Positions 1 to 64,000 of a DNA stretch of 64,000 nt are shown here, piece after piece (position 1 is the stretch's first letter; the number at the start of each line of letters is the position of its first letter). The notes under the pieces were generated by a model. That model had not been told where the DNA came from. It made no database searches and saw only the letters and a program-made list of their open reading frames with translations. A program made the translations under genes and the position numbers. Where the stretch lies: positions 1,612,001 through 1,676,000 of the forward strand of contig NZ_JABXWB010000001.1 of the NCBI RefSeq assembly GCF_013375555.1. Direction: 5' to 3'. Source of the DNA: Sphingobium sp. EM0848 (GTDB lineage: Bacteria > Pseudomonadota > Alphaproteobacteria > Sphingomonadales > Sphingomonadaceae).

Positions 1-2
1 TG

Positions 3-995
3 TCGTACCTCGTGTGGCTGCACCACTTCTTCACCATGGGCTCGGGCGCCAGCGTCAACAGCTTCTTCGGCATCACGACGATGATCATCTCGATCCCGAC
101 GGGTGCGAAGCTCTTCAACTGGCTCTTCACCATGTATCGCGGCAAGATCCGTTTCGAGCTGCCGATGATGTGGGCCGTCGCCTTCATGCTGACCTTCACC
201 ATCGGTGGCATGACCGGCGTCATGCTGGCCGTCCCGCCAGCCGACTTCGTCCTGCACAACTCGCTGTTCCTGATCGCGCACTTCCATAACGTGATCATCG
301 GCGGCGTGCTGTTCGGCCTGTTCGCGGCGATCAACTATTGGTGGCCCAAGGCGTTCGGCTTCAGGCTGAACCAGTTCTGGGGCAAGGTGAGCTTCTGGTG
401 CTGGCAGGTCGGTTTCTGGCTGGCCTTCACCCCGCTCTACATTCTGGGCTTCATGGGCGTGACCCGCCGCATGCGGGTGTTCGACGATCCGTCGCTGCAC
501 ATCTGGTTCATCATCGCCGCCATCGGCGCCGCCATCATCGCGGCAGGCATCGGTGCGATGCTGGTGCAGTTCGCCGTCTCCATCTGGAAGCGCGACGAAC
601 TGAAGGTGGAGGGCGATCCCTGGGATGGCCGTACCCTGGAATGGGCGACCAGCTCGCCCCCGCCGGAGTATAACTTCGCCTTCACGCCGGTGGTCTATGA
701 CACCGACAGCTGGGCCGACATGAAGCGGAACAACTACCAGCGTCCGCTGTCGGGCTATCAGGCGATCCACATGCCGAGCAGCACGGGCGCGGGCGTCATC
801 CTCGCCGCTCTGGCGACGCTCTGCGGCTTCTCGCTCATCTGGTACATCTGGTGGCTTGCCGGCCTCAGCTTCGTCGGGATGATCGCGGTCGCCATCGGCC
901 ATACCTTCAACTACAAGCGCGACTTCTACATCCCGGCGGATGTGGTGACGCGCACCGAGGAAGAGCGCACGCGAATCCTCGCGGCGGGAGTGTGA
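3..995 (+). CDS. cyoB: Ubiquinol oxidase subunit I (cytochrome bo3 type), C-terminal part
   Basis: Catalytic subunit of a proton-pumping heme-copper quinol oxidase in the inner membrane. The gene is cut by the window start; about 330 C-terminal residues remain, and the first complete codon is at base 3. The stretch WLHHFFTMG near the start is the conserved haem-copper oxidase segment, and several hydrophobic segments follow. The C-terminal 100 residues match the CyoB extension (a WDGRTLEW motif, then a final pair of membrane helices) rather than a cytochrome c oxidase CoxA tail. cyoC follows after 5 bases. The assignment is secure; only the upstream half is unseen. Confidence 0.95.
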   Translation, partial: SYLVWLHHFFTMGSGASVNSFFGITTMIISIPTGAKLFNWLFTMYRGKIRFELPMMWAVAFMLTFTIGGMTGVMLAVPPADFVLHNSLFLIAHFHNVIIGGVLFGLFAAINYWWPKAFGFRLNQFWGKVSFWCWQVGFWLAFTPLYILGFMGVTRRMRVFDDPSLHIWFIIAAIGAAIIAAGIGAMLVQFAVSIWKRDELKVEGDPWDGRTLEWATSSPPPEYNFAFTPVVYDTDSWADMKRNNYQRPLSGYQAIHMPSSTGAGVILAALATLCGFSLIWYIWWLAGLSFVGMIAVAIGHTFNYKRDFYIPADVVTRTEEERTRILAAGV

Positions 996-1000
996 CACTC

Positions 1001-1624
1001 ATGAGCAGCGCAACTGCAACGATGGAACCTCGGGCATATCATTTGCCCGAGGAACCCCACCTCCACGAAGGCCACAGCACCATGCTGGGCTTCTGGATGT
1101 ACCTGATGAGCGACTGTCTCATCTTCGCCATCCTCTTCGCCACCTATGCCGTGCTCGGCGGCAGCTATGCCGGCGGCCCCGGCCCCAAGGACCTGTTCGA
1201 CCTGCCGCTCATCGCGCTCAACACCGCGATGCTGCTGTTCTCGTCGATCACCTATGGTTTCGCCATGCTGGCCATGGAAAAGAACAGGGTCAGCGCCACG
1301 CAGGGCTGGCTGTTCGTCACGCTGCTGTTCGGCGGTGCGTTCCTGTTCATCGAACTTTACGAATTCTCGCACCTCATCCATGAGGGCGCGGGTCCATGGC
1401 GTTCGGCGTTCCTGTCATCCTTCTTCACGCTGGTCGGCACCCACGGTCTGCACGTCACCTTCGGTTCGATCTGGCTGATCACGCTGATGGTGCAGGTCGC
1501 GAAGAAGGGCCTGATCCCGGCCAACAAGCGCCGCCTGATGTGCCTTTCCCTGTTCTGGCACTTCCTTGACGTCATCTGGATCGGCGTCTTCACCTTTGTC
1601 TATCTGATGGGAGTGCTCCGGTGA
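1001..1624 (+). CDS. cyoC: Cytochrome bo3 ubiquinol oxidase subunit III
   Basis: Subunit III of the quinol oxidase, a 207-residue membrane protein of the usual CyoC length. Its five hydrophobic segments begin after an amphipathic N-terminus (GFWMYLMSDCLIFAILFATY). The motifs ELYEFSHL and GTHGLHV are typical of subunit III. An open frame extends upstream, but ATG 1001 is preceded by GGGAG at 986-990 and gives the normal N-terminus. The stop codon overlaps the GTG start of cyoD in the sequence GTGA, so translation is probably coupled. Confidence 0.95.
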   Translation: MSSATATMEPRAYHLPEEPHLHEGHSTMLGFWMYLMSDCLIFAILFATYAVLGGSYAGGPGPKDLFDLPLIALNTAMLLFSSITYGFAMLAMEKNRVSATQGWLFVTLLFGGAFLFIELYEFSHLIHEGAGPWRSAFLSSFFTLVGTHGLHVTFGSIWLITLMVQVAKKGLIPANKRRLMCLSLFWHFLDVIWIGVFTFVYLMGVLR

Positions 1625-2028
1625 AAGACGCAGTCCATCCTCATGGTGGCCACGGCCACCACGACGATCATCATGACGATGGTCACTCGCACGGCAGCTT
1701 CGGCAGCTACATGATCGGTTTTGGCCTGTCGGTGATCCTGACGGCCATTCCCTTCTGGCTGGTCATGACCGGCGTGCTGAACGATCCCCAACTGACCGGA
1801 GTGGTCATCATGGGCTTCGCCGCCGTGCAGGTGGTCGTCCACATGATCTACTTCCTGCACATGAACACCCGCGTCGAAGGCGGCTGGTCATTCATGGCGA
1901 TGATATTGACCGTCGTTCTGGTCGTCATCGTCCTGTCGGGATCACTGTGGGTCATGTACCACCTCAACAACAACATGATGCCGCACGCGGACATGTCCGC
2001 GATGAAGCAGATGAGCGAGATGCCGTGA
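1621..2028 (+). CDS. cyoD: Cytochrome bo3 ubiquinol oxidase subunit IV
   Basis: Small subunit IV of the quinol oxidase, 135 residues with three predicted membrane helices. The N-terminus is unusually rich in His and Asp (HPHGGHGHHDDHHDDGHSH). That tail is longer than in enterobacterial CyoD and might bind metal, which is inference. The conserved segment VHMIYFLHMN identifies the family. It starts with GTG inside the cyoC stop and ends overlapping the next gene by four bases. Confidence 0.93.
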   Translation: MKDAVHPHGGHGHHDDHHDDGHSHGSFGSYMIGFGLSVILTAIPFWLVMTGVLNDPQLTGVVIMGFAAVQVVVHMIYFLHMNTRVEGGWSFMAMILTVVLVVIVLSGSLWVMYHLNNNMMPHADMSAMKQMSEMP

Positions 2029-2750
2029 CAGCATCCGGGACTGGGGAGCGCCGCCGGCGCTCCCCGGCTTTTCCGATCGGCCTGACGCTGATCGCCCTTT
2101 TCTTTTTCGCCGGATTTTGCGCCCTGGGCGCCTGGCAGATCCAGCGCCTGAGCTGGAAGCGCGACCTGATCGCCCGCGTCGATGCGCGGATTCATGCCCG
2201 CCCCGTTCCCGCTCCCCGCGTCGCCGTAAAGACCGATGAATATCGCCGGGTGCGCATCTCGGGCCATTTCCTTCATGACAAGGCTGCTCTGGTACAGGCC
2301 GTGACCGTGCGCGGCCCAGGTTTCTGGGTACTGACGCCGCTCGCCACCGACCAGGGCTTTACCGTGATCGTCAATCGCGGCTTCGTGCCGCCTGAAAACC
2401 GCAAGGATTATGCGCGGCCACTGGGCGAAGTGCAGCTTGCGGGCCTGCTGCGTCTGAACGAGCCGGGCGGCGGCTTCCTGCGTTCCAACGATCCGGCGGC
2501 GGACCGCTGGTATTCCCGCGATGTGACGGCCATTGGCGCCGCGCGCGGAATCAAGGGACCACTCGCCGGTTATTTCATCGATGCCGACGCCGCCTGCGGT
2601 CCCGACAGCCTACCCGTCGGCGGCCTGACCGTCGTCACATTTCCCAACAACCATCTGCAATATGCCGTCACATGGTTCGTGCTGGCGACGATGATCGCCA
2701 GCGCCTACATCTATGTCATGCGCCAGGAGTGGAAAGACCGCCGGGGATGA
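2025..2750 (+). CDS. SURF1 family oxidase assembly factor
   Basis: A 241-residue SURF1 protein with an N-terminal membrane helix (IGLTLIALFFFAGFCALGAW), the conserved GAWQIQR motif, a periplasmic domain containing VNRGFVP, and a C-terminal helix ending YAVTWFVLA. SURF1 proteins help insert haem a/o into subunit I of haem-copper oxidases. The position inside a cyo operon suggests a quinol-oxidase-dedicated form, as in the Surf1q of Paracoccus. The chosen GTG at 2025 overlaps the cyoD stop by four bases; an upstream open extension lies inside cyoD and is rejected. Confidence 0.9.
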   Translation: MTASGTGERRRRSPAFPIGLTLIALFFFAGFCALGAWQIQRLSWKRDLIARVDARIHARPVPAPRVAVKTDEYRRVRISGHFLHDKAALVQAVTVRGPGFWVLTPLATDQGFTVIVNRGFVPPENRKDYARPLGEVQLAGLLRLNEPGGGFLRSNDPAADRWYSRDVTAIGAARGIKGPLAGYFIDADAACGPDSLPVGGLTVVTFPNNHLQYAVTWFVLATMIASAYIYVMRQEWKDRRG

Positions 2751-4075
2751 GCCGGAATCTGCCCATCAGCACCCTCTGGCAGCCCAGCCAGTGGCCGGCC
2801 GATGCCGCGGGCCGCAAGAATCTGGCGCTGCTGGTGCAATTGCGCTGGCTGGCGATCGCGGGGCAGCTCATCACCATCCTGACGGTGCATTTCGGCATGG
2901 GCATTCACCTGCCGATCGCGCCTATGCTGCTGGTGGCGGGCATGGCGATCCTGATGAACGCCCTCAGCTTCGGCGCGTTGCGCAAGCGGACCGACGTGTC
3001 CCATGCCGAACTGTTCCTGTCGCTGCTGTTCGACGTGCTGTTGCTGACGGCGCAGTTGTACCTGTCCGGCGGGGCGACCAATCCCTTCATCTCGCTCTAT
3101 CTGGTGCAGGTCGCGCTGGGCGCGGTGCTACTCGACCGCTGGAGCATCTGGGGGATCGTGTTCGTCTCGGCGCTCTGCGCGGGGTTGCTGGCGCTGCACT
3201 ACCGGCCGTTGGACCTGAGCGGCGCTCTGGAAGGACATTTGTTCGACCTGCATATCGTCGGCACCTGGATCTGCCTCACCATGATCGCGGTGCTGCTGGT
3301 GCTGTTCGTGCTGCCGGTGACGCGCAATCTTCAGGTACGGGATGCCTATCTTGCGAAGCTGCGGCAGCAGGCGGCGGAAGAGGAGCATATCGTCCGCATG
3401 GGACTGCTGGCCTCGGGCGCCGCGCATGAACTGGGCACCCCCCTATCCCAACTTGCGGTGGTGCTGGGTGACTGGCGGCATATGCCGGAAATCACCGACC
3501 ATCCCGCCCTGGTCGAGGAAGTGCAGGAAATGCAGGCGGCGGTCGGGCGCTGCAAGGAAATCGTGACGGGCATCCTCCTCTCCTCCGGCGAAGCGCGGGG
3601 CGAAGCGCCCGCGATCACCAATGTGCGGGAATTCATCGACGGCATCGCCAGCGACTGGCGCAAAGCCAATCCGGGGATGCCGCTGCGCTGCGACTTCGGC
3701 CCGCATGACTATCCCCGCATCATCGCCGATCCAGTGATCCGGCAGGCGATCGGCAATCTGCTCGACAATGCGCGGGAGGCCGGTGCGAGCTATATCGACC
3801 TGCTCGTCGGGCGCGACAGCACGTCGCTCAACATCGCGGTGCGCGACAATGGCAGCGGCTTCACCAGCGAGATGCTGGAGGATTTCGGCAAGCCCTATCG
3901 GTCGAGCAAGGGCAAGGAAGGCCACGGCCTCGGCCTCTTCCTCGTCGTCAATGTGGTGCGCAAACTGGGCGGCAGCGTCAGCGCCAGCAATGGCGCGGAT
4001 GGCGGGGCGCTGATCCTGCTGCGCCTGCCGCTGGGCACGGTCGGGCTGGAAGAGGAGACATTGGGTGAGCCATGA
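2747..4075 (+). CDS. regB: Redox-responsive sensor histidine kinase RegB/PrrB/ActS family
   Basis: A membrane sensor kinase of 442 residues. About six hydrophobic segments occupy residues 25-190. The RegB quinone-sensing heptapeptide GGxxNPF is present as GGATNPF at 108-114. The H-box AAHELGTPL carries His 227, and a Cys at 269 in RCKEIV matches the redox-active Cys of Rhodobacter RegB. N, G1 (DNGSGF) and G2 (GHGLGLF) boxes follow. ATG 2747 overlaps the SURF1 stop, and the 3' end overlaps regA by 11 bases. The family senses aerobic redox state through the ubiquinone pool and controls respiration genes. Confidence is high because both redox signatures are intact. Confidence 0.93.
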   Translation: MSRNLPISTLWQPSQWPADAAGRKNLALLVQLRWLAIAGQLITILTVHFGMGIHLPIAPMLLVAGMAILMNALSFGALRKRTDVSHAELFLSLLFDVLLLTAQLYLSGGATNPFISLYLVQVALGAVLLDRWSIWGIVFVSALCAGLLALHYRPLDLSGALEGHLFDLHIVGTWICLTMIAVLLVLFVLPVTRNLQVRDAYLAKLRQQAAEEEHIVRMGLLASGAAHELGTPLSQLAVVLGDWRHMPEITDHPALVEEVQEMQAAVGRCKEIVTGILLSSGEARGEAPAITNVREFIDGIASDWRKANPGMPLRCDFGPHDYPRIIADPVIRQAIGNLLDNAREAGASYIDLLVGRDSTSLNIAVRDNGSGFTSEMLEDFGKPYRSSKGKEGHGLGLFLVVNVVRKLGGSVSASNGADGGALILLRLPLGTVGLEEETLGEP

Positions 4076-4598
4076 ACGCCTGTTGATGCTGGTCGAGGAT
4101 GACGAGGCCTTCGCCAAGACGCTGAAGCGCTCGTTCGAACGGCGCGGCTATACCGTGCTGACGGCGGACAATCATGCGTCGCTGGTGACGCTGCTCGCCG
4201 ACCACAGGCCGACCCATGCGGTGGTGGACCTGAAGCTGGGCGCGGAATCGGGGCTGGTGTGCGTACAGACGCTGCATGCCCATGATCCGGCAATGCTGAT
4301 CGTGGTGCTGACCGGCTTTGCCAGCATCGCGACGGCCGTGGACGCGATCAAGCTCGGCGCGTCCAACTATCTCGCCAAACCGTCCAACACCGACGATATC
4401 GAAGCGGCCTTTTCACGGTCGTCGGGCGACCCCTCGACCCCGCTGGCGCCGCGCCCGACCTCCATTAAAACGCTGGAATGGGAGCATATCCATGAGGTGC
4501 TCAAGGACAGCGACTTCAACATTTCCGAAGCGGCCCGGCGGCTGGGCATGCACCGGCGGACGCTGGCAAGGAAGCTTGCCAAAAGACAGGTGGGGTGA
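4065..4598 (+). CDS. regA: Response regulator RegA/PrrA/ActR family
   Basis: Cognate regulator of RegB, 177 residues, the standard RegA size. The receiver domain covers about 1-120 with acidic pocket EDD, phospho-acceptor Asp in VVDLKLG, TGFAS and a Lys in LAKPS. A proline-rich linker follows, then a short Fis-type helix-turn-helix at the C-terminus (ISEAARRLGMHRRTLARKL). It starts with GTG at 4065 and overlaps regB by 11 bases, so the pair must be co-translated. A likely self-regulated target set is oxidase genes such as the upstream cyo operon (inference). Confidence 0.93.
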   Translation: MSHERLLMLVEDDEAFAKTLKRSFERRGYTVLTADNHASLVTLLADHRPTHAVVDLKLGAESGLVCVQTLHAHDPAMLIVVLTGFASIATAVDAIKLGASNYLAKPSNTDDIEAAFSRSSGDPSTPLAPRPTSIKTLEWEHIHEVLKDSDFNISEAARRLGMHRRTLARKLAKRQVG

Positions 4599-4616
4599 AC
4601 GGCGATTTCGGGAAAT

Positions 4617-4690
4617 TGGAGCGGGTGAAGGGAATCGAACCCTCGTCGTAAGCTTGGGAAGCTTCTGCTCTACCATTGAGCTACACCCGC
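4617..4690 (-). tRNA. tRNA-Gly (anticodon CCC)
   Basis: Read on the minus strand, 5' end at 4690: acceptor GCGGGTG pairs with CACCCGC, the D-arm is GCTC-AATGGTA-GAGC, the anticodon loop is TTCCCAA on a GAAGC/GCTT stem (terminal pair weak), and the T-arm is GAGGG-TTCGATT-CCCTT. The discriminator is U and the CCA end is encoded (TGG at 4617-4619 on the plus strand). The sequence is very close to E. coli glyU, which decodes GGG. It lies 18 bases after regA on the opposite strand. Confidence 0.95.
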
Positions 4691-4825
4691 CTGGGTGAAA
4701 CGCGGCTTAGCCGTTGATGCGAATGGCGTCAACGACATCCCCGGCGAGAATTTTTCGACATCAGCGGTTGGGCACGGCCCTGGCGCGGAGGAGCCGCCCC
4801 ACGCACGACAACCGCTTTCGATTGC

Positions 4826-4850
4826 GGAACGTTCGCGACAGGCCCGCGTT
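4826..4850 (+). promoter_or_regulatory. Consensus EcfG (general stress sigma factor) promoter
   Basis: GGAAC at 4826-4830 and CGTT at 4847-4850 with a 16-base spacer. This is an exact match to the alphaproteobacterial EcfG consensus GGAAC-N16/17-CGTT. It lies 40 bases before the ATG of the hybrid kinase and faces it. ecfG itself is in this window. In vivo use is inferred. Confidence 0.7.
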
Positions 4851-4890
4851 GTCATGGTGCATGCCCCCGGAAATCCCACGAGGACCGTCC

Positions 4891-6468
4891 ATGAGCGCGG
4901 TGGAACCTGCATGGTCTGGAAACCGCTTTGAATTGCTGGTCCAGAGCATCACCGATTATGCGATCTTCATGCTGTCGACCGACGGCATCGTCGCCAGCTG
5001 GAACGCCGGGGCGCGCCGGTTCAAGGGCTATGAAGCCGAAGAGATCATCGGCCGACACTTTTCCCTGTTCTACACGCCGGAGGATCAGGCGGCTGGCATC
5101 CCCGCTCTGGCGCTGGCAACCGCCGAAAAGACAGGCCATTTCGAGGCCGAAGGGTGGCGCGTGCGCAAGGATGGATCACGATTCTGGGCCAATGTCGTCA
5201 TCGACCCTATTCGCGATCCCAACGGCACGCTGATCGGCTTCGCCAAGATCACCCGCGACCTCACCGAAAGGCGGGAGACGCAACTGGCGCTGGAGGAAGC
5301 GCGCGAGGCGATCTTCCAGTCGCAGAAGATGGACGCCATCGGCAAGCTGACCGGCGGCGTCGCCCATGACTTCAACAATCTGCTGGCGGTGATCGTCGGC
5401 AGTCTGGATCTGGCCCGCCTCCGGCTGGCCGCCGGGGCGGACGTATCGCGTTATATCGACAATGCCATGACCGCGGCGGAACGCGGCGCGACACTGACGC
5501 AGCGGATGCTGGCCTTTGCCCGCAGGCAGGAGCTGAAGCTGCAAAGCGTCGACTGCGTGGCGCTGGTGCGGGACATGGCGGACCTGCTCAAGACCACATT
5601 GGGCAGCGGCATCGCGATTGAAACGCGCTTTCCCCTGCACCTCGCCCCTGCCTATGCCGATCCGTCGCAACTGGAACTGGCGCTGCTCAACCTGGCGGTC
5701 AATGCAGGCGACGCCATGCCGCAGGGCGGGCGCATCATCATTGAGGGAGCCGAAACGATACTGCCGGGAAACCCGCGGTCCGATCATGAGAGTGGCCACT
5801 ATGTCCGGCTGTCGATCGTGGATGAAGGCGAAGGGATGGACGAGGCGACGCTGGAGCGGGCGCGCGAGCCCTTCTTCACTACCAAGGGTGTCGGCAAGGG
5901 GACGGGGCTGGGCCTGTCCATGGTTCATGGCTTTGCCGAGCAATGCGGCGGGTCACTGACCATCAGCAGCACATTGGGGCACGGAACGACCGTATCGCTC
6001 TGGCTGCCAGTCGCGGTTCAGGACATGGCGGCACCGGAGGCGGTCCGGACGGACGACGCCGCCTTCATCGAAGCAAGCGAACCGCTGGTCATATTGGCGG
6101 TGGACGACGACGATCTGGTGTTGACCAACACCGCGGGCATGCTGGAGGAGCTGGGCCATACGGTGTTCCTGGCGGCATCGGGCGCCGATGCGCTGCGGAT
6201 GCTGGAGGAGGGCAATGTCGATCTGGTCATCACCGATTATGCCATGCCGGGCATGACCGGCGCGCAGTTGGCAGACGCGATCGACGAAAGGCTGCCGGGC
6301 CTGCCCGTGATCATCATCACCGGCTTTGCCGAATTGCCGCCGCATATGACGAACCGGCCAAGGCTGGACAAACCCTTCAAGCAGGCGGAACTGGCGCGGA
6401 TCGTCACCAGTACGGCGCAGGGCAGTCAGCGGCTGCTCCGCCTGGCCGCTCATTCGGACGACCGCTGA
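4891..6468 (+). CDS. PAS-domain hybrid histidine kinase with C-terminal receiver
   Basis: A soluble 525-residue hybrid kinase with no membrane segment. A PAS/PAC sensor domain covers about residues 12-135. The HisKA H-box LTGGVAHDFNNLLAV is followed by a HATPase domain (NLAVNAGDAMP, DEGEGMD, GKGTGLGLS). A receiver domain has the acidic DDDD cluster, phospho-Asp in VITDYAMP and a Lys in RLDKPF. The ligand of the PAS domain is not obvious; it lacks the LOV Cys motif. ATG 4891 is chosen because GAGGA sits 6 bases upstream; an open extension to 4714 covers the EcfG promoter and is rejected. The promoter suggests stress-induced expression. Confidence 0.9.
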   Translation: MSAVEPAWSGNRFELLVQSITDYAIFMLSTDGIVASWNAGARRFKGYEAEEIIGRHFSLFYTPEDQAAGIPALALATAEKTGHFEAEGWRVRKDGSRFWANVVIDPIRDPNGTLIGFAKITRDLTERRETQLALEEAREAIFQSQKMDAIGKLTGGVAHDFNNLLAVIVGSLDLARLRLAAGADVSRYIDNAMTAAERGATLTQRMLAFARRQELKLQSVDCVALVRDMADLLKTTLGSGIAIETRFPLHLAPAYADPSQLELALLNLAVNAGDAMPQGGRIIIEGAETILPGNPRSDHESGHYVRLSIVDEGEGMDEATLERAREPFFTTKGVGKGTGLGLSMVHGFAEQCGGSLTISSTLGHGTTVSLWLPVAVQDMAAPEAVRTDDAAFIEASEPLVILAVDDDDLVLTNTAGMLEELGHTVFLAASGADALRMLEEGNVDLVITDYAMPGMTGAQLADAIDERLPGLPVIIITGFAELPPHMTNRPRLDKPFKQAELARIVTSTAQGSQRLLRLAAHSDDR

Positions 6469-6611
6469 TCCTTTTCCCCATCTTTACCGAAGTTTGAGGA
6501 AACTGGTGTAAAACAAGGCATTTCTTGCTGCTCTACCCTTGCAACCGCGAGGAAGTTTGCCAAAGAGGCATGAACGTCGTCCGCCCCTTCCCTCCCTCTC
6601 AGCAGGACCGC

Positions 6612-7493
6612 ATGAGTACGTCAGCCGCCCCAACGTCGCATTTCTACACATCGTTGCGGATGCGCCTGCACTATCTGGACTGGGGCAACAGTTCGGCGCC
6701 GACGCTGATCCTGGTGCATGGCGGATTCGATCATGCGCGCAGTTGGGACTGGACGGCGCGGGCGCTGGCGAAGGACTATCATGTCGTTGTCCCCGATCTG
6801 CGCGGTCATGGCGACAGCGCCTGGTCGGCCGAAGGCTCCTATATGATGGCCAATTACGTCTATGATCTGGCGCAACTGGTCGAACAATTGGGGCGGGACC
6901 CGGTGATTCTGGTCGGCCATTCGCTGGGCGGATCGATCGCGCTGCGCTATGCCGGGCTGTTCCCGGAAAAGGTCGCCAGAATCGTCGCGATAGAAGGGCT
7001 TGGCCTGTCGCCCAACAGCATCGCGGAAAGGGCGCAGAAACCGGCGCCCGACCAATGGCTGGACTGGATCGGGAAGCGGCAAAAACGCGCGCGCCACACA
7101 AGACGGCATTATCCGACCATCGAGGCAGCGGTGGCGCGCATGCGGGAACGGAACGACCATCTGTCAGTCGAGCAGGCGATGCATCTCACCATCCATGGCG
7201 TCAATCGCAACGAGGATGGCAGCTATCGCTGGAAATTCGATCCCTATCTGCATGACATGGCGCCGCAGGCCGGGAGCGACGCCGAATTGCCCCAGTTCTG
7301 GAGCCGGATCGCCTGCCCGACGCTGCTCTGCCTGGGACTGGACAGTTGGGCGTCCAATCCGGTGAAGGATGGACGCGCCGCGCATTTTCGGGACGCCCGA
7401 TTGGTCGAATTCGCACAGGCCGGCCATTGGCTGCATCATGACCAGTTCGACCGCTTCATGGTCGAACTGCACGAATTTCTGACCTCATCCTGA
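6612..7493 (+). CDS. Alpha/beta-fold hydrolase
   Basis: A 293-residue cytoplasmic alpha/beta hydrolase. The oxyanion-hole motif LVHGGFDHA, the nucleophile elbow GHSLGGS (catalytic Ser) and the late His in QAGHWLHHDQ are all visible; the acid is probably the Asp in LGLDSW. The family includes esterases, epoxide hydrolases and haloalkane dehalogenases, and the substrate cannot be told from sequence. ATG 6612 has AGGA a few bases upstream; ATG 6570 (AGAGG directly upstream) is an alternative. It stands alone between the kinase and a convergent gene. Confidence 0.85.
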   Translation: MSTSAAPTSHFYTSLRMRLHYLDWGNSSAPTLILVHGGFDHARSWDWTARALAKDYHVVVPDLRGHGDSAWSAEGSYMMANYVYDLAQLVEQLGRDPVILVGHSLGGSIALRYAGLFPEKVARIVAIEGLGLSPNSIAERAQKPAPDQWLDWIGKRQKRARHTRRHYPTIEAAVARMRERNDHLSVEQAMHLTIHGVNRNEDGSYRWKFDPYLHDMAPQAGSDAELPQFWSRIACPTLLCLGLDSWASNPVKDGRAAHFRDARLVEFAQAGHWLHHDQFDRFMVELHEFLTSS

Positions 7494-7533
7494 TTTGCGT
7501 CATGCTCCTGCAGGCGCAAACCAACGCAGGAAC

Positions 7534-8466
7534 CTAGGAATTGAAGGCTGAGACGGCGGCTTCATATTCCGCCTTCAGTTGCGCGATGAAGTCGGCAGCG
7601 GGCTGGACCTGCCGGATCGCGCCGATTCCCTGCCCCGCGCCCCACACGTCGCGCCAGGCCTTCTTTTCGCCGCCCGACAGCTTGGCAAAATCCATGTCCA
7701 TCGCCTTGGGCAGCTTGTCGGGATCGAGACCGGCCGCGCTTATGCTGGGGCGCAGATAATTGCCGAGAACGCCGGTGAAGAAATCCGAATAGACGATATC
7801 ATTCGCGCCGCTGTCGACGATCATCTGCTTGTAACCCGATTCGGCATTGGCTTCCTGCGTCGCGATGAAGGAGGAACCCATATAGGCGAAGTCCGCGCCC
7901 ATCATCCGCGCCGCCGCAATCGAGCGGCCCGTCGCGATCGCACCCGAAAGCGCCAGCGGGCCGTCGAACCAGCTGCGAATTTCCTCCACCAGCGCGAAAG
8001 GCGACAGGGTGCCGGCATGACCGCCCGCCCCCGCCGCAACGGCGATCAGGCCGTCGGCGCCCTTTTCAATCGCCTTGCGCGCGAAGACATTGTTGATGAC
8101 GTCATGCAGGACGATGCCGCCATAGCTGTGCACCGCCTGATTCACATCCTCCCGCGCGCCCAGCGAGGTAATGACGATCGGCACGCGATATTTGACGCAG
8201 AGGGCAAGGTCCTCCTCCAGCCGGTCATTGGTCTTGTGGACGATCAGGTTCACCGCGAAGGGTGCGTCCTTGTCCGTCAGAGCTTCGTTCAGATGCTGGA
8301 GCCATTGTTCGAACACGCCGGACGGGCGGGCGTTGAGCGAGGGGAAGGAACCCACGATCCCGGCACGACACTGGGCGATCACAAGCGCCGGCTGCGACAC
8401 GATGAACATCGGTGAGCCGATCAGCGGCAGGGACAAACGGCCTTTCAGCAATGCCGGCAAGCTCAT
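7534..8466 (-). CDS. Nitronate monooxygenase / 2-nitropropane dioxygenase family protein
   Basis: A 310-residue FMN-dependent TIM-barrel protein of the nitronate monooxygenase family, which oxidises nitronates such as propionate 3-nitronate. Visible features are the N-terminal PLIGSPMF segment, the glycine-rich AVAAGAGGHAG flavin-phosphate motif containing the candidate catalytic His, and ALSGAIATGR followed by GADFAYMGSSF. Start ATG 8466 has GGAGAGA upstream. Convergent with the hydrolase. True physiological substrate unknown; many family members are annotated by similarity only. Confidence 0.88.
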   Translation of the reverse strand: MSLPALLKGRLSLPLIGSPMFIVSQPALVIAQCRAGIVGSFPSLNARPSGVFEQWLQHLNEALTDKDAPFAVNLIVHKTNDRLEEDLALCVKYRVPIVITSLGAREDVNQAVHSYGGIVLHDVINNVFARKAIEKGADGLIAVAAGAGGHAGTLSPFALVEEIRSWFDGPLALSGAIATGRSIAAARMMGADFAYMGSSFIATQEANAESGYKQMIVDSGANDIVYSDFFTGVLGNYLRPSISAAGLDPDKLPKAMDMDFAKLSGGEKKAWRDVWGAGQGIGAIRQVQPAADFIAQLKAEYEAAVSAFNS

Positions 8467-8600
8467 GAACGGGTCTCTCCTTGATGGTCTTCGGAACAGG
8501 GCGCTATCATCAGCGCAATCGCAGCAAAAGGTGAAATTTGTGGCGATGACCGGGCTGATCGCGGGATGCGCCGGTTGTCGTAACGGCAGAGCCGGGAAAA

Positions 8601-8960
8601 TTATTCGCCAACGATCTTGAGCAGCCGCCGTTCGACCGGGGCGAGCACACCCTGCAACTCGGCTCCGCGCTTCAGCACATTGCCCGCTTCACCGATCAGC
8701 GCCCACATGCCTTGCCGATGGCGCAGGGCGGGACGCTTTTCGATACGGAATTCAGGCCGTTCAGCGGCGCGGCGGAAGGCGGAGAAAATGGCGGCTTCAC
8801 GGCCCATATCCAACGCATAGTCGCGCCAGTGACCGGCGGCCACCATCCGGCCGTAAAGATCCATGATCCGCTGAAGTTCGAGACGATCGAAACCGATCTG
8901 GCTGGCTGAAGCCCCTGCACCCTGGGCCGCCTGCGACGGGAACGGCGTCACATTGCTCAT
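8601..8960 (-). CDS. DUF2794 family protein
   Basis: A 119-residue conserved alphaproteobacterial protein of unknown function. The segments ELQRIMDLYGRMVAAGHWRDY and FRIEKRPAL are the hallmark of DUF2794, ending with a short KIVGE tail. Its start codon overlaps the cysE stop by one base, so it is the second gene of a cysE-DUF2794 operon. No membrane segment or catalytic motif is visible. Confidence 0.88.
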   Translation of the reverse strand: MSNVTPFPSQAAQGAGASASQIGFDRLELQRIMDLYGRMVAAGHWRDYALDMGREAAIFSAFRRAAERPEFRIEKRPALRHRQGMWALIGEAGNVLKRGAELQGVLAPVERRLLKIVGE

Positions 8961-9670
8961 CAGGCGCGGCCACGCTCCTTGAACAGAGGCGCATCGTCGT
9001 CCGGCGTCCGGCCCCGTTCCGCCATCAACTCAGCAAGGCGCTTCTGCAATTGCTCGACCTCGCACTGGAGCAGTTCCAGCTTTTGCTTTTCCGGGTCGAA
9101 ACAGTCCGAACAGGGCGTGCCATAGGGCAGGAAGTCGCGCTGATAGGCGGTGACGTCGACCAGCATGGGACGCGCGGGGATGCCGACCATGGTCGCGCCT
9201 TCCTTCACATCCTTGGTGACGACGGCATTGGCGCCCACGCGGGCACGGGCGCCGACGCGCACCGGACCCAATACCTGCGCGCCCGAGCCGACGATGACGC
9301 CATTCTCCAGCGTGGGATGACGCTTGCCCGCAATCCCGTTCGCCGGATCGGTGCCGCCCAGCGTCACATTCTGATAGAGGGTGACGTCATCGCCAATCTC
9401 CGCCGTCTCTCCGATCACGGTAAAGCCATGGTCGATGAAAAAGCGCTTTCCGATGCGGGCGCCGGGATGAATGTCGTTACCGGTCAGGAAGCGCGAGAAA
9501 TGATTCACCGCCCGAGCCAGGAAAAACAGCCGCGCGCCGTAAAGCCGATGGGCCACGCGATGGAAGGCCAGCGACCAGACGCCGGGGTATAACAATATCT
9601 CGGCGCGCGAACGCGGCGCGGGATCGCGCGATTTGACCGAGTCCAGATAAGCAATAAGATTGCGCAACAT
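8960..9670 (-). CDS. cysE: Serine O-acetyltransferase (EpsC/CysE type)
   Basis: Transfers acetyl from acetyl-CoA to serine, the committed step of cysteine synthesis. The 236-residue protein is the shorter EpsC-like form. The left-handed beta-helix hexapeptide domain has catalytic His residues in HPGAR and IDHGFTVIGET, the TLGGT loop, and VVGIPARP-like closing turn (MVGIPARPM). A C-terminal Cys pair (PCSDCFD) and a coiled-coil stretch follow. ATG 9670 gives the normal N-terminus and has AAAGGGG upstream; an open extension to 9811 is rejected. Divergent from the TauE-type exporter, with two inverted repeats between them. Confidence 0.92.
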   Translation of the reverse strand: MLRNLIAYLDSVKSRDPAPRSRAEILLYPGVWSLAFHRVAHRLYGARLFFLARAVNHFSRFLTGNDIHPGARIGKRFFIDHGFTVIGETAEIGDDVTLYQNVTLGGTDPANGIAGKRHPTLENGVIVGSGAQVLGPVRVGARARVGANAVVTKDVKEGATMVGIPARPMLVDVTAYQRDFLPYGTPCSDCFDPEKQKLELLQCEVEQLQKRLAELMAERGRTPDDDAPLFKERGRA

Positions 9671-9687
9671 GCAGCGCCCCTTTGGAA

Positions 9688-9701
9688 ACCGACCAATCGG
9701 T
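9688..9701. promoter_or_regulatory. Inverted repeat ACCGA-N4-TCGGT upstream of cysE
   Basis: A perfect 5-base inverted repeat with a 4-base centre, 17 bases upstream of the cysE start codon, within its likely promoter or leader. It is a candidate operator for a sulfur-responsive regulator; the regulator is not identified. Confidence 0.35.
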
Positions 9702-9772
9702 ACATAAGCACAAAGGGATGAATTTTCCAGATGTGCGGCTATTTCGGCTTCGCTCGATAAAACAGAAAGTTT

Positions 9773-9800
9773 CTTGGTACTTGATGATATACCTACCAAG
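9773..9800. promoter_or_regulatory. Inverted repeat CTTGGTA-N14-TACCAAG in the cysE/TauE divergent region
   Basis: Two perfect 7-base inverted arms, 9773-9779 and 9794-9800, centred 45 bases before the exporter start. Arm centres are 21 bases apart, two helical turns, which suits binding of a dimer to one face of the DNA. Both neighbours concern sulfur, so a shared sulfur-starvation regulator is plausible but unproven. Confidence 0.4.
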
Positions 9801-9831
9801 GCGATAGACAATTCAAGACAGGGGCCGATGG

Positions 9832-10605
9832 ATGACCGACAGCTTTATCGCCAATTTCGCCGAAATACTGCCGTTCATCCTCGTGGGTTTCGGGGCGCAG
9901 ATGATCGACGGCGCACTGGGCATGGCCTATGGCGTGATCTCCAGCACGCTGCTGCTGGCGCTCGGCCTGCCGCCCAGCAAGGCTTCGGCCAGCGTCCATG
10001 CGGCGGAAACCTTCACCACCGGCGTGTCCGCAATCAGCCATATCGCGCATCGTAACGTCGATTGGCGGCTGTTCGCGCGGCTCATCATTCCCGGCGTGAT
10101 CGGCGGGGTCACCGGCGCTTATCTGCTGGTTCATGTCGATGGCGCGGTCATCAAGCCGTTCGTGCAACTCTATCTGACCGGGATCGGCGTCTATCTGGTC
10201 TGGCGCGGCTTCCATTTCCCGCCGCAGGCGCGCGATCCCAAATGGGTCGCGCCGCTGGGGCTGGTCGGCGGCTTCATGGACGCGACGGGCGGTGGCGGCT
10301 GGGGCCCGGTGGTGACGTCGAACCTGCTGATCCAGGGGTCCAGCCCGCGCCACACCATCGGCACGGTCAACAGCGTCGAATTCATCCTGACCCTGTCGAT
10401 CAGCATCACCTTCCTGCTGCACATGGGTTGGGAAACCTTCACCACCTATACGGTCGGCCTGCTGATCGGCGGCGTGGTCGCGGCGCCCTTCGGCGCGATG
10501 CTGGCCCGGCATGTGGCGCCGCGCACCCTGTTCATCGCCGTGGGAACGATCCTGACCCTGACGTCCCTGTTCGGCGTCGCCAAATGGCTTGGATATATCG
10601 GCTAA
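9832..10605 (+). CDS. TauE/SafE (TSUP) family sulfite/anion exporter
   Basis: An inner-membrane protein of 257 residues with about eight hydrophobic segments in two repeated halves. Family signatures are GFGAQMIDGALGMAYG near the N-terminus and the repeat VGGFMDATGGGGWGPV at mid-protein. TSUP members move sulfite, sulfoacetate or other organosulfur anions. Placement opposite cysE supports a role in sulfur metabolism, though direction and substrate are inference. oxyR follows on the same strand after 39 bases. Confidence 0.87.
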   Translation: MTDSFIANFAEILPFILVGFGAQMIDGALGMAYGVISSTLLLALGLPPSKASASVHAAETFTTGVSAISHIAHRNVDWRLFARLIIPGVIGGVTGAYLLVHVDGAVIKPFVQLYLTGIGVYLVWRGFHFPPQARDPKWVAPLGLVGGFMDATGGGGWGPVVTSNLLIQGSSPRHTIGTVNSVEFILTLSISITFLLHMGWETFTTYTVGLLIGGVVAAPFGAMLARHVAPRTLFIAVGTILTLTSLFGVAKWLGYIG

Positions 10606-10619
10606 GACACTTATATTGG

Positions 10620-10639
10620 GCCTTCCAATCGAGGAAGGC
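10620..10639 (+). promoter_or_regulatory. Hairpin covering the oxyR Shine-Dalgarno
   Basis: GCCTTCC at 10620-10626 and GGAAGGC at 10633-10639 form a perfect 7-bp stem with a 6-base loop. The 3' arm contains GGAAGG, which is the ribosome-binding site for oxyR at 10645. The stem could act as a weak terminator for the upstream exporter or restrict oxyR translation; there is no U tract. Confidence 0.4.
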
Positions 10640-10644
10640 GATCA

Positions 10645-11571
10645 ATGTCGAGCTACATGCCCACGCTCAAGCAGCTCCAATATCTGGTGGCGCTGAAGGA
10701 GCATGGCCATTTCGGCAAGGCGGCGGATAGCTGTTTCGTGACCCAGTCGACCCTGTCGGCGGGCATTCGCGAATTGGAGTCGCTGATCGGCATCACCCTG
10801 GTCGAGCGGACGCGCCGGGTGGTGCGCTTCACGACGCTGGGCGACCGCATTGTCGAGAAAGCGCATCGGGTATTGCGCGAGGCGGAGGAACTGGCCGCCA
10901 TTGCCCAAGCGTCGGGCAAGCCGCTGACCGGCGAACTCAGGATGAGCGTGATCCCGACCATCGCGCCCTTCCTGCTGCCCCATCTGCTCCCCAAGCTGCG
11001 TGCGGAGCGGCCCGAACTGAAACTCTATCTGCGGGAGGAGACGACGCAGACGGCGATCGAATCGCTGCGGCACGGCAGTGTGGATTGCGTGCTGCTGGCG
11101 CTGCCCTTCCCGACCGGGGAACTGGACAGCGAGTTTCTGTTCAAGGACCGGCTCTATGTCGCCTTTCCGCGCGACGATCCGCGCGATCCGCCCGAATGGA
11201 TCGCGCCGGAAATGATCGACGAGACCAAATTGCTGCTGCTGGAGGACGGGCATTGCTTGAAGGATCATGCGCTGGCGGCCTGCAATCGGCCCGAAATCCG
11301 GGCGAGCGCGATGATGATGGGCACCTCGCTCCACACGCTGGTGCAGATGGTCGATAATGGGCTGGGCATGACGATCATGCCGGAAATGGCGATTTCGGGT
11401 GGGATATTGAACCATACCCAGATCACGGCCCGGCCGCTGCGGTCCGAGCGGTCGCATCGCGACATCGCGCTGGTGTGGCGCAAGAACAGCCCGCGCGAGA
11501 AGGAATTTCGGCTGCTGGCGGAGCTGCTGCGGGAGGCGGCGGAACAGCCCGAGGTCAGCGCAGCGGCTTAA
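10645..11571 (+). CDS. oxyR: Hydrogen-peroxide-sensing LysR-type regulator OxyR
   Basis: A 308-residue LysR-family activator. The winged HTH lies at about 7-65 (HFGKAADSCFVTQSTLSAGI). The effector domain has the two redox cysteines of OxyR in EDGHCLKDHALAAC, Cys204 and Cys213, nine residues apart as Cys199/Cys208 in E. coli. The TSLHTLVQMV motif is also OxyR-like. It senses peroxide by disulfide formation and activates catalase and peroxidase genes, none of which is adjacent. The ribosome-binding site GGAAGG lies in a hairpin. Confidence 0.93.
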   Translation: MSSYMPTLKQLQYLVALKEHGHFGKAADSCFVTQSTLSAGIRELESLIGITLVERTRRVVRFTTLGDRIVEKAHRVLREAEELAAIAQASGKPLTGELRMSVIPTIAPFLLPHLLPKLRAERPELKLYLREETTQTAIESLRHGSVDCVLLALPFPTGELDSEFLFKDRLYVAFPRDDPRDPPEWIAPEMIDETKLLLLEDGHCLKDHALAACNRPEIRASAMMMGTSLHTLVQMVDNGLGMTIMPEMAISGGILNHTQITARPLRSERSHRDIALVWRKNSPREKEFRLLAELLREAAEQPEVSAAA

Positions 11572-12008
11572 CGCTTCCAGCTCTCGGCCCTGGCGTCGTC
11601 CTCGGCGCGCGCTTCGACCCAGGCGGTGCGATCCGCGAAATGCTCCTTCTTCCAGAAGGGCGCCTGCGATTTCAGCCAATCGATGAGGAAGGCGCAGGCC
11701 TCCAGCGCCACCGTGCGATGACGCGAGGCCGTGCCGACGAAGACGATCCGCTCGCCCGGCTCCAGCCGTCCATAGCGATGGATCACCCGGACGCCGAGCA
11801 GCGGCCAACGCTCCAGCGCTTCCTCGACAATGCGCTCGACCTGCGCGTTCGTCATGGCCGGATAATGTTCCAGTTCGAGCGCGACCAGCCCGCCCTCTCC
11901 CCGAACGATGCCGGTGAAACTGGCAACGCCGCCACCGCCGGAGGCTTCCAGCGCCGCCAGTTCGTTTGCGGGATCGAAATCCCCCGTCTGGATGGAAACG
12001 CGGCTCAT
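11568..12008 (-). CDS. moaE: Molybdopterin synthase catalytic subunit
   Basis: Large subunit of molybdopterin synthase, 146 residues, which converts cyclic pyranopterin monophosphate to molybdopterin using MoaD thiocarboxylate. Conserved features seen are the GGVASFTGIVR segment, HRYGRLEPGE, the SRHR active-site motif and the Lys-rich APFWKKE loop with the catalytic lysine. Its start overlaps the moaD stop by four bases and its end overlaps the oxyR end by four bases in convergent orientation. Confidence 0.95.
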   Translation of the reverse strand: MSRVSIQTGDFDPANELAALEASGGGGVASFTGIVRGEGGLVALELEHYPAMTNAQVERIVEEALERWPLLGVRVIHRYGRLEPGERIVFVGTASRHRTVALEACAFLIDWLKSQAPFWKKEHFADRTAWVEARAEDDARAESWKR

Positions 12009-12265
12009 CCGCCCGTCACCGGCGGGAAGATCGCCACTTCCCTCGCGTCGCCAATGGGGCTGTCGAGCGGCACGAAGCGCTGGTCCAGCGCCGCGCGCAG
12101 CTTTTCGGGCTGGGCGAAGGCTTCGGCATGACCGCCGCCCTGCTCCGCCAGCGCGGCGATCAGGGCGCGGATGGTGACGTCCGGCGTAGGCCGCTCGACC
12201 TGCTCCTCATCCCGGCCGATGGCTTCGCGGACCCAGGCGAAATAAACGAGGGTGAGCTTCGCCAT
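12005..12265 (-). CDS. moaD: Molybdopterin synthase sulfur carrier subunit
   Basis: A small ubiquitin-like sulfur carrier of 86 residues, ending in the required double Gly (PPVTGG) that is adenylated and thiocarboxylated. ATG 12265 is preferred; GTG 12268 immediately before it is an equal alternative that adds one residue. It overlaps moaE by four bases and follows pgsA with only a few bases between, so pgsA-moaD-moaE are probably one transcript. Confidence 0.93.
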   Translation of the reverse strand: MAKLTLVYFAWVREAIGRDEEQVERPTPDVTIRALIAALAEQGGGHAEAFAQPEKLRAALDQRFVPLDSPIGDAREVAIFPPVTGG

Positions 12266-12268
12266 CAC

Positions 12269-12832
12269 TCAATCCATATGCTTGATGCCGACGCGCAGAT
12301 AATCCCAGCCGGTGATCAGCGTCAGGATCGCCGCCGCCCAGAGCGTCACGATGCCGACCAACTGCACGAAGGGGAATTGCGGCACCGCGCCAGCCAGAAT
12401 CAGGGCGCCGAGCGCGATGAGCTGAAACGTCGTCTTCCATTTGGCCAGACGCGACACCGGCACCGACACCTGCAATCCGGCCAGAAATTCGCGCAGGCCG
12501 GATACGGCGATCTCGCGCAGCAGGATGATCATCGCAGCCACGATGTGCAGACCCGAAATGTCCCGCGTCGCCGCCAGCATCAGGATCACCGCGCCGACCA
12601 TGATCTTGTCGGCGATGGGATCGAGGAAAATGCCGAGTTTCGACACCGCCCCCTGCGCGCGGGCAAGATAGCCGTCGAAATAATCGGTGATCCCCATCAG
12701 GCAATAGAGCCCGAAGGCCAGCATATAGCCGGTCGTCCAGCGCGCACCCACTTCCGCCGGCCAGAGCAGCGCGACAAGCAGGGGCACGGTCAATATCCGC
12801 GAAAGCGTCAGCAGATTGGGCAGCGTCAGCAT
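12269..12832 (-). CDS. pgsA: CDP-diacylglycerol-glycerol-3-phosphate 3-phosphatidyltransferase
   Basis: Makes phosphatidylglycerol phosphate, the precursor of phosphatidylglycerol and cardiolipin, in the inner membrane. The 187-residue protein has the complete CDP-alcohol phosphotransferase signature, starting DYFDGYLAR and ending GIFLDPIADK, with the four catalytic Asp residues, plus about five hydrophobic segments. First gene of the pgsA-moaD-moaE run; divergent from the LplT-like transporter, also a phospholipid gene. Confidence 0.95.
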   Translation of the reverse strand: MLTLPNLLTLSRILTVPLLVALLWPAEVGARWTTGYMLAFGLYCLMGITDYFDGYLARAQGAVSKLGIFLDPIADKIMVGAVILMLAATRDISGLHIVAAMIILLREIAVSGLREFLAGLQVSVPVSRLAKWKTTFQLIALGALILAGAVPQFPFVQLVGIVTLWAAAILTLITGWDYLRVGIKHMD

Positions 12833-12967
12833 GGCGGCGGACTGCCACAGTCAAGCGCGCCGCACAAGCGGAGCCGACAGCATTAACGCACGGGAGGGTT
12901 GGACAGACCCCCATTCTGTGGCTAGACCCCGCCTCGCAAGTCCACAGCGAAGAAGACCCCATCGCCC

Positions 12968-14263
12968 ATGCAAGCCTCTTTCAGGCTCCTTACAAAGCGA
13001 CGTTTTCTGCCGCTTTTCATCACGCAGATGCTCGGCGCCTTCAACGACAATCTGTTCAAGAACGCGATGGTGCTGTTCGTCGTCTACACGGTCTATAACG
13101 ACGAAAAGTCGGAGACGTGGTTCAGTGCGCTGGCGACCGGCGTGTTCGTCCTGCCCTTCTTCCTGTTGTCCGCCCTGTCCGGGCAATTGGCGGACCAGCG
13201 GGACAAGGCGACCATCATCCGCATCGTGAAAGCCGCCGAAATCGTCATCATGTCGGTGGGCGCGGCAGGGCTGGCGCTGATCTGGAGCGGGATCGCGGTC
13301 CACACGCTCGCCATTCCGCTGCTGCTGATCGCGCTGTTCGCCATGGGGGTGCATTCAACCTTCTTCGGCCCGATCAAATATGCGATCCTGCCGCAGCATC
13401 TGCATGATGAGGAAGTGCTGGGCGGCACCGGGCTGGTCGAGGCGGGCACCTATATCGCGATTCTGGCGGGCACGATCCTGGCCGGAATCATCCCGATCCA
13501 GGCTGCGGCGGCGGGCATCATCCTGACGGCGGTCATTGGCTGGCTGTCGGGACGGCAGGTCCCCTCCGCCCCCTCTCTGCTCGAACGGCAACCGATCGAC
13601 TTTCATATCATCCGTTCCTCGGTCACGCTGGTGCGGGGAACGATGCACATCCGGCGGCTTTACCTCGCCATCATGGCGATCAGCTTCTTCTGGGCGGTGG
13701 GCACGATATTGTTCATCCAGTTTCCGCCGCTGGTGAAGAATGTGCTGACCGCCGACAAATCGGTCGCCAGCCTGTTCCTGGGCATTTTCTCCATCGGCAT
13801 CGCCATCGGGTCGATTGCGATCAACCGGCTTCTAGGCGGGCATGTCTCGGCCAAATATGCCCCGGCTTCCGTGATCGGCATGGGAATCAGCGTCGTCGCC
13901 TTCCATATCGTGTGCGACCTCTGGATGGCGGAATCGACCGGACAGATGCTCTCGCTGGCTGGCTTCCTGTCGCATCCGCTGGCGATCCCGCTGTCGATCT
14001 GCCTGCTGAGCGTGGCGACATTCGGCGGCATGTTCGTCGTGCCGCTCTACGCCTTCCTGACCACCACGGTCGAAAAATGCGAGGCGGCGCGGACGGTGGC
14101 GGCGAACAATATCGTCAATTCAGGCGCGATGGTGCTGGGTTCGCTCATCACCATCAGCCTCAGCATCGCGGGAATGTCCGTGGTCAACCAGTTGCTGCTG
14201 GTGGCGGCGCTGTGCCTGCCCTGCGCGTGGATCGCCTGGACGCTGCACCAGGCCTGCGATTGA
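12968..14263 (+). CDS. MFS transporter, lysophospholipid transporter (LplT)-like
   Basis: A 431-residue major facilitator protein with about 12 hydrophobic segments. The N-terminal signature FITQMLGAFNDNLFKNAM and the motif GVHSTFFGPIKYAILPQ match LplT and the transporter half of Aas-type acyltransferase fusions, which flip lysophospholipids inward for re-acylation. Here the acyltransferase domain is absent: the protein ends after the last helix and no acyltransferase gene follows. Divergent position from pgsA supports a membrane-lipid role. Exact substrate is inferred from family. Confidence 0.85.
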   Translation: MQASFRLLTKRRFLPLFITQMLGAFNDNLFKNAMVLFVVYTVYNDEKSETWFSALATGVFVLPFFLLSALSGQLADQRDKATIIRIVKAAEIVIMSVGAAGLALIWSGIAVHTLAIPLLLIALFAMGVHSTFFGPIKYAILPQHLHDEEVLGGTGLVEAGTYIAILAGTILAGIIPIQAAAAGIILTAVIGWLSGRQVPSAPSLLERQPIDFHIIRSSVTLVRGTMHIRRLYLAIMAISFFWAVGTILFIQFPPLVKNVLTADKSVASLFLGIFSIGIAIGSIAINRLLGGHVSAKYAPASVIGMGISVVAFHIVCDLWMAESTGQMLSLAGFLSHPLAIPLSICLLSVATFGGMFVVPLYAFLTTTVEKCEAARTVAANNIVNSGAMVLGSLITISLSIAGMSVVNQLLLVAALCLPCAWIAWTLHQACD

Positions 14264-14276
14264 GGCCTTCCGCGCC

Positions 14277-14474
14277 TTAAAAGATGAAGCTGTAAAAGGC
14301 CGTGAAGAAGGCGCCGAAGCTCAGCATGAACAGCTTCCAGTCATTATCGTCGGAGACCGGGGGACGCGCGGCGTCGCCCGCCTCACCCGTCTGGCGCAGC
14401 ACATGGCGCGGCAGCCGCTGGCGGAACGGATGGCGCGCGGATTCGGTCGTCAGGACAAGAGGACGTGTTCGCAT
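14277..14474 (-). CDS. Small single-pass membrane protein, unknown function
   Basis: A 65-residue protein with a basic N-terminus, a polar linker and one C-terminal hydrophobic segment (WKLFMLSFGAFFTAFYSFIF) running to the last residue. I do not recognise a named family, though similar small tail-anchored proteins occur in sphingomonads. Its start codon ATG 14474 lacks an obvious Shine-Dalgarno. It is convergent with the MFS gene (13 bases apart) and divergent from the PBP gene. Probably real, given the sensible composition and tight fit between neighbours. Confidence 0.55.
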   Translation of the reverse strand: MRTRPLVLTTESARHPFRQRLPRHVLRQTGEAGDAARPPVSDDNDWKLFMLSFGAFFTAFYSFIF

Positions 14475-14484
14475 GAGTCGGATG

Positions 14485-14499
14485 TTAACGGATTCTTTA
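14485..14499. promoter_or_regulatory. CtrA-like box, one mismatch
   Basis: TTAA (14485-14488), seven bases, then TTTA (14496-14499), one mismatch from the CtrA consensus TTAA-N7-TTAA; the sequence continues CCAT as in strong sites. It lies between the small membrane gene and the PBP gene. A lone near-match could be chance. Confidence 0.25.
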
Positions 14500-14579
14500 C
14501 CATTTGGACCATGGCGATTCTTAGTTAAGGATTGTCCCGCGAAGGGACATGCTTGACTGTATCAGGCAAATAACACAGC

Positions 14580-16655
14580 ATGACCGAAGCGATGAACGAT
14601 CCCCTGCCGACTCCTGAGCCTGACGCCCTGCCGCCGCGCGAATTCGGCGCCGGACCGCCCAGTTCCTTTGCCCGGCCCGGCCCATGGAAGCGCCGGTTGC
14701 AGATCTGCGGATGGGTGGTGGCGGCGCTGCTGGCGCTGCTGATGGTCATCATCGCTTGGCTGGCGGTGACGGCGCCGCTGTCCCGGTCCCTGAAGCCCAT
14801 CGCGCCACCCAGCATCAGCCTGATGTCGGCGGACGGCCATCTGATCGCGCGGCGCGGTGCGATCATCGACAGGCCTGTCACCGTCGCCGCCCTGCCCAAA
14901 CATGTGCCGCAGGCCTTCATGGCGATCGAGGACCGGCGTTTCTATAATCATTGGGGCGTCGATCCACGCGGCATCGCGCGCGCGGCATGGCATAATCTCT
15001 GGTCCGACGGGTCGTCTCAGGGTGGCAGCACGATTACCCAGCAACTGGCCAAGGGGGTATTCCTCTCCGCCGACCGGACCTTCGGGCGCAAGGCGCGGGA
15101 GGCGCTGATCGCCTTCTGGCTGGAGGCGTGGCTGACCAAGGACCAGATCATGGAGAGATATCTCTCCAACGTCTATTTCGGCGACAATGTCTATGGCTTG
15201 AGGGCAGCGTCGCTACACTATTTCAACCGCCAGCCCGAACGGCTGACCATCCCGCAGGCCGCCATGCTGGCGGGGCTGCTGAAGGCTCCGTCGCGCCTTG
15301 CGCCGACGACCAATCTCAAGGGCGCGCAGGAACGGGCGGCGCTGGTGACGCAGGCCATGGTCGAGGCGGGCTATATCACAAAGGCGCAGCGCAACGCCCT
15401 GCCCCCCGCGCGGCTCAACGTGCATGAGGCGCCCGATCCTACCAGCGGAACCTATTTCGCGGACTGGGTGCTGCCGCAGGCGCGCGACCGGGCGGGCGCG
15501 GTCTATGGCGCGCAGAATGTGACGACGACGCTCGACTGGCGCATCCAGCGGCTGGCGGAGGCCGCGATCCGGCGCGCCCCGCTGGGCAAGGCGCAGGCAG
15601 CGCTGGTGGCGATGAAGCCCGATGGCAGCGTTGTGGCGATGGTAGGCGGCAAGAACTACAGCGACAGCGCCTTCAATCGCGCCGTGCAAGCGAAACGCCA
15701 GCCGGGATCGACCTTCAAACTGTTCGTCTATCTCGCCGCCTTCCGCGCGGGGATGACTCCGGACGACATGATCGACGACACGCCGATCACCAGCGGCACC
15801 TATCGCCCGGCCAATCACAGCGGCAAATATCGCGGCCGGATCACGCTGCGTCAGGCCTTCGCGGCGTCGAGCAATGTCGCAGCGGTGCGGCTGACGCAGA
15901 AGGTCGGCGTCGACAATGTCATCAAGGTGGCGCGCGATCTGGGCGTCACGGCGCCCTTGACCGAAGATCTCAGCCTGGCGCTCGGCACGTCGGAAATCCC
16001 GCTGGTGGAGCTGACGGAGGCCTATGCGGCGGTGGCGGCGGGCGCCTATCCGGTGCTGGCCCATGGCCTGCCGCCCGAGGAACAGAGCTGGTTCGGCCGC
16101 CTGATGAGCCGCCAGCGCCATTTCAGCGACGATCAGCTGGAGATGATTCGCGACCTCCTGTCCTCCGCCGCCAATCGGGGCACGGGCAGCGCAGCGGCCC
16201 TGCGCACCAGCACGTTCGGCAAGACGGGAACGACGCAGGACAGTCGCGATGCGATTTTCGTCGGTTATGCGGGGGGCCTCGTGACGGCGGTGTGGATCGG
16301 CAATGACGACAACACCCCCCTGCCCGGCGGCGCGGCGGGCGGCGGCGTGCCTGCGCGGATCTGGCGCAATTTCATGGCGGGCGCGATCAACGAGCCGGTC
16401 GAGGATGCTCCGGAAGAGACGAAGGACAGCGATCTGGTCAACGCCATCGCCAATGTCGCGACCGAGGCAGGGCTGGGCAATATGAGCGTTGGGCTGGATA
16501 CGCAGGGCGTGACGGTCAATATCGGCGGTGGACAGATTCGCCTGCCGATCGACCAACCGCCCGTTCCCCCACCGGGCGCGCCGGGGCCTCAGCCGGGAAC
16601 GCCGCCGCCACGCGTCGCGCCGACCGATCCTGCCCCTGCCGAGCAGCGCCCCTGA
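14580..16655 (+). CDS. Class A penicillin-binding protein (PBP1A family)
   Basis: Bifunctional peptidoglycan glycosyltransferase/transpeptidase of 691 residues. A cytoplasmic Pro-rich tail precedes one membrane anchor at about 41-65. The GT51 domain has catalytic Glu117 in AIEDRRFYNHWG and the QGGSTITQQLAKG motif near 147-159. The transpeptidase has Ser377 in GSTFK, SSN at 430-432 and KTGTT at 548-552. It lacks the large OB insert of enterobacterial PBP1A and ends in a Pro-rich tail. ATG 14580 and 14592 are both possible. The following membrane protein starts one base after the stop. Confidence 0.92.
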   Translation: MTEAMNDPLPTPEPDALPPREFGAGPPSSFARPGPWKRRLQICGWVVAALLALLMVIIAWLAVTAPLSRSLKPIAPPSISLMSADGHLIARRGAIIDRPVTVAALPKHVPQAFMAIEDRRFYNHWGVDPRGIARAAWHNLWSDGSSQGGSTITQQLAKGVFLSADRTFGRKAREALIAFWLEAWLTKDQIMERYLSNVYFGDNVYGLRAASLHYFNRQPERLTIPQAAMLAGLLKAPSRLAPTTNLKGAQERAALVTQAMVEAGYITKAQRNALPPARLNVHEAPDPTSGTYFADWVLPQARDRAGAVYGAQNVTTTLDWRIQRLAEAAIRRAPLGKAQAALVAMKPDGSVVAMVGGKNYSDSAFNRAVQAKRQPGSTFKLFVYLAAFRAGMTPDDMIDDTPITSGTYRPANHSGKYRGRITLRQAFAASSNVAAVRLTQKVGVDNVIKVARDLGVTAPLTEDLSLALGTSEIPLVELTEAYAAVAAGAYPVLAHGLPPEEQSWFGRLMSRQRHFSDDQLEMIRDLLSSAANRGTGSAAALRTSTFGKTGTTQDSRDAIFVGYAGGLVTAVWIGNDDNTPLPGGAAGGGVPARIWRNFMAGAINEPVEDAPEETKDSDLVNAIANVATEAGLGNMSVGLDTQGVTVNIGGGQIRLPIDQPPVPPPGAPGPQPGTPPPRVAPTDPAPAEQRP

Positions 16656-16656
16656 C

Positions 16657-18042
16657 ATGAAAGCGGCGCGCCCGTCGCATATTCTGGCTTTCCTGCCGCT
16701 GCTTGCGGCGGTAGCGCTGTCGCTCAGCTATTGGCCGGGCCTCGTCACCTATGATTCGGTGCGGCAATATGATCAGGCGTTGAGCGGCGCGTTCGACGAC
16801 TGGCATCCGCCGATGATGGAGGGCATCTGGCGGCTGATCCTGCCCCTATGGCCAGGACCGGCGCCGATGTTGCTGTTGCAGCTTGGCCTTTATGCGGCGG
16901 GCATGACGGGGATGATCGTCTGGGCATTGCGCCGTGGACGGCCGGGGGTAGCGGTCGGGCTTGGCCTGTGCACGCTGCTGCCCCTGTCCGTCGCCTTGAT
17001 GGGCGAGGTGCTGAAGGACTGCCTGATGGCGGGCGCGCTGACGGCGGCTGTGGCGATGATGCTGCTGTCGCAGGAAAGCCGATCCGTCCTGCCGAGGGTC
17101 GGTGCGGCAGCGCTGGTCTTCTTTGCCGCGACGTTGCGGTTCAATGCCTTTCTGGCGGGCGTGCCGATCCTGCTGCTGGCGCTGGGACCGGTCGTGCTGG
17201 TTTCCCGGCTGCGGATGGCTGTGGGCGCGGCCGTCATGGCCGTGACGCTGCTGATGGCCATGCCGCTGGCCAATCGGGCGCTGGGCGCGGAGGCAAGCGA
17301 CGTCAATCTGTCACTGGTGATCTTCGACCTCGCCGGAATCACTGAACATGGCGGACAGGATGCCTTCCCCCCGATGCATGTCGGCAATCCGGTCGCAGTG
17401 GTCCATCACTGCTATACGCCCGTTAAGTGGGACAGCTTCTCCTGGTGGGTCGATCCGCTCTGCCCGCTGAATTTCGAACAGGTCCGGCGGGACTTTCACG
17501 CCTCCCACATCAGTGCCCTGCCTTTCTGGCTCGGGCAGATCGTTCGCCATCCCATTGCTTATGCGCAACACCGGCTCGCCCATTGGAATATCAATGCCCG
17601 CTTCTGGGTCCATGATGAAGTGGAACGGCCCGTGCAGCGGGAATCTGCGCCCAATGACTGGAATTTCCATGTGACGTCCGGCCCGGCGCTGAACTTCGTC
17701 GATGATGCCGCGGTCAAAAGCGCGGATACACCGCTCGGCTGGCCCTGCGCATGGATGGCGCTGGCCCTCGGGCTGATGCTGGCGGCGCGGCGCATGGCAT
17801 CGGCGAAGATCATCTGGATGCTGGCCGGATCGGCGCTGTTTTATGGCTTGGGCTATGCCGTGTTCAGCGTGGCGGCGGAGCTTCGCTATTATCTCTGGAC
17901 CATGATGGCGGGAGCGATGGCGACCGTGATCGCGATCGGCGATTTCCCCGCCTTGCCCCGTTCGCAGCGATGGCGCGCAGGGCTGGAGATCGCCCTGCCC
18001 TCCCTGGCCGTCATATCGGCGGCCACCCTTGCGCGGCTGTAA
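16657..18042 (+). CDS. Polytopic membrane protein, possible GT-C type glycosyltransferase
   Basis: A 461-residue inner-membrane protein with about ten hydrophobic segments. After the first helix comes the loop YDSVRQYDQ...DWHPP. Acidic residues in the first extracytoplasmic loop together with a following HPP are common in lipid-linked GT-C glycosyltransferases, but I see no definite catalytic signature, so the function is unassigned. ATG 16657 is one base after the PBP stop, suggesting translational coupling and a role in cell-envelope assembly. An upstream open extension lies inside the PBP gene and is rejected. Confidence 0.7.
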   Translation: MKAARPSHILAFLPLLAAVALSLSYWPGLVTYDSVRQYDQALSGAFDDWHPPMMEGIWRLILPLWPGPAPMLLLQLGLYAAGMTGMIVWALRRGRPGVAVGLGLCTLLPLSVALMGEVLKDCLMAGALTAAVAMMLLSQESRSVLPRVGAAALVFFAATLRFNAFLAGVPILLLALGPVVLVSRLRMAVGAAVMAVTLLMAMPLANRALGAEASDVNLSLVIFDLAGITEHGGQDAFPPMHVGNPVAVVHHCYTPVKWDSFSWWVDPLCPLNFEQVRRDFHASHISALPFWLGQIVRHPIAYAQHRLAHWNINARFWVHDEVERPVQRESAPNDWNFHVTSGPALNFVDDAAVKSADTPLGWPCAWMALALGLMLAARRMASAKIIWMLAGSALFYGLGYAVFSVAAELRYYLWTMMAGAMATVIAIGDFPALPRSQRWRAGLEIALPSLAVISAATLARL

Positions 18043-18098
18043 CAAAACATGGGTTTGCGCCCTTTCTCATCGGCTCATCCTGCCCTACATGGGTCGGA

Positions 18099-18521
18099 AT
18101 GAATGCCCCCCTCTACAACAAGGACATTTTGCGGCTCGCCGCGAATATCCCCCATCACAAGCGGCTGCCCGACGCGCAGGCAAGCGTCGAAAAACGCTCC
18201 CCCACCTGCGGATCGCGGGTGACGGTGGACGCGCGGATGGAGGGTGGGTGCCTGAGCGATATCGGGCTGGACGTGAAGGCCTGCGCGCTGGGTCAGGCAT
18301 CGGCGGCGCTGATGGCGGCCCATGCCATCGGCCTCACCGCTGATGAACTGGCCGAGGCGCGCGATCGCCTGACCGCCTATCTGGCGGGGACAAGCGAGGA
18401 TCTGGATTTCTGGCCGGGGCTGGCGGTGCTGGCGCCGGCACGGGGATATCCGGCGCGCCATGCCTCCATCCGGTTGGGCTTTGAAGCCATTGCCGAAGCC
18501 GCGCGAATGGCGGACGCCTGA
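18099..18521 (+). CDS. NifU/IscU-like iron-sulfur scaffold family protein, atypical
   Basis: A 140-residue protein of the IscU/NifU N-terminal fold. It keeps two of the three cluster-ligand Cys positions, in SPTCGSRV and KACALGQAS. The third Cys, expected in the C-terminal helix, is replaced (RHASIRLGF), and the Asp that normally follows the first Cys is Ser. Whether it builds clusters is therefore doubtful. Start ATG 18099 is favoured over a longer frame running into the previous gene. It overlaps the antiporter gene start by one base, forming a tight pair. Confidence 0.75.
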   Translation: MNAPLYNKDILRLAANIPHHKRLPDAQASVEKRSPTCGSRVTVDARMEGGCLSDIGLDVKACALGQASAALMAAHAIGLTADELAEARDRLTAYLAGTSEDLDFWPGLAVLAPARGYPARHASIRLGFEAIAEAARMADA

Positions 18522-20341
18522 TGCAGGATCGGATTTCCCAAATCGCCGCCGCTCCTGTCTCCGCCACGGATGTCCTGCTGTCCGAAGGGGTCATCCTGCT
18601 CGGCGCGGCGGTATTGTTCGTGATGCTGTTCCGCCGATTCGGCCTGGGCGCCGTGCTTGGCTACCTCGTCGCGGGCGCGCTGGTCGGGCCGCAGGGATTG
18701 GGACTGGTCGGCGGAGCGGAATCGAAGCTCGCCATTGCCGAGATCGGCATCGTGCTGCTGCTGTTCCTGGTCGGCCTTGAGCTCCATCCCGCGCGACTCT
18801 GGCGGTTGAAACGCGATATTTTCGCGCTGGGCTTGATGCAGGTCGCGCTGTGCGGCTGCGCGCTGACGGCGATCATCTTCCTGTCGACCGGTTTCACCTG
18901 GGGCGCGGCGATTGCGCTGGGGCTGCCACTGGCTCTCTCCTCGACCGCGCAGGTGCTGCCCGGCCTCAAGAGCAGCGGCCGCATCAACTCGCCCTTTGGC
19001 GAGAAGGTGTTTTCAATCCTGCTGTTCCAGGACTTGTCGATCGTTCCGCTCATCACCATCGTCGCTGCCCTTTCGCGCAATCCCGACGATGCCGGCGGCC
19101 CGCCGGGATGGATCATGGCCGGCTATACGGTGGCCGCCATCGCCGGGCTGGTGCTGGCCGGACGTTTCATTCTGCGTCCCCTGCTCCGCTTTGTGGGGCG
19201 GCTGGGCGAGCGGGAGCTGTTCGTCGCGGTCGGACTGTTCACCGTGCTGGCAGCCGCATCGCTGATGCATGCGCTGCATCTTTCGACCGCGCTCGGCGCC
19301 TTCGTCGCGGGCGTGATGCTGGCCGATTCGCCCTACCGGCATGAGATCGAGGCGGATGTCGAACCCTTCCGTTCGATCCTGCTTGGGCTGTTCTTCCTGG
19401 CCGTCGGCATGGTGCTGGACCTGCGCGCCGTTGCCGCCAATCCCTTTTTCGTGATCGGCATGGCGGCGATTCTGGTCGTCACCAAGGCGGTGCTGATTAC
19501 CGGCCTCGCCCGGCTGTTCGGCATGGAAAGAAATCAGGCCATCGGCGCGGGCCTGCTGCTGAGCCAGGGCGGCGAGTTCGGCTTTGTCCTGTTCGCGCAG
19601 GCGCAGAACGCCCTGCTCATCGCCCCTCAAGCCGCCAGCCTGTTCAGCGCCATCGTCACCTTCTCCATGGCGACGACGCCGTTCCTGATGCTGTTCGCGC
19701 GCAGGCTGGAATTCGCCAGGCCCAGGGACGGGCTGCACCTGCCCAAGCCCGATGACGCGCCGCGCGGCACGGCGATCATCGTCGGCTATGGTCGCTTCGG
19801 CCAGACGGTGGCGCAGATGCTGATGGGCCATGGCTTCGGTGTCGTGCTGATCGACAAGAAGCCCTCCCAGATCGAGATGTCCAGTCAGTTCGACATGAAG
19901 GTCTATTATGGCGATGGCACGCGCATCGACCTGCTGCGCCGGTCGGGGGCGGAGGATGCGCGGCTGATCGTCTTCTGCATCGACGATCCTTCGCTTGACG
20001 GGCGGGTGCTGGAACCGATTGCGGATGCCTTCCCGCAGGCGGCGCTGCTGGTGCGGGCCTTCGACCGGCGACAGTTGCTTGCCTTCAAGGACCTGGACCT
20101 GACAGGCGTCGTGCGCGAAGTCTTCGAATCCGCCATTTGCATGGGCGTGCAGGCGATGCGGGCGCTGGGTGTGCCGCAGGAGGAAATCGAGGAGGTCGAG
20201 CGCCAATATCGCGAGAATGATGCGGAGCGCATGAGCCTTCAGTTCGAACATGGCGATTTGCTGGCCGCCAAGGATTTGATGTACCGCCCCGGCAGGCGGA
20301 TGCGCCTGCTGACGCGGGGCGAGGGGGAGGAAAAGGCATGA
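18521..20341 (+). CDS. Monovalent cation:proton antiporter-2 (KefB/KefC-type) with RCK domain
   Basis: A 606-residue CPA2 antiporter. About twelve hydrophobic segments at residues 15-400 include the family core LFLVGLEL and ALSSTAQVLP. A cytoplasmic RCK-N (TrkA-N) domain at about 415-530 has the nucleotide-binding motif IIVGYGRFGQ and an acidic residue at the strand-2 end. Kef proteins release K+ under electrophile stress under glutathione control, but the ancillary KefF/KefG subunit is not adjacent, so ion and control are uncertain. Its 3' end overlaps the DUF423 gene by four bases. Confidence 0.88.
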   Translation: MQDRISQIAAAPVSATDVLLSEGVILLGAAVLFVMLFRRFGLGAVLGYLVAGALVGPQGLGLVGGAESKLAIAEIGIVLLLFLVGLELHPARLWRLKRDIFALGLMQVALCGCALTAIIFLSTGFTWGAAIALGLPLALSSTAQVLPGLKSSGRINSPFGEKVFSILLFQDLSIVPLITIVAALSRNPDDAGGPPGWIMAGYTVAAIAGLVLAGRFILRPLLRFVGRLGERELFVAVGLFTVLAAASLMHALHLSTALGAFVAGVMLADSPYRHEIEADVEPFRSILLGLFFLAVGMVLDLRAVAANPFFVIGMAAILVVTKAVLITGLARLFGMERNQAIGAGLLLSQGGEFGFVLFAQAQNALLIAPQAASLFSAIVTFSMATTPFLMLFARRLEFARPRDGLHLPKPDDAPRGTAIIVGYGRFGQTVAQMLMGHGFGVVLIDKKPSQIEMSSQFDMKVYYGDGTRIDLLRRSGAEDARLIVFCIDDPSLDGRVLEPIADAFPQAALLVRAFDRRQLLAFKDLDLTGVVREVFESAICMGVQAMRALGVPQEEIEEVERQYRENDAERMSLQFEHGDLLAAKDLMYRPGRRMRLLTRGEGEEKA

Positions 20342-20664
20342 TTGCGGTTCTGGCGGCCTTGTCCGCGGCTCTGGCGATTGGCGCGGGCGCCTTTGGCGCG
20401 CATGGGGCGGCCAGCCCGCAGGCGGCGGAATGGCTGCGGACAGGCGGCCTCTATCAACTGATCCACGCGGTTGGCGCTCTGGCGATCATGGGCGTGGCGC
20501 GGGGACCTGCCGCGCTGATGCTGGGCGGTGGGGCGATCTTTGCCTTCACCCTCTACGCCATGGCCCTTGGCGCGCCGAAATGGCTGGGCGCGGTAACGCC
20601 CATCGGTGGAACGCTGATGATCGCGGGCTGGCTTTGGACGGCCTGGATCTATTGGCGGACCTGA
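20338..20664 (+). CDS. DUF423 family small membrane protein
   Basis: A 108-residue membrane protein with three to four hydrophobic segments. The motif GAFGAHGA and YQLIHAVGALA are the DUF423 (YgdD-like) signature. Function unknown. It overlaps the antiporter stop by four bases (ATGA), so it is the last gene of the NifU-like/antiporter/DUF423 operon. Confidence 0.9.
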   Translation: MIAVLAALSAALAIGAGAFGAHGAASPQAAEWLRTGGLYQLIHAVGALAIMGVARGPAALMLGGGAIFAFTLYAMALGAPKWLGAVTPIGGTLMIAGWLWTAWIYWRT

Positions 20665-20725
20665 TTCCGCGACCGCATCCTTGGCCACCCTTGCCCCCGG
20701 CATAACCCAGGCTTAGATTGAACTT

Positions 20726-21196
20726 ATGGCCGATCACCACCATCACGACCATCATGAACCTTCAGGCGCCAGTCTGGCCGATGCCGCCCGCGCCACGCTG
20801 GAGGCGAGCCAGGAACAATGGACGCCGATGCGCGCCGCGATTTTCGATGCGCTGGCGGCGGAGGAAACCCCCGCATCGGCCTATGACATAGCGGACACCG
20901 TGTCCAAGGCGCGCGGCAAGCGGGTGGCGCCCAACAGCGTCTATCGCATCCTGGACCTGTTCGTGAGCAACAATATCGCGATGCGGGTGGAAAGCGCCAA
21001 TGCCTATATCGCCAATGTGCATCCAGGCTGTCACCATGACTGCATCTTCTTGGTATGCACCCGCTGCAAGCAGGCCACCCATGTCGATGACGACAAGGTC
21101 ACGGACAAGGTTCGCGCCGTCGCCCGAGGGGAAGGTTTTCAGCCGGAACGCCCCGTAATCGAGATATTGGGTACCTGCGCCAAGTGCGCAGCGTGA
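20726..21196 (+). CDS. Fur-family regulator, Zur-like
   Basis: A 156-residue Fur-superfamily repressor. A His-rich N-terminus (HHHHDHHEPSG) precedes the winged helix (TPMRAAIFDAL, NSVYRILDLF). The metal-binding C-terminal half has HPGCHHDCIF, CTRC and terminal CAKC, the paired CxxC structural zinc site. The His tail and Cys pattern favour zinc sensing (Zur), but Fur or PerR specificity cannot be excluded. No znu transporter is adjacent. Confidence 0.82.
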   Translation: MADHHHHDHHEPSGASLADAARATLEASQEQWTPMRAAIFDALAAEETPASAYDIADTVSKARGKRVAPNSVYRILDLFVSNNIAMRVESANAYIANVHPGCHHDCIFLVCTRCKQATHVDDDKVTDKVRAVARGEGFQPERPVIEILGTCAKCAA

Positions 21197-21245
21197 TGGA
21201 GACGTTGCGCTTCGCCGTGGATCGGCCTAGCGCAGATCGGAGTCT

Positions 21246-23180
21246 ATGCCTTTCATGAACGATCGCCCCTCAACACCGCTGCTCGACCAGATTGTCTGGC
21301 CTTCCGACCTGCGTGCCCTGGAACCCGAACAGCTTCGGCAACTCGCCGATGAGCTGCGGCAGGAAGTGATTTCCGCCGTAGGCGTTACCGGAGGGCATCT
21401 GGGATCGGGGCTTGGCGTTGTGGAATTGACCACCGCCATCCATTATGTGTTCGACACGCCCAACGACAAGTTGGTGTGGGATGTCGGGCATCAATGCTAT
21501 CCCCACAAGGTCCTGACCGGGCGGCGCGACCGCATCCGCACGCTGCGCCAGGGCGGTGGCCTGAGCGGTTTCACCAAGCGGAGCGAGAGCGAGTTCGACC
21601 CCTTCGGCGCGGCGCACAGTTCCACGTCGATCAGCGCGGCTTTGGGCTTTGCGGTGGCAAACAAGCTGAGCGGCAAGCCCGGCAAGGCCATTGCCGTGAT
21701 CGGCGACGGATCGATGTCGGCGGGCATGGCCTATGAGGCGATGAACAATGCGCGGGAAGCCGGCAACCGGCTGATCGTGATCCTGAACGACAATGACATG
21801 TCGATCGCCCCTCCTGTCGGCGGGCTGTCCGCCTATCTGGCGCGGCTGGTGTCGAGCCGGGAGTTCCTTGGCCTGCGCGACATCGCCAAGAAGCTGGCGC
21901 GCAAGCTGCCCCGCCCGCTCCACAACGCGGCGCGCAAGACCGATTCCTTCGCCCGCGGCATGGCGATGGGCGGAACCCTGTTCGAGGAACTCGGCTTCTA
22001 TTATGTCGGCCCGATCGACGGCCATAATATCGACCAGCTGATCCCGGTGCTGGAAAATGTCCGCGACGCGGCGGAAGGCCCCTGCCTCATCCATGTCGTG
22101 ACGCAGAAGGGCAAGGGCTATGCCCCGGCCGAGGCGGCGGCGGACAAATATCATGGTGTGCAGAAATTCGACGTCGTCACCGGCGCGCAGGCCAAGGCTC
22201 CGCCCGGCCCGCCCAGCTATACCGGCGTCTTTGCCAAGGCGCTGACCGCCGAGGCGACGCGCGACGGGACGATCTGCGCGATCACCGCCGCCATGCCTTC
22301 GGGCACGGGCCTCGACAAATTCGCGGAGGCTTTTCCGGACCGCGCCTTCGACGTGGGCATTGCCGAACAGCATGCCGTGACTTTCGCGGCGGGGCTGGCT
22401 GCGCAGGGCATGCGGCCCTTCTGCGCGATCTACTCGACCTTCCTGCAACGCGCCTATGATCAGGTCGTGCACGATGTGGCGATCCAGAATCTGCCGGTGC
22501 GCTTCGCCATCGACCGCGCCGGGCTGGTGGGTGCGGATGGATCGACCCATGCAGGCAGCTTCGACGTCACCTATCTCGCCACCCTGCCCAATTTCGTGGT
22601 GATGGCGGCGGCTGATGAAGCGGAACTGGTCCATATGGTCCACACCTGCGCCGTGCATGACGATGGGCCGATCGCCGTGCGCTATCCGCGCGGCAATGGC
22701 GTGGGCATCGCCCTGCCCGAAACGCCCGAGCGGCTGGAGATCGGCAAGGGCCGCATCGTGCGCGAAGGGCGGCAGGTGGCGATCCTGTCGCTCGGCACAA
22801 GGCTGGAGGAAGCGCTGAAGGCGGCCGAGGCGCTGGAGGCCAAAGGGCTGTCGACCACGGTGGCCGATCTGCGCTTTGCCAAGCCCCTGGACGAAGCGAT
22901 GATCCGACGGCTGCTGACCACTCATGAGGTCGCCGTGACCGTCGAGGAAGGCGCCATTGGCGGCCTGGGCGCCCATGTGTTGACCCTGGCGAGCGATCTG
23001 GGGCTGATCGACAACGGCCTCAAGCTGCGGACAATGCGCCTGCCGGATATCTTCCAGGATCAGGACAAGCCCGAAAAGCAATATGCCGATGCCCGGTTGG
23101 ATGCGGAGGCCATCGTGGATACCGTGCTGACGGCGCTGCGTCACAACAGTGCAGGCATGGGTGCCGAAGCGAGCGCCTGA
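21246..23180 (+). CDS. dxs: 1-deoxy-D-xylulose-5-phosphate synthase
   Basis: Thiamine-diphosphate enzyme joining pyruvate and glyceraldehyde-3-phosphate, the first step of the MEP isoprenoid pathway. The 644-residue length is standard. Seen are [12 protein letters not shown] near the N-terminus, the ThDP motif [16 protein letters not shown], the central transketolase core with the catalytic Glu in [24 protein letters not shown], and the C-terminal domain. In carotenoid- and hopanoid-making sphingomonads it feeds those pathways. It stands between the Zur-like gene and the ArsR operators. Confidence 0.97.
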
Positions 23181-23181
23181 T

Positions 23182-23200
23182 TTGGCAACCAGAAGGTTGC
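23182..23200. promoter_or_regulatory. ArsR-type operator, distal copy
   Basis: GCAACC (23185-23190), four bases, GGTTGC (23195-23200), a perfect 6-4-6 palindrome preceded by TTG. An almost identical copy lies 41 bases downstream. It sits between the dxs stop and the SRPBCC gene. Likely bound by the ArsR protein of this operon. Confidence 0.65.
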
Positions 23201-23222
23201 ATTAATTAGTGGAAGGGCCATA

Positions 23223-23241
23223 TTGGCAACCAGGAGGTTGC
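23223..23241. promoter_or_regulatory. ArsR-type operator, proximal copy over the Shine-Dalgarno
   Basis: GCAACC (23226-23231), AGGA, GGTTGC (23236-23241), one base different from the distal copy over 19 positions. AGGAGG at 23232-23237, the ribosome-binding site for ATG 23246, lies inside it. Centres of the two copies are 41 bases apart, four helical turns. Confidence 0.65.
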
Positions 23242-23245
23242 TGAT

Positions 23246-23701
23246 ATGGCCGATTCTATCATCAAGACCATCGACATCGCCGCGCCCGTCGCGAAAGTCT
23301 GGGACGCGCTGACCGATCATGAGAAGTTCGGGACCTGGTTCCGGGTGGCGCTGGACCAGCCCTTCGCCGTGGGCCAGCCCTCGACCGGACATATGACCTA
23401 TCCCGGCTATGAACATTATCGCTGGGAAGCGCGGATCGTGGCGATCGAGCCGATGACCCGCTTTGCCTATGAATGGCCGGCGACCGGAGGCGACAAGGCG
23501 CTGATGGAAAGCGGTGTGCCCGTGCCGGAATGGACGCTGGTGGAGTTCGTGCTGGAGCCTGTGGGAGATGGCACACGGTTGACCGTGACCGAAAGCGGGT
23601 TCGACAAGGTGCCGGAACCCCGGCGGAGCAATGTCATGCGGTCCAATGACGGCGGCTGGGCCGAACAGGTGAAGAATATTCGCGACTATGTTGAAGGGTG
23701 A
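23246..23701 (+). CDS. SRPBCC (AHSA1/START-like) family protein
   Basis: A 151-residue SRPBCC protein with the typical N-terminus IDIAAPVAKVWDALTDHEKFGTWF and a later FAYEWP / EFVLEPVGDGTRLTVTESGF pattern. These proteins form a hydrophobic ligand cavity; ligand unknown. The ArsR regulator gene overlaps its 3' end by 14 bases. SRPBCC-ArsR pairs are common, and the regulator usually represses the pair. Confidence 0.88.
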   Translation: MADSIIKTIDIAAPVAKVWDALTDHEKFGTWFRVALDQPFAVGQPSTGHMTYPGYEHYRWEARIVAIEPMTRFAYEWPATGGDKALMESGVPVPEWTLVEFVLEPVGDGTRLTVTESGFDKVPEPRRSNVMRSNDGGWAEQVKNIRDYVEG

Positions 23702-24017
23702 AGACTCCCCTGCCCGGCTGTTCGCAGCCTTGGGGGATGCAACACGACTGGGATTGATCGGCCGGCTTTCCGACGGTTCGGAACGGTCGATCGTCCAATT
23801 GGGCGATGGCTTGCCGATCAGTCGTCAGGCCGTGGCCAAGCATCTGGACGTGCTGCTGGGCGCGGGTCTGGTGCGCCGTACCAAGAGCGGACGGGAGGTG
23901 CTGTTCACCCTGCGCCGGGAGGCTGTTTCGGAGGCTCAGGACTGGCTCCACACAGTGGGAAACCAGTGGGACGATGCCCTGGGCCGGTTCAAGGATTTTG
24001 TCCAGAACCAGCCCTAA
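23688..24017 (+). CDS. ArsR-family transcriptional regulator
   Basis: A 109-residue winged-helix regulator. The core is RLFAALGDATRLGLIGRLS, then the recognition helix ISRQAVAKHLDVLLGAGLV and the wing RTKSGREVLFTL. No Cys metal site is visible, so it belongs to the non-metal ArsR group that accompanies SRPBCC proteins. It overlaps the SRPBCC gene by 14 bases. The two palindromes upstream of the pair are its likely operators. Confidence 0.9.
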   Translation: MLKGEDSPARLFAALGDATRLGLIGRLSDGSERSIVQLGDGLPISRQAVAKHLDVLLGAGLVRRTKSGREVLFTLRREAVSEAQDWLHTVGNQWDDALGRFKDFVQNQP

Positions 24018-24027
24018 GCTTCGGATT

Positions 24028-24441
24028 TTACTGCTGCGGCGTGGAAGCGCGAGCGTCCTGCCCATCGCCTTCCGGTGCGGCGATGATGTCGCGGGTGGTC
24101 GCCCCCTTCTCCACGACGTCCGTGCCCGGATCGCCCGCCGAAGAACGGATGCCCGCAGCAGCATTGGCGCGACCAGCGGTGGTCAGGGTGCCGGTTTCAG
24201 CGGCACTGCGAGCGGCCGGGCCACCGAACATGGCTTCCATCGCGGCCTTGCTCGAATCGACCGAGGCGGCTGCAGGCGTGCCGGGCGCAGGCGGGACCAG
24301 TGCGTAATCGGGCGGAATCACCAGCGGGGCCTGACGCGACACGGCGAACTCATCGGGACGGGCGCGGTTGAACAGGCCGCCACCGCCGCCACAGGCGGAC
24401 AGCATGGAAATCAGGCCAGCGGCGAGGATCAGTTTACGCAT
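24028..24441 (-). CDS. DUF3035 family lipoprotein (BamF-like)
   Basis: A 137-residue lipoprotein. The signal peptide MRKLILAAGLISMLSAC ends in a lipobox with Cys at about residue 17, followed by a glycine run. The motif ARPDEFAVSRQAPLVIPPDY is characteristic of DUF3035, the family that includes the alphaproteobacterial outer-membrane assembly component BamF. The rest is Ala/Gly-rich and low in complexity. ATG 24441 shares its A with the lspA stop, so the signal peptidase that processes it is translated just upstream. A longer frame to 24561 lacks a signal and is rejected. Confidence 0.78.
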   Translation of the reverse strand: MRKLILAAGLISMLSACGGGGGLFNRARPDEFAVSRQAPLVIPPDYALVPPAPGTPAAASVDSSKAAMEAMFGGPAARSAAETGTLTTAGRANAAAGIRSSAGDPGTDVVEKGATTRDIIAAPEGDGQDARASTPQQ

Positions 24442-24953
24442 TACTTCAGAGTCTCCGTCTTTGTGCCCTTCTCGCGCAGCAGAAGCGCCCGCGCAAGCAG
24501 GATCAGCACGCCGAAAGTGATGGCCGCGTCTGCCAGGTTGAAAATCAAGAATGGCCGCCACTCACCGAAATGCAGGTCGGCATAGTCGACCACATAACCC
24601 AGCCGCACGCGGTCCACGATGTTGCCGATGGCGCCGCCCAGCACGAGGCCGAGGGCAGCGACATCCTGCCGCGCCTTTTCGCGCCACATCCAAACACCCA
24701 CAAAGCCCGCGATCAGCATGGTCATGCCGACCAGTATCCAGCGCATGACGTTGGTGTCAGCATGGAAGAAGCCCATGGAAACGCCGCGATTTTCCAGCCA
24801 GTGCAGGCGAAAGATCGGCAAGATTTCAATGCCGTCGTCCATCCGGCTTTTCAGCGCCAGCGGGTAAGTGACGGTATATTTGACAAGCTGGTCGAGCGCG
24901 AGCGTGACGATCGCGACGGTCAGACCCAGCGGACGGTGATTGACGGCCGCCAT
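24441..24953 (-). CDS. lspA: Lipoprotein signal peptidase (signal peptidase II)
   Basis: Aspartyl protease that removes signal peptides from prolipoproteins in the inner membrane. The 170-residue product has four hydrophobic segments, the ENRGVSMGF motif, and the two catalytic Asp boxes GNIVDRVRLGYVVDY and FNLADAAI. ATG 24953 gives the usual length; a TTG at 25028 would add 25 residues. It lies downstream of ileS, as in many proteobacteria, but a strong hairpin separates the two. Confidence 0.92.
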   Translation of the reverse strand: MAAVNHRPLGLTVAIVTLALDQLVKYTVTYPLALKSRMDDGIEILPIFRLHWLENRGVSMGFFHADTNVMRWILVGMTMLIAGFVGVWMWREKARQDVAALGLVLGGAIGNIVDRVRLGYVVDYADLHFGEWRPFLIFNLADAAITFGVLILLARALLLREKGTKTETLK

Positions 24954-25073
24954 CAGCGCGCAACCGGCAAGGATTTGGGTGACATAAGTGACACGATGAA
25001 GTCCTGCAAAACCGCCATTTTTTCTCAATTTTCCTACAGGCGCGAAAACGACGTCGCGGGCTATAGCGCAGAG

Positions 25074-25096
25074 AAGGGCCTGTAGGACAGGCCCTT
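25074..25096 (-). terminator. Strong hairpin between ileS and lspA
   Basis: AAGGGCCTGT (25074-25083) and ACAGGCCCTT (25087-25096) form a 10-bp stem with a 3-base loop, starting five bases after the ileS stop. On the minus strand it is followed by CTCTGC with little U tract. It may terminate or attenuate transcription into lspA. Confidence 0.6.
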
Positions 25097-25101
25097 TCGC
25101 G

Positions 25102-27933
25102 TCAGGCCTCCAGCACCTCGTCGCAGCGATTGCAGAGCGTGCCGTCTTCCTCCACCTCCGGCAGCAGGCGCCAGCAGCGGCCGCATTTGTGCCAGTCGCT
25201 GGGCTTGACCTCTATGCCATCACCCTTGCCCATTTCTACGCGGGCGACGATGGCGATCTCCGCAAAATCAACGCCGCCTGTCGCCAGCATTTCGCCCAGG
25301 GTGACGTCGGCTTCCAGGCTGGAGCGGACGATCTTTTCGCGGCGGAGCGGTTCGATGGCTTCGTTGACCTGATCGCGCTGGTCACGCAGTTCCGTCCACT
25401 TGTCGCCAAGGCCGTCATTGGCCCAATGCGCATCGACCTTCGGCCATTCGAGGAAATGGACGCTTTCTTCAGCGTTTGGATAGCGACTTTGCCACACTTC
25501 CTCAGCGGTGAAGGGGATGATCGGCGCGGCATAGCGAACCAGAGCGTGGAACAACGTGTCGAGTACGGTGCGATAAGCGCGGCGCTTGGGGTCCGACTTC
25601 GCATCGCAATAGAGGCAGTCCTTGCGGATGTCGAAGAAGAAGGCCGACAGGTCGCTGTTCGCAAAGTCCATCAGCGCGCGGGTGTAGCGGCTGAATTCGA
25701 GCCAATTCTCGCTGCCCGCCGCCTTGTCGACCACGCCCTTGAGGTCGGCGTCGAGCTTGGCGAACAGATGGAGCATGTAACGCTCCAGCTCCGGCATTTC
25801 CGAAACGGGCAGCTTTTCCTCTTCAGAAAAATCGGAAAGAGCGCCAAGCAAGTAACGGAAAGTATTGCGAAGCTTGCGATAGGCATCGGACGAACCGGCC
25901 AGCACTTCCTTGCCGATGCGGACGTCATCGAAATAGTCGGTGCTGGCGACCCAGACGCGCAATATATCGGAGCCGCTTTCGGCGATGACCTTGAGCGGAT
26001 CGACGACATTGCCGAGGCTCTTCGACATCTTCCGCCCCTGCCCGTCCAGCGCGAAGCCGTGGGTGAGGACGGCGTCATAGGGCGCGCGGCCGCGGGTGCC
26101 GCTGCTTTCGAGCAGGGAGGACTGGAACCAGCCGCGATGCTGGTCGGAGCCTTCCAGATAAAGGTCGGCGCGAGCGCCTTCGCCATAGCGGCCTTCCACC
26201 ACGAAGCTGTGGGTCGAGCCGCTGTCGAACCAGACGTCGAGAATGTCGTTCACCACCTCATAGTCGTTGAGGTCGTAATCGGCCCCGAGCAGCGCCTGAT
26301 GATCGGCGCCGAACCAGGCGTCGGCGCCAGCGCCCTTGAACGCCTCAATGATGCGATCATTGACTGCCTTATCAACAAGATATTCGCCAGTCTTGCGATG
26401 GACATAGAGCGCAATGGGGACACCCCAGGCGCGCTGGCGGGAGATCACCCAGTCCGGGCGGCCCTCCACCATTGAGCGGATGCGGTTGATGGAGCGTTCC
26501 GGCACCCAGCGGGTGCGCTCGATCGCGTCGACCGCCAGTTCGCGCAGGGTCGGTTCGTTGGTGACGATGGGCGTCGGAAGGATGCCCTCGCCCGCTTCAA
26601 CCACGGCGCCCGGCTGGCGCTGGTCCATGGGGATGAACCATTGCGGGGTGCAGCGGAAGATGATCTTCGCCTTGGAGCGCCAGCTGTGGGGGTAGCTGTG
26701 CCTGAAGTCGTCGGAAGCCACCAGAAGTCCGCCTGCTTCGCGCAGGTCGGTGCAGATCGGGCCGTCCTTGCCGACGAATTTCGGGTTGATGACCGATCCC
26801 TGACCGCCAAGCCAGAGCCAGTCTTCGCGATATTTGCCGTCATTCTCGACGGCGAAGACCGGGTTGATGCCGTTCGCCTTGCAGAGCGCGAAGTCGTCTT
26901 CGCCATGGTCGGGCGCCATGTGGACGAGGCCAGTGCCCGCATCGATGGTGACGAAATCGCCTGCGAGCAGCGGGCGCGGCTTGGCGAAAAAGCCGCCGAG
27001 GGCGTGCATCGGATGGCGGGCCACGGCTCCAGCCAAGGCTGCGCCCTTGAAATGCTTGTGCGGCTGGGCGTGAACGAGGCCCGAGCGCTCCTTGAACGCA
27101 CCGATCAGGGCTTCGGCAATGATGAACTTCCGCCCCTCGCCTTCCAGCAGCACGTAATCGACTTCCGGCCCATAGGCCAAAGCCTGATTGACCGGAATCG
27201 TCCAGGGCGTCGTCGTCCAGATCACCGCATGCGCACCGACCAGTTCCGGCGCGTTCGGCGCTTCGACAATCTCGAACGCCACGTCGATCTGGGTCGAGAC
27301 AATGTCCTCATATTCCACTTCCGCCTCGGCCAGCGCGGTCTTTTCGACCGGGGACCACATGACGGGCTTGGCGCCGCGATAGAGCTGACCGCTTTCCGCG
27401 AATTTCAGCAGCTCGCCGACGATGGTAGCTTCGGCGTCGAACTTCATGGTGAGATAGGGATCGTCCCAATCGCCCATCACGCCAAGGCGCTTGAACTGCT
27501 CCTTCTGCACGCCGACCCATTTGTCCGCATAGGCGCGGCATTCGGCGCGGAATTCCTGCGCAGGAACCTCGTCCTTATTCTGCTTCTTCTTACGATATTC
27601 CTCCTCGATCTTCCATTCGATCGGAAGACCGTGGCAGTCCCAGCCGGGCACATAGGGCGCGTCCTTGCCGAGCAGCGACTGGCTGCGGACGATGATGTCC
27701 TTCAGCACCTTGTTCATCGCATGGCCCATATGGATGTCGCCATTGGCATAGGGCGGGCCGTCGTGGAGGATGAAGCGTTCGCGGCCCTTCCGCCGCTCGC
27801 GCAGCTTGCCGTAGAGGTCCATTTCCTCCCAGCGCGCGAGAATGGCCGGTTCCTTCTGCGCCAGCCCCGCTTTCATCGGGAAGTCGGTGACGGGAAGGAA
27901 AACAGTGCTCTTATAATCTGGCTGGTCGGTCAT
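25102..27933 (-). CDS. ileS: Isoleucyl-tRNA synthetase
   Basis: Charges tRNA-Ile. Full-length class I enzyme of 943 residues: the HIGH motif appears as HMGH in GDIHMGHAMNK, the large editing domain follows, and the KMSKS motif is exact (GRKMSKSLGN). The C-terminal zinc finger is intact (CGRCWRLL and CNRCDEVLEA). It is the penultimate block of the leftward purE-to-lspA run, 34 bases after ribF. Confidence 0.97.
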   Translation of the reverse strand: MTDQPDYKSTVFLPVTDFPMKAGLAQKEPAILARWEEMDLYGKLRERRKGRERFILHDGPPYANGDIHMGHAMNKVLKDIIVRSQSLLGKDAPYVPGWDCHGLPIEWKIEEEYRKKKQNKDEVPAQEFRAECRAYADKWVGVQKEQFKRLGVMGDWDDPYLTMKFDAEATIVGELLKFAESGQLYRGAKPVMWSPVEKTALAEAEVEYEDIVSTQIDVAFEIVEAPNAPELVGAHAVIWTTTPWTIPVNQALAYGPEVDYVLLEGEGRKFIIAEALIGAFKERSGLVHAQPHKHFKGAALAGAVARHPMHALGGFFAKPRPLLAGDFVTIDAGTGLVHMAPDHGEDDFALCKANGINPVFAVENDGKYREDWLWLGGQGSVINPKFVGKDGPICTDLREAGGLLVASDDFRHSYPHSWRSKAKIIFRCTPQWFIPMDQRQPGAVVEAGEGILPTPIVTNEPTLRELAVDAIERTRWVPERSINRIRSMVEGRPDWVISRQRAWGVPIALYVHRKTGEYLVDKAVNDRIIEAFKGAGADAWFGADHQALLGADYDLNDYEVVNDILDVWFDSGSTHSFVVEGRYGEGARADLYLEGSDQHRGWFQSSLLESSGTRGRAPYDAVLTHGFALDGQGRKMSKSLGNVVDPLKVIAESGSDILRVWVASTDYFDDVRIGKEVLAGSSDAYRKLRNTFRYLLGALSDFSEEEKLPVSEMPELERYMLHLFAKLDADLKGVVDKAAGSENWLEFSRYTRALMDFANSDLSAFFFDIRKDCLYCDAKSDPKRRAYRTVLDTLFHALVRYAAPIIPFTAEEVWQSRYPNAEESVHFLEWPKVDAHWANDGLGDKWTELRDQRDQVNEAIEPLRREKIVRSSLEADVTLGEMLATGGVDFAEIAIVARVEMGKGDGIEVKPSDWHKCGRCWRLLPEVEEDGTLCNRCDEVLEA

Positions 27934-27967
27934 CGGGGTCCGCGCGAGTTAATTCAACCGCGCGGCA

Positions 27968-28906
27968 TTAGGCGAGGTGTGGCGTTCCCGCAAGGATTTG
28001 CCGCGCATCGTCGCAATCCTTGGCAATGGCGGCCATGAGCGCATCAAGGCCATCGAGCTTCGCTTCGGGGCGGAGATAGTGAATCAGTTGGACCTCGATC
28101 CGCTGGTCGTAGAGATTTTCCGCGAAATCGAAAAAATGCGGCTCCAGCAATTCCTTGGGCGGATCGAAGCTGGGGCGGATGCCGAGATTGGCGGCGCCGT
28201 CAAGGACGCGCCCGTCCGGCAGCAGCGCGCGGACGGCGTAAATGCCATAAGCCGGGCGCAGATAATGGCCCATGTCGATATTGGCGGTCGGGAAGCCGAT
28301 GGTGCGGCCGAGCTTGTCGCCATGCTGAACGACGCCCTCGATGGTGAAGGGGCGGGTCAGCAGACGGGTCGCGGTGGCGCAATCGCCGGATCGAAGGGCT
28401 TCACGGATGCGGGTGGAGGAGATGATTTCCCCGCCTTCGCCCGTCACCGGAGCGACGGCTTCGGCGGTGAGTCCAATAGTCTCGCCAAGCTGTTTCAGCG
28501 TTTCGATAGAGCCGGCGCGGTCCTTGCCGAAGGTGAAATCCTGCCCCGTGACAACGCCCGCCACACCCCAATCGGCAAGCAGGCGGACGAAGCCCTCGGG
28601 ATCGAGCGACGCCAGGTCGCGGGTGAAGTCGAAAACCAGCATCGCGTCGGCGCCTGCCTTCGCGAAGAGGCGCTCGCGCTGGTCCAGCGTCGTCAGGCGG
28701 AACCATGGCGTGTCCGGGCGGAACAGGCGCATCGGGTGCGGGTCGAAGGTCGCAATGATGGTGGGCCGGCCTTCCGCGCGGGCGCGGTCGATGGCGCGGC
28801 CTGCCACGGCCTGATGGCCTGCGTGGAATCCGTCGAAATTTCCCAGCGCCATGATGCACCCGCGCAGATGGGCGGGGATCGGGTCGCTGCTATGCAGGCG
28901 CTCCAT
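27968..28906 (-). CDS. ribF: Bifunctional riboflavin kinase/FAD synthetase
   Basis: Makes FMN then FAD from riboflavin. The 312-residue protein has the FAD synthetase half with GNFDGFHAGHQAV and FDPHPMRLFRP, the ISSTRIREALRSGD motif, and the C-terminal riboflavin kinase half with GRTIGFPTANID and the YGIYAVRALL barrel strand. ATG 28906 is chosen to give the family N-terminus; an open extension to 29008 overlaps folA and is rejected. Seven bases separate it from folA. Confidence 0.95.
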   Translation of the reverse strand: MERLHSSDPIPAHLRGCIMALGNFDGFHAGHQAVAGRAIDRARAEGRPTIIATFDPHPMRLFRPDTPWFRLTTLDQRERLFAKAGADAMLVFDFTRDLASLDPEGFVRLLADWGVAGVVTGQDFTFGKDRAGSIETLKQLGETIGLTAEAVAPVTGEGGEIISSTRIREALRSGDCATATRLLTRPFTIEGVVQHGDKLGRTIGFPTANIDMGHYLRPAYGIYAVRALLPDGRVLDGAANLGIRPSFDPPKELLEPHFFDFAENLYDQRIEVQLIHYLRPEAKLDGLDALMAAIAKDCDDARQILAGTPHLA

Positions 28907-28913
28907 GAGGGGG

Positions 28914-30502
<1,589 letters not shown>

Positions 30503-30503
30503 C

Positions 30504-30998
30504 TTATTCGGGGGTTTCCGCTACGTCGTTGGTCTGCTTGGCGCGCCATGCGTCGAGACGCTCGGCCAGCGCTGCATCGGTGGTGGCGAGGATCGAGGCG
30601 GCGAACAGCGCGGCGTTGATCGCGCCGGGCTTGCCAATGGCCAACGTGCCCACGGGGATGCCGCCGGGCATCTGGACGATGGAGAGCAGGCTGTCCATGC
30701 CCTTCAGCGACTTGGATTCGACCGGCACGCCCAGAACCGGCAGACGGGTCATGGAGGCAGTCATGCCGGGAAGATGCGCGGCGCCGCCCGCGCCCGCGAT
30801 GATGACTTTCAGGCCACGCGCCACGGCGCCGGTGGCATAGTCATAGAGGCGCTGCGGGGTGCGGTGCGCGGAAACGACCTTGCATTCATGGGGGACGCCC
30901 AGCGCTTCCAGCGTTTCGGAGGCGTGGCGCATCGTTTCCCAGTCGGATCGGCTGCCCATGATGATGCCGACGGTCGCGGCTTCGGTTGCCCCGGTCAT
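30504..30998 (-). CDS. purE: N5-carboxyaminoimidazole ribonucleotide mutase
   Basis: Class I PurE, 164 residues, rearranging N5-CAIR to CAIR. The active-site segments [26 protein letters not shown] and [11 protein letters not shown] are all present. ATG 30998 gives the standard length; an upstream open frame to 31058 runs into the gpmA terminator and is rejected. First gene of the leftward purE-purK-folA-ribF-ileS operon. Confidence 0.96.
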
Positions 30999-31035
30999 TT
31001 TGCTTGGCACTTCCCTGATAGTGCGGAAAGCAAAG

Positions 31036-31062
31036 CCCCTTAGCGGGAGGACCGCCAAGGGG
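31036..31062 (-). terminator. Rho-independent-like terminator after gpmA
   Basis: CCCCTTAGCGG (31036-31046) and CCGCCAAGGGG (31052-31062) pair over 11 bases with one G-U, loop of five. On the minus strand it is followed by CTTTGCTTT. It lies 37 bases after the gpmA stop and just before purE. Confidence 0.6.
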
Positions 31063-31099
31063 CAATGCGGGATTTCGGTTCAATCCGTGAGGAGCGCGA

Positions 31100-31786
31100 T
31101 CAACGTTCCGACAGATAATAACGATCCTTCGCCGTCAGATCGTCGTTCAGTTCATAGACGATCGGCTGGCCGGTCGGGATTTCCAGTTCGGTGATCTCGT
31201 CATCGGGGATGTTCGAGAGGTGCTTCACCAGCGCACGCAGCGAGTTGCCATGGGCGGAGATCAGGACGCGCTTGCCAGCCTTGAGGTCGGGGGCGATGCG
31301 CGCCTCCCAATAGGGCAGCACGCGGGCGATGGTGTCCTTCAAGGATTCCGTCGCGGGGATCGCAATGCCCGCATAGCGGCGGTCCTTCGACAGGTCGAAC
31401 TCGCTGCCCGCATCCAGCGGCGGCGGGGGCGTGTCGAAGCTGCGGCGCCAAATCTTCACCTGATCGTCACCATGCCTGGCCGCCGTCTCCGCCTTGTTGA
31501 GGCCGGTGAGACCGCCATAATGACGCTCATTCAGGTGCCAGTCCTTCTCGACCGGCAACCAAAGACGGCCCATTTCCTCCAGCGCGAGGTTCAGCGTCTT
31601 GATCGCACGGGTCTGGACGGAGGTGTAGCACTGGTCGAAATCCAGCCCCTTTTCCGCCATCAGGCGACCCGCGGCGCGTGCTTCCTCAGCGCCCTTTTCG
31701 GTCACGTCCACATCCCACCAGCCGGTGAAGCGGTTTTCAAGGTTCCACGAGGATTGACCGTGGCGAATAAGGACGAGCGTGGGCAT
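31100..31786 (-). CDS. gpmA: 2,3-bisphosphoglycerate-dependent phosphoglycerate mutase
   Basis: Glycolytic interconversion of 3- and 2-phosphoglycerate, 228 residues. The phosphohistidine motif is [12 protein letters not shown], followed by [29 protein letters not shown] and the second catalytic His in [18 protein letters not shown] 31786 has AGGAGA upstream; a longer open frame to 31984 crosses the sppA promoter and is rejected. Divergent from sppA. Confidence 0.95.
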
Positions 31787-31940
31787 GAAGCGTGTCTCCT
31801 GCAAGAGAAACCAGAATTGCGCCCTCCCATAGCGCCGGAAAATATGGGCGCAAGCTTGTGCAGGTCCCACTTCCTCCCACATTGCAGTCGGTCCGTCGAT
31901 GGGATAGCCCTTGGGCAGAGCAAGAAGAGGAAGCAGCATC

Positions 31941-33842
31941 TTGGCTTTTGTGAAGGGCGCGTGGCGCATTTTGGTCGCGATCAAGGACGGGCTGGTGCTG
32001 CTGTTCCTGCTGGGCTTCTTCGGGCTGCTCTACGCCGCCTTGTCCTGGTCGCCCAAGCCCGCCCAGAGCGTGAGCAGCGGCGCGTTGCTGCTGAAGCTGG
32101 ACGGCACCCTCGTCGAGCAGCCATCGGACGTCGATCCGATGGCGCTGCTCACCGGCTCGAAGGACAAGGCCAGGGAATATGGGCTGGCCGACATCGTCGC
32201 CGCGCTGGATGCCGCAAAGGACGACCGGCGGGTGAAGGCGGTCGTGCTGAATCTGGACGGTTTCATGGGCGGCGGTCAGGTGGCGCTGGCGCGGGTCGGC
32301 AAGGCGCTGGACGCAATCCGTGCGGCGAAGAAGCCGGTCTTTGCCTATGCCACCATCTACAGCGACGACAGCTACCAACTGGCGGCCCATGCGACCGAAA
32401 GCTGGGTCGATCCGCTGGGCGGCGTCGCGATCATCGGGCGCGGTGGATCGGGCCTCTATTATAAGGGCCTGATCGACAAGCTGGGCGTCAACACCCATGT
32501 CTATCGCGTCGGCACCTATAAGAGCTTTGTCGAGCCGTTCACGCGGACGGGCCAGTCGCCCGAAGCGAAACAGGCCAATCAGGCGCTGGCCAATGCGCTG
32601 TGGGAAGACTGGCAGCAGGAAGTCGCCAAGGCACGGCCGAAGGCGAAGCTGGCCGCCTATGTCAGCAATCCGGCGGCAGCGGCGCAGGGTGCGGGCGGCA
32701 ATCTGGCCAAGGCGGCGCTGGACGCCGGGCTGGTCGACAAGCTGGGCGATGCAGCGGCTTTTGGAGCGCGCGTGGCGCAGGTCGCTGGCGACGCGCCGGA
32801 TGACAAGGCCGGAAGCTTCGCGACCATCGACCTTAGAAATTACATGCGCTCGCATAAGCCCGCCAATGGCGGCCATATCGGCGTGCTGACCGTGGCCGGA
32901 GACATTGTCGATGGCGAGGCGGGACCGGGAACGGCCGCCGGCGACACGATTTCGGCGCTGCTGCGCAAGGCGCTGGCGGAAAAGAATCTAAAGGCGCTGG
33001 TGGTGCGGGTCGATTCGCCGGGCGGATCGGTGATGGCGTCGGAAAAAATCCGCAGCGCCATCATGGCCGCCAAGTCGGATGGGCTGCCGGTGGTGGTGTC
33101 CATGGGCAATGTCGCGGCCAGCGGCGGCTATTGGGTATCGACGCCGGGCGACGTGATCTTTGCCGAGCCTGACACGATCACCGGCTCCATTGGCGTGTTC
33201 GGCATCATCCCGAGCTTTGAGGGCACGCTGGCGAAGATCGGCGTGACCACCGATGGCGTGAAGACCACGCCGCTGTCGGGTCAGCCAGATGTCGTCGGCG
33301 GCACGACGCCGGAATTCGACCGGATCATGCAGATGGGGGTAGAGGATATTTACGGCCGCTTCGTGGGTCTGGTCGCCCAGTCGCGGCGCAGGACACCGCA
33401 GCAGATCGACGCCATCGCGCAGGGCCGCGTCTGGGATGGCGGCACGGCACGGCAGATCGGGCTGGTCGATCGCTTCGGCGGGCTGGAAGACGCGATTGCC
33501 GAGGCCGCGAAGCTGGCGAAGATCGATCCGGCCAAGGCCCGCCCCTATCGCATCGCGAAGGAACCGGACAAGTTCGCACAGTTCGTCCAGTCGATCATGG
33601 AGCGCGAGGAAGACGACGATGCGGGCGCCCCCAACGGTCTGGTCGGCCGCGACCTGCTGGGACGGCAGGCAATGGTGCAGCGCAACTGGGCCTTGCAGGC
33701 GCTGTCGGACGTGCGGGCACTGGTGAATGGCGCTGGCGTGCGGGCGGATTGTCTGGAATGCCGGGGCTATGGCGCGCCCAGGGTGACGAAGGCGGCGGAC
33801 GAGCGCGGCTTCTTCGCCCTGCTGCTGGGGTTGTGGAAATAA
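31941..33842 (+). CDS. sppA: Signal peptide peptidase SppA, 67K type
   Basis: Membrane-anchored serine protease that degrades cleaved signal peptides. The roughly 633-residue protein has an N-terminal helix ([18 protein letters not shown]) and two tandem peptidase domains. The catalytic dyad is Lys194 in [10 protein letters not shown] and Ser394 in VAASGGYW, 200 residues apart as in E. coli (209/409). No ATG is present near the 5' end: TTG 31941, with GAGGAA about 10 bases upstream, is preferred; GTG 31950 and TTG 31911 are alternatives. Confidence 0.9.
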
Positions 33843-33848
33843 GCGGAC

Positions 33849-33865
33849 GGGAGGCACCGCCTCCC
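33849..33865 (+). terminator. Short hairpin after sppA
   Basis: GGGAGGC and GCCTCCC form a 7-bp stem with a 3-base loop, six bases after the sppA stop. No U tract follows, so it may be an mRNA 3'-end stabiliser rather than an intrinsic terminator. Confidence 0.4.
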
Positions 33866-33891
33866 CCTCCAACCCATTCACCACCTGTTCA

Positions 33892-34230
33892 ATGGTGCAC
33901 CGCTATGCCAAGGTCATGCGAATGATGCCGTTGAAATTCCTTGCGGGCCTTGGCGCCATGGCGGCGGTTTTCGTCACGAATCCCGCTGCTTATGCCAGCG
34001 GTCAGCGTGACGAGCAGGATGCCGCCCGCCGCGCCATGCTGGACGGGCAGGTCATGCCCTTTTCCGTCATCAAACGCCGGGTCGATGCCGCCATGGGGGG
34101 CGCCACCTATCTGGGCAGCGAGTTCAACCCCTCCTCCAACCGCTATCGCCTGAAATATGTGAAGGACGGCAAGGTGGTATGGGTTGATGCGGACGGTCGC
34201 ACGGGCGATATAATCGGCTGGGCGCGCTGA
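33892..34230 (+). CDS. Small secreted PepSY-like protein
   Basis: A 112-residue exported protein. The hydrophobic signal segment LKFLAGLGAMAAVFVTNPAAYA ends in a likely signal-peptidase site after AYASG. The mature part contains a PepSY-like pattern: VIKRRVDAAMGGATYLGSEF, then YRLKYVKDGKVVWVDADGRTGDII. Such proteins often sit next to PhoPQ-like systems and may modulate a periplasmic sensor. Start ATG 33892 or 33916 (Met-Arg-Met-Met) are both possible; neither has a convincing ribosome site. It precedes the response regulator by 38 bases. Confidence 0.8.
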   Translation: MVHRYAKVMRMMPLKFLAGLGAMAAVFVTNPAAYASGQRDEQDAARRAMLDGQVMPFSVIKRRVDAAMGGATYLGSEFNPSSNRYRLKYVKDGKVVWVDADGRTGDIIGWAR

Positions 34231-34268
34231 ACGGCGCCATAAGAGCAACAGAAAAGAAACGGAGCCAT

Positions 34269-34934
34269 ATGCGTCTGCTGATCGTCGAAGATGAACCCAG
34301 CCTGGGGCAGCAGCTCCGCAACACGCTGGAAGGCGCGGGCTATGCCGTGGACCTTGCCGACGATGGCGAGGACGGGCATTTCCTCGGCTCCACGGAAAAT
34401 TACGACGCGGTGGTATTGGACCTTGGCCTGCCGACCATTGACGGACTGACCGTGCTGGACCGTTGGCGCAAGGAAGGGCGCGGCTTTCCCGTGCTGGTGC
34501 TGACGGCGCGCGACAGCTGGTCGGACAAGGTGGCCGGGCTGGACGCGGGTGCCGACGATTATCTCGCCAAGCCGTTTCAGAGCGAGGAATTGATCGCCCG
34601 CCTGCGCGCGCTCATTCGCCGGGCATCGGGCAACGCGTCGAGCGAACTGATCGCGGGCGACGTGCGGCTGGACACGCGGTCGGGCAAGGTGACGCTGAAG
34701 GGCGAGCCGGTGAAGCTGACGGCACAGGAATATAAGCTGCTGTCCTATCTGCTCCATCACAAGGGCAAGGTGGTGAGCCGCACCGAACTGATCGAGCATA
34801 TCTACGATCAGGATTTCGACCGCGATTCCAATACCATCGAAGTGTTCGTGACGCGCATCCGCAAGAAGCTGGGCGCGGACGTCATCACGACGATTCGCGG
34901 CCTGGGCTACAGTCTCGACGAACCGGGGCGATAA
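34269..34934 (+). CDS. OmpR/PhoP-family response regulator
   Basis: A 221-residue two-domain regulator. Receiver: acidic EDE near the N-terminus, phospho-Asp in VVLDLGLPTIDG, Thr in LTARDSW, Lys in YLAKPF. The C-terminal winged helix has LTAQEYKLLSYLLHHKG and the recognition segment DSNTIEVFVTRIRKKL. The sequence is closest in feel to PhoP/QseB. The partner kinase starts 27 bases downstream. Confidence 0.93.
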   Translation: MRLLIVEDEPSLGQQLRNTLEGAGYAVDLADDGEDGHFLGSTENYDAVVLDLGLPTIDGLTVLDRWRKEGRGFPVLVLTARDSWSDKVAGLDAGADDYLAKPFQSEELIARLRALIRRASGNASSELIAGDVRLDTRSGKVTLKGEPVKLTAQEYKLLSYLLHHKGKVVSRTELIEHIYDQDFDRDSNTIEVFVTRIRKKLGADVITTIRGLGYSLDEPGR

Positions 34935-34961
34935 TCGGGGCCGAGGTTCCGGCGCCCCGCG

Positions 34962-36323
34962 ATGACCGATCCCCATTCTCCTTCCCAGGTTCGCTCCACA
35001 GGGTCGCTCAGCCGCCGCATGATCGGCATTGCGGCGCTGTGGATCAGCCTGCTGCTGCTGGGTGGCGGGCTGGCGCTCGACCGGGTGCTGACGAACGCGA
35101 TCACGCGCAATTTCGACGACGGGATGAACTATGTCCTGACCGCCATGATCGCATCGGCGGAAATCGGGCCGGATGGCGAGGTACTGTTCAATCGCGAACC
35201 CGCCGACCAGCGCTTTCTGGAGCCCAATAGCGGCATTTATTACCAGATCAGCGGTCAGGGGCATGAGGACTGGCGGTCGCGCTCGCTCTGGGACCGGGCG
35301 CTGAAGGTCAATCCGAACCATCAGGACGACGCCCCCCACATCTACGACAGCAACCAGTTCCCCGGCGAGGACCTGCGCGTCATGGAGCGCAGCATCATCC
35401 TGCCGGGATCGAAAACGCGCTGGATGTTCATGGTGGCGCAGGCGCGCGAAGGGCTGGACGCGCAGATCAAGACGCTGCGATCGACCCTGTTCGAAAGCTT
35501 CGCCTTGCTGGCTTTGGGGCTGATCGTGCTGGCGACGCTCCAGACCATCTATGGCCTGCGCCCCCTGCGCAAGGTACGGCATGAGATTGTGCGGATGCGG
35601 GCGGGCGAGAAGAACCGCGTGACCGAGCCGATGCCCGCCGAAGTGCTGCCCATGGTCGAGGAACTGAACGCCCTGCTCGCCCATAATGAGCGGCAGGCGG
35701 AGGAAGCGCGGACCCATGCCGGAAACCTCGCCCATGCGCTGAAGACGCCGCTGACCGTCATCATGAACGCCGCGACGGCGCAGTCGCCGGATCTGGGCGA
35801 CACGGTGATCCGCGAGGCGACGACGATGCGGCGGCAGGTGGATCATCACCTCGCTCGCGCTCGCGCCGTCGGGCGGCGCGGCGCGGCGCAAAGCCGGGCG
35901 GAGGTCTGGCCCAGCCTGGATGCGGTCGAGCGCGCGGTGCAGCGGCTTTATCCCGACGTGCGGATCGACATGGACGGCGTCAAGGACGCCGCCGTCCGGG
36001 TCGAGCGGCAGGATCTAGACGAAATGCTGGGCAATCTGGTTGAAAATGCCGCCAAATACGGCGGCGGCAGCGTGTTCGCGACAGTCGGGCGCAAGGGCGC
36101 GATGATCGAGATACTGGTCGAGGATGACGGCATGGGCATAGCCGAAGCGGATCGCACGCGCATTTTCGACCGGGGCGTACGGCTCGATTCGGGGAAGCCC
36201 GGCACGGGGCTTGGCCTCGCCATCGTGCGGGATGTCGCGGAAATCTACGGCGGGTCGGTGGGGCTGGAGGAGAGCGAGGATCTGGGCGGGGTGCTGGTGC
36301 GGTTGCGATTGCCGACGGCCTGA
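34962..36323 (+). CDS. PhoQ-like sensor histidine kinase
   Basis: A 453-residue membrane kinase: helix 1 near residues 24-46, a periplasmic domain of about 130 residues, helix 2 near 165-185, a HAMP-like linker, an H-box with NLAHALKTPLTVI, then N box (NLVENAAKYG), G1 (EDDGMGIAEADR) and G2 (GTGLGLAI). The sequence LAHALKTPL is typical of PhoQ-type kinases. Stimulus unknown; the adjacent PepSY-like protein is a candidate modulator. The stop overlaps the DUF454 start by one base. Confidence 0.92.
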   Translation: MTDPHSPSQVRSTGSLSRRMIGIAALWISLLLLGGGLALDRVLTNAITRNFDDGMNYVLTAMIASAEIGPDGEVLFNREPADQRFLEPNSGIYYQISGQGHEDWRSRSLWDRALKVNPNHQDDAPHIYDSNQFPGEDLRVMERSIILPGSKTRWMFMVAQAREGLDAQIKTLRSTLFESFALLALGLIVLATLQTIYGLRPLRKVRHEIVRMRAGEKNRVTEPMPAEVLPMVEELNALLAHNERQAEEARTHAGNLAHALKTPLTVIMNAATAQSPDLGDTVIREATTMRRQVDHHLARARAVGRRGAAQSRAEVWPSLDAVERAVQRLYPDVRIDMDGVKDAAVRVERQDLDEMLGNLVENAAKYGGGSVFATVGRKGAMIEILVEDDGMGIAEADRTRIFDRGVRLDSGKPGTGLGLAIVRDVAEIYGGSVGLEESEDLGGVLVRLRLPTA

Positions 36324-36673
36324 TGCGGCATTTCTACCTGTTCTCCGGCTTTCTCTCCCTCGGCCTGGGTGCGATCGGCGCGTTTCTGCCGCTGCTGCCG
36401 ACCGTGCCATTCGTGATCCTGGCCGCCTTCTGCTTTGCGCGCTCCAGCCCGGCGATGGAGGCGCGACTGTTGGAGCATCGCCATTTCGGGCCGCATATAC
36501 GGCGCTGGCGGGAAAGCGGCGCGATCAGCCGGAGAGGCAAGAAAGCTGCGCTGGCCGCCTTTGCGTTCAGCGCGGTGCTGGCGCTGATCTTCTCGCCCTT
36601 GCCCTGGTGCCTGATCCCTATTGCCGCCGCGCTGATCGGCGGGACGTGGATATGGACCCGACCGGAAGCGTAA
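36323..36673 (+). CDS. DUF454 (YbaN) family inner-membrane protein
   Basis: A 116-residue membrane protein with the DUF454 signature: an N-terminal GFLSLGLGAIGAFLPLLPT helix, then FCFARSSPAMEARLLEH and HIRRWRESGAI, and two C-terminal hydrophobic segments. Function unknown. It overlaps the kinase stop by one base, so it belongs to the PepSY/regulator/kinase operon. Confidence 0.9.
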   Translation: MRHFYLFSGFLSLGLGAIGAFLPLLPTVPFVILAAFCFARSSPAMEARLLEHRHFGPHIRRWRESGAISRRGKKAALAAFAFSAVLALIFSPLPWCLIPIAAALIGGTWIWTRPEA

Positions 36674-36713
36674 ATCCCCTCCCCACACCTTCCCCATGGG
36701 GAGAAGGAGGAGA

Positions 36714-37937
36714 TCAGTTCATCGCAAGGATCATGTTCCGCACCTGCGGATAGACCTGCTTTTCCCATTTGCTGCCGGAAAACACGCCATAATGGCCGAC
36801 GCCGGGCTGGAGATGATGACGCTTGAGATGCGGGCGCAGGCTGGTGCAAAGCGCATGGGCGGCAGCGGTCTGACCAACGGCGCAGACATCATCCTTCTCA
36901 CCTTCGACGGTCAGCAGCGCGGTGCTGCGGATCGCGCCCGGATTGACCTTCCGCCCGCGATAGGTGAGTTCGCCCTTTGCCAGCAGGGTGCGCTGGAACA
37001 CCTTGTCCACCGTCTCAAGGTAGAATTCAGCCGTCATGTCGAGGACCGCGAAATATTCCTCATAGAAGGTCTTGATCTTGTCGGCCTCAACCTGCTTGCC
37101 GTCGGCCAGAAGCTGATAGAGTTCACGATGCGCCGCGCCGTGGCGGTCCATGTTCATCGACATGAAGGCCGAAAGCTGGAGGAAGCCCGGATAAACCCGC
37201 CGTCCCCGGCCCGCATAGCGCATCGGCACCATGCTGATCAGATTGTCCTCGAACCATTTCAGCGATTGTTCATTGGCCAGTTCATTGACGACCGTGGGGG
37301 CCGCCCGCGTGTCGATCGGGCCGCCCATCAGCGTCATGGAGCGCGGCGTCGCAGGGTCCTTATCCTCCGACATCAGCGAAACGGCCGCCATGGCGGGCAC
37401 GCAGGGCTGACATACAGAGACAAGGTGCGATCCCGGCCCCAATTCCTGCATGAAGGCGATGATATAGTCGACATAATCGTCGAACCCGAAACGACCGGCG
37501 CTGAGCGGCACATCTCGCGCATTCTTCCAGTCGGTGATATAGACGTCATGGTCGCGCAGCAGCGTCTGGACCGTGTTGCGCAGCAAGGTCGCGAAATGGC
37601 CGGACATCGGCGCCACCACCAATATCTTGGGCTGGGCGGTTTCGACATCGTCCTTGGCAAAATGCAGCAGATTGCCGAAGGGCATGTCGAGCACCACCTC
37701 CTCGCGCACCGGCGCCAGCGCGTTGCCGGTTTCGACGGGGCGAATCGCATAGGCAGGACGATGATGGGTCAGCTTCGCACCCTGGAACACGTCCATCAGG
37801 GCGAACATGCGACGGGGCATGGCCCAATTCGCCATCGGGCCGATTTTATCCCTGTAGGACAAGGCGATCTGCGCGCCGAAACGCGCGGGGGCCAGCATGT
37901 CATTCCAGGCCTGGTAGCCGCTGTACAGCATCATCAT
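36714..37937 (-). CDS. phaZ: Intracellular polyhydroxyalkanoate depolymerase
   Basis: Mobilises stored polyhydroxybutyrate granules. The 407-residue protein has no signal peptide and carries Cys176 in the lipase-like motif VSVCQPCVP, matching the catalytic Cys of the PhaZa1-type intracellular depolymerase. The other triad candidates are Asp in VEGEKDDVCAVGQ and His in QPGVGHYGVFSG. The remainder aligns in character with that family throughout. It implies the strain makes PHB. No phaC or phasin gene is adjacent. Divergent from the GST gene. Confidence 0.9.
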   Translation of the reverse strand: MMMLYSGYQAWNDMLAPARFGAQIALSYRDKIGPMANWAMPRRMFALMDVFQGAKLTHHRPAYAIRPVETGNALAPVREEVVLDMPFGNLLHFAKDDVETAQPKILVVAPMSGHFATLLRNTVQTLLRDHDVYITDWKNARDVPLSAGRFGFDDYVDYIIAFMQELGPGSHLVSVCQPCVPAMAAVSLMSEDKDPATPRSMTLMGGPIDTRAAPTVVNELANEQSLKWFEDNLISMVPMRYAGRGRRVYPGFLQLSAFMSMNMDRHGAAHRELYQLLADGKQVEADKIKTFYEEYFAVLDMTAEFYLETVDKVFQRTLLAKGELTYRGRKVNPGAIRSTALLTVEGEKDDVCAVGQTAAAHALCTSLRPHLKRHHLQPGVGHYGVFSGSKWEKQVYPQVRNMILAMN

Positions 37938-38061
37938 CTATTTAAACGCACCTTGATCTCTGTCGGTGCCGATTCGGCCCGTTGTACGGTCGTTATACAG
38001 CTTTTCTATATTGCACCGCATCATGATTGATGGAAAAGTAAGACGAAGCGGGAGGATTGCC

Positions 38062-38718
38062 ATGACCGTCGCGGAATTGACCATTTCCAGCAAGACTTAT
38101 TCCTCTTGGTCCCTGCGGGGATGGCTGTTGTGCCGCCTCGCGGGATTGCAGGTGTCCGAAAAGACGATCGCGCTCGACGATCCGGAAAACCGGGCGGAAT
38201 TGCTGCTTTTGTCGCCGTCGGTACTGGTGCCGCGCCTGACCCATGAGGGCGCAAGCGTCTGGGATACGCTCGCAATCGCGGAATATCTGCACGAACTTTA
38301 TCCCCATGTCGGGCTTTATCCGGAAGATCGCATCGTCCGCGCCCATTGCCGGTCGGTATCGGGGGAAATCCATTCGGGTTTCATCAACCTGCGTTCCGCC
38401 TTGCCGATGAACCTGAAGGTCCGGCACGAGAAATTCCCGGTTTTCTCCGGCGCCAAGCCCGACATCGAGCGAATCGAGGAAATCTGGACCGAATGTCTGG
38501 ACGCCTATGGCGGGCCCTGGCTGTTCGGGGAAAGGCCGACCGTCGCGGACGCGATGTTCGCTCCGGTGGCGCAGCGTTTCCTGACCTATGCGGTGCCCCT
38601 GTCCGCCAAATCGGCCGCTTATTGCAATTTCAGCAATGACTGGAACCTGATGCGCGAGTGGATCGACGCCGCGCGAAAGGAAAAGGACGAGGTCGAGGAA
38701 CTGGAAGTCGAGTTTTAA
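38062..38718 (+). CDS. Glutathione S-transferase family protein
   Basis: A 218-residue GST. The thioredoxin-like N-domain has ISSKTYSSWSLRGWL with a probable catalytic Ser/Tyr, PSVLVPRLTHEG containing the cis-Pro, and the Ser-like glutathione-binding segment VWDTLAIAEYL. The all-helical C-domain includes FLFGERPTVADAMFAPV-like N-capping box. ATG 38062 has GGAGG upstream; an open extension to 37966 is rejected. Substrate unknown. Its 3' end overlaps the amidotransferase gene end by four bases, convergently. Confidence 0.9.
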   Translation: MTVAELTISSKTYSSWSLRGWLLCRLAGLQVSEKTIALDDPENRAELLLLSPSVLVPRLTHEGASVWDTLAIAEYLHELYPHVGLYPEDRIVRAHCRSVSGEIHSGFINLRSALPMNLKVRHEKFPVFSGAKPDIERIEEIWTECLDAYGGPWLFGERPTVADAMFAPVAQRFLTYAVPLSAKSAAYCNFSNDWNLMREWIDAARKEKDEVEELEVEF

Positions 38719-39416
38719 ACGTCCAGCCCTGACAGCCATTCTCCGATCATGGCTCGTCCCGCCGCGACGGCGCCGGGGCCATGGTCGACATGATCCTGCC
38801 GCAGGGCAATGCCGCATTGCCGGGCGATGTCGAGATCGGCCCAGAAATGGGTCAGCCAATCCTCGAAACGCGGGTCCTCACCCATTTCCGCATGGAATTG
38901 CAGCGCCAGCAGATTGCGGCCGCGGCGGAAAGCCTGATGCGCATAGCTGGTCGTTGACGCCAGCAGATCGACCCCGGCGGGCAAGTCGAAAGTGTCGCTA
39001 TGCCAGTGCAGCACAGGCACGCCGTCAAGATGACGCAGCGGCGAGTCGGCCCCTGCCCCGTTCAGCGTGACCGGCGCAAAGCCCAGTTCCATCCGACCGC
39101 CGGGATAGACGCGGGCGCCGAGCGCCGCCGCGATCATCTGACTGCCCAGACACACGCCCAATGTAGGCAGGTCCTGCTCCAGCCGGGCGGCCAGCTTTTC
39201 GATCTGGTGGGGAATCCAGGGATGGATGTCCTGTTCATAGACGCCCATCGGACCGCCCATCATGATGAGCAGGTCGGGCGTGCACAGGTCGGCATCAAGG
39301 AAATCGGAGCTGGCGACATCAATCCGTTCGATCTCATAGCCTGCGGCCTCGATCGGCTGGAGATACCCCGCCGCTCCTTCACGCGGCACATGACGGACGA
39401 TAAGCGCTTTTTTCAT
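38715..39416 (-). CDS. Class I glutamine amidotransferase family protein
   Basis: A 233-residue stand-alone GATase-1 domain related to the GuaA amidotransferase. The nucleophile elbow is LGVCLGSQMIAAALGA with the catalytic Cys; the His/Glu pair is in LALQFHAEMGEDP, and MGGPMGVYEQD forms the oxyanion loop. Such proteins act as peptidases, gamma-glutamyl hydrolases or amidotransferases with a separate synthase; none is adjacent. ATG 39416 is chosen; an extension to 39716 overlaps the next gene and is rejected. Confidence 0.88.
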   Translation of the reverse strand: MKKALIVRHVPREGAAGYLQPIEAAGYEIERIDVASSDFLDADLCTPDLLIMMGGPMGVYEQDIHPWIPHQIEKLAARLEQDLPTLGVCLGSQMIAAALGARVYPGGRMELGFAPVTLNGAGADSPLRHLDGVPVLHWHSDTFDLPAGVDLLASTTSYAHQAFRRGRNLLALQFHAEMGEDPRFEDWLTHFWADLDIARQCGIALRQDHVDHGPGAVAAGRAMIGEWLSGLDV

Positions 39417-39487
39417 CTCTGCTGTGTGGCTAGCCAAATGACGGGCCGGCCGCCACCCCAGCCTTTCTTGAGACGGCAATATTCCTG

Positions 39488-39754
39488 CTATTGCCGGGTG
39501 CGTTTCAACCGGGCGATCCGCGCCAGTGCAACAGTGCCGATGCCCAGCCAGATGATGTTGAGGACCATCGACGGAATCGCCCCGTGCCACCAGGTATTGA
39601 GGATGAACAGCGCAGAACCCAGCGCGTTCATCCATTGGAACAGCGCCGATTTGCCCGATACCCGGCCGCTGGACACAAGCATATAGGCGCCCAGCACCAA
39701 TATCGCGCCAAGCCATCCCGCCGCTTCTATCAGGATCGCCAATCCGTCCCCCAA
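39488..39754 (-). CDS. Small membrane protein, CBU_0592-like family
   Basis: An 88-residue protein with three hydrophobic segments: AAGWLGAILVLGAYMLVSSG, SALFQWMNALGSALFILNTW and VLNIIWLGIGTVALA. The pattern GWLGAxLxLxAYxLVS and the NALGS...N segment match the CBU_0592-like small membrane family of unknown function. It lies downstream of the acnA terminator on the same strand. Confidence 0.75.
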   Translation of the reverse strand: MGDGLAILIEAAGWLGAILVLGAYMLVSSGRVSGKSALFQWMNALGSALFILNTWWHGAIPSMVLNIIWLGIGTVALARIARLKRTRQ

Positions 39755-39759
39755 AGAAA

Positions 39760-39790
39760 AAGGGCCGCCTCCGGAGGGGAGACGGCCCTT
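39760..39790 (-). terminator. Rho-independent terminator of acnA
   Basis: AAGGGCCG (39760-39767) pairs with CGGCCCTT (39783-39790); a smaller CCTCC/GGAGG stem sits in the loop. On the minus strand the stem is followed by a TTTTTCTTT tract. It starts 26 bases after the acnA stop. Confidence 0.75.
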
Positions 39791-39816
39791 ATTTCCTAAC
39801 TCAGCGCGTCAGCCGA

Positions 39817-42486
<2,670 letters not shown>

Positions 42487-42897
42487 GAGTCGTGCGTCTC
42501 CTCGCAGTTGCCCCGACCATGCGGAGGCAGGATGACGCAGTTCCACCAGAGGCTCGCCGGACGGCGAAAAAACTACCGGACGGCAAGGTGGCGGGATGCG
42601 CCCCAACTCATGGCCGAAGCGGATATGTCCCGATGCGCGCCGCCATAGCGCTTGCGTGCCCCAAGTCAAATGCGAAGGCGCGAAAATGGGACATTTCTTG
42701 GAATCTTTCTTGTAGACGCACTCGTTCCACGCGGGATACATTGGGTGGCAGCCGCGTTCTGGTTCAAGGAGCGGGCTGCACAGAGATGAAAATGGGTCGC
42801 TCGCTCTGACTGTCGTCGTTGCATCAATGCAGGCGTGATCGGGTTTCGTGCACTTTCGCGCCGATTCCGAGAATATATGTCTGAGGAGGAAGAGACG
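42487..42897. other. 411-base gap: acnA promoter and leader, no gene
   Basis: The region between the divergent acnA and the zinc-ribbon gene. It holds a candidate acnA promoter, about 150 bases of acnA leader, a GCAGCC/GGCTGC pair near 42749-42779 and a short TGCAT-CA-ATGCA palindrome near 42819-42830. Open frames here have no ribosome site and unlikely composition. No RNA gene is recognised. Confidence 0.5.
42642..42669 (-). promoter_or_regulatory. Candidate housekeeping promoter of acnA
   Basis: On the minus strand TTGACT (42669-42664) is followed after 16 bases by TATGGC (42647-42642). This is a good -35 with a fair -10 and would give a leader of roughly 150 bases before the acnA ATG. Confidence 0.45.
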
Positions 42898-43164
42898 ATG
42901 CGCCCAGTTTCCAGCCTCGCCACCGGCAAATCTTTTGACCCGGCTTTAAGGGGTTACATCATTCATTATCATCCGGGGGAAGCCAATCATTGCCCCAGCT
43001 GCGGCCGCAGCCAGTGGATGGTCGGTCGCCTGATGGCGGAATGCGCTTATTGCGAAACCGCGCTTCCGCTTGAAAATAATCGGGGTTTCGGGTCCTGCGC
43101 CCGCTTTGTGCACACACATGACGCCATGACGTCCTATGACGCGCGCGAGTCGTTCAATCCGTGA
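42898..43164 (+). CDS. Small zinc-ribbon-like protein, sphingomonad-specific type
   Basis: An 88-residue cytoplasmic protein. Two CxxC-type pairs, [10 protein letters not shown] and ECAYCETAL, suggest a zinc ribbon, separated by 17 residues. The rest is unremarkable, and I know no function. ATG 42898 follows GGAGGAAG and is clearly the start; upstream in-frame ATGs at 42835 and 42877 lack such a site. Comparable small proteins occur across Sphingomonadales. Confidence 0.75.
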
Positions 43165-43203
43165 TCGAAACACGGCCCTGACGAATGCAAGGCCGCAGCC
43201 CGG

Positions 43204-43407
43204 TCAGGCAGCGGCCACCCCTTCGACCTCCACTATGCCGTTCCCGGCATAAAATCCCTGCACCCGCACCCGCTTTTCGACATGGTCGACGGGCACGCGC
43301 AGCAGCACCAATCGATAGGCGCCGCCCAGATCGCGCTGAAGCAGGAACCCGGCCTCATCGCGTATCAGCCGGCCGGTTTCGTCCACTCTGGCGCCAATCT
43401 CCATCAT
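43204..43407 (-). CDS. DUF5818 domain protein
   Basis: A 67-residue protein: IGARVDETGRLIRDEAGFLL, then a YRLVLLRVP strand and RVRVQGFYAGNGIVEVEGV, consistent with a small beta-barrel and with the DUF5818 family seen in sphingomonads. Function unknown. Monocistronic; a plain 165-base gap separates it from copB. Confidence 0.7.
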   Translation of the reverse strand: MMEIGARVDETGRLIRDEAGFLLQRDLGGAYRLVLLRVPVDHVEKRVRVQGFYAGNGIVEVEGVAAA

Positions 43408-43572
43408 ATCCCGTCAATCTATCGCTTGCTTGATTCCCTTGCCGGCCAATAGCCCCAGAAGGAGGAAGATGACAGGGCGACGGGTTCCGGTTTTCAAAGG
43501 ATATGCGCCATGATGGCATGTGGCCCATCCTGCAAAGTTGCAATGTCCAGCGTGGAGCATCGCGCAAACTTT

Positions 43573-44451
43573 CTAAAACCAGAAACGCACGCCCGTCACC
43601 AGACTGGCGGCTGATGCCCGCTCTCCCCCGGCGCGGGCATAGCGGGCGGTTTCGCCCAACTTGCGTTCCCAGTTGACGCCGACATAGGGCGCGAATTCGC
43701 GGGCAAATTCATAGCGAAGACGCAGCCCCAGCTCGATATCGGAGAAGCCCGAACCGATACCCAGTTCCGGCACACGCTGCGCCGCGATATTCACCTCCGC
43801 CGCCGGTTGCAGGATCAGGCGCTGGGTGATGCGCTGGTCATAGCTGCCCTCCAGCCGCAGATGCGCGTCGCCCTTGTTGGAGAGGAAGGCCTGCGCACCG
43901 ACATTGAACCAGTAGGGCGCAAGACCCTCAATCCCCACGACCGCATAGCTGCGTTGCGGATCGGGGCGGATGTCGTGGCGCACGCCCGCCTGCAGATTGA
44001 ACCACGGATCGATGGCCCGGCTGTAGAGCGCCTGCACCTCCGCGCTTTCCAACCCGCCGCCGATCTTACCCTCGCCCTCGGTCCTGAAGGCGAAGCGGTT
44101 GATATCGCCGCCGATCCAGCCCTCCCCCTCCCAATGATAGCCATCCGCCCCCTTGCCCAGACGATATTCCAGCCGGTCGAGCATGAGTTGGGAGAAGATC
44201 ATGCCACCGCTTTCCTTGAGCATGGCGGCGCGGGCACGGGCCATGTCCGCAGCGTCGTAAAAGGCGTCGGCGGCATGGTCCCCCGGCGGCGTGGGTGCCG
44301 CGTTTTGAGGAGCGCCGCCATCGGCCACGGATTCGCCATGCCCGGCATGGGAATGGTCCATCGCGCCATGATCCATCTGGCCATGGTCCTGCGCCAGCGC
44401 AGGCGCCGAAACGGAAGCGAGCAACAACGCGGCCGAGATCAGCGCCTTCAC
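43573..44451 (-). CDS. copB: Copper resistance outer-membrane protein CopB
   Basis: A 292-residue copper resistance B protein. Signal peptide MKALISAALLLASVSAPALA is followed by a His/Met-rich segment (DHGQMDHGAMDHSHAGHG) that is the usual copper-binding region. The C-terminal 220 residues alternate like a beta-barrel and end in the outer-membrane-type terminal Phe (GVRFWF). It overlaps copA by four bases and is the last gene of the five-gene copper operon. Confidence 0.93.
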   Translation of the reverse strand: MKALISAALLLASVSAPALAQDHGQMDHGAMDHSHAGHGESVADGGAPQNAAPTPPGDHAADAFYDAADMARARAAMLKESGGMIFSQLMLDRLEYRLGKGADGYHWEGEGWIGGDINRFAFRTEGEGKIGGGLESAEVQALYSRAIDPWFNLQAGVRHDIRPDPQRSYAVVGIEGLAPYWFNVGAQAFLSNKGDAHLRLEGSYDQRITQRLILQPAAEVNIAAQRVPELGIGSGFSDIELGLRLRYEFAREFAPYVGVNWERKLGETARYARAGGERASAASLVTGVRFWF

Positions 44452-46184
44452 GCCGCCTCCTCCTCATGCCGGACCGTCACCACCCGCATCATCCCCGCAT
44501 GCATGTGCATCAGCATATGGCAGTGAAACGCCCAGTCCCCCAGCGCATCGGCTGTCAGGTCGAAGCTGACCTTCCCGCCCGGCAGCACGTTCACCGTATG
44601 CTTGCGCGGGGCATGCGCGCCCGCGCCCGTCACCAGCTCGAAGAAATGGCCGTGCAGGTGGATCGGATGCGGCATCATCGTATCGTTGATGAGGTTCACC
44701 CGCACCCGCTCCATATGGCGGAAAGGGATCGGTTCAGCCCCGTCCGACAGCTTCACCCCGTCGAAGGACCACATATAGCGCTCCATGTTCGCGGTCAGGT
44801 GAATGTCCAGCATACGCGTCGGCGCGCGACTATCCGGGTTGGGTTCAAGCGCCCTGAGATCGGCATAGGTCAGCACCCGATGATCGACCTGCTCCAATCC
44901 GGTGGGCCGGTCCGCAGTCCGATCCACCGGCATGGGCGACAATGTCGCCACTCCCGGCCCCATCTTCACCTGCGGAGCGACCGACCTGTCGCGCATCTTC
45001 ATCGAATGGCCGGCCATGCTGTCATTGGCGGGCTGGCTGAGATCCAGCACGCCGCCCTGCCCCATGTCCATTCCGGACATGTCCATGCCCATGTCCTTCA
45101 TGCCCAGCAGCGGCCGGTCCCGCACGGCAGGCACGTCCGCCACCATCCCCATGCGCGGCGCCAGCGTGGCCCGCACCAGCCCGGATCGATCGATCGCCTC
45201 CGCAATCAGCCCATAGGGGCGTGGCTCGGTCGGCTGGACCACCACATCATAGGTTTCCGCGATGCCAATCTGGAACTCGTCGGTTTCGACCGGCTGCACA
45301 TGCTGGCCGTCGCACTGCACCACCGTCATCGCCAGACCGGGCAACCGCACATTGAAATTGGTCATGGCCGACGCATTGACGATGCGCAGACGCACCCGTT
45401 CACCCGGTGTGAACAGCCCGGTCCAGTTCTCCGCCGTCCCATGCCCATTCACCAGAAAACTGTAGGTCGACCCCGTGACGTCCGAAATATCGGTCGGGTC
45501 CATCCGCATCGCGCCCCATTCGCGCCGCTCCCGTCCGCTCTGGTCCCTGCCCGCTATCTGCCCCGCCAGCGTCTGCTTCTGCATGTTGAAATAGCCACCC
45601 ATCTGCTTCAGCCGTTTCAACAGCAGATGCGGATGGATCGGACTCCAGTCGGACAGCACGATCACATGCTCGCGCTCACTGCGCACCGGATCGATGCCTG
45701 CGGGATCGATGACGATGGGGCCATAATGGCCGACCGCCTCCTGCATTCCCGAATGGCTGTGATACCAGTAGGTCCCCGACTGACGGACCGGAAATTCATA
45801 GGTGAAGGTCTCACCCGGCCCGATGCCAGGAAAGCTCACCCCCGGCACCCCGTCCATCTGAAAGGGCAGGATCAGCCCATGCCAGTGGATCGACGTATCC
45901 TCCCTGAGCCGGTTGGTGACGGACAGCCGCACATTCTGCCCCTCCTTGAGCCGGATCAGCGGGGCGGGCAGCGTTCCGTTGACCGTCACGGCATGGGCGG
46001 AACGTCCGCCGGTCGCGAAATGGCTTTCCCCCACGGTGAGCGCGATATGCTCCCCGCTCAGCGCGGCGGGAAGACCCGCTGTCCCGCTCCGCGCCCAGGC
46101 GGGGAAAGCGTGGCTCCATGCCAGCGCTCCGCCCAGCCCCCGGATCAGGCCGCGTCGATCAACTTCAGGAAGGGAAAATGCCAT
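44448..46184 (-). CDS. copA: Periplasmic multicopper oxidase CopA
   Basis: A 578-residue CopA-type multicopper oxidase, likely oxidising Cu(I) in the periplasm. A twin-arginine signal is present (DRRGLIRGLGGALAW). Copper-site motifs are all seen: HWHG, HSHSG, HPIHLHGHFF and the terminal HCHMLMHMHAGM. A Met-rich insert of MxxM repeats (MKDMGMDMSGMDMG), typical of CopA, lies at mid-protein. It starts 36 bases after the ECF sigma gene and overlaps copB, so sigma control of copAB is built into the operon. Confidence 0.95.
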   Translation of the reverse strand: MAFSLPEVDRRGLIRGLGGALAWSHAFPAWARSGTAGLPAALSGEHIALTVGESHFATGGRSAHAVTVNGTLPAPLIRLKEGQNVRLSVTNRLREDTSIHWHGLILPFQMDGVPGVSFPGIGPGETFTYEFPVRQSGTYWYHSHSGMQEAVGHYGPIVIDPAGIDPVRSEREHVIVLSDWSPIHPHLLLKRLKQMGGYFNMQKQTLAGQIAGRDQSGRERREWGAMRMDPTDISDVTGSTYSFLVNGHGTAENWTGLFTPGERVRLRIVNASAMTNFNVRLPGLAMTVVQCDGQHVQPVETDEFQIGIAETYDVVVQPTEPRPYGLIAEAIDRSGLVRATLAPRMGMVADVPAVRDRPLLGMKDMGMDMSGMDMGQGGVLDLSQPANDSMAGHSMKMRDRSVAPQVKMGPGVATLSPMPVDRTADRPTGLEQVDHRVLTYADLRALEPNPDSRAPTRMLDIHLTANMERYMWSFDGVKLSDGAEPIPFRHMERVRVNLINDTMMPHPIHLHGHFFELVTGAGAHAPRKHTVNVLPGGKVSFDLTADALGDWAFHCHMLMHMHAGMMRVVTVRHEEEAA

Positions 46185-46220
46185 GAGGATGCAAGTCTTT
46201 GTTGGGAGGACCGTTTCCCC

Positions 46221-46802
46221 CTATACGCGCGCCGCGTCGTCATCCCTCAATCGCTCGGCCAATTTGTTGCGCGCACGATAAAGGCGGGTTTCGACCGCCT
46301 TCTCGCTGATGCCCAATATCTGCGCAGTCTCGGCCTGACTCATTTCCTCAATGGCGCGCAGCAGTAGAACGTCCCTGAGATTGACCGGCAAGGCTGCGAT
46401 GGCGGCATCGATCCGTTCCAGTTCCGCCCGGCTCTGCACGACTTCCTCAGGCGTCGGCCCAGCGTCGGCGACCGCCCCGGCCTCCTCGATCGGCCGGGCA
46501 AAGGTGAAGAAACGCCGCACCGCGCGCCGCCGCGCCCAGTCATGGCATTTGTTGATCGCGATCCGCGCGATCCACAGGCGGAAGGGCCGCCCTCCATCAT
46601 AGCGGGCCAGAGCGGCGAAAGCGGAAATGAACGCCTCCTGCGTGATGTCGAGCGCCTCTGTCGCGTCCCCCACATGGCCGCGTGCCAGACGGAACACCCC
46701 GTCGCGATGCCGCCGCATCAGCTCGCCATAGGCGCTCTCCTGCCCGGCAAGAGCCAGCCCGGCGAGTTCCGCGTCGCTGCGATCGGTGAGCGAAACGCTC
46801 AC
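46221..46802 (-). CDS. ECF sigma factor, CnrH-like
   Basis: A 193-residue extracytoplasmic-function sigma factor. Region 2 runs from ESAYGELMRRHRDGVFRLA to ITQEAFISAFAALARYD; region 4 includes LLRAIEEMSQAETAQILGISEKAVETRLYRAR. Linked upstream to CnrY- and CnrX-like genes and downstream to copAB, it fits the CnrYXH signalling design. It starts four bases inside the sensor gene. Target promoters are probably the GAGGG-N15-GCGTATC pair in the adjacent divergent region (inference). Confidence 0.9.
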   Translation of the reverse strand: MSVSLTDRSDAELAGLALAGQESAYGELMRRHRDGVFRLARGHVGDATEALDITQEAFISAFAALARYDGGRPFRLWIARIAINKCHDWARRRAVRRFFTFARPIEEAGAVADAGPTPEEVVQSRAELERIDAAIAALPVNLRDVLLLRAIEEMSQAETAQILGISEKAVETRLYRARNKLAERLRDDDAARV

Positions 46803-47269
46803 CTTTGTGGTTGCGACTGGGCCGGTTGCGACTGGCCGGGGTCGGTCAGGGCCTTGACGACAGCGGCGTCGAACTGCGCCGCCTGATCCCGCCGCAGCAC
46901 GGCCCGCATCGCGAAAATATGCTTCAGCGTTTCCTTCTGAAGCATGCCCATGACATGATGGGAACGGTCGACGGCCTCACCCACTTTCGGGCCATAGCCA
47001 TGCTCCGCCGCGATTGCCTGCGCCAGACGGGCATTGTCAGCGCGCATCTCCGCCTCCATCGCCTCGCGCCGTCTGGCGAAATCGGCCTCCAGCGCGTGGA
47101 TGCGCTGCTCCTGCGCGGCATCCAGTTTCAGCTTCCTGTGGATGAGGGCATGAACCTCGCTCTCCACCCGTGGCTCAGGCGCGATCCAGACCCGCGCGAC
47201 CAGCACCGCCGCCAGCGCCGCCGCAAAGGCGACCAACGCAACCAGCCCATAGCGCATCGCGCCCTTCAC
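46799..47269 (-). CDS. CnrX-like periplasmic heavy-metal sensor
   Basis: A 156-residue sensor with one N-terminal membrane helix at about 7-28 and a helical periplasmic domain. The five metal ligands of CnrX are all in register, each shifted by two: His40 and His44 (EVHALIHRK), Glu61, His117 and Met121 (KHIFAMRAV), against 42/46/63/119/123 in Cupriavidus. In CnrYXH this protein binds metal and makes CnrY release the sigma factor. Here the genetic context points to copper rather than nickel/cobalt, which is inference. One base separates it from the CnrY-like gene. Confidence 0.88.
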   Translation of the reverse strand: MKGAMRYGLVALVAFAAALAAVLVARVWIAPEPRVESEVHALIHRKLKLDAAQEQRIHALEADFARRREAMEAEMRADNARLAQAIAAEHGYGPKVGEAVDRSHHVMGMLQKETLKHIFAMRAVLRRDQAAQFDAAVVKALTDPGQSQPAQSQPQR

Positions 47270-47270
47270 C

Positions 47271-47549
47271 TTATTGCTCCAGCAGGCGCGACGGCGCGTA
47301 ATCGGACATGCCGATCACGACCGGCCGCGATACCGCCTGCGCCGGGTGGCCGGGCACAACGCTGCCGACCCAGCCGATCCCGATGGCGACGATTCCCGCC
47401 AGCGCCAGACTGCGCCGCGCCACCGTCCGTTCGCGGCGGATGGTGACGCCCGCCATGACCGCCTCTTCCATCGCCTCCAGACGCGGATCGTCCGGGCCAT
47501 TCCGCATCCGGGCGCGCAGCTGGCCGAGCAGCAGATCCAGGTCGCTCAT
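47271..47549 (-). CDS. CnrY-like anti-sigma factor
   Basis: A 92-residue single-pass membrane protein. A short cytoplasmic part (LDLLLGQLRARMRNGPDDPRL) precedes one helix (SLALAGIVAIGIGWVGSVV) and a small periplasmic tail. Size, topology and position before the CnrX-like and sigma genes fit CnrY, which traps the sigma factor at the membrane. ATG 47549 has GGAG eight bases upstream; GTG 47552 is an alternative. Sequence conservation alone is weak, so the call leans on context. Confidence 0.75.
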   Translation of the reverse strand: MSDLDLLLGQLRARMRNGPDDPRLEAMEEAVMAGVTIRRERTVARRSLALAGIVAIGIGWVGSVVPGHPAQAVSRPVVIGMSDYAPSRLLEQ

Positions 47550-47577
47550 CACTCACACTCCCATGTCTTCGCCTGAA

Positions 47578-47604
47578 GATACGCGGTGCGCGCTCCTATC
47601 CCTC
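47578..47604 (-). promoter_or_regulatory. Promoter-like motif GAGGG-N15-GCGTATC facing the anti-sigma gene
   Basis: On the minus strand GAGGG (47604-47600), 15 bases, GCGTATC (47584-47578), ending 28 bases before the ATG of the CnrY-like gene. The same motif with the same spacing faces copC. The upstream part is conserved as GAGGGRTRGGA in both. Probably the target of the local ECF factor. Confidence 0.6.
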
Positions 47605-47629
47605 ATGCAAAAATTTCAGTCTGCGCGTC

Positions 47630-47656
47630 GAGGGGTGGGAAAATTCGATGCGTATC
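47630..47656 (+). promoter_or_regulatory. Promoter-like motif GAGGG-N15-GCGTATC facing copC
   Basis: GAGGG (47630-47634), 15 bases, GCGTATC (47650-47656), ending 33 bases before the copC ATG. It mirrors the motif facing the CnrY-like gene, so the two transcription units are likely co-induced. Confidence 0.6.
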
Positions 47657-47689
47657 CATCCTTAAGCAACCCCATTGGAGACCATAGCC

Positions 47690-48067
47690 ATGCGTCGCAT
47701 CCTGTTCGCCACCGCACTCGCCCTGACGGCCCTGCCCAGCATGGCCATGGCGCACGCCACGCTTCTGTCCTCCACTCCAGCCGCGGGCGCCACCGTCGTC
47801 CGGCCGACCGGCCTCAGCCTCACCTTCTCCGAAACGATGCAGCCCCCCTTGAGCGGCATCGACCTCACCATGACCGGAATGCCCGGCATGACCAATCATG
47901 CGCCGATGCCGGTCAAGGGATTCAGGACCGCCGTCGAAGGCGACGGCAAGACAATGACCATCACCCTGCCCCGCGCACTGCCGGCGGGCGATTACGACAT
48001 CGACTGGCACTTCGTCGGCGCCGACCAGCACAGGACTTCGGGTAAAATCAGCTTCTCGGTCAAATAG
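47690..48067 (+). CDS. copC: Copper resistance protein CopC
   Basis: A 125-residue periplasmic copper carrier. The signal peptide ends in SMAMAHATLLSS, so the mature protein starts at or next to the copper-ligand His, as in CopC/YobA. The C-terminal ligand region DWHFVGADQHR is present, and the Met motif MTGMPGMTNHAPMP may form the Cu(I) site. ATG 47690 follows GGAG by nine bases. Its usual membrane partner CopD is not adjacent; the next gene lies on the other strand. Confidence 0.92.
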   Translation: MRRILFATALALTALPSMAMAHATLLSSTPAAGATVVRPTGLSLTFSETMQPPLSGIDLTMTGMPGMTNHAPMPVKGFRTAVEGDGKTMTITLPRALPAGDYDIDWHFVGADQHRTSGKISFSVK

Positions 48068-48085
48068 AGGCGGCGATTGGCAGGC

Positions 48086-49084
48086 TCAGACCCAGCCTTC
48101 CAGCACCTGATTGGGCGGCCGATGCCCGTCGACCCAGCTGCGGATATTGGCGATCACCCGCGCTCCGGTGGCATCGCGCCCCTCGAAGGTCGCGGACCCC
48201 ATATGCGGCAGCAACACGACATTGGACAGCGCCAGCAAGCGCGGATCGATTGCCGGTTCATGGGTATAGACGTCCAGCCCCGCCCCAGCGATCCGCCCTT
48301 CCGACAGCGCCGCGATCAGCGCCGGTTCGTCCGTGATCTCCGCGCGGGAGGCGTTGATGAGATAGGCGTCGGGCCGCATCAGCCCGATCCGCCGTGCATC
48401 GATCATGCCCCGGCTATCGGCATTGAGGGGACAGTGAATCGACAGGATGTCGCTCGTCTCCAGCAATGCGTCCAGATCCGGGCACCAATGCGCGTCCAGT
48501 TCCTGCTCGACCTCGAAGGGCAGGCGATGCCGGTTATGATAGGCGATGGAAAGGCCGAAGGCCGCGGCCCGCCGCGCCACCGCGCGACCGATGCGGCCCA
48601 TGCCGATAATGCCCAGCTTCTTGCCGCCGATCCGGTGCCCCAGCATGCCCGACGGACTCCATCCGGTCCAGGCGCCGGAACGGACCAGCTTCTCCCCTTC
48701 GGCAAGGCGGCGCGGCACCGACAGGATCAGCGCCATGGTCATGTCGGCGGTATCTTCGGTCAGCACGCCGGGGGTGTTGGTGACGATGATCCCCTTTTTC
48801 CGCGCGGCGGTCAGGTCGATATGATCGACCCCGCTGCCGAAGCTGGCGATCAGTTGCAGCCGCTCGGGCGCTGCCTCGATCAGCGCGGCGTCGATCTGGT
48901 CGCTGACCGCGGGCACCAGCACGTCGCATTGCGCCATGGCGCGGGTCAGCGCGGCGCGGTCCATCGGCACGTCGCCGATGTTGAAGACGGTGTCGAACAG
49001 GTCGGCCATGCGCGCCTCCACATTGGGGGGCAGACGGCGCGTAACGATGACGCGCGGCGTGGCGGGGCGCGGTTTTTTGGCCAT
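48086..49084 (-). CDS. D-isomer-specific 2-hydroxyacid dehydrogenase
   Basis: A 332-residue NAD(P)H-dependent reductase, probably glyoxylate/hydroxypyruvate reductase type. The Rossmann motif is GIIGMGRIGRAVARRA. Catalytic residues are Arg in INASRAEITDE, Glu in DVYTHEPAID and His in LLPHMGSATFEGR. The segment FGSGVDHIDLTAA binds substrate. Substrate preference is uncertain; the N-terminal RRLPPNVEARM resembles glyoxylate reductases. Monocistronic, convergent with copC. Confidence 0.9.
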   Translation of the reverse strand: MAKKPRPATPRVIVTRRLPPNVEARMADLFDTVFNIGDVPMDRAALTRAMAQCDVLVPAVSDQIDAALIEAAPERLQLIASFGSGVDHIDLTAARKKGIIVTNTPGVLTEDTADMTMALILSVPRRLAEGEKLVRSGAWTGWSPSGMLGHRIGGKKLGIIGMGRIGRAVARRAAAFGLSIAYHNRHRLPFEVEQELDAHWCPDLDALLETSDILSIHCPLNADSRGMIDARRIGLMRPDAYLINASRAEITDEPALIAALSEGRIAGAGLDVYTHEPAIDPRLLALSNVVLLPHMGSATFEGRDATGARVIANIRSWVDGHRPPNQVLEGWV

Positions 49085-49197
49085 GTCTGGCCGCTATTCT
49101 CCGCCGCGACGATGGTCAAGCGCTTATAAGAGCAGTTGTCCGCAATGCCCTCCAACGTCTATGAAAGCGGACGGATCGGCATGGGGATTATTGAGTT

Positions 49198-49665
49198 ATG
49201 AAGGGCTATTTGCTGGGCACGGCCATGATCGCCGCGCTTTGCGTGGACGGCAGTGCTGGGGCGAACCCGGTGAAGCCTGTCCCCTATTGGGCCTCGCTCA
49301 GCCATGCAGAAGCGCGGATGCGCGTCGGCCCCAGCCTCGATTACCCGTCCAACTGGGTCTATCGCCGCCGCGATCTGCCGGTGAAGGTGGTGCAGGTGCT
49401 GGGCCTGTGGCGCAAGGTCGAGGATTCGACCGGCGCCCAGGGCTGGATGCATGTCCGTTTGCTCAGCGACGCGCAGACCGGCATCGTCACCGCCGACATC
49501 GCACCGATGCGGGCCTCCCCCAACGAGGATGCCCGCGCCGTCTTCCGCGCGCAGAAGGGCGTGGTGGGGCGCCTCTCCTCCTGCGGCAAGGGCTGGTGCG
49601 CGTTCGATGTGGGCGGGCAGAAGGGCTTTATCCGGACCAATGAGATATGGGGGGCGACGGAGTAA
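49198..49665 (+). CDS. Exported bacterial SH3-domain protein
   Basis: A 155-residue exported protein. After a signal segment (YLLGTAMIAALCVDGSAGA) there are two SH3-like units: SLSHAEARMRVGPSLDYPSNWVY with LPVKVVQVLGLWRKVED and GAQGWMHVRLL, then APMRASPNEDARAV with GQKGFIRTNEIWG. Such proteins bind cell-wall peptides. Two Cys (SSCGKGWC) may form a disulfide. Convergent with the POT transporter. Confidence 0.85.
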   Translation: MKGYLLGTAMIAALCVDGSAGANPVKPVPYWASLSHAEARMRVGPSLDYPSNWVYRRRDLPVKVVQVLGLWRKVEDSTGAQGWMHVRLLSDAQTGIVTADIAPMRASPNEDARAVFRAQKGVVGRLSSCGKGWCAFDVGGQKGFIRTNEIWGATE

Positions 49666-49674
49666 TACTCCGTC

Positions 49675-51180
49675 TCACTTCGCCTCCCCGGCGTGCATCA
49701 GCCGCTTGACCAGCGGCGCGATGGCCATGACGACCACGCCAAATCCCACCGACCACCAGCCGATGCTGCTATAGACGGCCAATACCTGATCACGGCTCGC
49801 CGCGCCGCTTTCCCCGCCGGTCGCCGCCGCGATCAGCCCGGCGGCATATTCGCCCAGCGCCATGGCGAGGAACCAGATGCCCATCATCAGCCCGATCATG
49901 CGCGATGGCGCCAGCGTCGACATGGCGGACAGCCCGACCGGCGACAGACACAGTTCCCCAAGGGTGTGGCAGAGATAGAGCAGGAAGATGAACAGCACCG
50001 GCGTCAGCGCGCCCGGCGCGCCGGCTCCCGCAACCAGGACCAGGAAACCCGCCCCGACCAGTGCAACCGCAATGCCGAATTTGGCGGGGGTCGAGGGCTC
50101 CCACCCCCGCTTCGCCAGCCAGATCCAGAGCGCCGCCATTACCGGCCCGAACATCAGGATATAGGCGGCATTGACCGACTGGAACATCGATGCCGGAACG
50201 TTGAAGCCCAAAATATGCCGGTTCGTATAGCGATCCGTGAACAGGCTGAGCGACGAACCGGTCTGCTCGTAAAGGCCCCAGAAGATCGGATTGATGACCA
50301 GCAGGAACAGCGCCGCCAGCATCCGGTCGCGCCCGATTCGCTCCATCCGGCCAAAGGCTTCCCAGAGGATATAGAGCACCACAGCCACGCTCGACGCCGC
50401 CAGCATCCAGCCGACGATCACATGCTGCTGGATGAGGACCCAGCAGAAGGCGATGGAGGCAAGGCTGGAAAGATAGACCAGCCATTCCCGGCTGATCAGC
50501 CCGCCGACGCGCTCTGCCAGATAGACCGGATTGGACGGTTCCCCGCCCCCCTGCAACAGCGGCTTGCTGAGGGCAAAGCCGATCACGCCCGCGATCATCC
50601 CCACCGACGCGGCGCCGAAACCCCAGTGCCAGCCCCATGTCTGGCCGAGATAGCCGCAGATCACCGGGCCGATGGTCGCGCCCAGATTAATGCCCATGTA
50701 GAAGATGGTGTAAGCCGGGTCGCGCCGCATGTCGTCGCGCGGGTAGAGCTGGCCCACCAGCGCCGACGCGCTGGACTTGAGGAAGCCGGTGCCGGTGATG
50801 ACCGTCGCCAGCCCCAGCCAGAAGAGGCCGAGGCCCATGGTCCCCGCATTGTCACCTTCGACCCCAAGGATGATATGCCCGATGGCGATGACGATGCCGC
50901 CGAACAGCACCGCCTTGCGCTGGCCGAGATAACGGTCAGCCAGATAGCCGCCCATCAGCGGCGAAATGTAGATCAGCGACATATAGGCGCCATAGGCATA
51001 GGACGCGTCGCGGTCGGAAAAGAGGAAATGCTGCGTCAGATAGAAGATCAGCAGCGCACGCATCCCGTAGAAGGAAAAGCGTTCCCACATCTCCACGAAG
51101 AACAGCAGGAACAGGCCGCGCGGATGGCCGAGCCAGGTCTTCGCACCCGCCCCGGCCGGAGTAGAAACTGAGGTCGCCAT
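49675..51180 (-). CDS. POT/PTR2 family peptide MFS transporter
   Basis: A 501-residue proton-coupled oligopeptide transporter with about fourteen hydrophobic segments, the bacterial POT number. The E1XXE2R proton-coupling motif is intact in VEMWERFSFYGMRALL, and the PTR2 signature FYMGINLGATIGP follows. Transports di- and tripeptides into the cell. Monocistronic and divergent from the nitroreductase. Confidence 0.92.
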   Translation of the reverse strand: MATSVSTPAGAGAKTWLGHPRGLFLLFFVEMWERFSFYGMRALLIFYLTQHFLFSDRDASYAYGAYMSLIYISPLMGGYLADRYLGQRKAVLFGGIVIAIGHIILGVEGDNAGTMGLGLFWLGLATVITGTGFLKSSASALVGQLYPRDDMRRDPAYTIFYMGINLGATIGPVICGYLGQTWGWHWGFGAASVGMIAGVIGFALSKPLLQGGGEPSNPVYLAERVGGLISREWLVYLSSLASIAFCWVLIQQHVIVGWMLAASSVAVVLYILWEAFGRMERIGRDRMLAALFLLVINPIFWGLYEQTGSSLSLFTDRYTNRHILGFNVPASMFQSVNAAYILMFGPVMAALWIWLAKRGWEPSTPAKFGIAVALVGAGFLVLVAGAGAPGALTPVLFIFLLYLCHTLGELCLSPVGLSAMSTLAPSRMIGLMMGIWFLAMALGEYAAGLIAAATGGESGAASRDQVLAVYSSIGWWSVGFGVVVMAIAPLVKRLMHAGEAK

Positions 51181-51319
51181 TCAGGCCCCTTTTACCCTAT
51201 CTTGTTGTCGGGCCGCGAACCCGGCCCCTTATGCCGCCAGCCTAGAGCGGAAATTATTCATCTGTCAAAGAAGGCCGATGCCCTTGCGTCCGACACGGCG
51301 GCAGGCCATCTGATCCGCC

Positions 51320-51898
51320 ATGTTCAACGACCTCAGTTCTCCGCTCTCGCTCCTCCAGACGCGCCGTTCCGGCAAGCCGCGCGATCTTGTCGCTCCCGGC
51401 CCGGATGCGGACCAATTGCGCGCCATAGTGGAAGTCGCGCTGCGCACGCCCGATCATGGCAAACTGGCGCCGTGGCGCTTCGTGATCGTGCCGCAGGACC
51501 GGCGCGATGCGCTGGCCGACCTGCTGGAGGGCGCCTATCGCGCCGAAAAGCCCGATGCAGGACGGCTGGAGATCGAGGCCATGCATCAGTTCGCGCATCA
51601 GGCGCCCGCGCTGGTGGTCGCCCTGTCCGCGCCGGTCGCGGGCAGCAAAATTCCGGTCTGGGAACAGGAATTGTCGGCGGGCGCGGCGATCATGAACCTG
51701 CTGCACGCGACCCATGCGCTGGGCTTTGCCGGCGGATGGCTGACGGGGTGGCCCGCCTATAATGAGGATGTCCGCGCCGCTTTCGCGCAAGGGGATGAGC
51801 GGATCGCCGGATTCGTCTTCATCGGTACGCCCGGCAAGCCGCAGGAAGAGCGCCCCCGGCCAGAATATGACAACAGAGTTTCCATCTGGGACAGATAG
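51320..51898 (+). CDS. Nitroreductase family protein, YdjA-like
   Basis: A 192-residue FMN-dependent oxidoreductase of the minimal YdjA type. Seen are LLQTRRSGKPRDL (FMN phosphate arginines), ALRTPDHGKLAPWRFVIV with the flavin-contacting pattern, the dimer segment SAGAAIMNLLHATHALGFAGGWLTGW and the closing FIGTPGKPQEERPRP. The in vivo substrate is unknown. Convergence with nothing and a 72-base gap to the GntR gene leave its transcript boundaries open. Confidence 0.9.
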   Translation: MFNDLSSPLSLLQTRRSGKPRDLVAPGPDADQLRAIVEVALRTPDHGKLAPWRFVIVPQDRRDALADLLEGAYRAEKPDAGRLEIEAMHQFAHQAPALVVALSAPVAGSKIPVWEQELSAGAAIMNLLHATHALGFAGGWLTGWPAYNEDVRAAFAQGDERIAGFVFIGTPGKPQEERPRPEYDNRVSIWDR

Positions 51899-51970
51899 TT
51901 ACACGGTTGACGTCCTATTGGGAAAGAGTCTGCCTTGACGCGCATGGCTGTATTATGTCACTGATGCACT

Positions 51971-52315
51971 ATGGCCGACGATTCCAAACCCGTCTATCTC
52001 CGCCTGCGGGAGATCATTGCCGCCTCCATTCTGGATGGGGAATTTCACGACGGCGACATGCTCCCATCGGTCCGCGCGCTGGCCGCACAGCAGGGCGCCA
52101 ATCCGCTGACGGTGGCCAAGGCCTATCAATGTTTTCAGGATGACGGGCTGGTCGTGGTGAAGCGCGGCGTCGGCATGTTCGTTGCTGACGGCGCGACAAG
52201 ACGGCTGCGCGACATGGAACGGGCACGCTTCATGGATGCGGTGTGGCCGCCCGTGGCGGAGCAGATCAGGCGACTGGGAATCAGCGCGGCCGATCTGGGC
52301 GTCGAGCGGGTTTAG
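51971..52315 (+). CDS. GntR-family regulator, YtrA-like short form
   Basis: A 114-residue regulator with only the GntR winged helix (YLRLREIIAASILDGEF, DMLPSVRALAAQQGANPLTVAKAYQCFQDDGLVVVKRG) and a short C-terminal helix, as in the YtrA subfamily. YtrA genes normally precede ABC-transporter genes that they repress; here none follows, and the next genes are convergent. Its target is therefore not evident. Confidence 0.88.
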   Translation: MADDSKPVYLRLREIIAASILDGEFHDGDMLPSVRALAAQQGANPLTVAKAYQCFQDDGLVVVKRGVGMFVADGATRRLRDMERARFMDAVWPPVAEQIRRLGISAADLGVERV

Positions 52316-52354
52316 AAACATCCGTCATTCTTGCAGAGGCGACACGCCCCGCCT

Positions 52355-53719
52355 TCACCCCTGCATCCGATATTGCTTGAGCAGATCGTAGAGCGTCGGC
52401 CGGCTGATCCCCAAAATCTTCGCAGCGCCGGAAATATTCCCGTCCGTCCGCGCAATCGCACGCCGGATCGCGCGGCGGTCGGCCATTTCCCGCGCGGCCT
52501 TCAGGTTCACCACATCGCCACCCTCGGCACGATCCCCGTCAAGGTCGAGATCGGCAGCGGTGACATGTTTGCCGTCCGCCATGATGACGGCGCGCTTCAT
52601 GCGGTTTTCCAGTTCACGGACATTGCCCGGCCAGCCCCAGCCGTCGAGCGCCGCCAGCGCGTCGGGCCCAAGGCCCTTGACCTGCGGGTTCATATCCTGG
52701 GCAAAGCGGTTGAGGAAATGCCGCGCCAGCAGGGCCGGATCGCCGGGCCTATCCTTGAGCGCCGGAATGCGCACGACGATCTCCGCCAGCCGGTAATAGA
52801 GGTCCTCGCGGAAACCGCCTGCCGCGATCATCGCCTCCAGATCCTGATGCGTCGCGCAGACGATCCGCGTGTCGACCGCTATGGGTTGCCGCCCGCCGAT
52901 CCGCTCGATCACCCGATCCTGCAGGAAGCGCAACAGCTTCACCTGCAAGGCCAATGGAATGTCGCCCACCTCGTCGAGAAACAATGTGCCGCCCTGCGCC
53001 AGTTCGATCTTGCCCGGCATGGTCTTGATCGCCCCGGTGAAGGCGCCCTTTTCATGCCCGAACAGCTCCGCTTCCAGCAGCGTTTCCGGGATCGCCGCGC
53101 AGTTGATCGCGACAAAGGCGCCTTCTCGGCGCGGGCTGGCGTCGTGCAGGCCCTGCGCCAGCAATTCCTTGCCGGTGCCGCTCGCGCCCAGCAGCAGCAC
53201 GGACACATCCGCCCCCGCCACCCGCTCTATGGTGCGGGCGACCTTCATCATCTCCGGCGCGGCGGTGATCAGGCGGCCCAGCACGCGCCCACTCTCCGGC
53301 GCGGTTTCGGAAAGGCGCGCATTCTCCTGCTCCAACGCATGGACATGGAAAGCGCGACGGACGATCAGGCCCAGTTCATCAATGTCCACCGGCTTCTGGT
53401 AGAAATCATAAGCGCCGCCGGAAATGGCGTTGAGGGCGCTTTCCCGCGCGCCATGGCCGGATGCGACGATGACTTTCGTATCCGGCTTGATCCGCAAAAT
53501 CTCCGCCAGCGTCGCGAATCCCTCGCTGGTGCCGTCGGGATCGGGCGGCAGGCCCAGGTCCAGCGTCACCACGTCGGGCGCCTGTTCCCGCAGCATTTCG
53601 ATCGCCTCCTCACGGTCGCCCGCGATGAAGAGCTGATATTCCTCATAGGCCCAGCGCAGTTGCCGCTGCAGGCCCGGATCGTCCTCCACGATCAGCAATT
53701 TCGGTCGCGTATCGCTCAT
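52355..53719 (-). CDS. prsR: PEP-CTERM/exosortase system response regulator PrsR
   Basis: A 454-residue sigma-54-dependent activator. The receiver has phospho-Asp54 in TLDLGLPPDPDG. The AAA+ domain has Walker A GASGTGKE, the sigma-54-contact loop GAFTGA, and LFLDEVGDIPLALQVKLLRFLQ. A Fis-type HTH closes the protein (ISGAAKILGISRPTLYDLLKQY). The long acidic receiver and immediate linkage to a PrsK-type kinase identify the exopolysaccharide/PEP-CTERM regulator rather than NtrC. The start shares one base with the prsK stop. Confidence 0.92.
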   Translation of the reverse strand: MSDTRPKLLIVEDDPGLQRQLRWAYEEYQLFIAGDREEAIEMLREQAPDVVTLDLGLPPDPDGTSEGFATLAEILRIKPDTKVIVASGHGARESALNAISGGAYDFYQKPVDIDELGLIVRRAFHVHALEQENARLSETAPESGRVLGRLITAAPEMMKVARTIERVAGADVSVLLLGASGTGKELLAQGLHDASPRREGAFVAINCAAIPETLLEAELFGHEKGAFTGAIKTMPGKIELAQGGTLFLDEVGDIPLALQVKLLRFLQDRVIERIGGRQPIAVDTRIVCATHQDLEAMIAAGGFREDLYYRLAEIVVRIPALKDRPGDPALLARHFLNRFAQDMNPQVKGLGPDALAALDGWGWPGNVRELENRMKRAVIMADGKHVTAADLDLDGDRAEGGDVVNLKAAREMADRRAIRRAIARTDGNISGAAKILGISRPTLYDLLKQYRMQG

Positions 53720-55821
53720 CAGGCGGCCTTCCCCCCAACCATTTTCCCTGAAGAAATCTCTTCCCCCGAAGCCAAAGGCAGGCGCAGCGTGAAACGGCTG
53801 CCCACTCCCGGCTTGCTTTCCACATCGATCCGGCCGCCCATGGCTTGCGCGAGCGCCCGCGCCTCGAACGCACCGATGCCAAAGCCCCCCGCCTTGCTGG
53901 ACGAGAAGGGCTTGAACAGTTCGCGGCGGATGAATTCGGCGCTCATGCCCCGGCCCTGATCGACCACTTCGAGCAAGGCGTCGCCGCCGTCCGTCGAGAG
54001 GCGCAGTTCGACCGGACTGTCCGGCGCACTGGCGTCGATGGCATTTTGCAGCAGGTGGATCAGGATCTGCTCGACTCGCACCGGATCGGCCATCGCCAAC
54101 GGCGCCTCGCCAGTGACGGACACTGGATGCTGGCGCGAGCGGGTGCCCGCGACCTGCCGCGCGACCTCATCCAGCGCCATCGGTCGCGGTTCCTCCGCCC
54201 TGCCCTTATTATGTTGCGACAGGCGAGCGAGCATGTCGTTCATCTTGCCCACGGACTCTTTCAGCGTCAGCACCATGTCGGCGCGGAAATCGGGATTGTC
54301 GGCATGCCGCTCCGCATTGCGGGCGAGCAGGGAGAGCTGGCTCACCAGATTCTTCACGTCATGGATGATGAAGGCGAAGCGGCGGTTGAATTCATCGAAG
54401 CGCTGTGCGTCGTCCAGCGCCTGCTGCCCCTGCGCCTCGCTCAGATAGCTGGCCGCCTGCCGTCCGGCAGCGCGCAGCATGTCGAAATCTTCCCAGTCGA
54501 GCCGCCGGTCTATGGGCGGGCGGGCGAGCAGGATCGCGCCGATCAGCCGGCCGAAGTGAATGAGCGGCACCATCGCCCAGGCCCGGCGATCCTCGCTCAT
54601 CCAGCCGGGTGCGACGACCTCGCCCACCGCACTGGTTGGACGGGCGACATCGATGATCCAGCCGCTTTGTTCGATCAGCAGCGCGACCGGTGCGGGAACC
54701 ACCGCGTCGTCAGGCAACTCACCCAGCCAGTTCCACTGTGTTTCAAAGACCAGCGCGCCATCCTCGCCACGCAGCATCAGGATGGCGGCGGGGGAATCGG
54801 TGATGTCGGCCACCGCCTTCGCCACACGCTCGCCCAGCGGCAGGGCATTGTCGCCCCTGTCGCCCCCCGCCCGGCCAATGGTATCGCCAAAACGCATCCA
54901 TTCCGTGCGATAATCATAACGATGCTGGAAGAAATGCTTGGCGACCTGCACCTTCCAGAAGGCGTGCAACCGGCGCGAAGGCAGCAGCACGAGCGCGCTG
55001 ACCGCCATGAAGAAGACACAGCCGATCTCCACCACCCGGGCATAGGGACCGGCGACCAGTTCAACCAGAACCGCCGCCGCCGTCAGCGCGACGACATAGA
55101 GCAGCACGGCCGCCAGCGACAGCGACTGGAAAGTCAGCGTGCGCGACAATTGCAAACGGCCGTTGATATCATTGCGGATTCCCGCCCCGATGACCGGCGC
55201 CAACAGCGCCATCATCGCGCCGCGCAAGGCGTACAGCTCATTCGCCCGGTGCATCGCGAAATAGCCGATGGCGTAGAGATTGAGATCATAGGTCCACATT
55301 GCCGCCAGCGCGCCCAGCAGCAACGCCACCCGGCCCCGCTCCCGGATCGCCCAATTGACATAGAGATGATGGACCAGGATCAGGCTGCCGATCGCGGTCA
55401 TCATGTGCAGGACCAGCGAGACATGGACGAGCGCTTGATGCACCTCGCTCATCACCGGCAATTGCCGCCAGATGAGGTCGGTGAAGGTCTGGAGCAGGAT
55501 CAGCCCGGCCACCGACGCATAAAGCGATCCGATCGCCACCATAGACCCGGTCCGCGCCGCTGGCCCCCGCCGCAACATGACGAACAGCAGCAGCAGCCAG
55601 GCGGCGTTGCGGATATTTTCGCCAATGCCGGTCAGCGGCTTTTCCACCCCGCCGAAGGACACATAGAGCGACCAGCAGGAGGTCAGCAGCAACGCGGAAG
55701 CCAGCAGGCGCTGTTCCGGCGCTTCATCACGGCGACGCAGGATGAAGATGCCGAGCGCCGCGAACAGCACGGCGGCCAATGCATGGCCCCAATCCCCGAC
55801 AAATTGCAGGAGCGTGCCCAT
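53719..55821 (-). CDS. prsK: PEP-CTERM/exosortase system sensor histidine kinase PrsK
   Basis: A 700-residue kinase. About eight to nine N-terminal membrane segments fill residues 1-290, a GAF-like domain lies near 320-450, then the divergent H-box FAFIIHDVKNLVSQLSLLARNAERH, N box LIHLLQNAIDAS, G1 DQGRGMS and G2 region AGGFGIGAFEARALA. This arrangement and the IHDVKN motif are distinctive for PrsK. It regulates exopolysaccharide and PEP-CTERM protein genes through PrsR and sigma-54. Nine bases separate it from the sugar transferase. Confidence 0.92.
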   Translation of the reverse strand: MGTLLQFVGDWGHALAAVLFAALGIFILRRRDEAPEQRLLASALLLTSCWSLYVSFGGVEKPLTGIGENIRNAAWLLLLFVMLRRGPAARTGSMVAIGSLYASVAGLILLQTFTDLIWRQLPVMSEVHQALVHVSLVLHMMTAIGSLILVHHLYVNWAIRERGRVALLLGALAAMWTYDLNLYAIGYFAMHRANELYALRGAMMALLAPVIGAGIRNDINGRLQLSRTLTFQSLSLAAVLLYVVALTAAAVLVELVAGPYARVVEIGCVFFMAVSALVLLPSRRLHAFWKVQVAKHFFQHRYDYRTEWMRFGDTIGRAGGDRGDNALPLGERVAKAVADITDSPAAILMLRGEDGALVFETQWNWLGELPDDAVVPAPVALLIEQSGWIIDVARPTSAVGEVVAPGWMSEDRRAWAMVPLIHFGRLIGAILLARPPIDRRLDWEDFDMLRAAGRQAASYLSEAQGQQALDDAQRFDEFNRRFAFIIHDVKNLVSQLSLLARNAERHADNPDFRADMVLTLKESVGKMNDMLARLSQHNKGRAEEPRPMALDEVARQVAGTRSRQHPVSVTGEAPLAMADPVRVEQILIHLLQNAIDASAPDSPVELRLSTDGGDALLEVVDQGRGMSAEFIRRELFKPFSSSKAGGFGIGAFEARALAQAMGGRIDVESKPGVGSRFTLRLPLASGEEISSGKMVGGKAA

Positions 55822-55830
55822 CGTCCGCCC

Positions 55831-57219
55831 TCAGCGCGCGCCTTCGGGCCAGAGGATGACCCGCAGCGTCTGGATCAGGATGAGGAGATCGAGGAAAGGC
55901 GTGTAATTCTTGGCATAATAAAGGTCATATTCCAGCTTGTGCCGGGCATCCTCTATCGATGCGCCATAGGGATAGTTGATCTGCGCCCAGCCCGTGATGC
56001 CGGGCTTCACCATATGCCGCTCGGCATAATAGCGCAGATGCTGTTCCAGATCCTCGACGAACTGGCGGCGTTCCGGGCGCGGGCCGACAAAGCTCATCTC
56101 GCCTTTCAGCACCGTCCAGGTCTGCGGCAGTTCGTCGATGCGCAGCTTGCGCAGCCAATAGCCCAGGCGCGTGATGCGCGGATCGTCCTTTTCCGCCCAG
56201 ACGGCCTGCCCCGACACCTCGGCATCCTGCCGCATGGTGCGCAGCTTCACGATCCAGAATTCCTCACCATACAGGCCGACGCGCTGCTGGCGATAGAAAG
56301 CAGGCCCCTTGCTGTCGAGCTTCACCAAAATCGCCGCGAGCAGGATGACCGGGCCGGTCAGCAGCAGCAGGATCAAACTGGCGGCGATGTCGAACAGCCG
56401 CTTGGCAATGCTGGAAAGGCGGCGGCCGGCGGAAAAGCCATCGGAGAAGATCAGCCAGCTCGGATTGACGCTGTCCAGATCGATCCGGCCCGTCTCCCGC
56501 TCCAGAAAGGTCGAGATTTCGTTCACATGGACGCCGGTGGTCTTGATGCGCAGCAGGTCCGCCAGCGGCAGCGCGTTGCGCCGCTCTTCCAGAGCCAGCA
56601 CCACTTCGCTCGCGCCCAGACGGACCACGAAATCGGCGAGATTATAGATGGCGCTGCGGTTGATCGCCTCGGGGATCACCTGCGCGCCGTCGTTCATGGC
56701 GATATAGCCGACAACGAGAAAGCCGGAGCCCTTGCGCTGTTCGATATCCCTTATGCGATTGGCGCGATTACCAGCGCCCAGCACCACCAGACGCCGTTTG
56801 AAGGCTTCCCCGCCCAGCATCGACCCCAGCAGCAGGCGGATCGCAAGCAGCAAGGCGATGGCCAGCCCCATGGCGTAAAGCGAATTGGACCGCCAGAGCG
56901 TGATATTCGGCAGCACGAAATGCATGACCGAGAGGAACAGAACGCCCAGCGAAATCGCCACCAACAGCCGCGCCAGCGCATGGCGGATCGATTGCAGCGC
57001 TTCCGTCCCATAGGCGCCGACGGCGATCATCGCGGTCTGGATCGCCATGGCAAAGCTTGCCAACGGCCCGATCCGGGTGACGACATGGTCTACGTCCATG
57101 CCGATCTGGTGCGCGCGCAAAATCCAACCGCCCTCCGCCGCGCCGAACAGCAGCATAAGGTCGAGCAGACCGAGCAGAAGCACCGCATGCGGAATATAAT
57201 GTTTGAACAATCTTATCAT
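55831..57219 (-). CDS. Exosortase-associated sugar transferase (EpsB/WcaJ type, TIGR03013-like)
   Basis: A 462-residue polyprenyl-phosphate hexose-1-phosphate transferase that starts exopolysaccharide repeat synthesis. Four to five N-terminal helices precede a Rossmann-like CoA-binding domain (VVLGAGNRANRI), a further helix near 275-300, and the bacterial sugar transferase domain: LVKLDSKGPAFYRQQRVGLYG, KLRTMRQDAE, RIDELPQTWTVLKGEMSFVGPRPER and KPGITGWAQINYPYGAS. It begins the leftward sugar transferase/prsK/prsR operon. The rest of the exosortase cluster is not in this window. Confidence 0.92.
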   Translation of the reverse strand: MIRLFKHYIPHAVLLLGLLDLMLLFGAAEGGWILRAHQIGMDVDHVVTRIGPLASFAMAIQTAMIAVGAYGTEALQSIRHALARLLVAISLGVLFLSVMHFVLPNITLWRSNSLYAMGLAIALLLAIRLLLGSMLGGEAFKRRLVVLGAGNRANRIRDIEQRKGSGFLVVGYIAMNDGAQVIPEAINRSAIYNLADFVVRLGASEVVLALEERRNALPLADLLRIKTTGVHVNEISTFLERETGRIDLDSVNPSWLIFSDGFSAGRRLSSIAKRLFDIAASLILLLLTGPVILLAAILVKLDSKGPAFYRQQRVGLYGEEFWIVKLRTMRQDAEVSGQAVWAEKDDPRITRLGYWLRKLRIDELPQTWTVLKGEMSFVGPRPERRQFVEDLEQHLRYYAERHMVKPGITGWAQINYPYGASIEDARHKLEYDLYYAKNYTPFLDLLILIQTLRVILWPEGAR

Positions 57220-57271
57220 GTGTCGCGCGTATCCCGCTGCGCCCGGCGGGCAGACCAGATAGCCGGATCAG

Positions 57272-57289
57272 CTTACAGGGGGCTGTAAG
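57272..57289. promoter_or_regulatory. Perfect palindrome CTTACAG-N4-CTGTAAG before the sugar transferase
   Basis: Two exact 7-base inverted arms around GGGG, centred about 61 bases upstream of the sugar transferase ATG. A plausible dimer-binding site, for example for an activator of the exopolysaccharide operon. I found no matching sigma-54 -24/-12 element beside it. Confidence 0.4.
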
Positions 57290-57366
57290 GAAATCCGACA
57301 TGCCGTCACAATGCACGACAATCGCAAAGAATTTCTGAACAGGGGATTTTGGCGTGATGCCCGGCG

Positions 57367-57639
57367 TCAATCGCGATTCTGGATCGCGTCCGCCGCGTTC
57401 TTCGCTGCATTGCTGACCACGCGTGCGGCGCTGTCGGGCGCTTCGGTAACTGCGTTCAGGGCATCGGCCTGCCGGTCAGTGTTGTCCTTGGTGGCATAAA
57501 AAAAGCCAATCGCCAGTATCAGGGCGATCGCCACGAGAACGAAAATGATAAAACTGCCGCGCGACCGGCCCGCCACCGGGGTCGGCTCGTTCGCATCCTT
57601 GAATGGAATGGGGGATTCGCTTCTTCGATCCTCGACCAT
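57367..57639 (-). CDS. Small single-pass membrane protein next to ecfG
   Basis: A 90-residue protein: polar N-terminus, one helix (FIIFVLVAIALILAIGFFYA) and a periplasmic tail rich in Ala, Asp and Asn (DALNAVTEAPDSAARVVSNAAKNAADAIQ). Unknown function, comparable proteins in other sphingomonads. A good ribosome site (AAGGAG) precedes ATG 57639. It follows ecfG by 52 bases on the same strand, so it may be part of the stress operon. Confidence 0.75.
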   Translation of the reverse strand: MVEDRRSESPIPFKDANEPTPVAGRSRGSFIIFVLVAIALILAIGFFYATKDNTDRQADALNAVTEAPDSAARVVSNAAKNAADAIQNRD

Positions 57640-57691
57640 TCTCCTTCTCCGGTCCTGCCAAACGAAATGGATGGCAGATTTATCATATGGA

Positions 57692-58339
57692 TCATTCCTG
57701 ATCCGGGACGTTATCTCCCTTCGCTTCCCGGCCGCGGCTCAGCCGGTCGACATCGTCCATGATCTCATCGAGTACCGCAGCATCGCTGCTGTCATGGCTG
57801 CGACGTGAAGGCAGGTCGCCATTTTCCAATATCTGCTCCAGCGCCGCCCGGCCGCGCGCGACGCGGCTCTTGATCGTGCCGACCGCCACGCCGCAGATTT
57901 CGGCGGCTTCCTCATAGGCAAAGCCGCCCGCGCCCACTAGGATCAGCGCCTCCCGCTGCGGCTGGGGCAGTTGCAGCAGGGCGCGCTGCATGTCGGACAG
58001 TTCGACATGCTTGTCCTGCCCCGCCGGCGCCGCCAGCAGGCGATCGGCCGCCAGATCATCCCAATCGCCCCGGAAACGCGAGCGGCGCATCTGGGACAGA
58101 TAATGGTTGCGCAGGATGATGAAGGTCCATGCCCGCATGTTGGTGCCGGCCTGGAAGCGCGCGCGGGCTGCCCAAGCCTTCAGCAAGGTTTCCTGAACCA
58201 GATCGTCCGCCACGTCCCGGTTGCCCGACAGCGACCGGCCAAAGGCACGAAGATGCGGAATTACCGCCGCCAACTCGCGCTTGAAATCGGCGTCGGACAG
58301 GGTTTCGCGTTCCAAATCCTGGTCCACGCTGTCGTTCAT
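57692..58339 (-). CDS. ecfG: General stress response sigma factor EcfG
   Basis: An ECF sigma factor of 215 residues and the EcfG type. Region 2: FKRELAAVIPHLRAFGRSLSGN, ADDLVQETLLKAWAA, NMRAWTFIILRN; region 4: LLQLPQPQREALILVGAGGFAYEEAAEICGVAVGTIKSRVARGR. NepR sequesters it and phosphorylated PhyR frees it; both are encoded nearby. ATG 58339 with GAGGGGG upstream is preferred to a longer frame from 58399. It reads from the consensus EcfG promoter at 58622-58646, so it is probably autoregulated. Confidence 0.93.
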   Translation of the reverse strand: MNDSVDQDLERETLSDADFKRELAAVIPHLRAFGRSLSGNRDVADDLVQETLLKAWAARARFQAGTNMRAWTFIILRNHYLSQMRRSRFRGDWDDLAADRLLAAPAGQDKHVELSDMQRALLQLPQPQREALILVGAGGFAYEEAAEICGVAVGTIKSRVARGRAALEQILENGDLPSRRSHDSSDAAVLDEIMDDVDRLSRGREAKGDNVPDQE

Positions 58340-58455
58340 GGACACAACCCCCTCATCGGCTGTCGCCCTCGCTGCATGAACCGAAGTCGTCAAAGCCATA
58401 TCTGTGCCCGTATCCTAACCCTATTCTTCTCAAGGACCAATCGCCGCGACACCAT

Positions 58456-58590
58456 TTAATGGCCCCACAGGATCGCGATCATCGCGATGATGGCGAGTGT
58501 GAGTGAAATACCAGCAACATAGCGCACCATATGCGGGGTCGAGCCAGCCATGGCTTTTTCGCCCGCAATATGTTGCTCCTGCTCCGCCAT
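58456..58590 (-). CDS. 44-residue membrane protein in the stress locus
   Basis: A very short ORF: a charged N-terminus (MAEQEQHIAGEKAMAGS) and one hydrophobic helix (YVAGISLTLAIIAMIAILWG) to the C-terminus. ATG 58590 has GGAGG eight bases upstream, and a consensus EcfG promoter lies 31 bases before the ATG. It is the first gene behind that promoter, ahead of ecfG. Size and topology recall small alphaproteobacterial oxidase subunit IV proteins, but I cannot confirm that. Likely a real small stress-induced membrane protein. Confidence 0.6.
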   Translation of the reverse strand: MAEQEQHIAGEKAMAGSTPHMVRYVAGISLTLAIIAMIAILWGH

Positions 58591-58621
58591 TGGGGGCCCC
58601 TCCAGATCGTTACGCAACAAT

Positions 58622-58646
58622 AACGCGAGTCGCGGATCGGAGTTCC
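58622..58646 (-). promoter_or_regulatory. Consensus EcfG promoter upstream of the 44-residue ORF and ecfG
   Basis: On the minus strand GGAAC (58646-58642), 16 bases, CGTT (58625-58622): an exact EcfG consensus. It suggests that EcfG activates its own gene together with the small membrane ORF. Confidence 0.75.
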
Positions 58647-58683
58647 CCTTTTTTGGCCTAATTTTCGGCGGCTAGCCCGGCAG

Positions 58684-59478
58684 TCAGGCCGGAGCGGTCG
58701 CTTCGTCGAAGAACAGGGCCTGGGAAATGGCGGCTTTTACGGTGGAACGCTGGAACGGCTTGGTGATCAGGAAAGTCGGTTCCGGCCGCTCGCCGGTCAG
58801 CAGACGCTCGGGAAAAGCGGTAATGAAGATCACCGGAACCGAAAATTCGGAAAGAATATCCTTCACCGCATCGATGCCGCTCGAATCGTCGGCCAGTTGA
58901 ATGTCGGCCAGCACCAGGCCGGGCCGTTCCGCCATCGCCTCACGCACCGCATCCTCGCGGGTGACGGCGATCGCGGTCACTTCATGGCCAAGGTCGCGGA
59001 CGATGGTTTCGATATCCATGGCGATGATCGGTTCATCCTCTATGATCAGCACCTTGGCACGGGTCTGCTCCTCAATCTCGCTCAGCGCTTCCTTCACCAG
59101 TTCCTCGACATCGTCGCTGTCGAGACCGATGAGATAGCCGACATCGTCAACCGTGAACCCCTCCAGAGCGGTCAGCAGCAGCGCCTGGCGCGGCAGCGGC
59201 GTCAGACGGGCAAGCCGCGCCTGGGCAATGGCTTCCTGCCCATCGGCGCCCGTCAGCGCCGGACCGTCGTCGAGATGGGAGGAGGACCAGATGGCATGGA
59301 ACGTCTTGTAAAGGCCAAGACGCGGGTCGACGGTAGCCGGAAATTCATCGGGCGCCGCCACAATCGCTTCCAGCGTCGCGCGAACATAAGCGTCACCATG
59401 CGCCTGGCTGCCTGTCAGCGCGCGGGCATAACGACGCAGGAAAGGAAGATGGGGGTGAAGTTGCTGACCAAGCGACAT
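58684..59478 (-). CDS. phyR: General stress response anti-anti-sigma regulator PhyR
   Basis: A 264-residue PhyR: an N-terminal sigma-factor-like domain (LPFLRRYARALTGSQAHGDAYVRATLEAIV, TPLPRQALLLTALEGFTVDDVGYLIGL) joined to a C-terminal receiver with EDE pocket at 147-149, phospho-Asp192 in VLADIQLADD, FITAFPE and Lys in FLITKPF. When phosphorylated it binds NepR and releases EcfG. Divergent from nepR across a 338-base gap. Confidence 0.95.
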   Translation of the reverse strand: MSLGQQLHPHLPFLRRYARALTGSQAHGDAYVRATLEAIVAAPDEFPATVDPRLGLYKTFHAIWSSSHLDDGPALTGADGQEAIAQARLARLTPLPRQALLLTALEGFTVDDVGYLIGLDSDDVEELVKEALSEIEEQTRAKVLIIEDEPIIAMDIETIVRDLGHEVTAIAVTREDAVREAMAERPGLVLADIQLADDSSGIDAVKDILSEFSVPVIFITAFPERLLTGERPEPTFLITKPFQRSTVKAAISQALFFDEATAPA

Positions 59479-59816
59479 CTGTTAAAATTCTCCCAGCCCA
59501 ATGGGCGCCTTGTTCCGAACCATCTGCCGGACAGGAAGGATGGATGGACGATGCCGATGTGGCAAGCCCCCTCCCCCCTTTTCAAACAGCAGGCAGCCAG
59601 GCCGCCTTTCGCTCCGCCGACATAATCGCCCCGCGTCCATTCTTTCCATCCGCAGCCGACGGGGCAAAAAATGCTTCGCCAAGGGAACCATCAAGCGACG
59701 GATTTGTTTCACTGGCGTTTGGTTTTTTCGAAAATCTTTGGGATTTTGTGTTTTCATTTTCCCCGGCGTCGAATTGACGTCATGGGCGAAAGCCGCAAGA
59801 AGAGCAGGCGGACGTG
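59479..59816. other. 338-base phyR/nepR divergent gap
   Basis: No gene is supported here. It carries an EcfG-like promoter toward nepR at 59684-59708, and its right part is notably T-rich (a run near 59730-59760), unlike the flanking GC-rich DNA. Short open frames in both directions lack ribosome sites. Confidence 0.5.
59684..59708 (+). promoter_or_regulatory. Near-consensus EcfG promoter toward nepR
   Basis: GGAAC (59684-59688), 16 bases, TGTT (59705-59708), one mismatch in the -10 from CGTT. It lies about 108 bases before the nepR start and fits the known negative feedback in which EcfG induces its own anti-sigma factor. Confidence 0.5.
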
Positions 59817-60068
59817 ATGCTGATGGCTGCAGAGGGGCGTGTTTTGGTTGCTTCAACGACGGAACGGGATGTGACGGGAGGGGACAAAAAAGATGTCAGC
59901 GCCAGCACTCCGGCTTCGCGCGTGAAGAGCAGCGTTGCACGCAAGAAACGCGTCGCCACGGCGAAGGATGACGGACAGGTGGCCAATGCCCTGCGTTCCG
60001 TCTATCAGCGCGCGGTGGAGGAAGATATTCCCTCCGAAATGCTCGACCTTCTCAGCAAGCTCGATTAG
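59817..60068 (+). CDS. nepR: Anti-sigma factor NepR
   Basis: An 83-residue NepR. The variable N-terminal half is followed by the conserved helices ALRSVYQRAVEEDIPSEMLDLLSKLD, which bind EcfG or, alternatively, PhyR. ATG 59817, GTG 59814 and ATG 59823 are possible starts; the conserved part is unaffected. It is divergent from phyR and upstream of the kinase-like gene, rather than next to ecfG. Confidence 0.9.
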   Translation: MLMAAEGRVLVASTTERDVTGGDKKDVSASTPASRVKSSVARKKRVATAKDDGQVANALRSVYQRAVEEDIPSEMLDLLSKLD

Positions 60069-60109
60069 GCCGTAAACCCGTCGAAATGTGGAGGACGGGC
60101 GGAGGGGTG

Positions 60110-60211
60110 ATGACGCAGATTGCAGAAGGCAGCGTCCCTCTTCCGCGACGGCGATCAGGCGCCTTCACGGAAATGGCTCGCTCCATTCAGCATCAGGCCT
60201 ATGGTCACTAG
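60110..60211 (+). CDS. Possible 33-codon leader ORF overlapping the kinase-like gene
   Basis: ATG 60110 follows GGAGG closely and opens a 33-codon frame (MTQIAEGSVPLPRRR...) ending at TAG 60209-60211, 11 bases inside the next gene, whose ATG 60201 has only a weak ribosome site. Translation of the leader could deliver ribosomes to that start. The peptide itself looks non-descript. May be chance. Confidence 0.3.
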   Translation: MTQIAEGSVPLPRRRSGAFTEMARSIQHQAYGH

Positions 60212-61814
60212 CCCGGAAACGCCGCCGGTGCAGAACAGCCCAGCAACGGCTGCACCATCCCTCCTGCAAAAATTGAGCCTCCTGTCGCAATCGACGGGCG
60301 TGAAGATGTTCCTCATCCTCACCCTCGCGCTCCTGCCGCTGGGGCTGATCGCGCTGGTGGCCTCGCTTCAGGCGATCCGCACCACCGATCTGGAAAAGGA
60401 AGCGTTGCTGCGTGTGGCGGTCACGCAGAGCGCGCGCCAATTGTCCGCCGATCTGGCGTCGGACCGGACCGCGCTGATGCTGACGGCCAACACATTTGCC
60501 GCGACCGGACCCGATCCGGCAATGTGCGCGCGCCTCTCGGCCTTTCTCGCCGCCCATGATCGGGGGGACGGACGCTATTATATTTACGACCGCCATGGCC
60601 GGCGGCTTTGCGGCTCGCCGCTGCCCGAACCGGAAGGGCTGACGCCGGCGCAACGCTTTTCGGGGCAGACGGTACAGTTGCTGCCCGCCGCTCAGTTTCT
60701 GGTCAACCGGGCACAAAGCGGCAATGGCGCGGTTGTCGCCCTGGCCTATTATTCGCGCTCCTATCTGGAGATGATGGCCAATCCCAGCGGCGCCTTGCAG
60801 AACCGGCGGATCAGCCTGCATCAGGGCCAGGACAGCCTGCTCATCAGCCACCCCGCCACCCTGTCGCACGGCCGCAGCACCACCCTTTCCGCCCGGCTCG
60901 ATCCGCCCGACATGATCCTCACCATGTCGCTACGCGATCCGCCGGTGACGCTGGCGCGGATGCTCTCGCTCTTCCTGCCGCTTGTCATGTGGTTCGCCGC
61001 GGCGGCGATCGGCTGGTTCGTCGTCAACCGGCTGCTCATCCGGCCGCTCGTCCTGCTGCGCCGCTCCGTCGCCGCCTATCAGCCCGGCGCGGTGCTGGAA
61101 CCGATGCGCCGCATCCGCACCCCGGCGCAGGAAATCGTCGCGCTGGGCAATACCTTCCGCGAGATCAGCGAAGATGTCGCCACCCATGAGATGGAGATGG
61201 CCGAAGGGCTGGAAACCCAGCGCAAACTGACGCGTGAGGTTCATCACCGGGTCAAGAACAACCTCCAGATCATCGCCAGCCTCATCAACCTGCACGCGCG
61301 CTCCGCCCATGACGCCGAAGCGGTCGAAGCCTATGCGACGATCCAGCGCCGGGTCGACGCGCTTTCGGTCGTCCATCGCAACCATTATGCGGAGTTGGAG
61401 GAGCATCGCGGCGTCGGTGTGCGATCCCTCATCAGCGAATTGTCGGCCAGCCTGCGCGCCACCGCACCGGCGGAAGCGCGGCGTTTCGGCATCCAGATCG
61501 ACAGCGACAATCTGCATATCAGCCAGGATGTGGCGGTGCCGATCGCCTTTCTGCTGACCGAGCTGGTGGAACTGGCCATGCTGTCCGATCCGCGCGCGGC
61601 GATGCGCATATCGGTGCAGCTGGAGGATGAGCGCGAGGATCGCGCCGTGCTGCACATCACCTCGCCCGCGTTGCGCGGATCGCCGGAGATGACCGAGCGG
61701 CTGGAGGAACGCTATGGTAGGGTGCTGACCGGCCTTTCCCGGCAACTTCGCGCGCCGCTGGAGCATGATCCCGAAAACGGAGATTATGCCATCGCCATCA
61801 CCGTGCTTCCCTGA
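60201..61814 (+). CDS. HisKA_2-type sensor kinase-like protein of the stress locus (PhyP-like)
   Basis: A 537-residue membrane protein. Helices at about 36-57 and 254-276 flank a periplasmic sensor domain of some 195 residues; a HAMP-like linker and a HisKA_2 dimerisation box follow (REVHHRVKNNLQIIASLINLHAR, His348/349). The ATP-binding half is poor: the N box reads TELVELAML with the Asn residues replaced, and no DxGxG or GxGL box is visible. That fits a phosphatase-like regulator such as PhyP, a negative regulator of PhyR in Sphingomonas, better than a kinase. ATG 60201 is used; TTG 60120 would extend it. Confidence 0.8.
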   Translation: MVTSPETPPVQNSPATAAPSLLQKLSLLSQSTGVKMFLILTLALLPLGLIALVASLQAIRTTDLEKEALLRVAVTQSARQLSADLASDRTALMLTANTFAATGPDPAMCARLSAFLAAHDRGDGRYYIYDRHGRRLCGSPLPEPEGLTPAQRFSGQTVQLLPAAQFLVNRAQSGNGAVVALAYYSRSYLEMMANPSGALQNRRISLHQGQDSLLISHPATLSHGRSTTLSARLDPPDMILTMSLRDPPVTLARMLSLFLPLVMWFAAAAIGWFVVNRLLIRPLVLLRRSVAAYQPGAVLEPMRRIRTPAQEIVALGNTFREISEDVATHEMEMAEGLETQRKLTREVHHRVKNNLQIIASLINLHARSAHDAEAVEAYATIQRRVDALSVVHRNHYAELEEHRGVGVRSLISELSASLRATAPAEARRFGIQIDSDNLHISQDVAVPIAFLLTELVELAMLSDPRAAMRISVQLEDEREDRAVLHITSPALRGSPEMTERLEERYGRVLTGLSRQLRAPLEHDPENGDYAIAITVLP

Positions 61815-61832
61815 TCGTCCGCGCCAGAGCCG

Positions 61833-63014
<1,182 letters not shown>

Positions 63015-63194
63015 TCAACCGTCCTTGCGCAACCCGTCCAACGCAATGATCGCATCGATATTAAAGCCCTCTATCCGGCGATAATTGCCAATGAAACAGA
63101 GGCAATCCGCGGACAGGCTGAGCCGCCAGGCTTCACCTTGCATATCGTGCAGCAGCAGAGTCACAAGCTGCATGTCGGTTCGGGGCGTCTTCAT
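63015..63194 (-). CDS. 59-residue protein of unknown function upstream of tgt
   Basis: A short ORF with a clear ribosome site: AAGGA five bases before ATG 63194. The product has a hydrophilic start, then MQLVTLLLHDMQGEAWRLSL and CLCFIGNYRRIEGFNIDAII, suggesting a small alpha/beta fold with three Cys-proximal hydrophobic strands. I recognise no family. It lies 51 bases upstream of tgt on the same strand and may be co-transcribed with it. Confidence 0.6.
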   Translation of the reverse strand: MKTPRTDMQLVTLLLHDMQGEAWRLSLSADCLCFIGNYRRIEGFNIDAIIALDGLRKDG

Positions 63195-63273
63195 GAAATC
63201 CTTCGTAATTAATAAAGGTTAACAAAGGCCTGTCTGCGATATCCCCCCGATTTCTTAACGGTCATTTGTGGCA

Positions 63274-63288
63274 TTAATACAACATTAA
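63274..63288. promoter_or_regulatory. Consensus CtrA-type box
   Basis: TTAA (63274-63277), seven bases, TTAA (63285-63288) followed by C: an exact match to the CtrA recognition consensus TTAA-N7-TTAA. It lies in an AT-rich intergenic stretch between the 59-residue ORF and the RpfF-like gene, about 140 bases before the latter's favoured start. Confidence 0.45.
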
Positions 63289-63430
63289 CTATATTGAATC
63301 GGATTTTTCAGCGACTTAAGCGCAACAGTGCGTAACAAAAATGGTTAACGATACCGATGCCTCTATGGGATGGTTGCATAGAAGTTGTATGAGCGTTCAT
63401 CTCAGTCCCAACGATAATTTGGGGGCGCAG

Positions 63431-64000
63431 ATGGTTGATTCTGGACAATTTAATTCGAGGCACGAACAGATAGGCGATCTCTCGCCGACGCAGCTTTCGC
63501 CGGGCGACGACGAAGCGCTCGCTGCCGCTACGGAAAGCTTTGTTTCGGCGCCACGGATCGGCCAATCGACCCTGTTCGACCTGGGCCAGATCGACGTCCG
63601 GTGGGACGCCGCAGAGGAAAGCCTGTGGGCATTCATGACGCCCACGAATCGTCCCAATTTCAGCATGCAGATGCTGCGCGACGTCGGCACCTGGTATTCG
63701 GAAACCAAAAGGCTGTTCGACTCCGGCGTATTGCCAGTCAAATATATGATCGCGGGATCGCGCTTCCCCGGCGTCTTCAACCTTGGGGGCGATCTGGAAC
63801 TGTTTGCCGGCTGCATCGAGCGGCGCGATTTGCCCAGTCTGATCAAATATGGCCATGCCTGCATCGACGTCGTCCATCGGACCTGGCGCAATGCCGACCT
63901 GCCGGTCGTATCCGTCGCGCTCGCGCAAGGCGATGCCCTGGGCGGCGGCTTTGAAGCGTTGCTCTGCTTCGACATCGTGATTGCCGAGCGCAGCGCACGC
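63431..64000 (+). CDS. RpfF-like crotonase, possible diffusible signal factor synthase (5' part)
   Basis: The first 190 codons of a crotonase-superfamily gene that runs off the window. The motif VFNLGGDLELFAGCIERRD matches the RpfF signature FNLGGDL, and AQGDALGGGFEALLCFDIVIAE matches RpfF's GNALGGGFEA oxyanion-hole loop. RpfF makes cis-2-unsaturated fatty acid signals from acyl-ACP. The first catalytic Glu of RpfF would be within or just past the visible part, so function is not proven. Start ATG 63431 has GGGGG upstream; in-frame ATGs at 63389, 63365 and 63341 are alternatives. Confidence 0.78.
   Translation, partial: MVDSGQFNSRHEQIGDLSPTQLSPGDDEALAAATESFVSAPRIGQSTLFDLGQIDVRWDAAEESLWAFMTPTNRPNFSMQMLRDVGTWYSETKRLFDSGVLPVKYMIAGSRFPGVFNLGGDLELFAGCIERRDLPSLIKYGHACIDVVHRTWRNADLPVVSVALAQGDALGGGFEALLCFDIVIAERSAR

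Follow-up and report, generated by a model that had tools for sequence, protein, structure and literature searches.

A Conserved GAGGG-N15-GCGTA Element and a CnrYXH-Type Regulator Predicted to Control Copper Genes in Sphingobium

The locus considered here raises the question of which regulator reads a bipartite element that occurs twice, in opposite orientation, between a CnrY-like gene and copC. It is part of a stretch of 64,000 nucleotides from Sphingobium sp. EM0848 (contig NZ_JABXWB010000001.1, positions 1,612,001 to 1,676,000), referred to below as the window. On the minus strand, the genes for a CnrY-like protein, a Metal_resist sensor, an ECF sigma factor, CopA and CopB follow one another, with copC running in the opposite direction (Table 1). 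CnrH is both the best PDB match and the nearest solved relative of the sigma factor. The CnrY-like protein contains one hydrophobic segment, as judged by eye, and has an alternative GTG start at 47552; searches of Pfam, NCBIfam and the PDB returned no match for it, or none that was meaningful in the case of the PDB, and by place and size this small membrane protein is a candidate CnrY-type anti-sigma factor. Since the neighbors are copA, copB and copC, with no cobalt-nickel pump, the genes are considered to represent a CnrYXH-type regulator and not a cnr resistance determinant. As a separate observation, the sigma gene starts with a GTG and overlaps the sensor stop codon, and a strong hairpin (46785-46803) spans this junction; among 31 other loci that were folded, with the start in about half of them set from a match beginning further in, it stood out clearly in only a handful of near relatives.

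Both opposed elements of the original prediction are present in the 137-base region between the CnrY-like gene and copC, where P1 (GAGGGATAGGAGCGCGCACCGCGTATC) and P2 (GAGGGGTGGGAAAATTCGATGCGTATC) match GAGGG-N15-GCGTATC exactly, each with the 15-base spacer that had been described. They stop 28 and 33 bases short of the ATG start codons at positions 47549 (-) and 47690 (+), respectively, as described. Across the 5,638,963-base genome, the exact motif occurs at these two positions only, and one more match has a 16-base spacer. When the 137-base region was shuffled with dinucleotide composition preserved, a repeated dyad of the form 5+N(10-20)+7 appeared in 14 of 3000 shuffles, or about 0.5% for the locus alone. 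The evidence from relatives is far stronger than this figure. A possible UP-like element is the A/T-rich stretch that separates the -35 boxes of P1 and P2.

Table 1. Features of the copper locus and the basis of each assignment (positions in the window)
Feature	Position	Strand	Basis
P1, candidate promoter of the CnrY-like/CnrX-like/sigma operon (-35 GAGGG 47600-47604; -10 GCGTAT 47579-47584)	47578..47604	-	Exact match; boxes kept in 25 aligned genus loci; 66/78 non-redundant loci
P2, candidate promoter of copC (-35 GAGGG 47630-47634; -10 GCGTAT 47650-47655)	47630..47656	+	Exact match; divergent site in 50/78 non-redundant loci
P3, candidate promoter of copAB	46222..46248	-	One-mismatch match; 61/78 loci with a site here
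A/T-rich tract between the two -35 boxes	47609..47616		Partly kept in the 25-locus alignment
CnrY-like anti-sigma candidate, 92 aa	47271..47549	-	Position, size, order
CnrX-like periplasmic metal sensor, Metal_resist PF13801	46799..47269	-	Pfam 1e-16
ECF sigma factor	46221..46802	-	Pfam sigma regions 2 and 4; CnrH 4cxf E 1.8e-33
copA, copper-resistance multicopper oxidase	44448..46184	-	TIGR01480 above cut-off
copB	43573..44451	-	PF05275 2.3e-90
copC, periplasmic copper-binding protein	47690..48067	+	NF033814 above cut-off

A scan of the window with mismatches allowed revealed a third site, P3 (GAGGG-N15-GCGTATA), which is one base off GCGTATC and points toward copA (ATG start codon at 46184). 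With up to two mismatches, the window contains eight matches against 7.93 expected, which is chance level for the pattern overall, and P3 was accepted because of its position and conservation, not its score. It sits within the final codons of the sigma gene, the TAG stop being part of GCGTATAG and overlapping the -10 box; through this overlap, the last codons and the stop of the gene would double as promoter boxes. Of the 61 relatives with a copA site, 45 show the same overlap with the sigma gene end. These findings support a third promoter, overlooked in the original prediction, that would belong to copA itself. The overlaps in the 45 relatives fall at preferred offsets, namely 10, 2, 28 or 9 bases inside the sigma gene.

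Conservation was assessed in 110 loci, comprising the best 30 from a sensor search and the best 80 of 281 from a sigma-factor search, which were reduced to 87 by deduplication at 92% sigma identity and to 78 by retaining those with a sensor match under 1e-8; the 78 are top matches and not a random sample. Among these non-redundant loci, GAGGG-N15-GCGTA is found before the anti-sigma gene in 66, at the divergent position in 50 and before copA in 61, a distribution that agrees with the proposed shared regulon of sensor, copAB and copC. All three positions are occupied in 39 loci, at least two in 64 and at least one in 74; the conservation in homologous loci on which the original prediction had staked itself was thus found. 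An annotated example is the Sphingobium yanoikuyae plasmid pSES220 (copD-copC, sensor, sigma factor, copA, copB), with sites at all three positions. The four loci without an N15 site at these positions (L027, L097, L100 and L112) include L112, from Stakelama pacifica, which has GAGGG-N16 sites in their place, and L100, which has GAGGG-N15-GCGTA sites elsewhere.

The spacing is strict. Across 0.5 Mb from 68 named loci (L041-L108), the GAGGG/GCGTA pair was counted 167 times with a spacer of 15 and zero to three times with each of the other spacers from 10 to 20, the reversed-letter control giving zero to four. An unbiased count of all 5+N+5 dyads with spacers of 12-19 was also made in the 78 loci. 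In the 300 bases upstream of the operon, its top gapped dyad was GAGGG-15-GCGTA, reverse complement included, in 72 loci; dyads were also frequent in the coding-region control (the top one in 40 of 78), which in our own reading reflects conserved codons. The first long open ATG follows at a median of 26-37 bases past the sites (65, 52 and 49 sites).

Some letters of the original motif proved more durable than others. The core letters were fixed by the way in which sites were collected; among the flanking ones, a T recurs at -1 (70-96%), at +6 (65-72%) and after GCGTA (67-78%). Within the proposed upstream part GAGGGRTRGGA, the T at +6 stands, but the RGGA portion is weak, its best position being a G that reaches 68% among divergent sites. 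The seven-base identity of the -10 part does not extend to relatives, in which the final C of GCGTATC is not conserved. What stays constant is GAGGG-N15-GCGTA, in most cases with a T in front and a T at two further places. An alignment of 25 of 30 genus loci, from which five were excluded because the copC or CnrY-like match was missing or off the gene start, was also examined: the four boxes form columns on which every row, or at least 85% of them, agrees, amid variable spacers and mostly variable flanks, and a few rows (e.g., L196, L204 and L205) have an altered box.

The element also follows the sensor gene from genome to genome. In the family, 298 genomes were searched with the sensor, and 126 were positive at E <= 1e-10. 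The pattern GAGGGR-N14-GCGTAT was found at 238 sites in the positive genomes, compared with 45 in the control, and at 44 sites in the 172 genomes without a sensor match, compared with 49 in the control; at least one site was present in 108 of the 126 and in 41 of the 172, the strict pattern being absent in 18 sensor-positive genomes. For the 94 genus genomes, TGAGGGR-N14-GCGTAT gave 256 sites, against seven in the control by a hand count. A sensor match at E <= 1e-20 was present in 85 of them, five of which lack a site (G076, G703, G707, G723 and G731), and one of the nine sensor-negative genomes has one (G725), both as judged by eye. Outside the family, the sensor is rare (five of 385 class genomes at E <= 1e-8, three of these outside the family), and each of the three non-family loci (L161, L162 and L163) carries at least one N15 site. 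Such a fall in site abundance to background where the sensor gene is missing is not expected of an unrelated regulator.

A scan of the whole genome, proposed together with the original prediction, returned the copper-gene sites of this locus but nothing else convincing. GAGGG-N15-GCGTA gave seven matches, against 10 in the reversed-letter control; three are at the locus, and the other four lie inside long open frames, two of them being copies of one repeat. When the T, R and W positions were added and one mismatch was allowed, 16 matches were obtained against seven in the control, and each of the 13 outside the locus falls within an open frame of at least 100 aa, which is weak evidence against any single site because long frames are common in GC-rich DNA. 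As no further convincing target emerged from the strict and relaxed scans of this genome, the regulon appears to be confined to one locus here. In relatives, extra sites precede moved copC or copA genes; genes for DUF411, DUF326 Cys-rich, DUF2231 and DUF305 proteins; and genes of cytochrome c-type, ArsP-type and, by eye, TonB-receptor-like kinds. The sites before DUF411, DUF326, cytochrome c-type, DUF2231 and DUF305 genes were noted in L045, L235, L174, L089, L250, L158, L160 and L173, and their position suggests that these genes may encode uncharacterized metal-response proteins. One site precedes a second sigma-factor-like gene (L157:1665-2255), and a regulatory cascade is possible there. 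Genome G102 has two sites at distances of about 40 and 22 kb from its sensor locus, with near-identical ones at similar distances in G099 and G290. Several other extra sites are not followed by any plausible gene, and chance probably accounts for them.

The characterized cnr promoters of Cupriavidus metallidurans provide a point of reference. On pMOL28, AAGGG-N16-CCGTATA lies upstream of cnrY and GAGGG-N16-CCGTATA upstream of cnrC. According to the available sections of PMC9045368, primer extension mapped transcription initiation to 24 and 25 bases upstream of the genes, and in both promoters this is eight bases past the last T of CCGTAT. If the same spacing applies, transcription in the window would start at about 47571 (-), 47663 (+) and 46215 (-), with predicted leaders to the ATG of approximately 22, 27 and 31 bases for P1, P2 and P3, respectively. 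Spacers of 16 bases, some of them counted by eye, were also seen in a Cupriavidus plasmid (L155), in Caulobacter (L153 and L156) and in Stakelama. A tree of 88 sigma factors set the CnrH clade (79 rows, including the window factor) apart from nine other ECF factors with 100/100 support; the N16 loci (L152, L155, L112, L153 and L156) belong to the same clade, their five rows occupying three places within it, with long branches and an uncertain deep order.

Taken together, P1, P2 and P3 are best explained as promoters read by the adjacent CnrH-like ECF factor in a CnrYXH-type relay, a sequence-based reading to which a probability of roughly 0.92 may be assigned. The strict spacing, the conservation, the co-occurrence with the sensor and the cnr-like boxes all argue that the recognition sequence was correctly attributed to this factor. 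The sites, their orientation and the families of sigma factor and sensor are likewise observed, whereas we infer sigma binding, the transcription starts given above, the anti-sigma role of the small protein and the metal. The steps would be linked as follows. The periplasmic CnrX-like sensor would bind a metal ion, and the metal-bound sensor would loosen the CnrY-like membrane anti-sigma factor. The freed sigma factor would direct RNA polymerase to (T)GAGGGR-N14-GCGTAW, thereby raising its own operon from P1, copC from P2 and copAB from P3.

Among PDB chains, the sensor is closest in sequence to CnrX and NccX, and its predicted structure (mean pLDDT 82.4) superimposes on CnrX chains with TM-scores of 0.79-0.86 by target length and on NccX with 0.67. 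The CnrX metal ligands, which we take to be H42, H46, E63, H119 and M123, are all kept in the window sensor as H40, H44, E61, H117 and M121. PDB titles name CnrX E63 and M123 mutants, and that of 3epv names a copper-bound form. In the available text of PMC7689651, Zn-bound CnrX is described as non-functional and M123 as required for signaling. Among 82 CnrX-like sensors aligned with CnrX, the five ligands are complete in 77, and four more differ only at the methionine. A further pair of residues marks the copper-linked sensors: H104 is present in 80 of 83 rows and M107 in 81 of 83 (CnrX included), the two aligned Cupriavidus sensors having E and A at these positions. A single predicted helix (residues 94-124) bears H104, M107, H117 and M121, and by helix geometry the H104/M107 pair would lie some 15-20 Angstrom from H117, about three helical turns away from the metal site. 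The surrounding His-x-x-Met-Gly motif is near-invariant in the aligned copper-linked CnrX-like sensors. By comparison, the sensor homologue of L100, a proteobacterial MAG, has lost all five ligands (YNGYV), though its locus has N15 sites.

Copper is the likely signal, and nickel or cobalt a possible one. A relay that answers to nickel or cobalt, with the copper genes as a cross-response, would be a variant of the same promoter reading and falls within its odds, where we regard it as less likely than not yet worth keeping in view. The Ni/Co-binding ligands of CnrX are those that most of the aligned sensors retain in full, and in the available sections of PMC5557971, 10 mM nickel is reported to have raised CopA, CopB and CopC in Sphingobium sp. 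ba1, whose authors described a nickel-adaptation role of these proteins as unreported to their knowledge. A nickel-responsive CnrX-like sensor driving copper genes would offer a possible reason for this effect (PMC5557971). However, the genes behind the sites in relatives are mostly copper genes, H104 and M107 are shared by the copper-linked sensors and absent from the two Cupriavidus ones, and the copAB cluster of ba1 has a different gene order. The word "sigma" does not occur in the main text of the ba1 nickel paper (PMC5557971).

A different explanation is that the repeat serves as the operator of another regulator (CopR-, CueR- or CsoR-like) and flanks these genes by chance. Copper genes are often under CopRS control, and mirrored pairs in divergent regions are a common layout for repressors and activators. 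Nevertheless, the site also precedes copA as a lone copy and in many cases runs into the end of the sigma gene; its orientation and 15-base gap are fixed, its abundance tracks the sensor gene, and its boxes match those of cnrYp and cnrCp. A simple consensus scan of 46100-47800 detected no sigma-70-like promoter. An operator of this sort is accordingly very improbable. No two-component system was seen adjoining the cop locus; a regulator/kinase pair 4-8 kb away (52355-55821) was judged by eye to be of another kind. Functionless chance or local duplication, for which only the similar dyads in the shuffled regions speak, is judged refuted by the relatives and practically negligible, given the 74 positive loci among 78 with diverged spacers and the boxes kept amid variable intergenic DNA.

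For a sigma system linked to copper, the CnrYXH-type reading of P1, P2 and P3 yields a concrete recognition sequence, a map of three promoters and a signal that can be tested. It also makes two questions accessible to experiment, namely what determines the metal choice of a CnrX-type sensor and how the spacer preference of an ECF factor shifts by one base. More broadly, sphingomonads and some other alphaproteobacteria might use the CnrYXH lineage as a periplasmic copper sensor, with the nickel/cobalt ligand set retained, a three-site module, H104/M107 and a spacer of 15 or 16 according to sigma lineage, so that metal specificity and spacing would both have been re-tuned within one clade; this proposal is tentative, and we hold it at somewhat less than even odds. 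Full-text searches, judged by titles and the beginnings of abstracts, returned no report of CnrYXH-type control of sphingomonad copper genes, and the motif may be printed in 10.1093/nar/gkaa1229 or PMC94428.

Several known systems share parts of this arrangement. The copABCD operons governed by CopRS or PcoRS contain the same copA, copB and copC, whereas control there is exerted by a two-component system. CorE of Myxococcus is, like the window factor, an ECF factor tied to a multicopper oxidase and copper homeostasis (available sections of PMC10141476 and PMC8999054). CorE, however, detects copper by means of a Cys-rich extension at its C-terminus, whereas the window factor has a sensor and a small membrane protein alongside and no Cys-rich tail (193 residues, with region 4 at 129-181 and the end AERLRDDDAARV). 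SigF/NrsF of Caulobacter and SigAb of Acinetobacter are likewise copper-stress ECF factors, but they have other partners and targets, and the available sections of the papers describing them mention no CnrX-like sensor (PMC8224329, PMC12153292). The closest likeness is to CnrYXH itself, with which the locus shares the Y-X-H gene order, a sigma factor nearest to CnrH, a sensor fold with five metal ligands, promoter positions ahead of the operon and directly behind the sigma gene, and the boxes GAGGG and CGTAT. It differs in its output, which is copA, copB and copC here and the CnrCBA efflux pump there, in its divergent third promoter, in a spacer of 15 instead of the 16 of Cupriavidus, and in the residues H104 and M107, which are E and A in CnrX.
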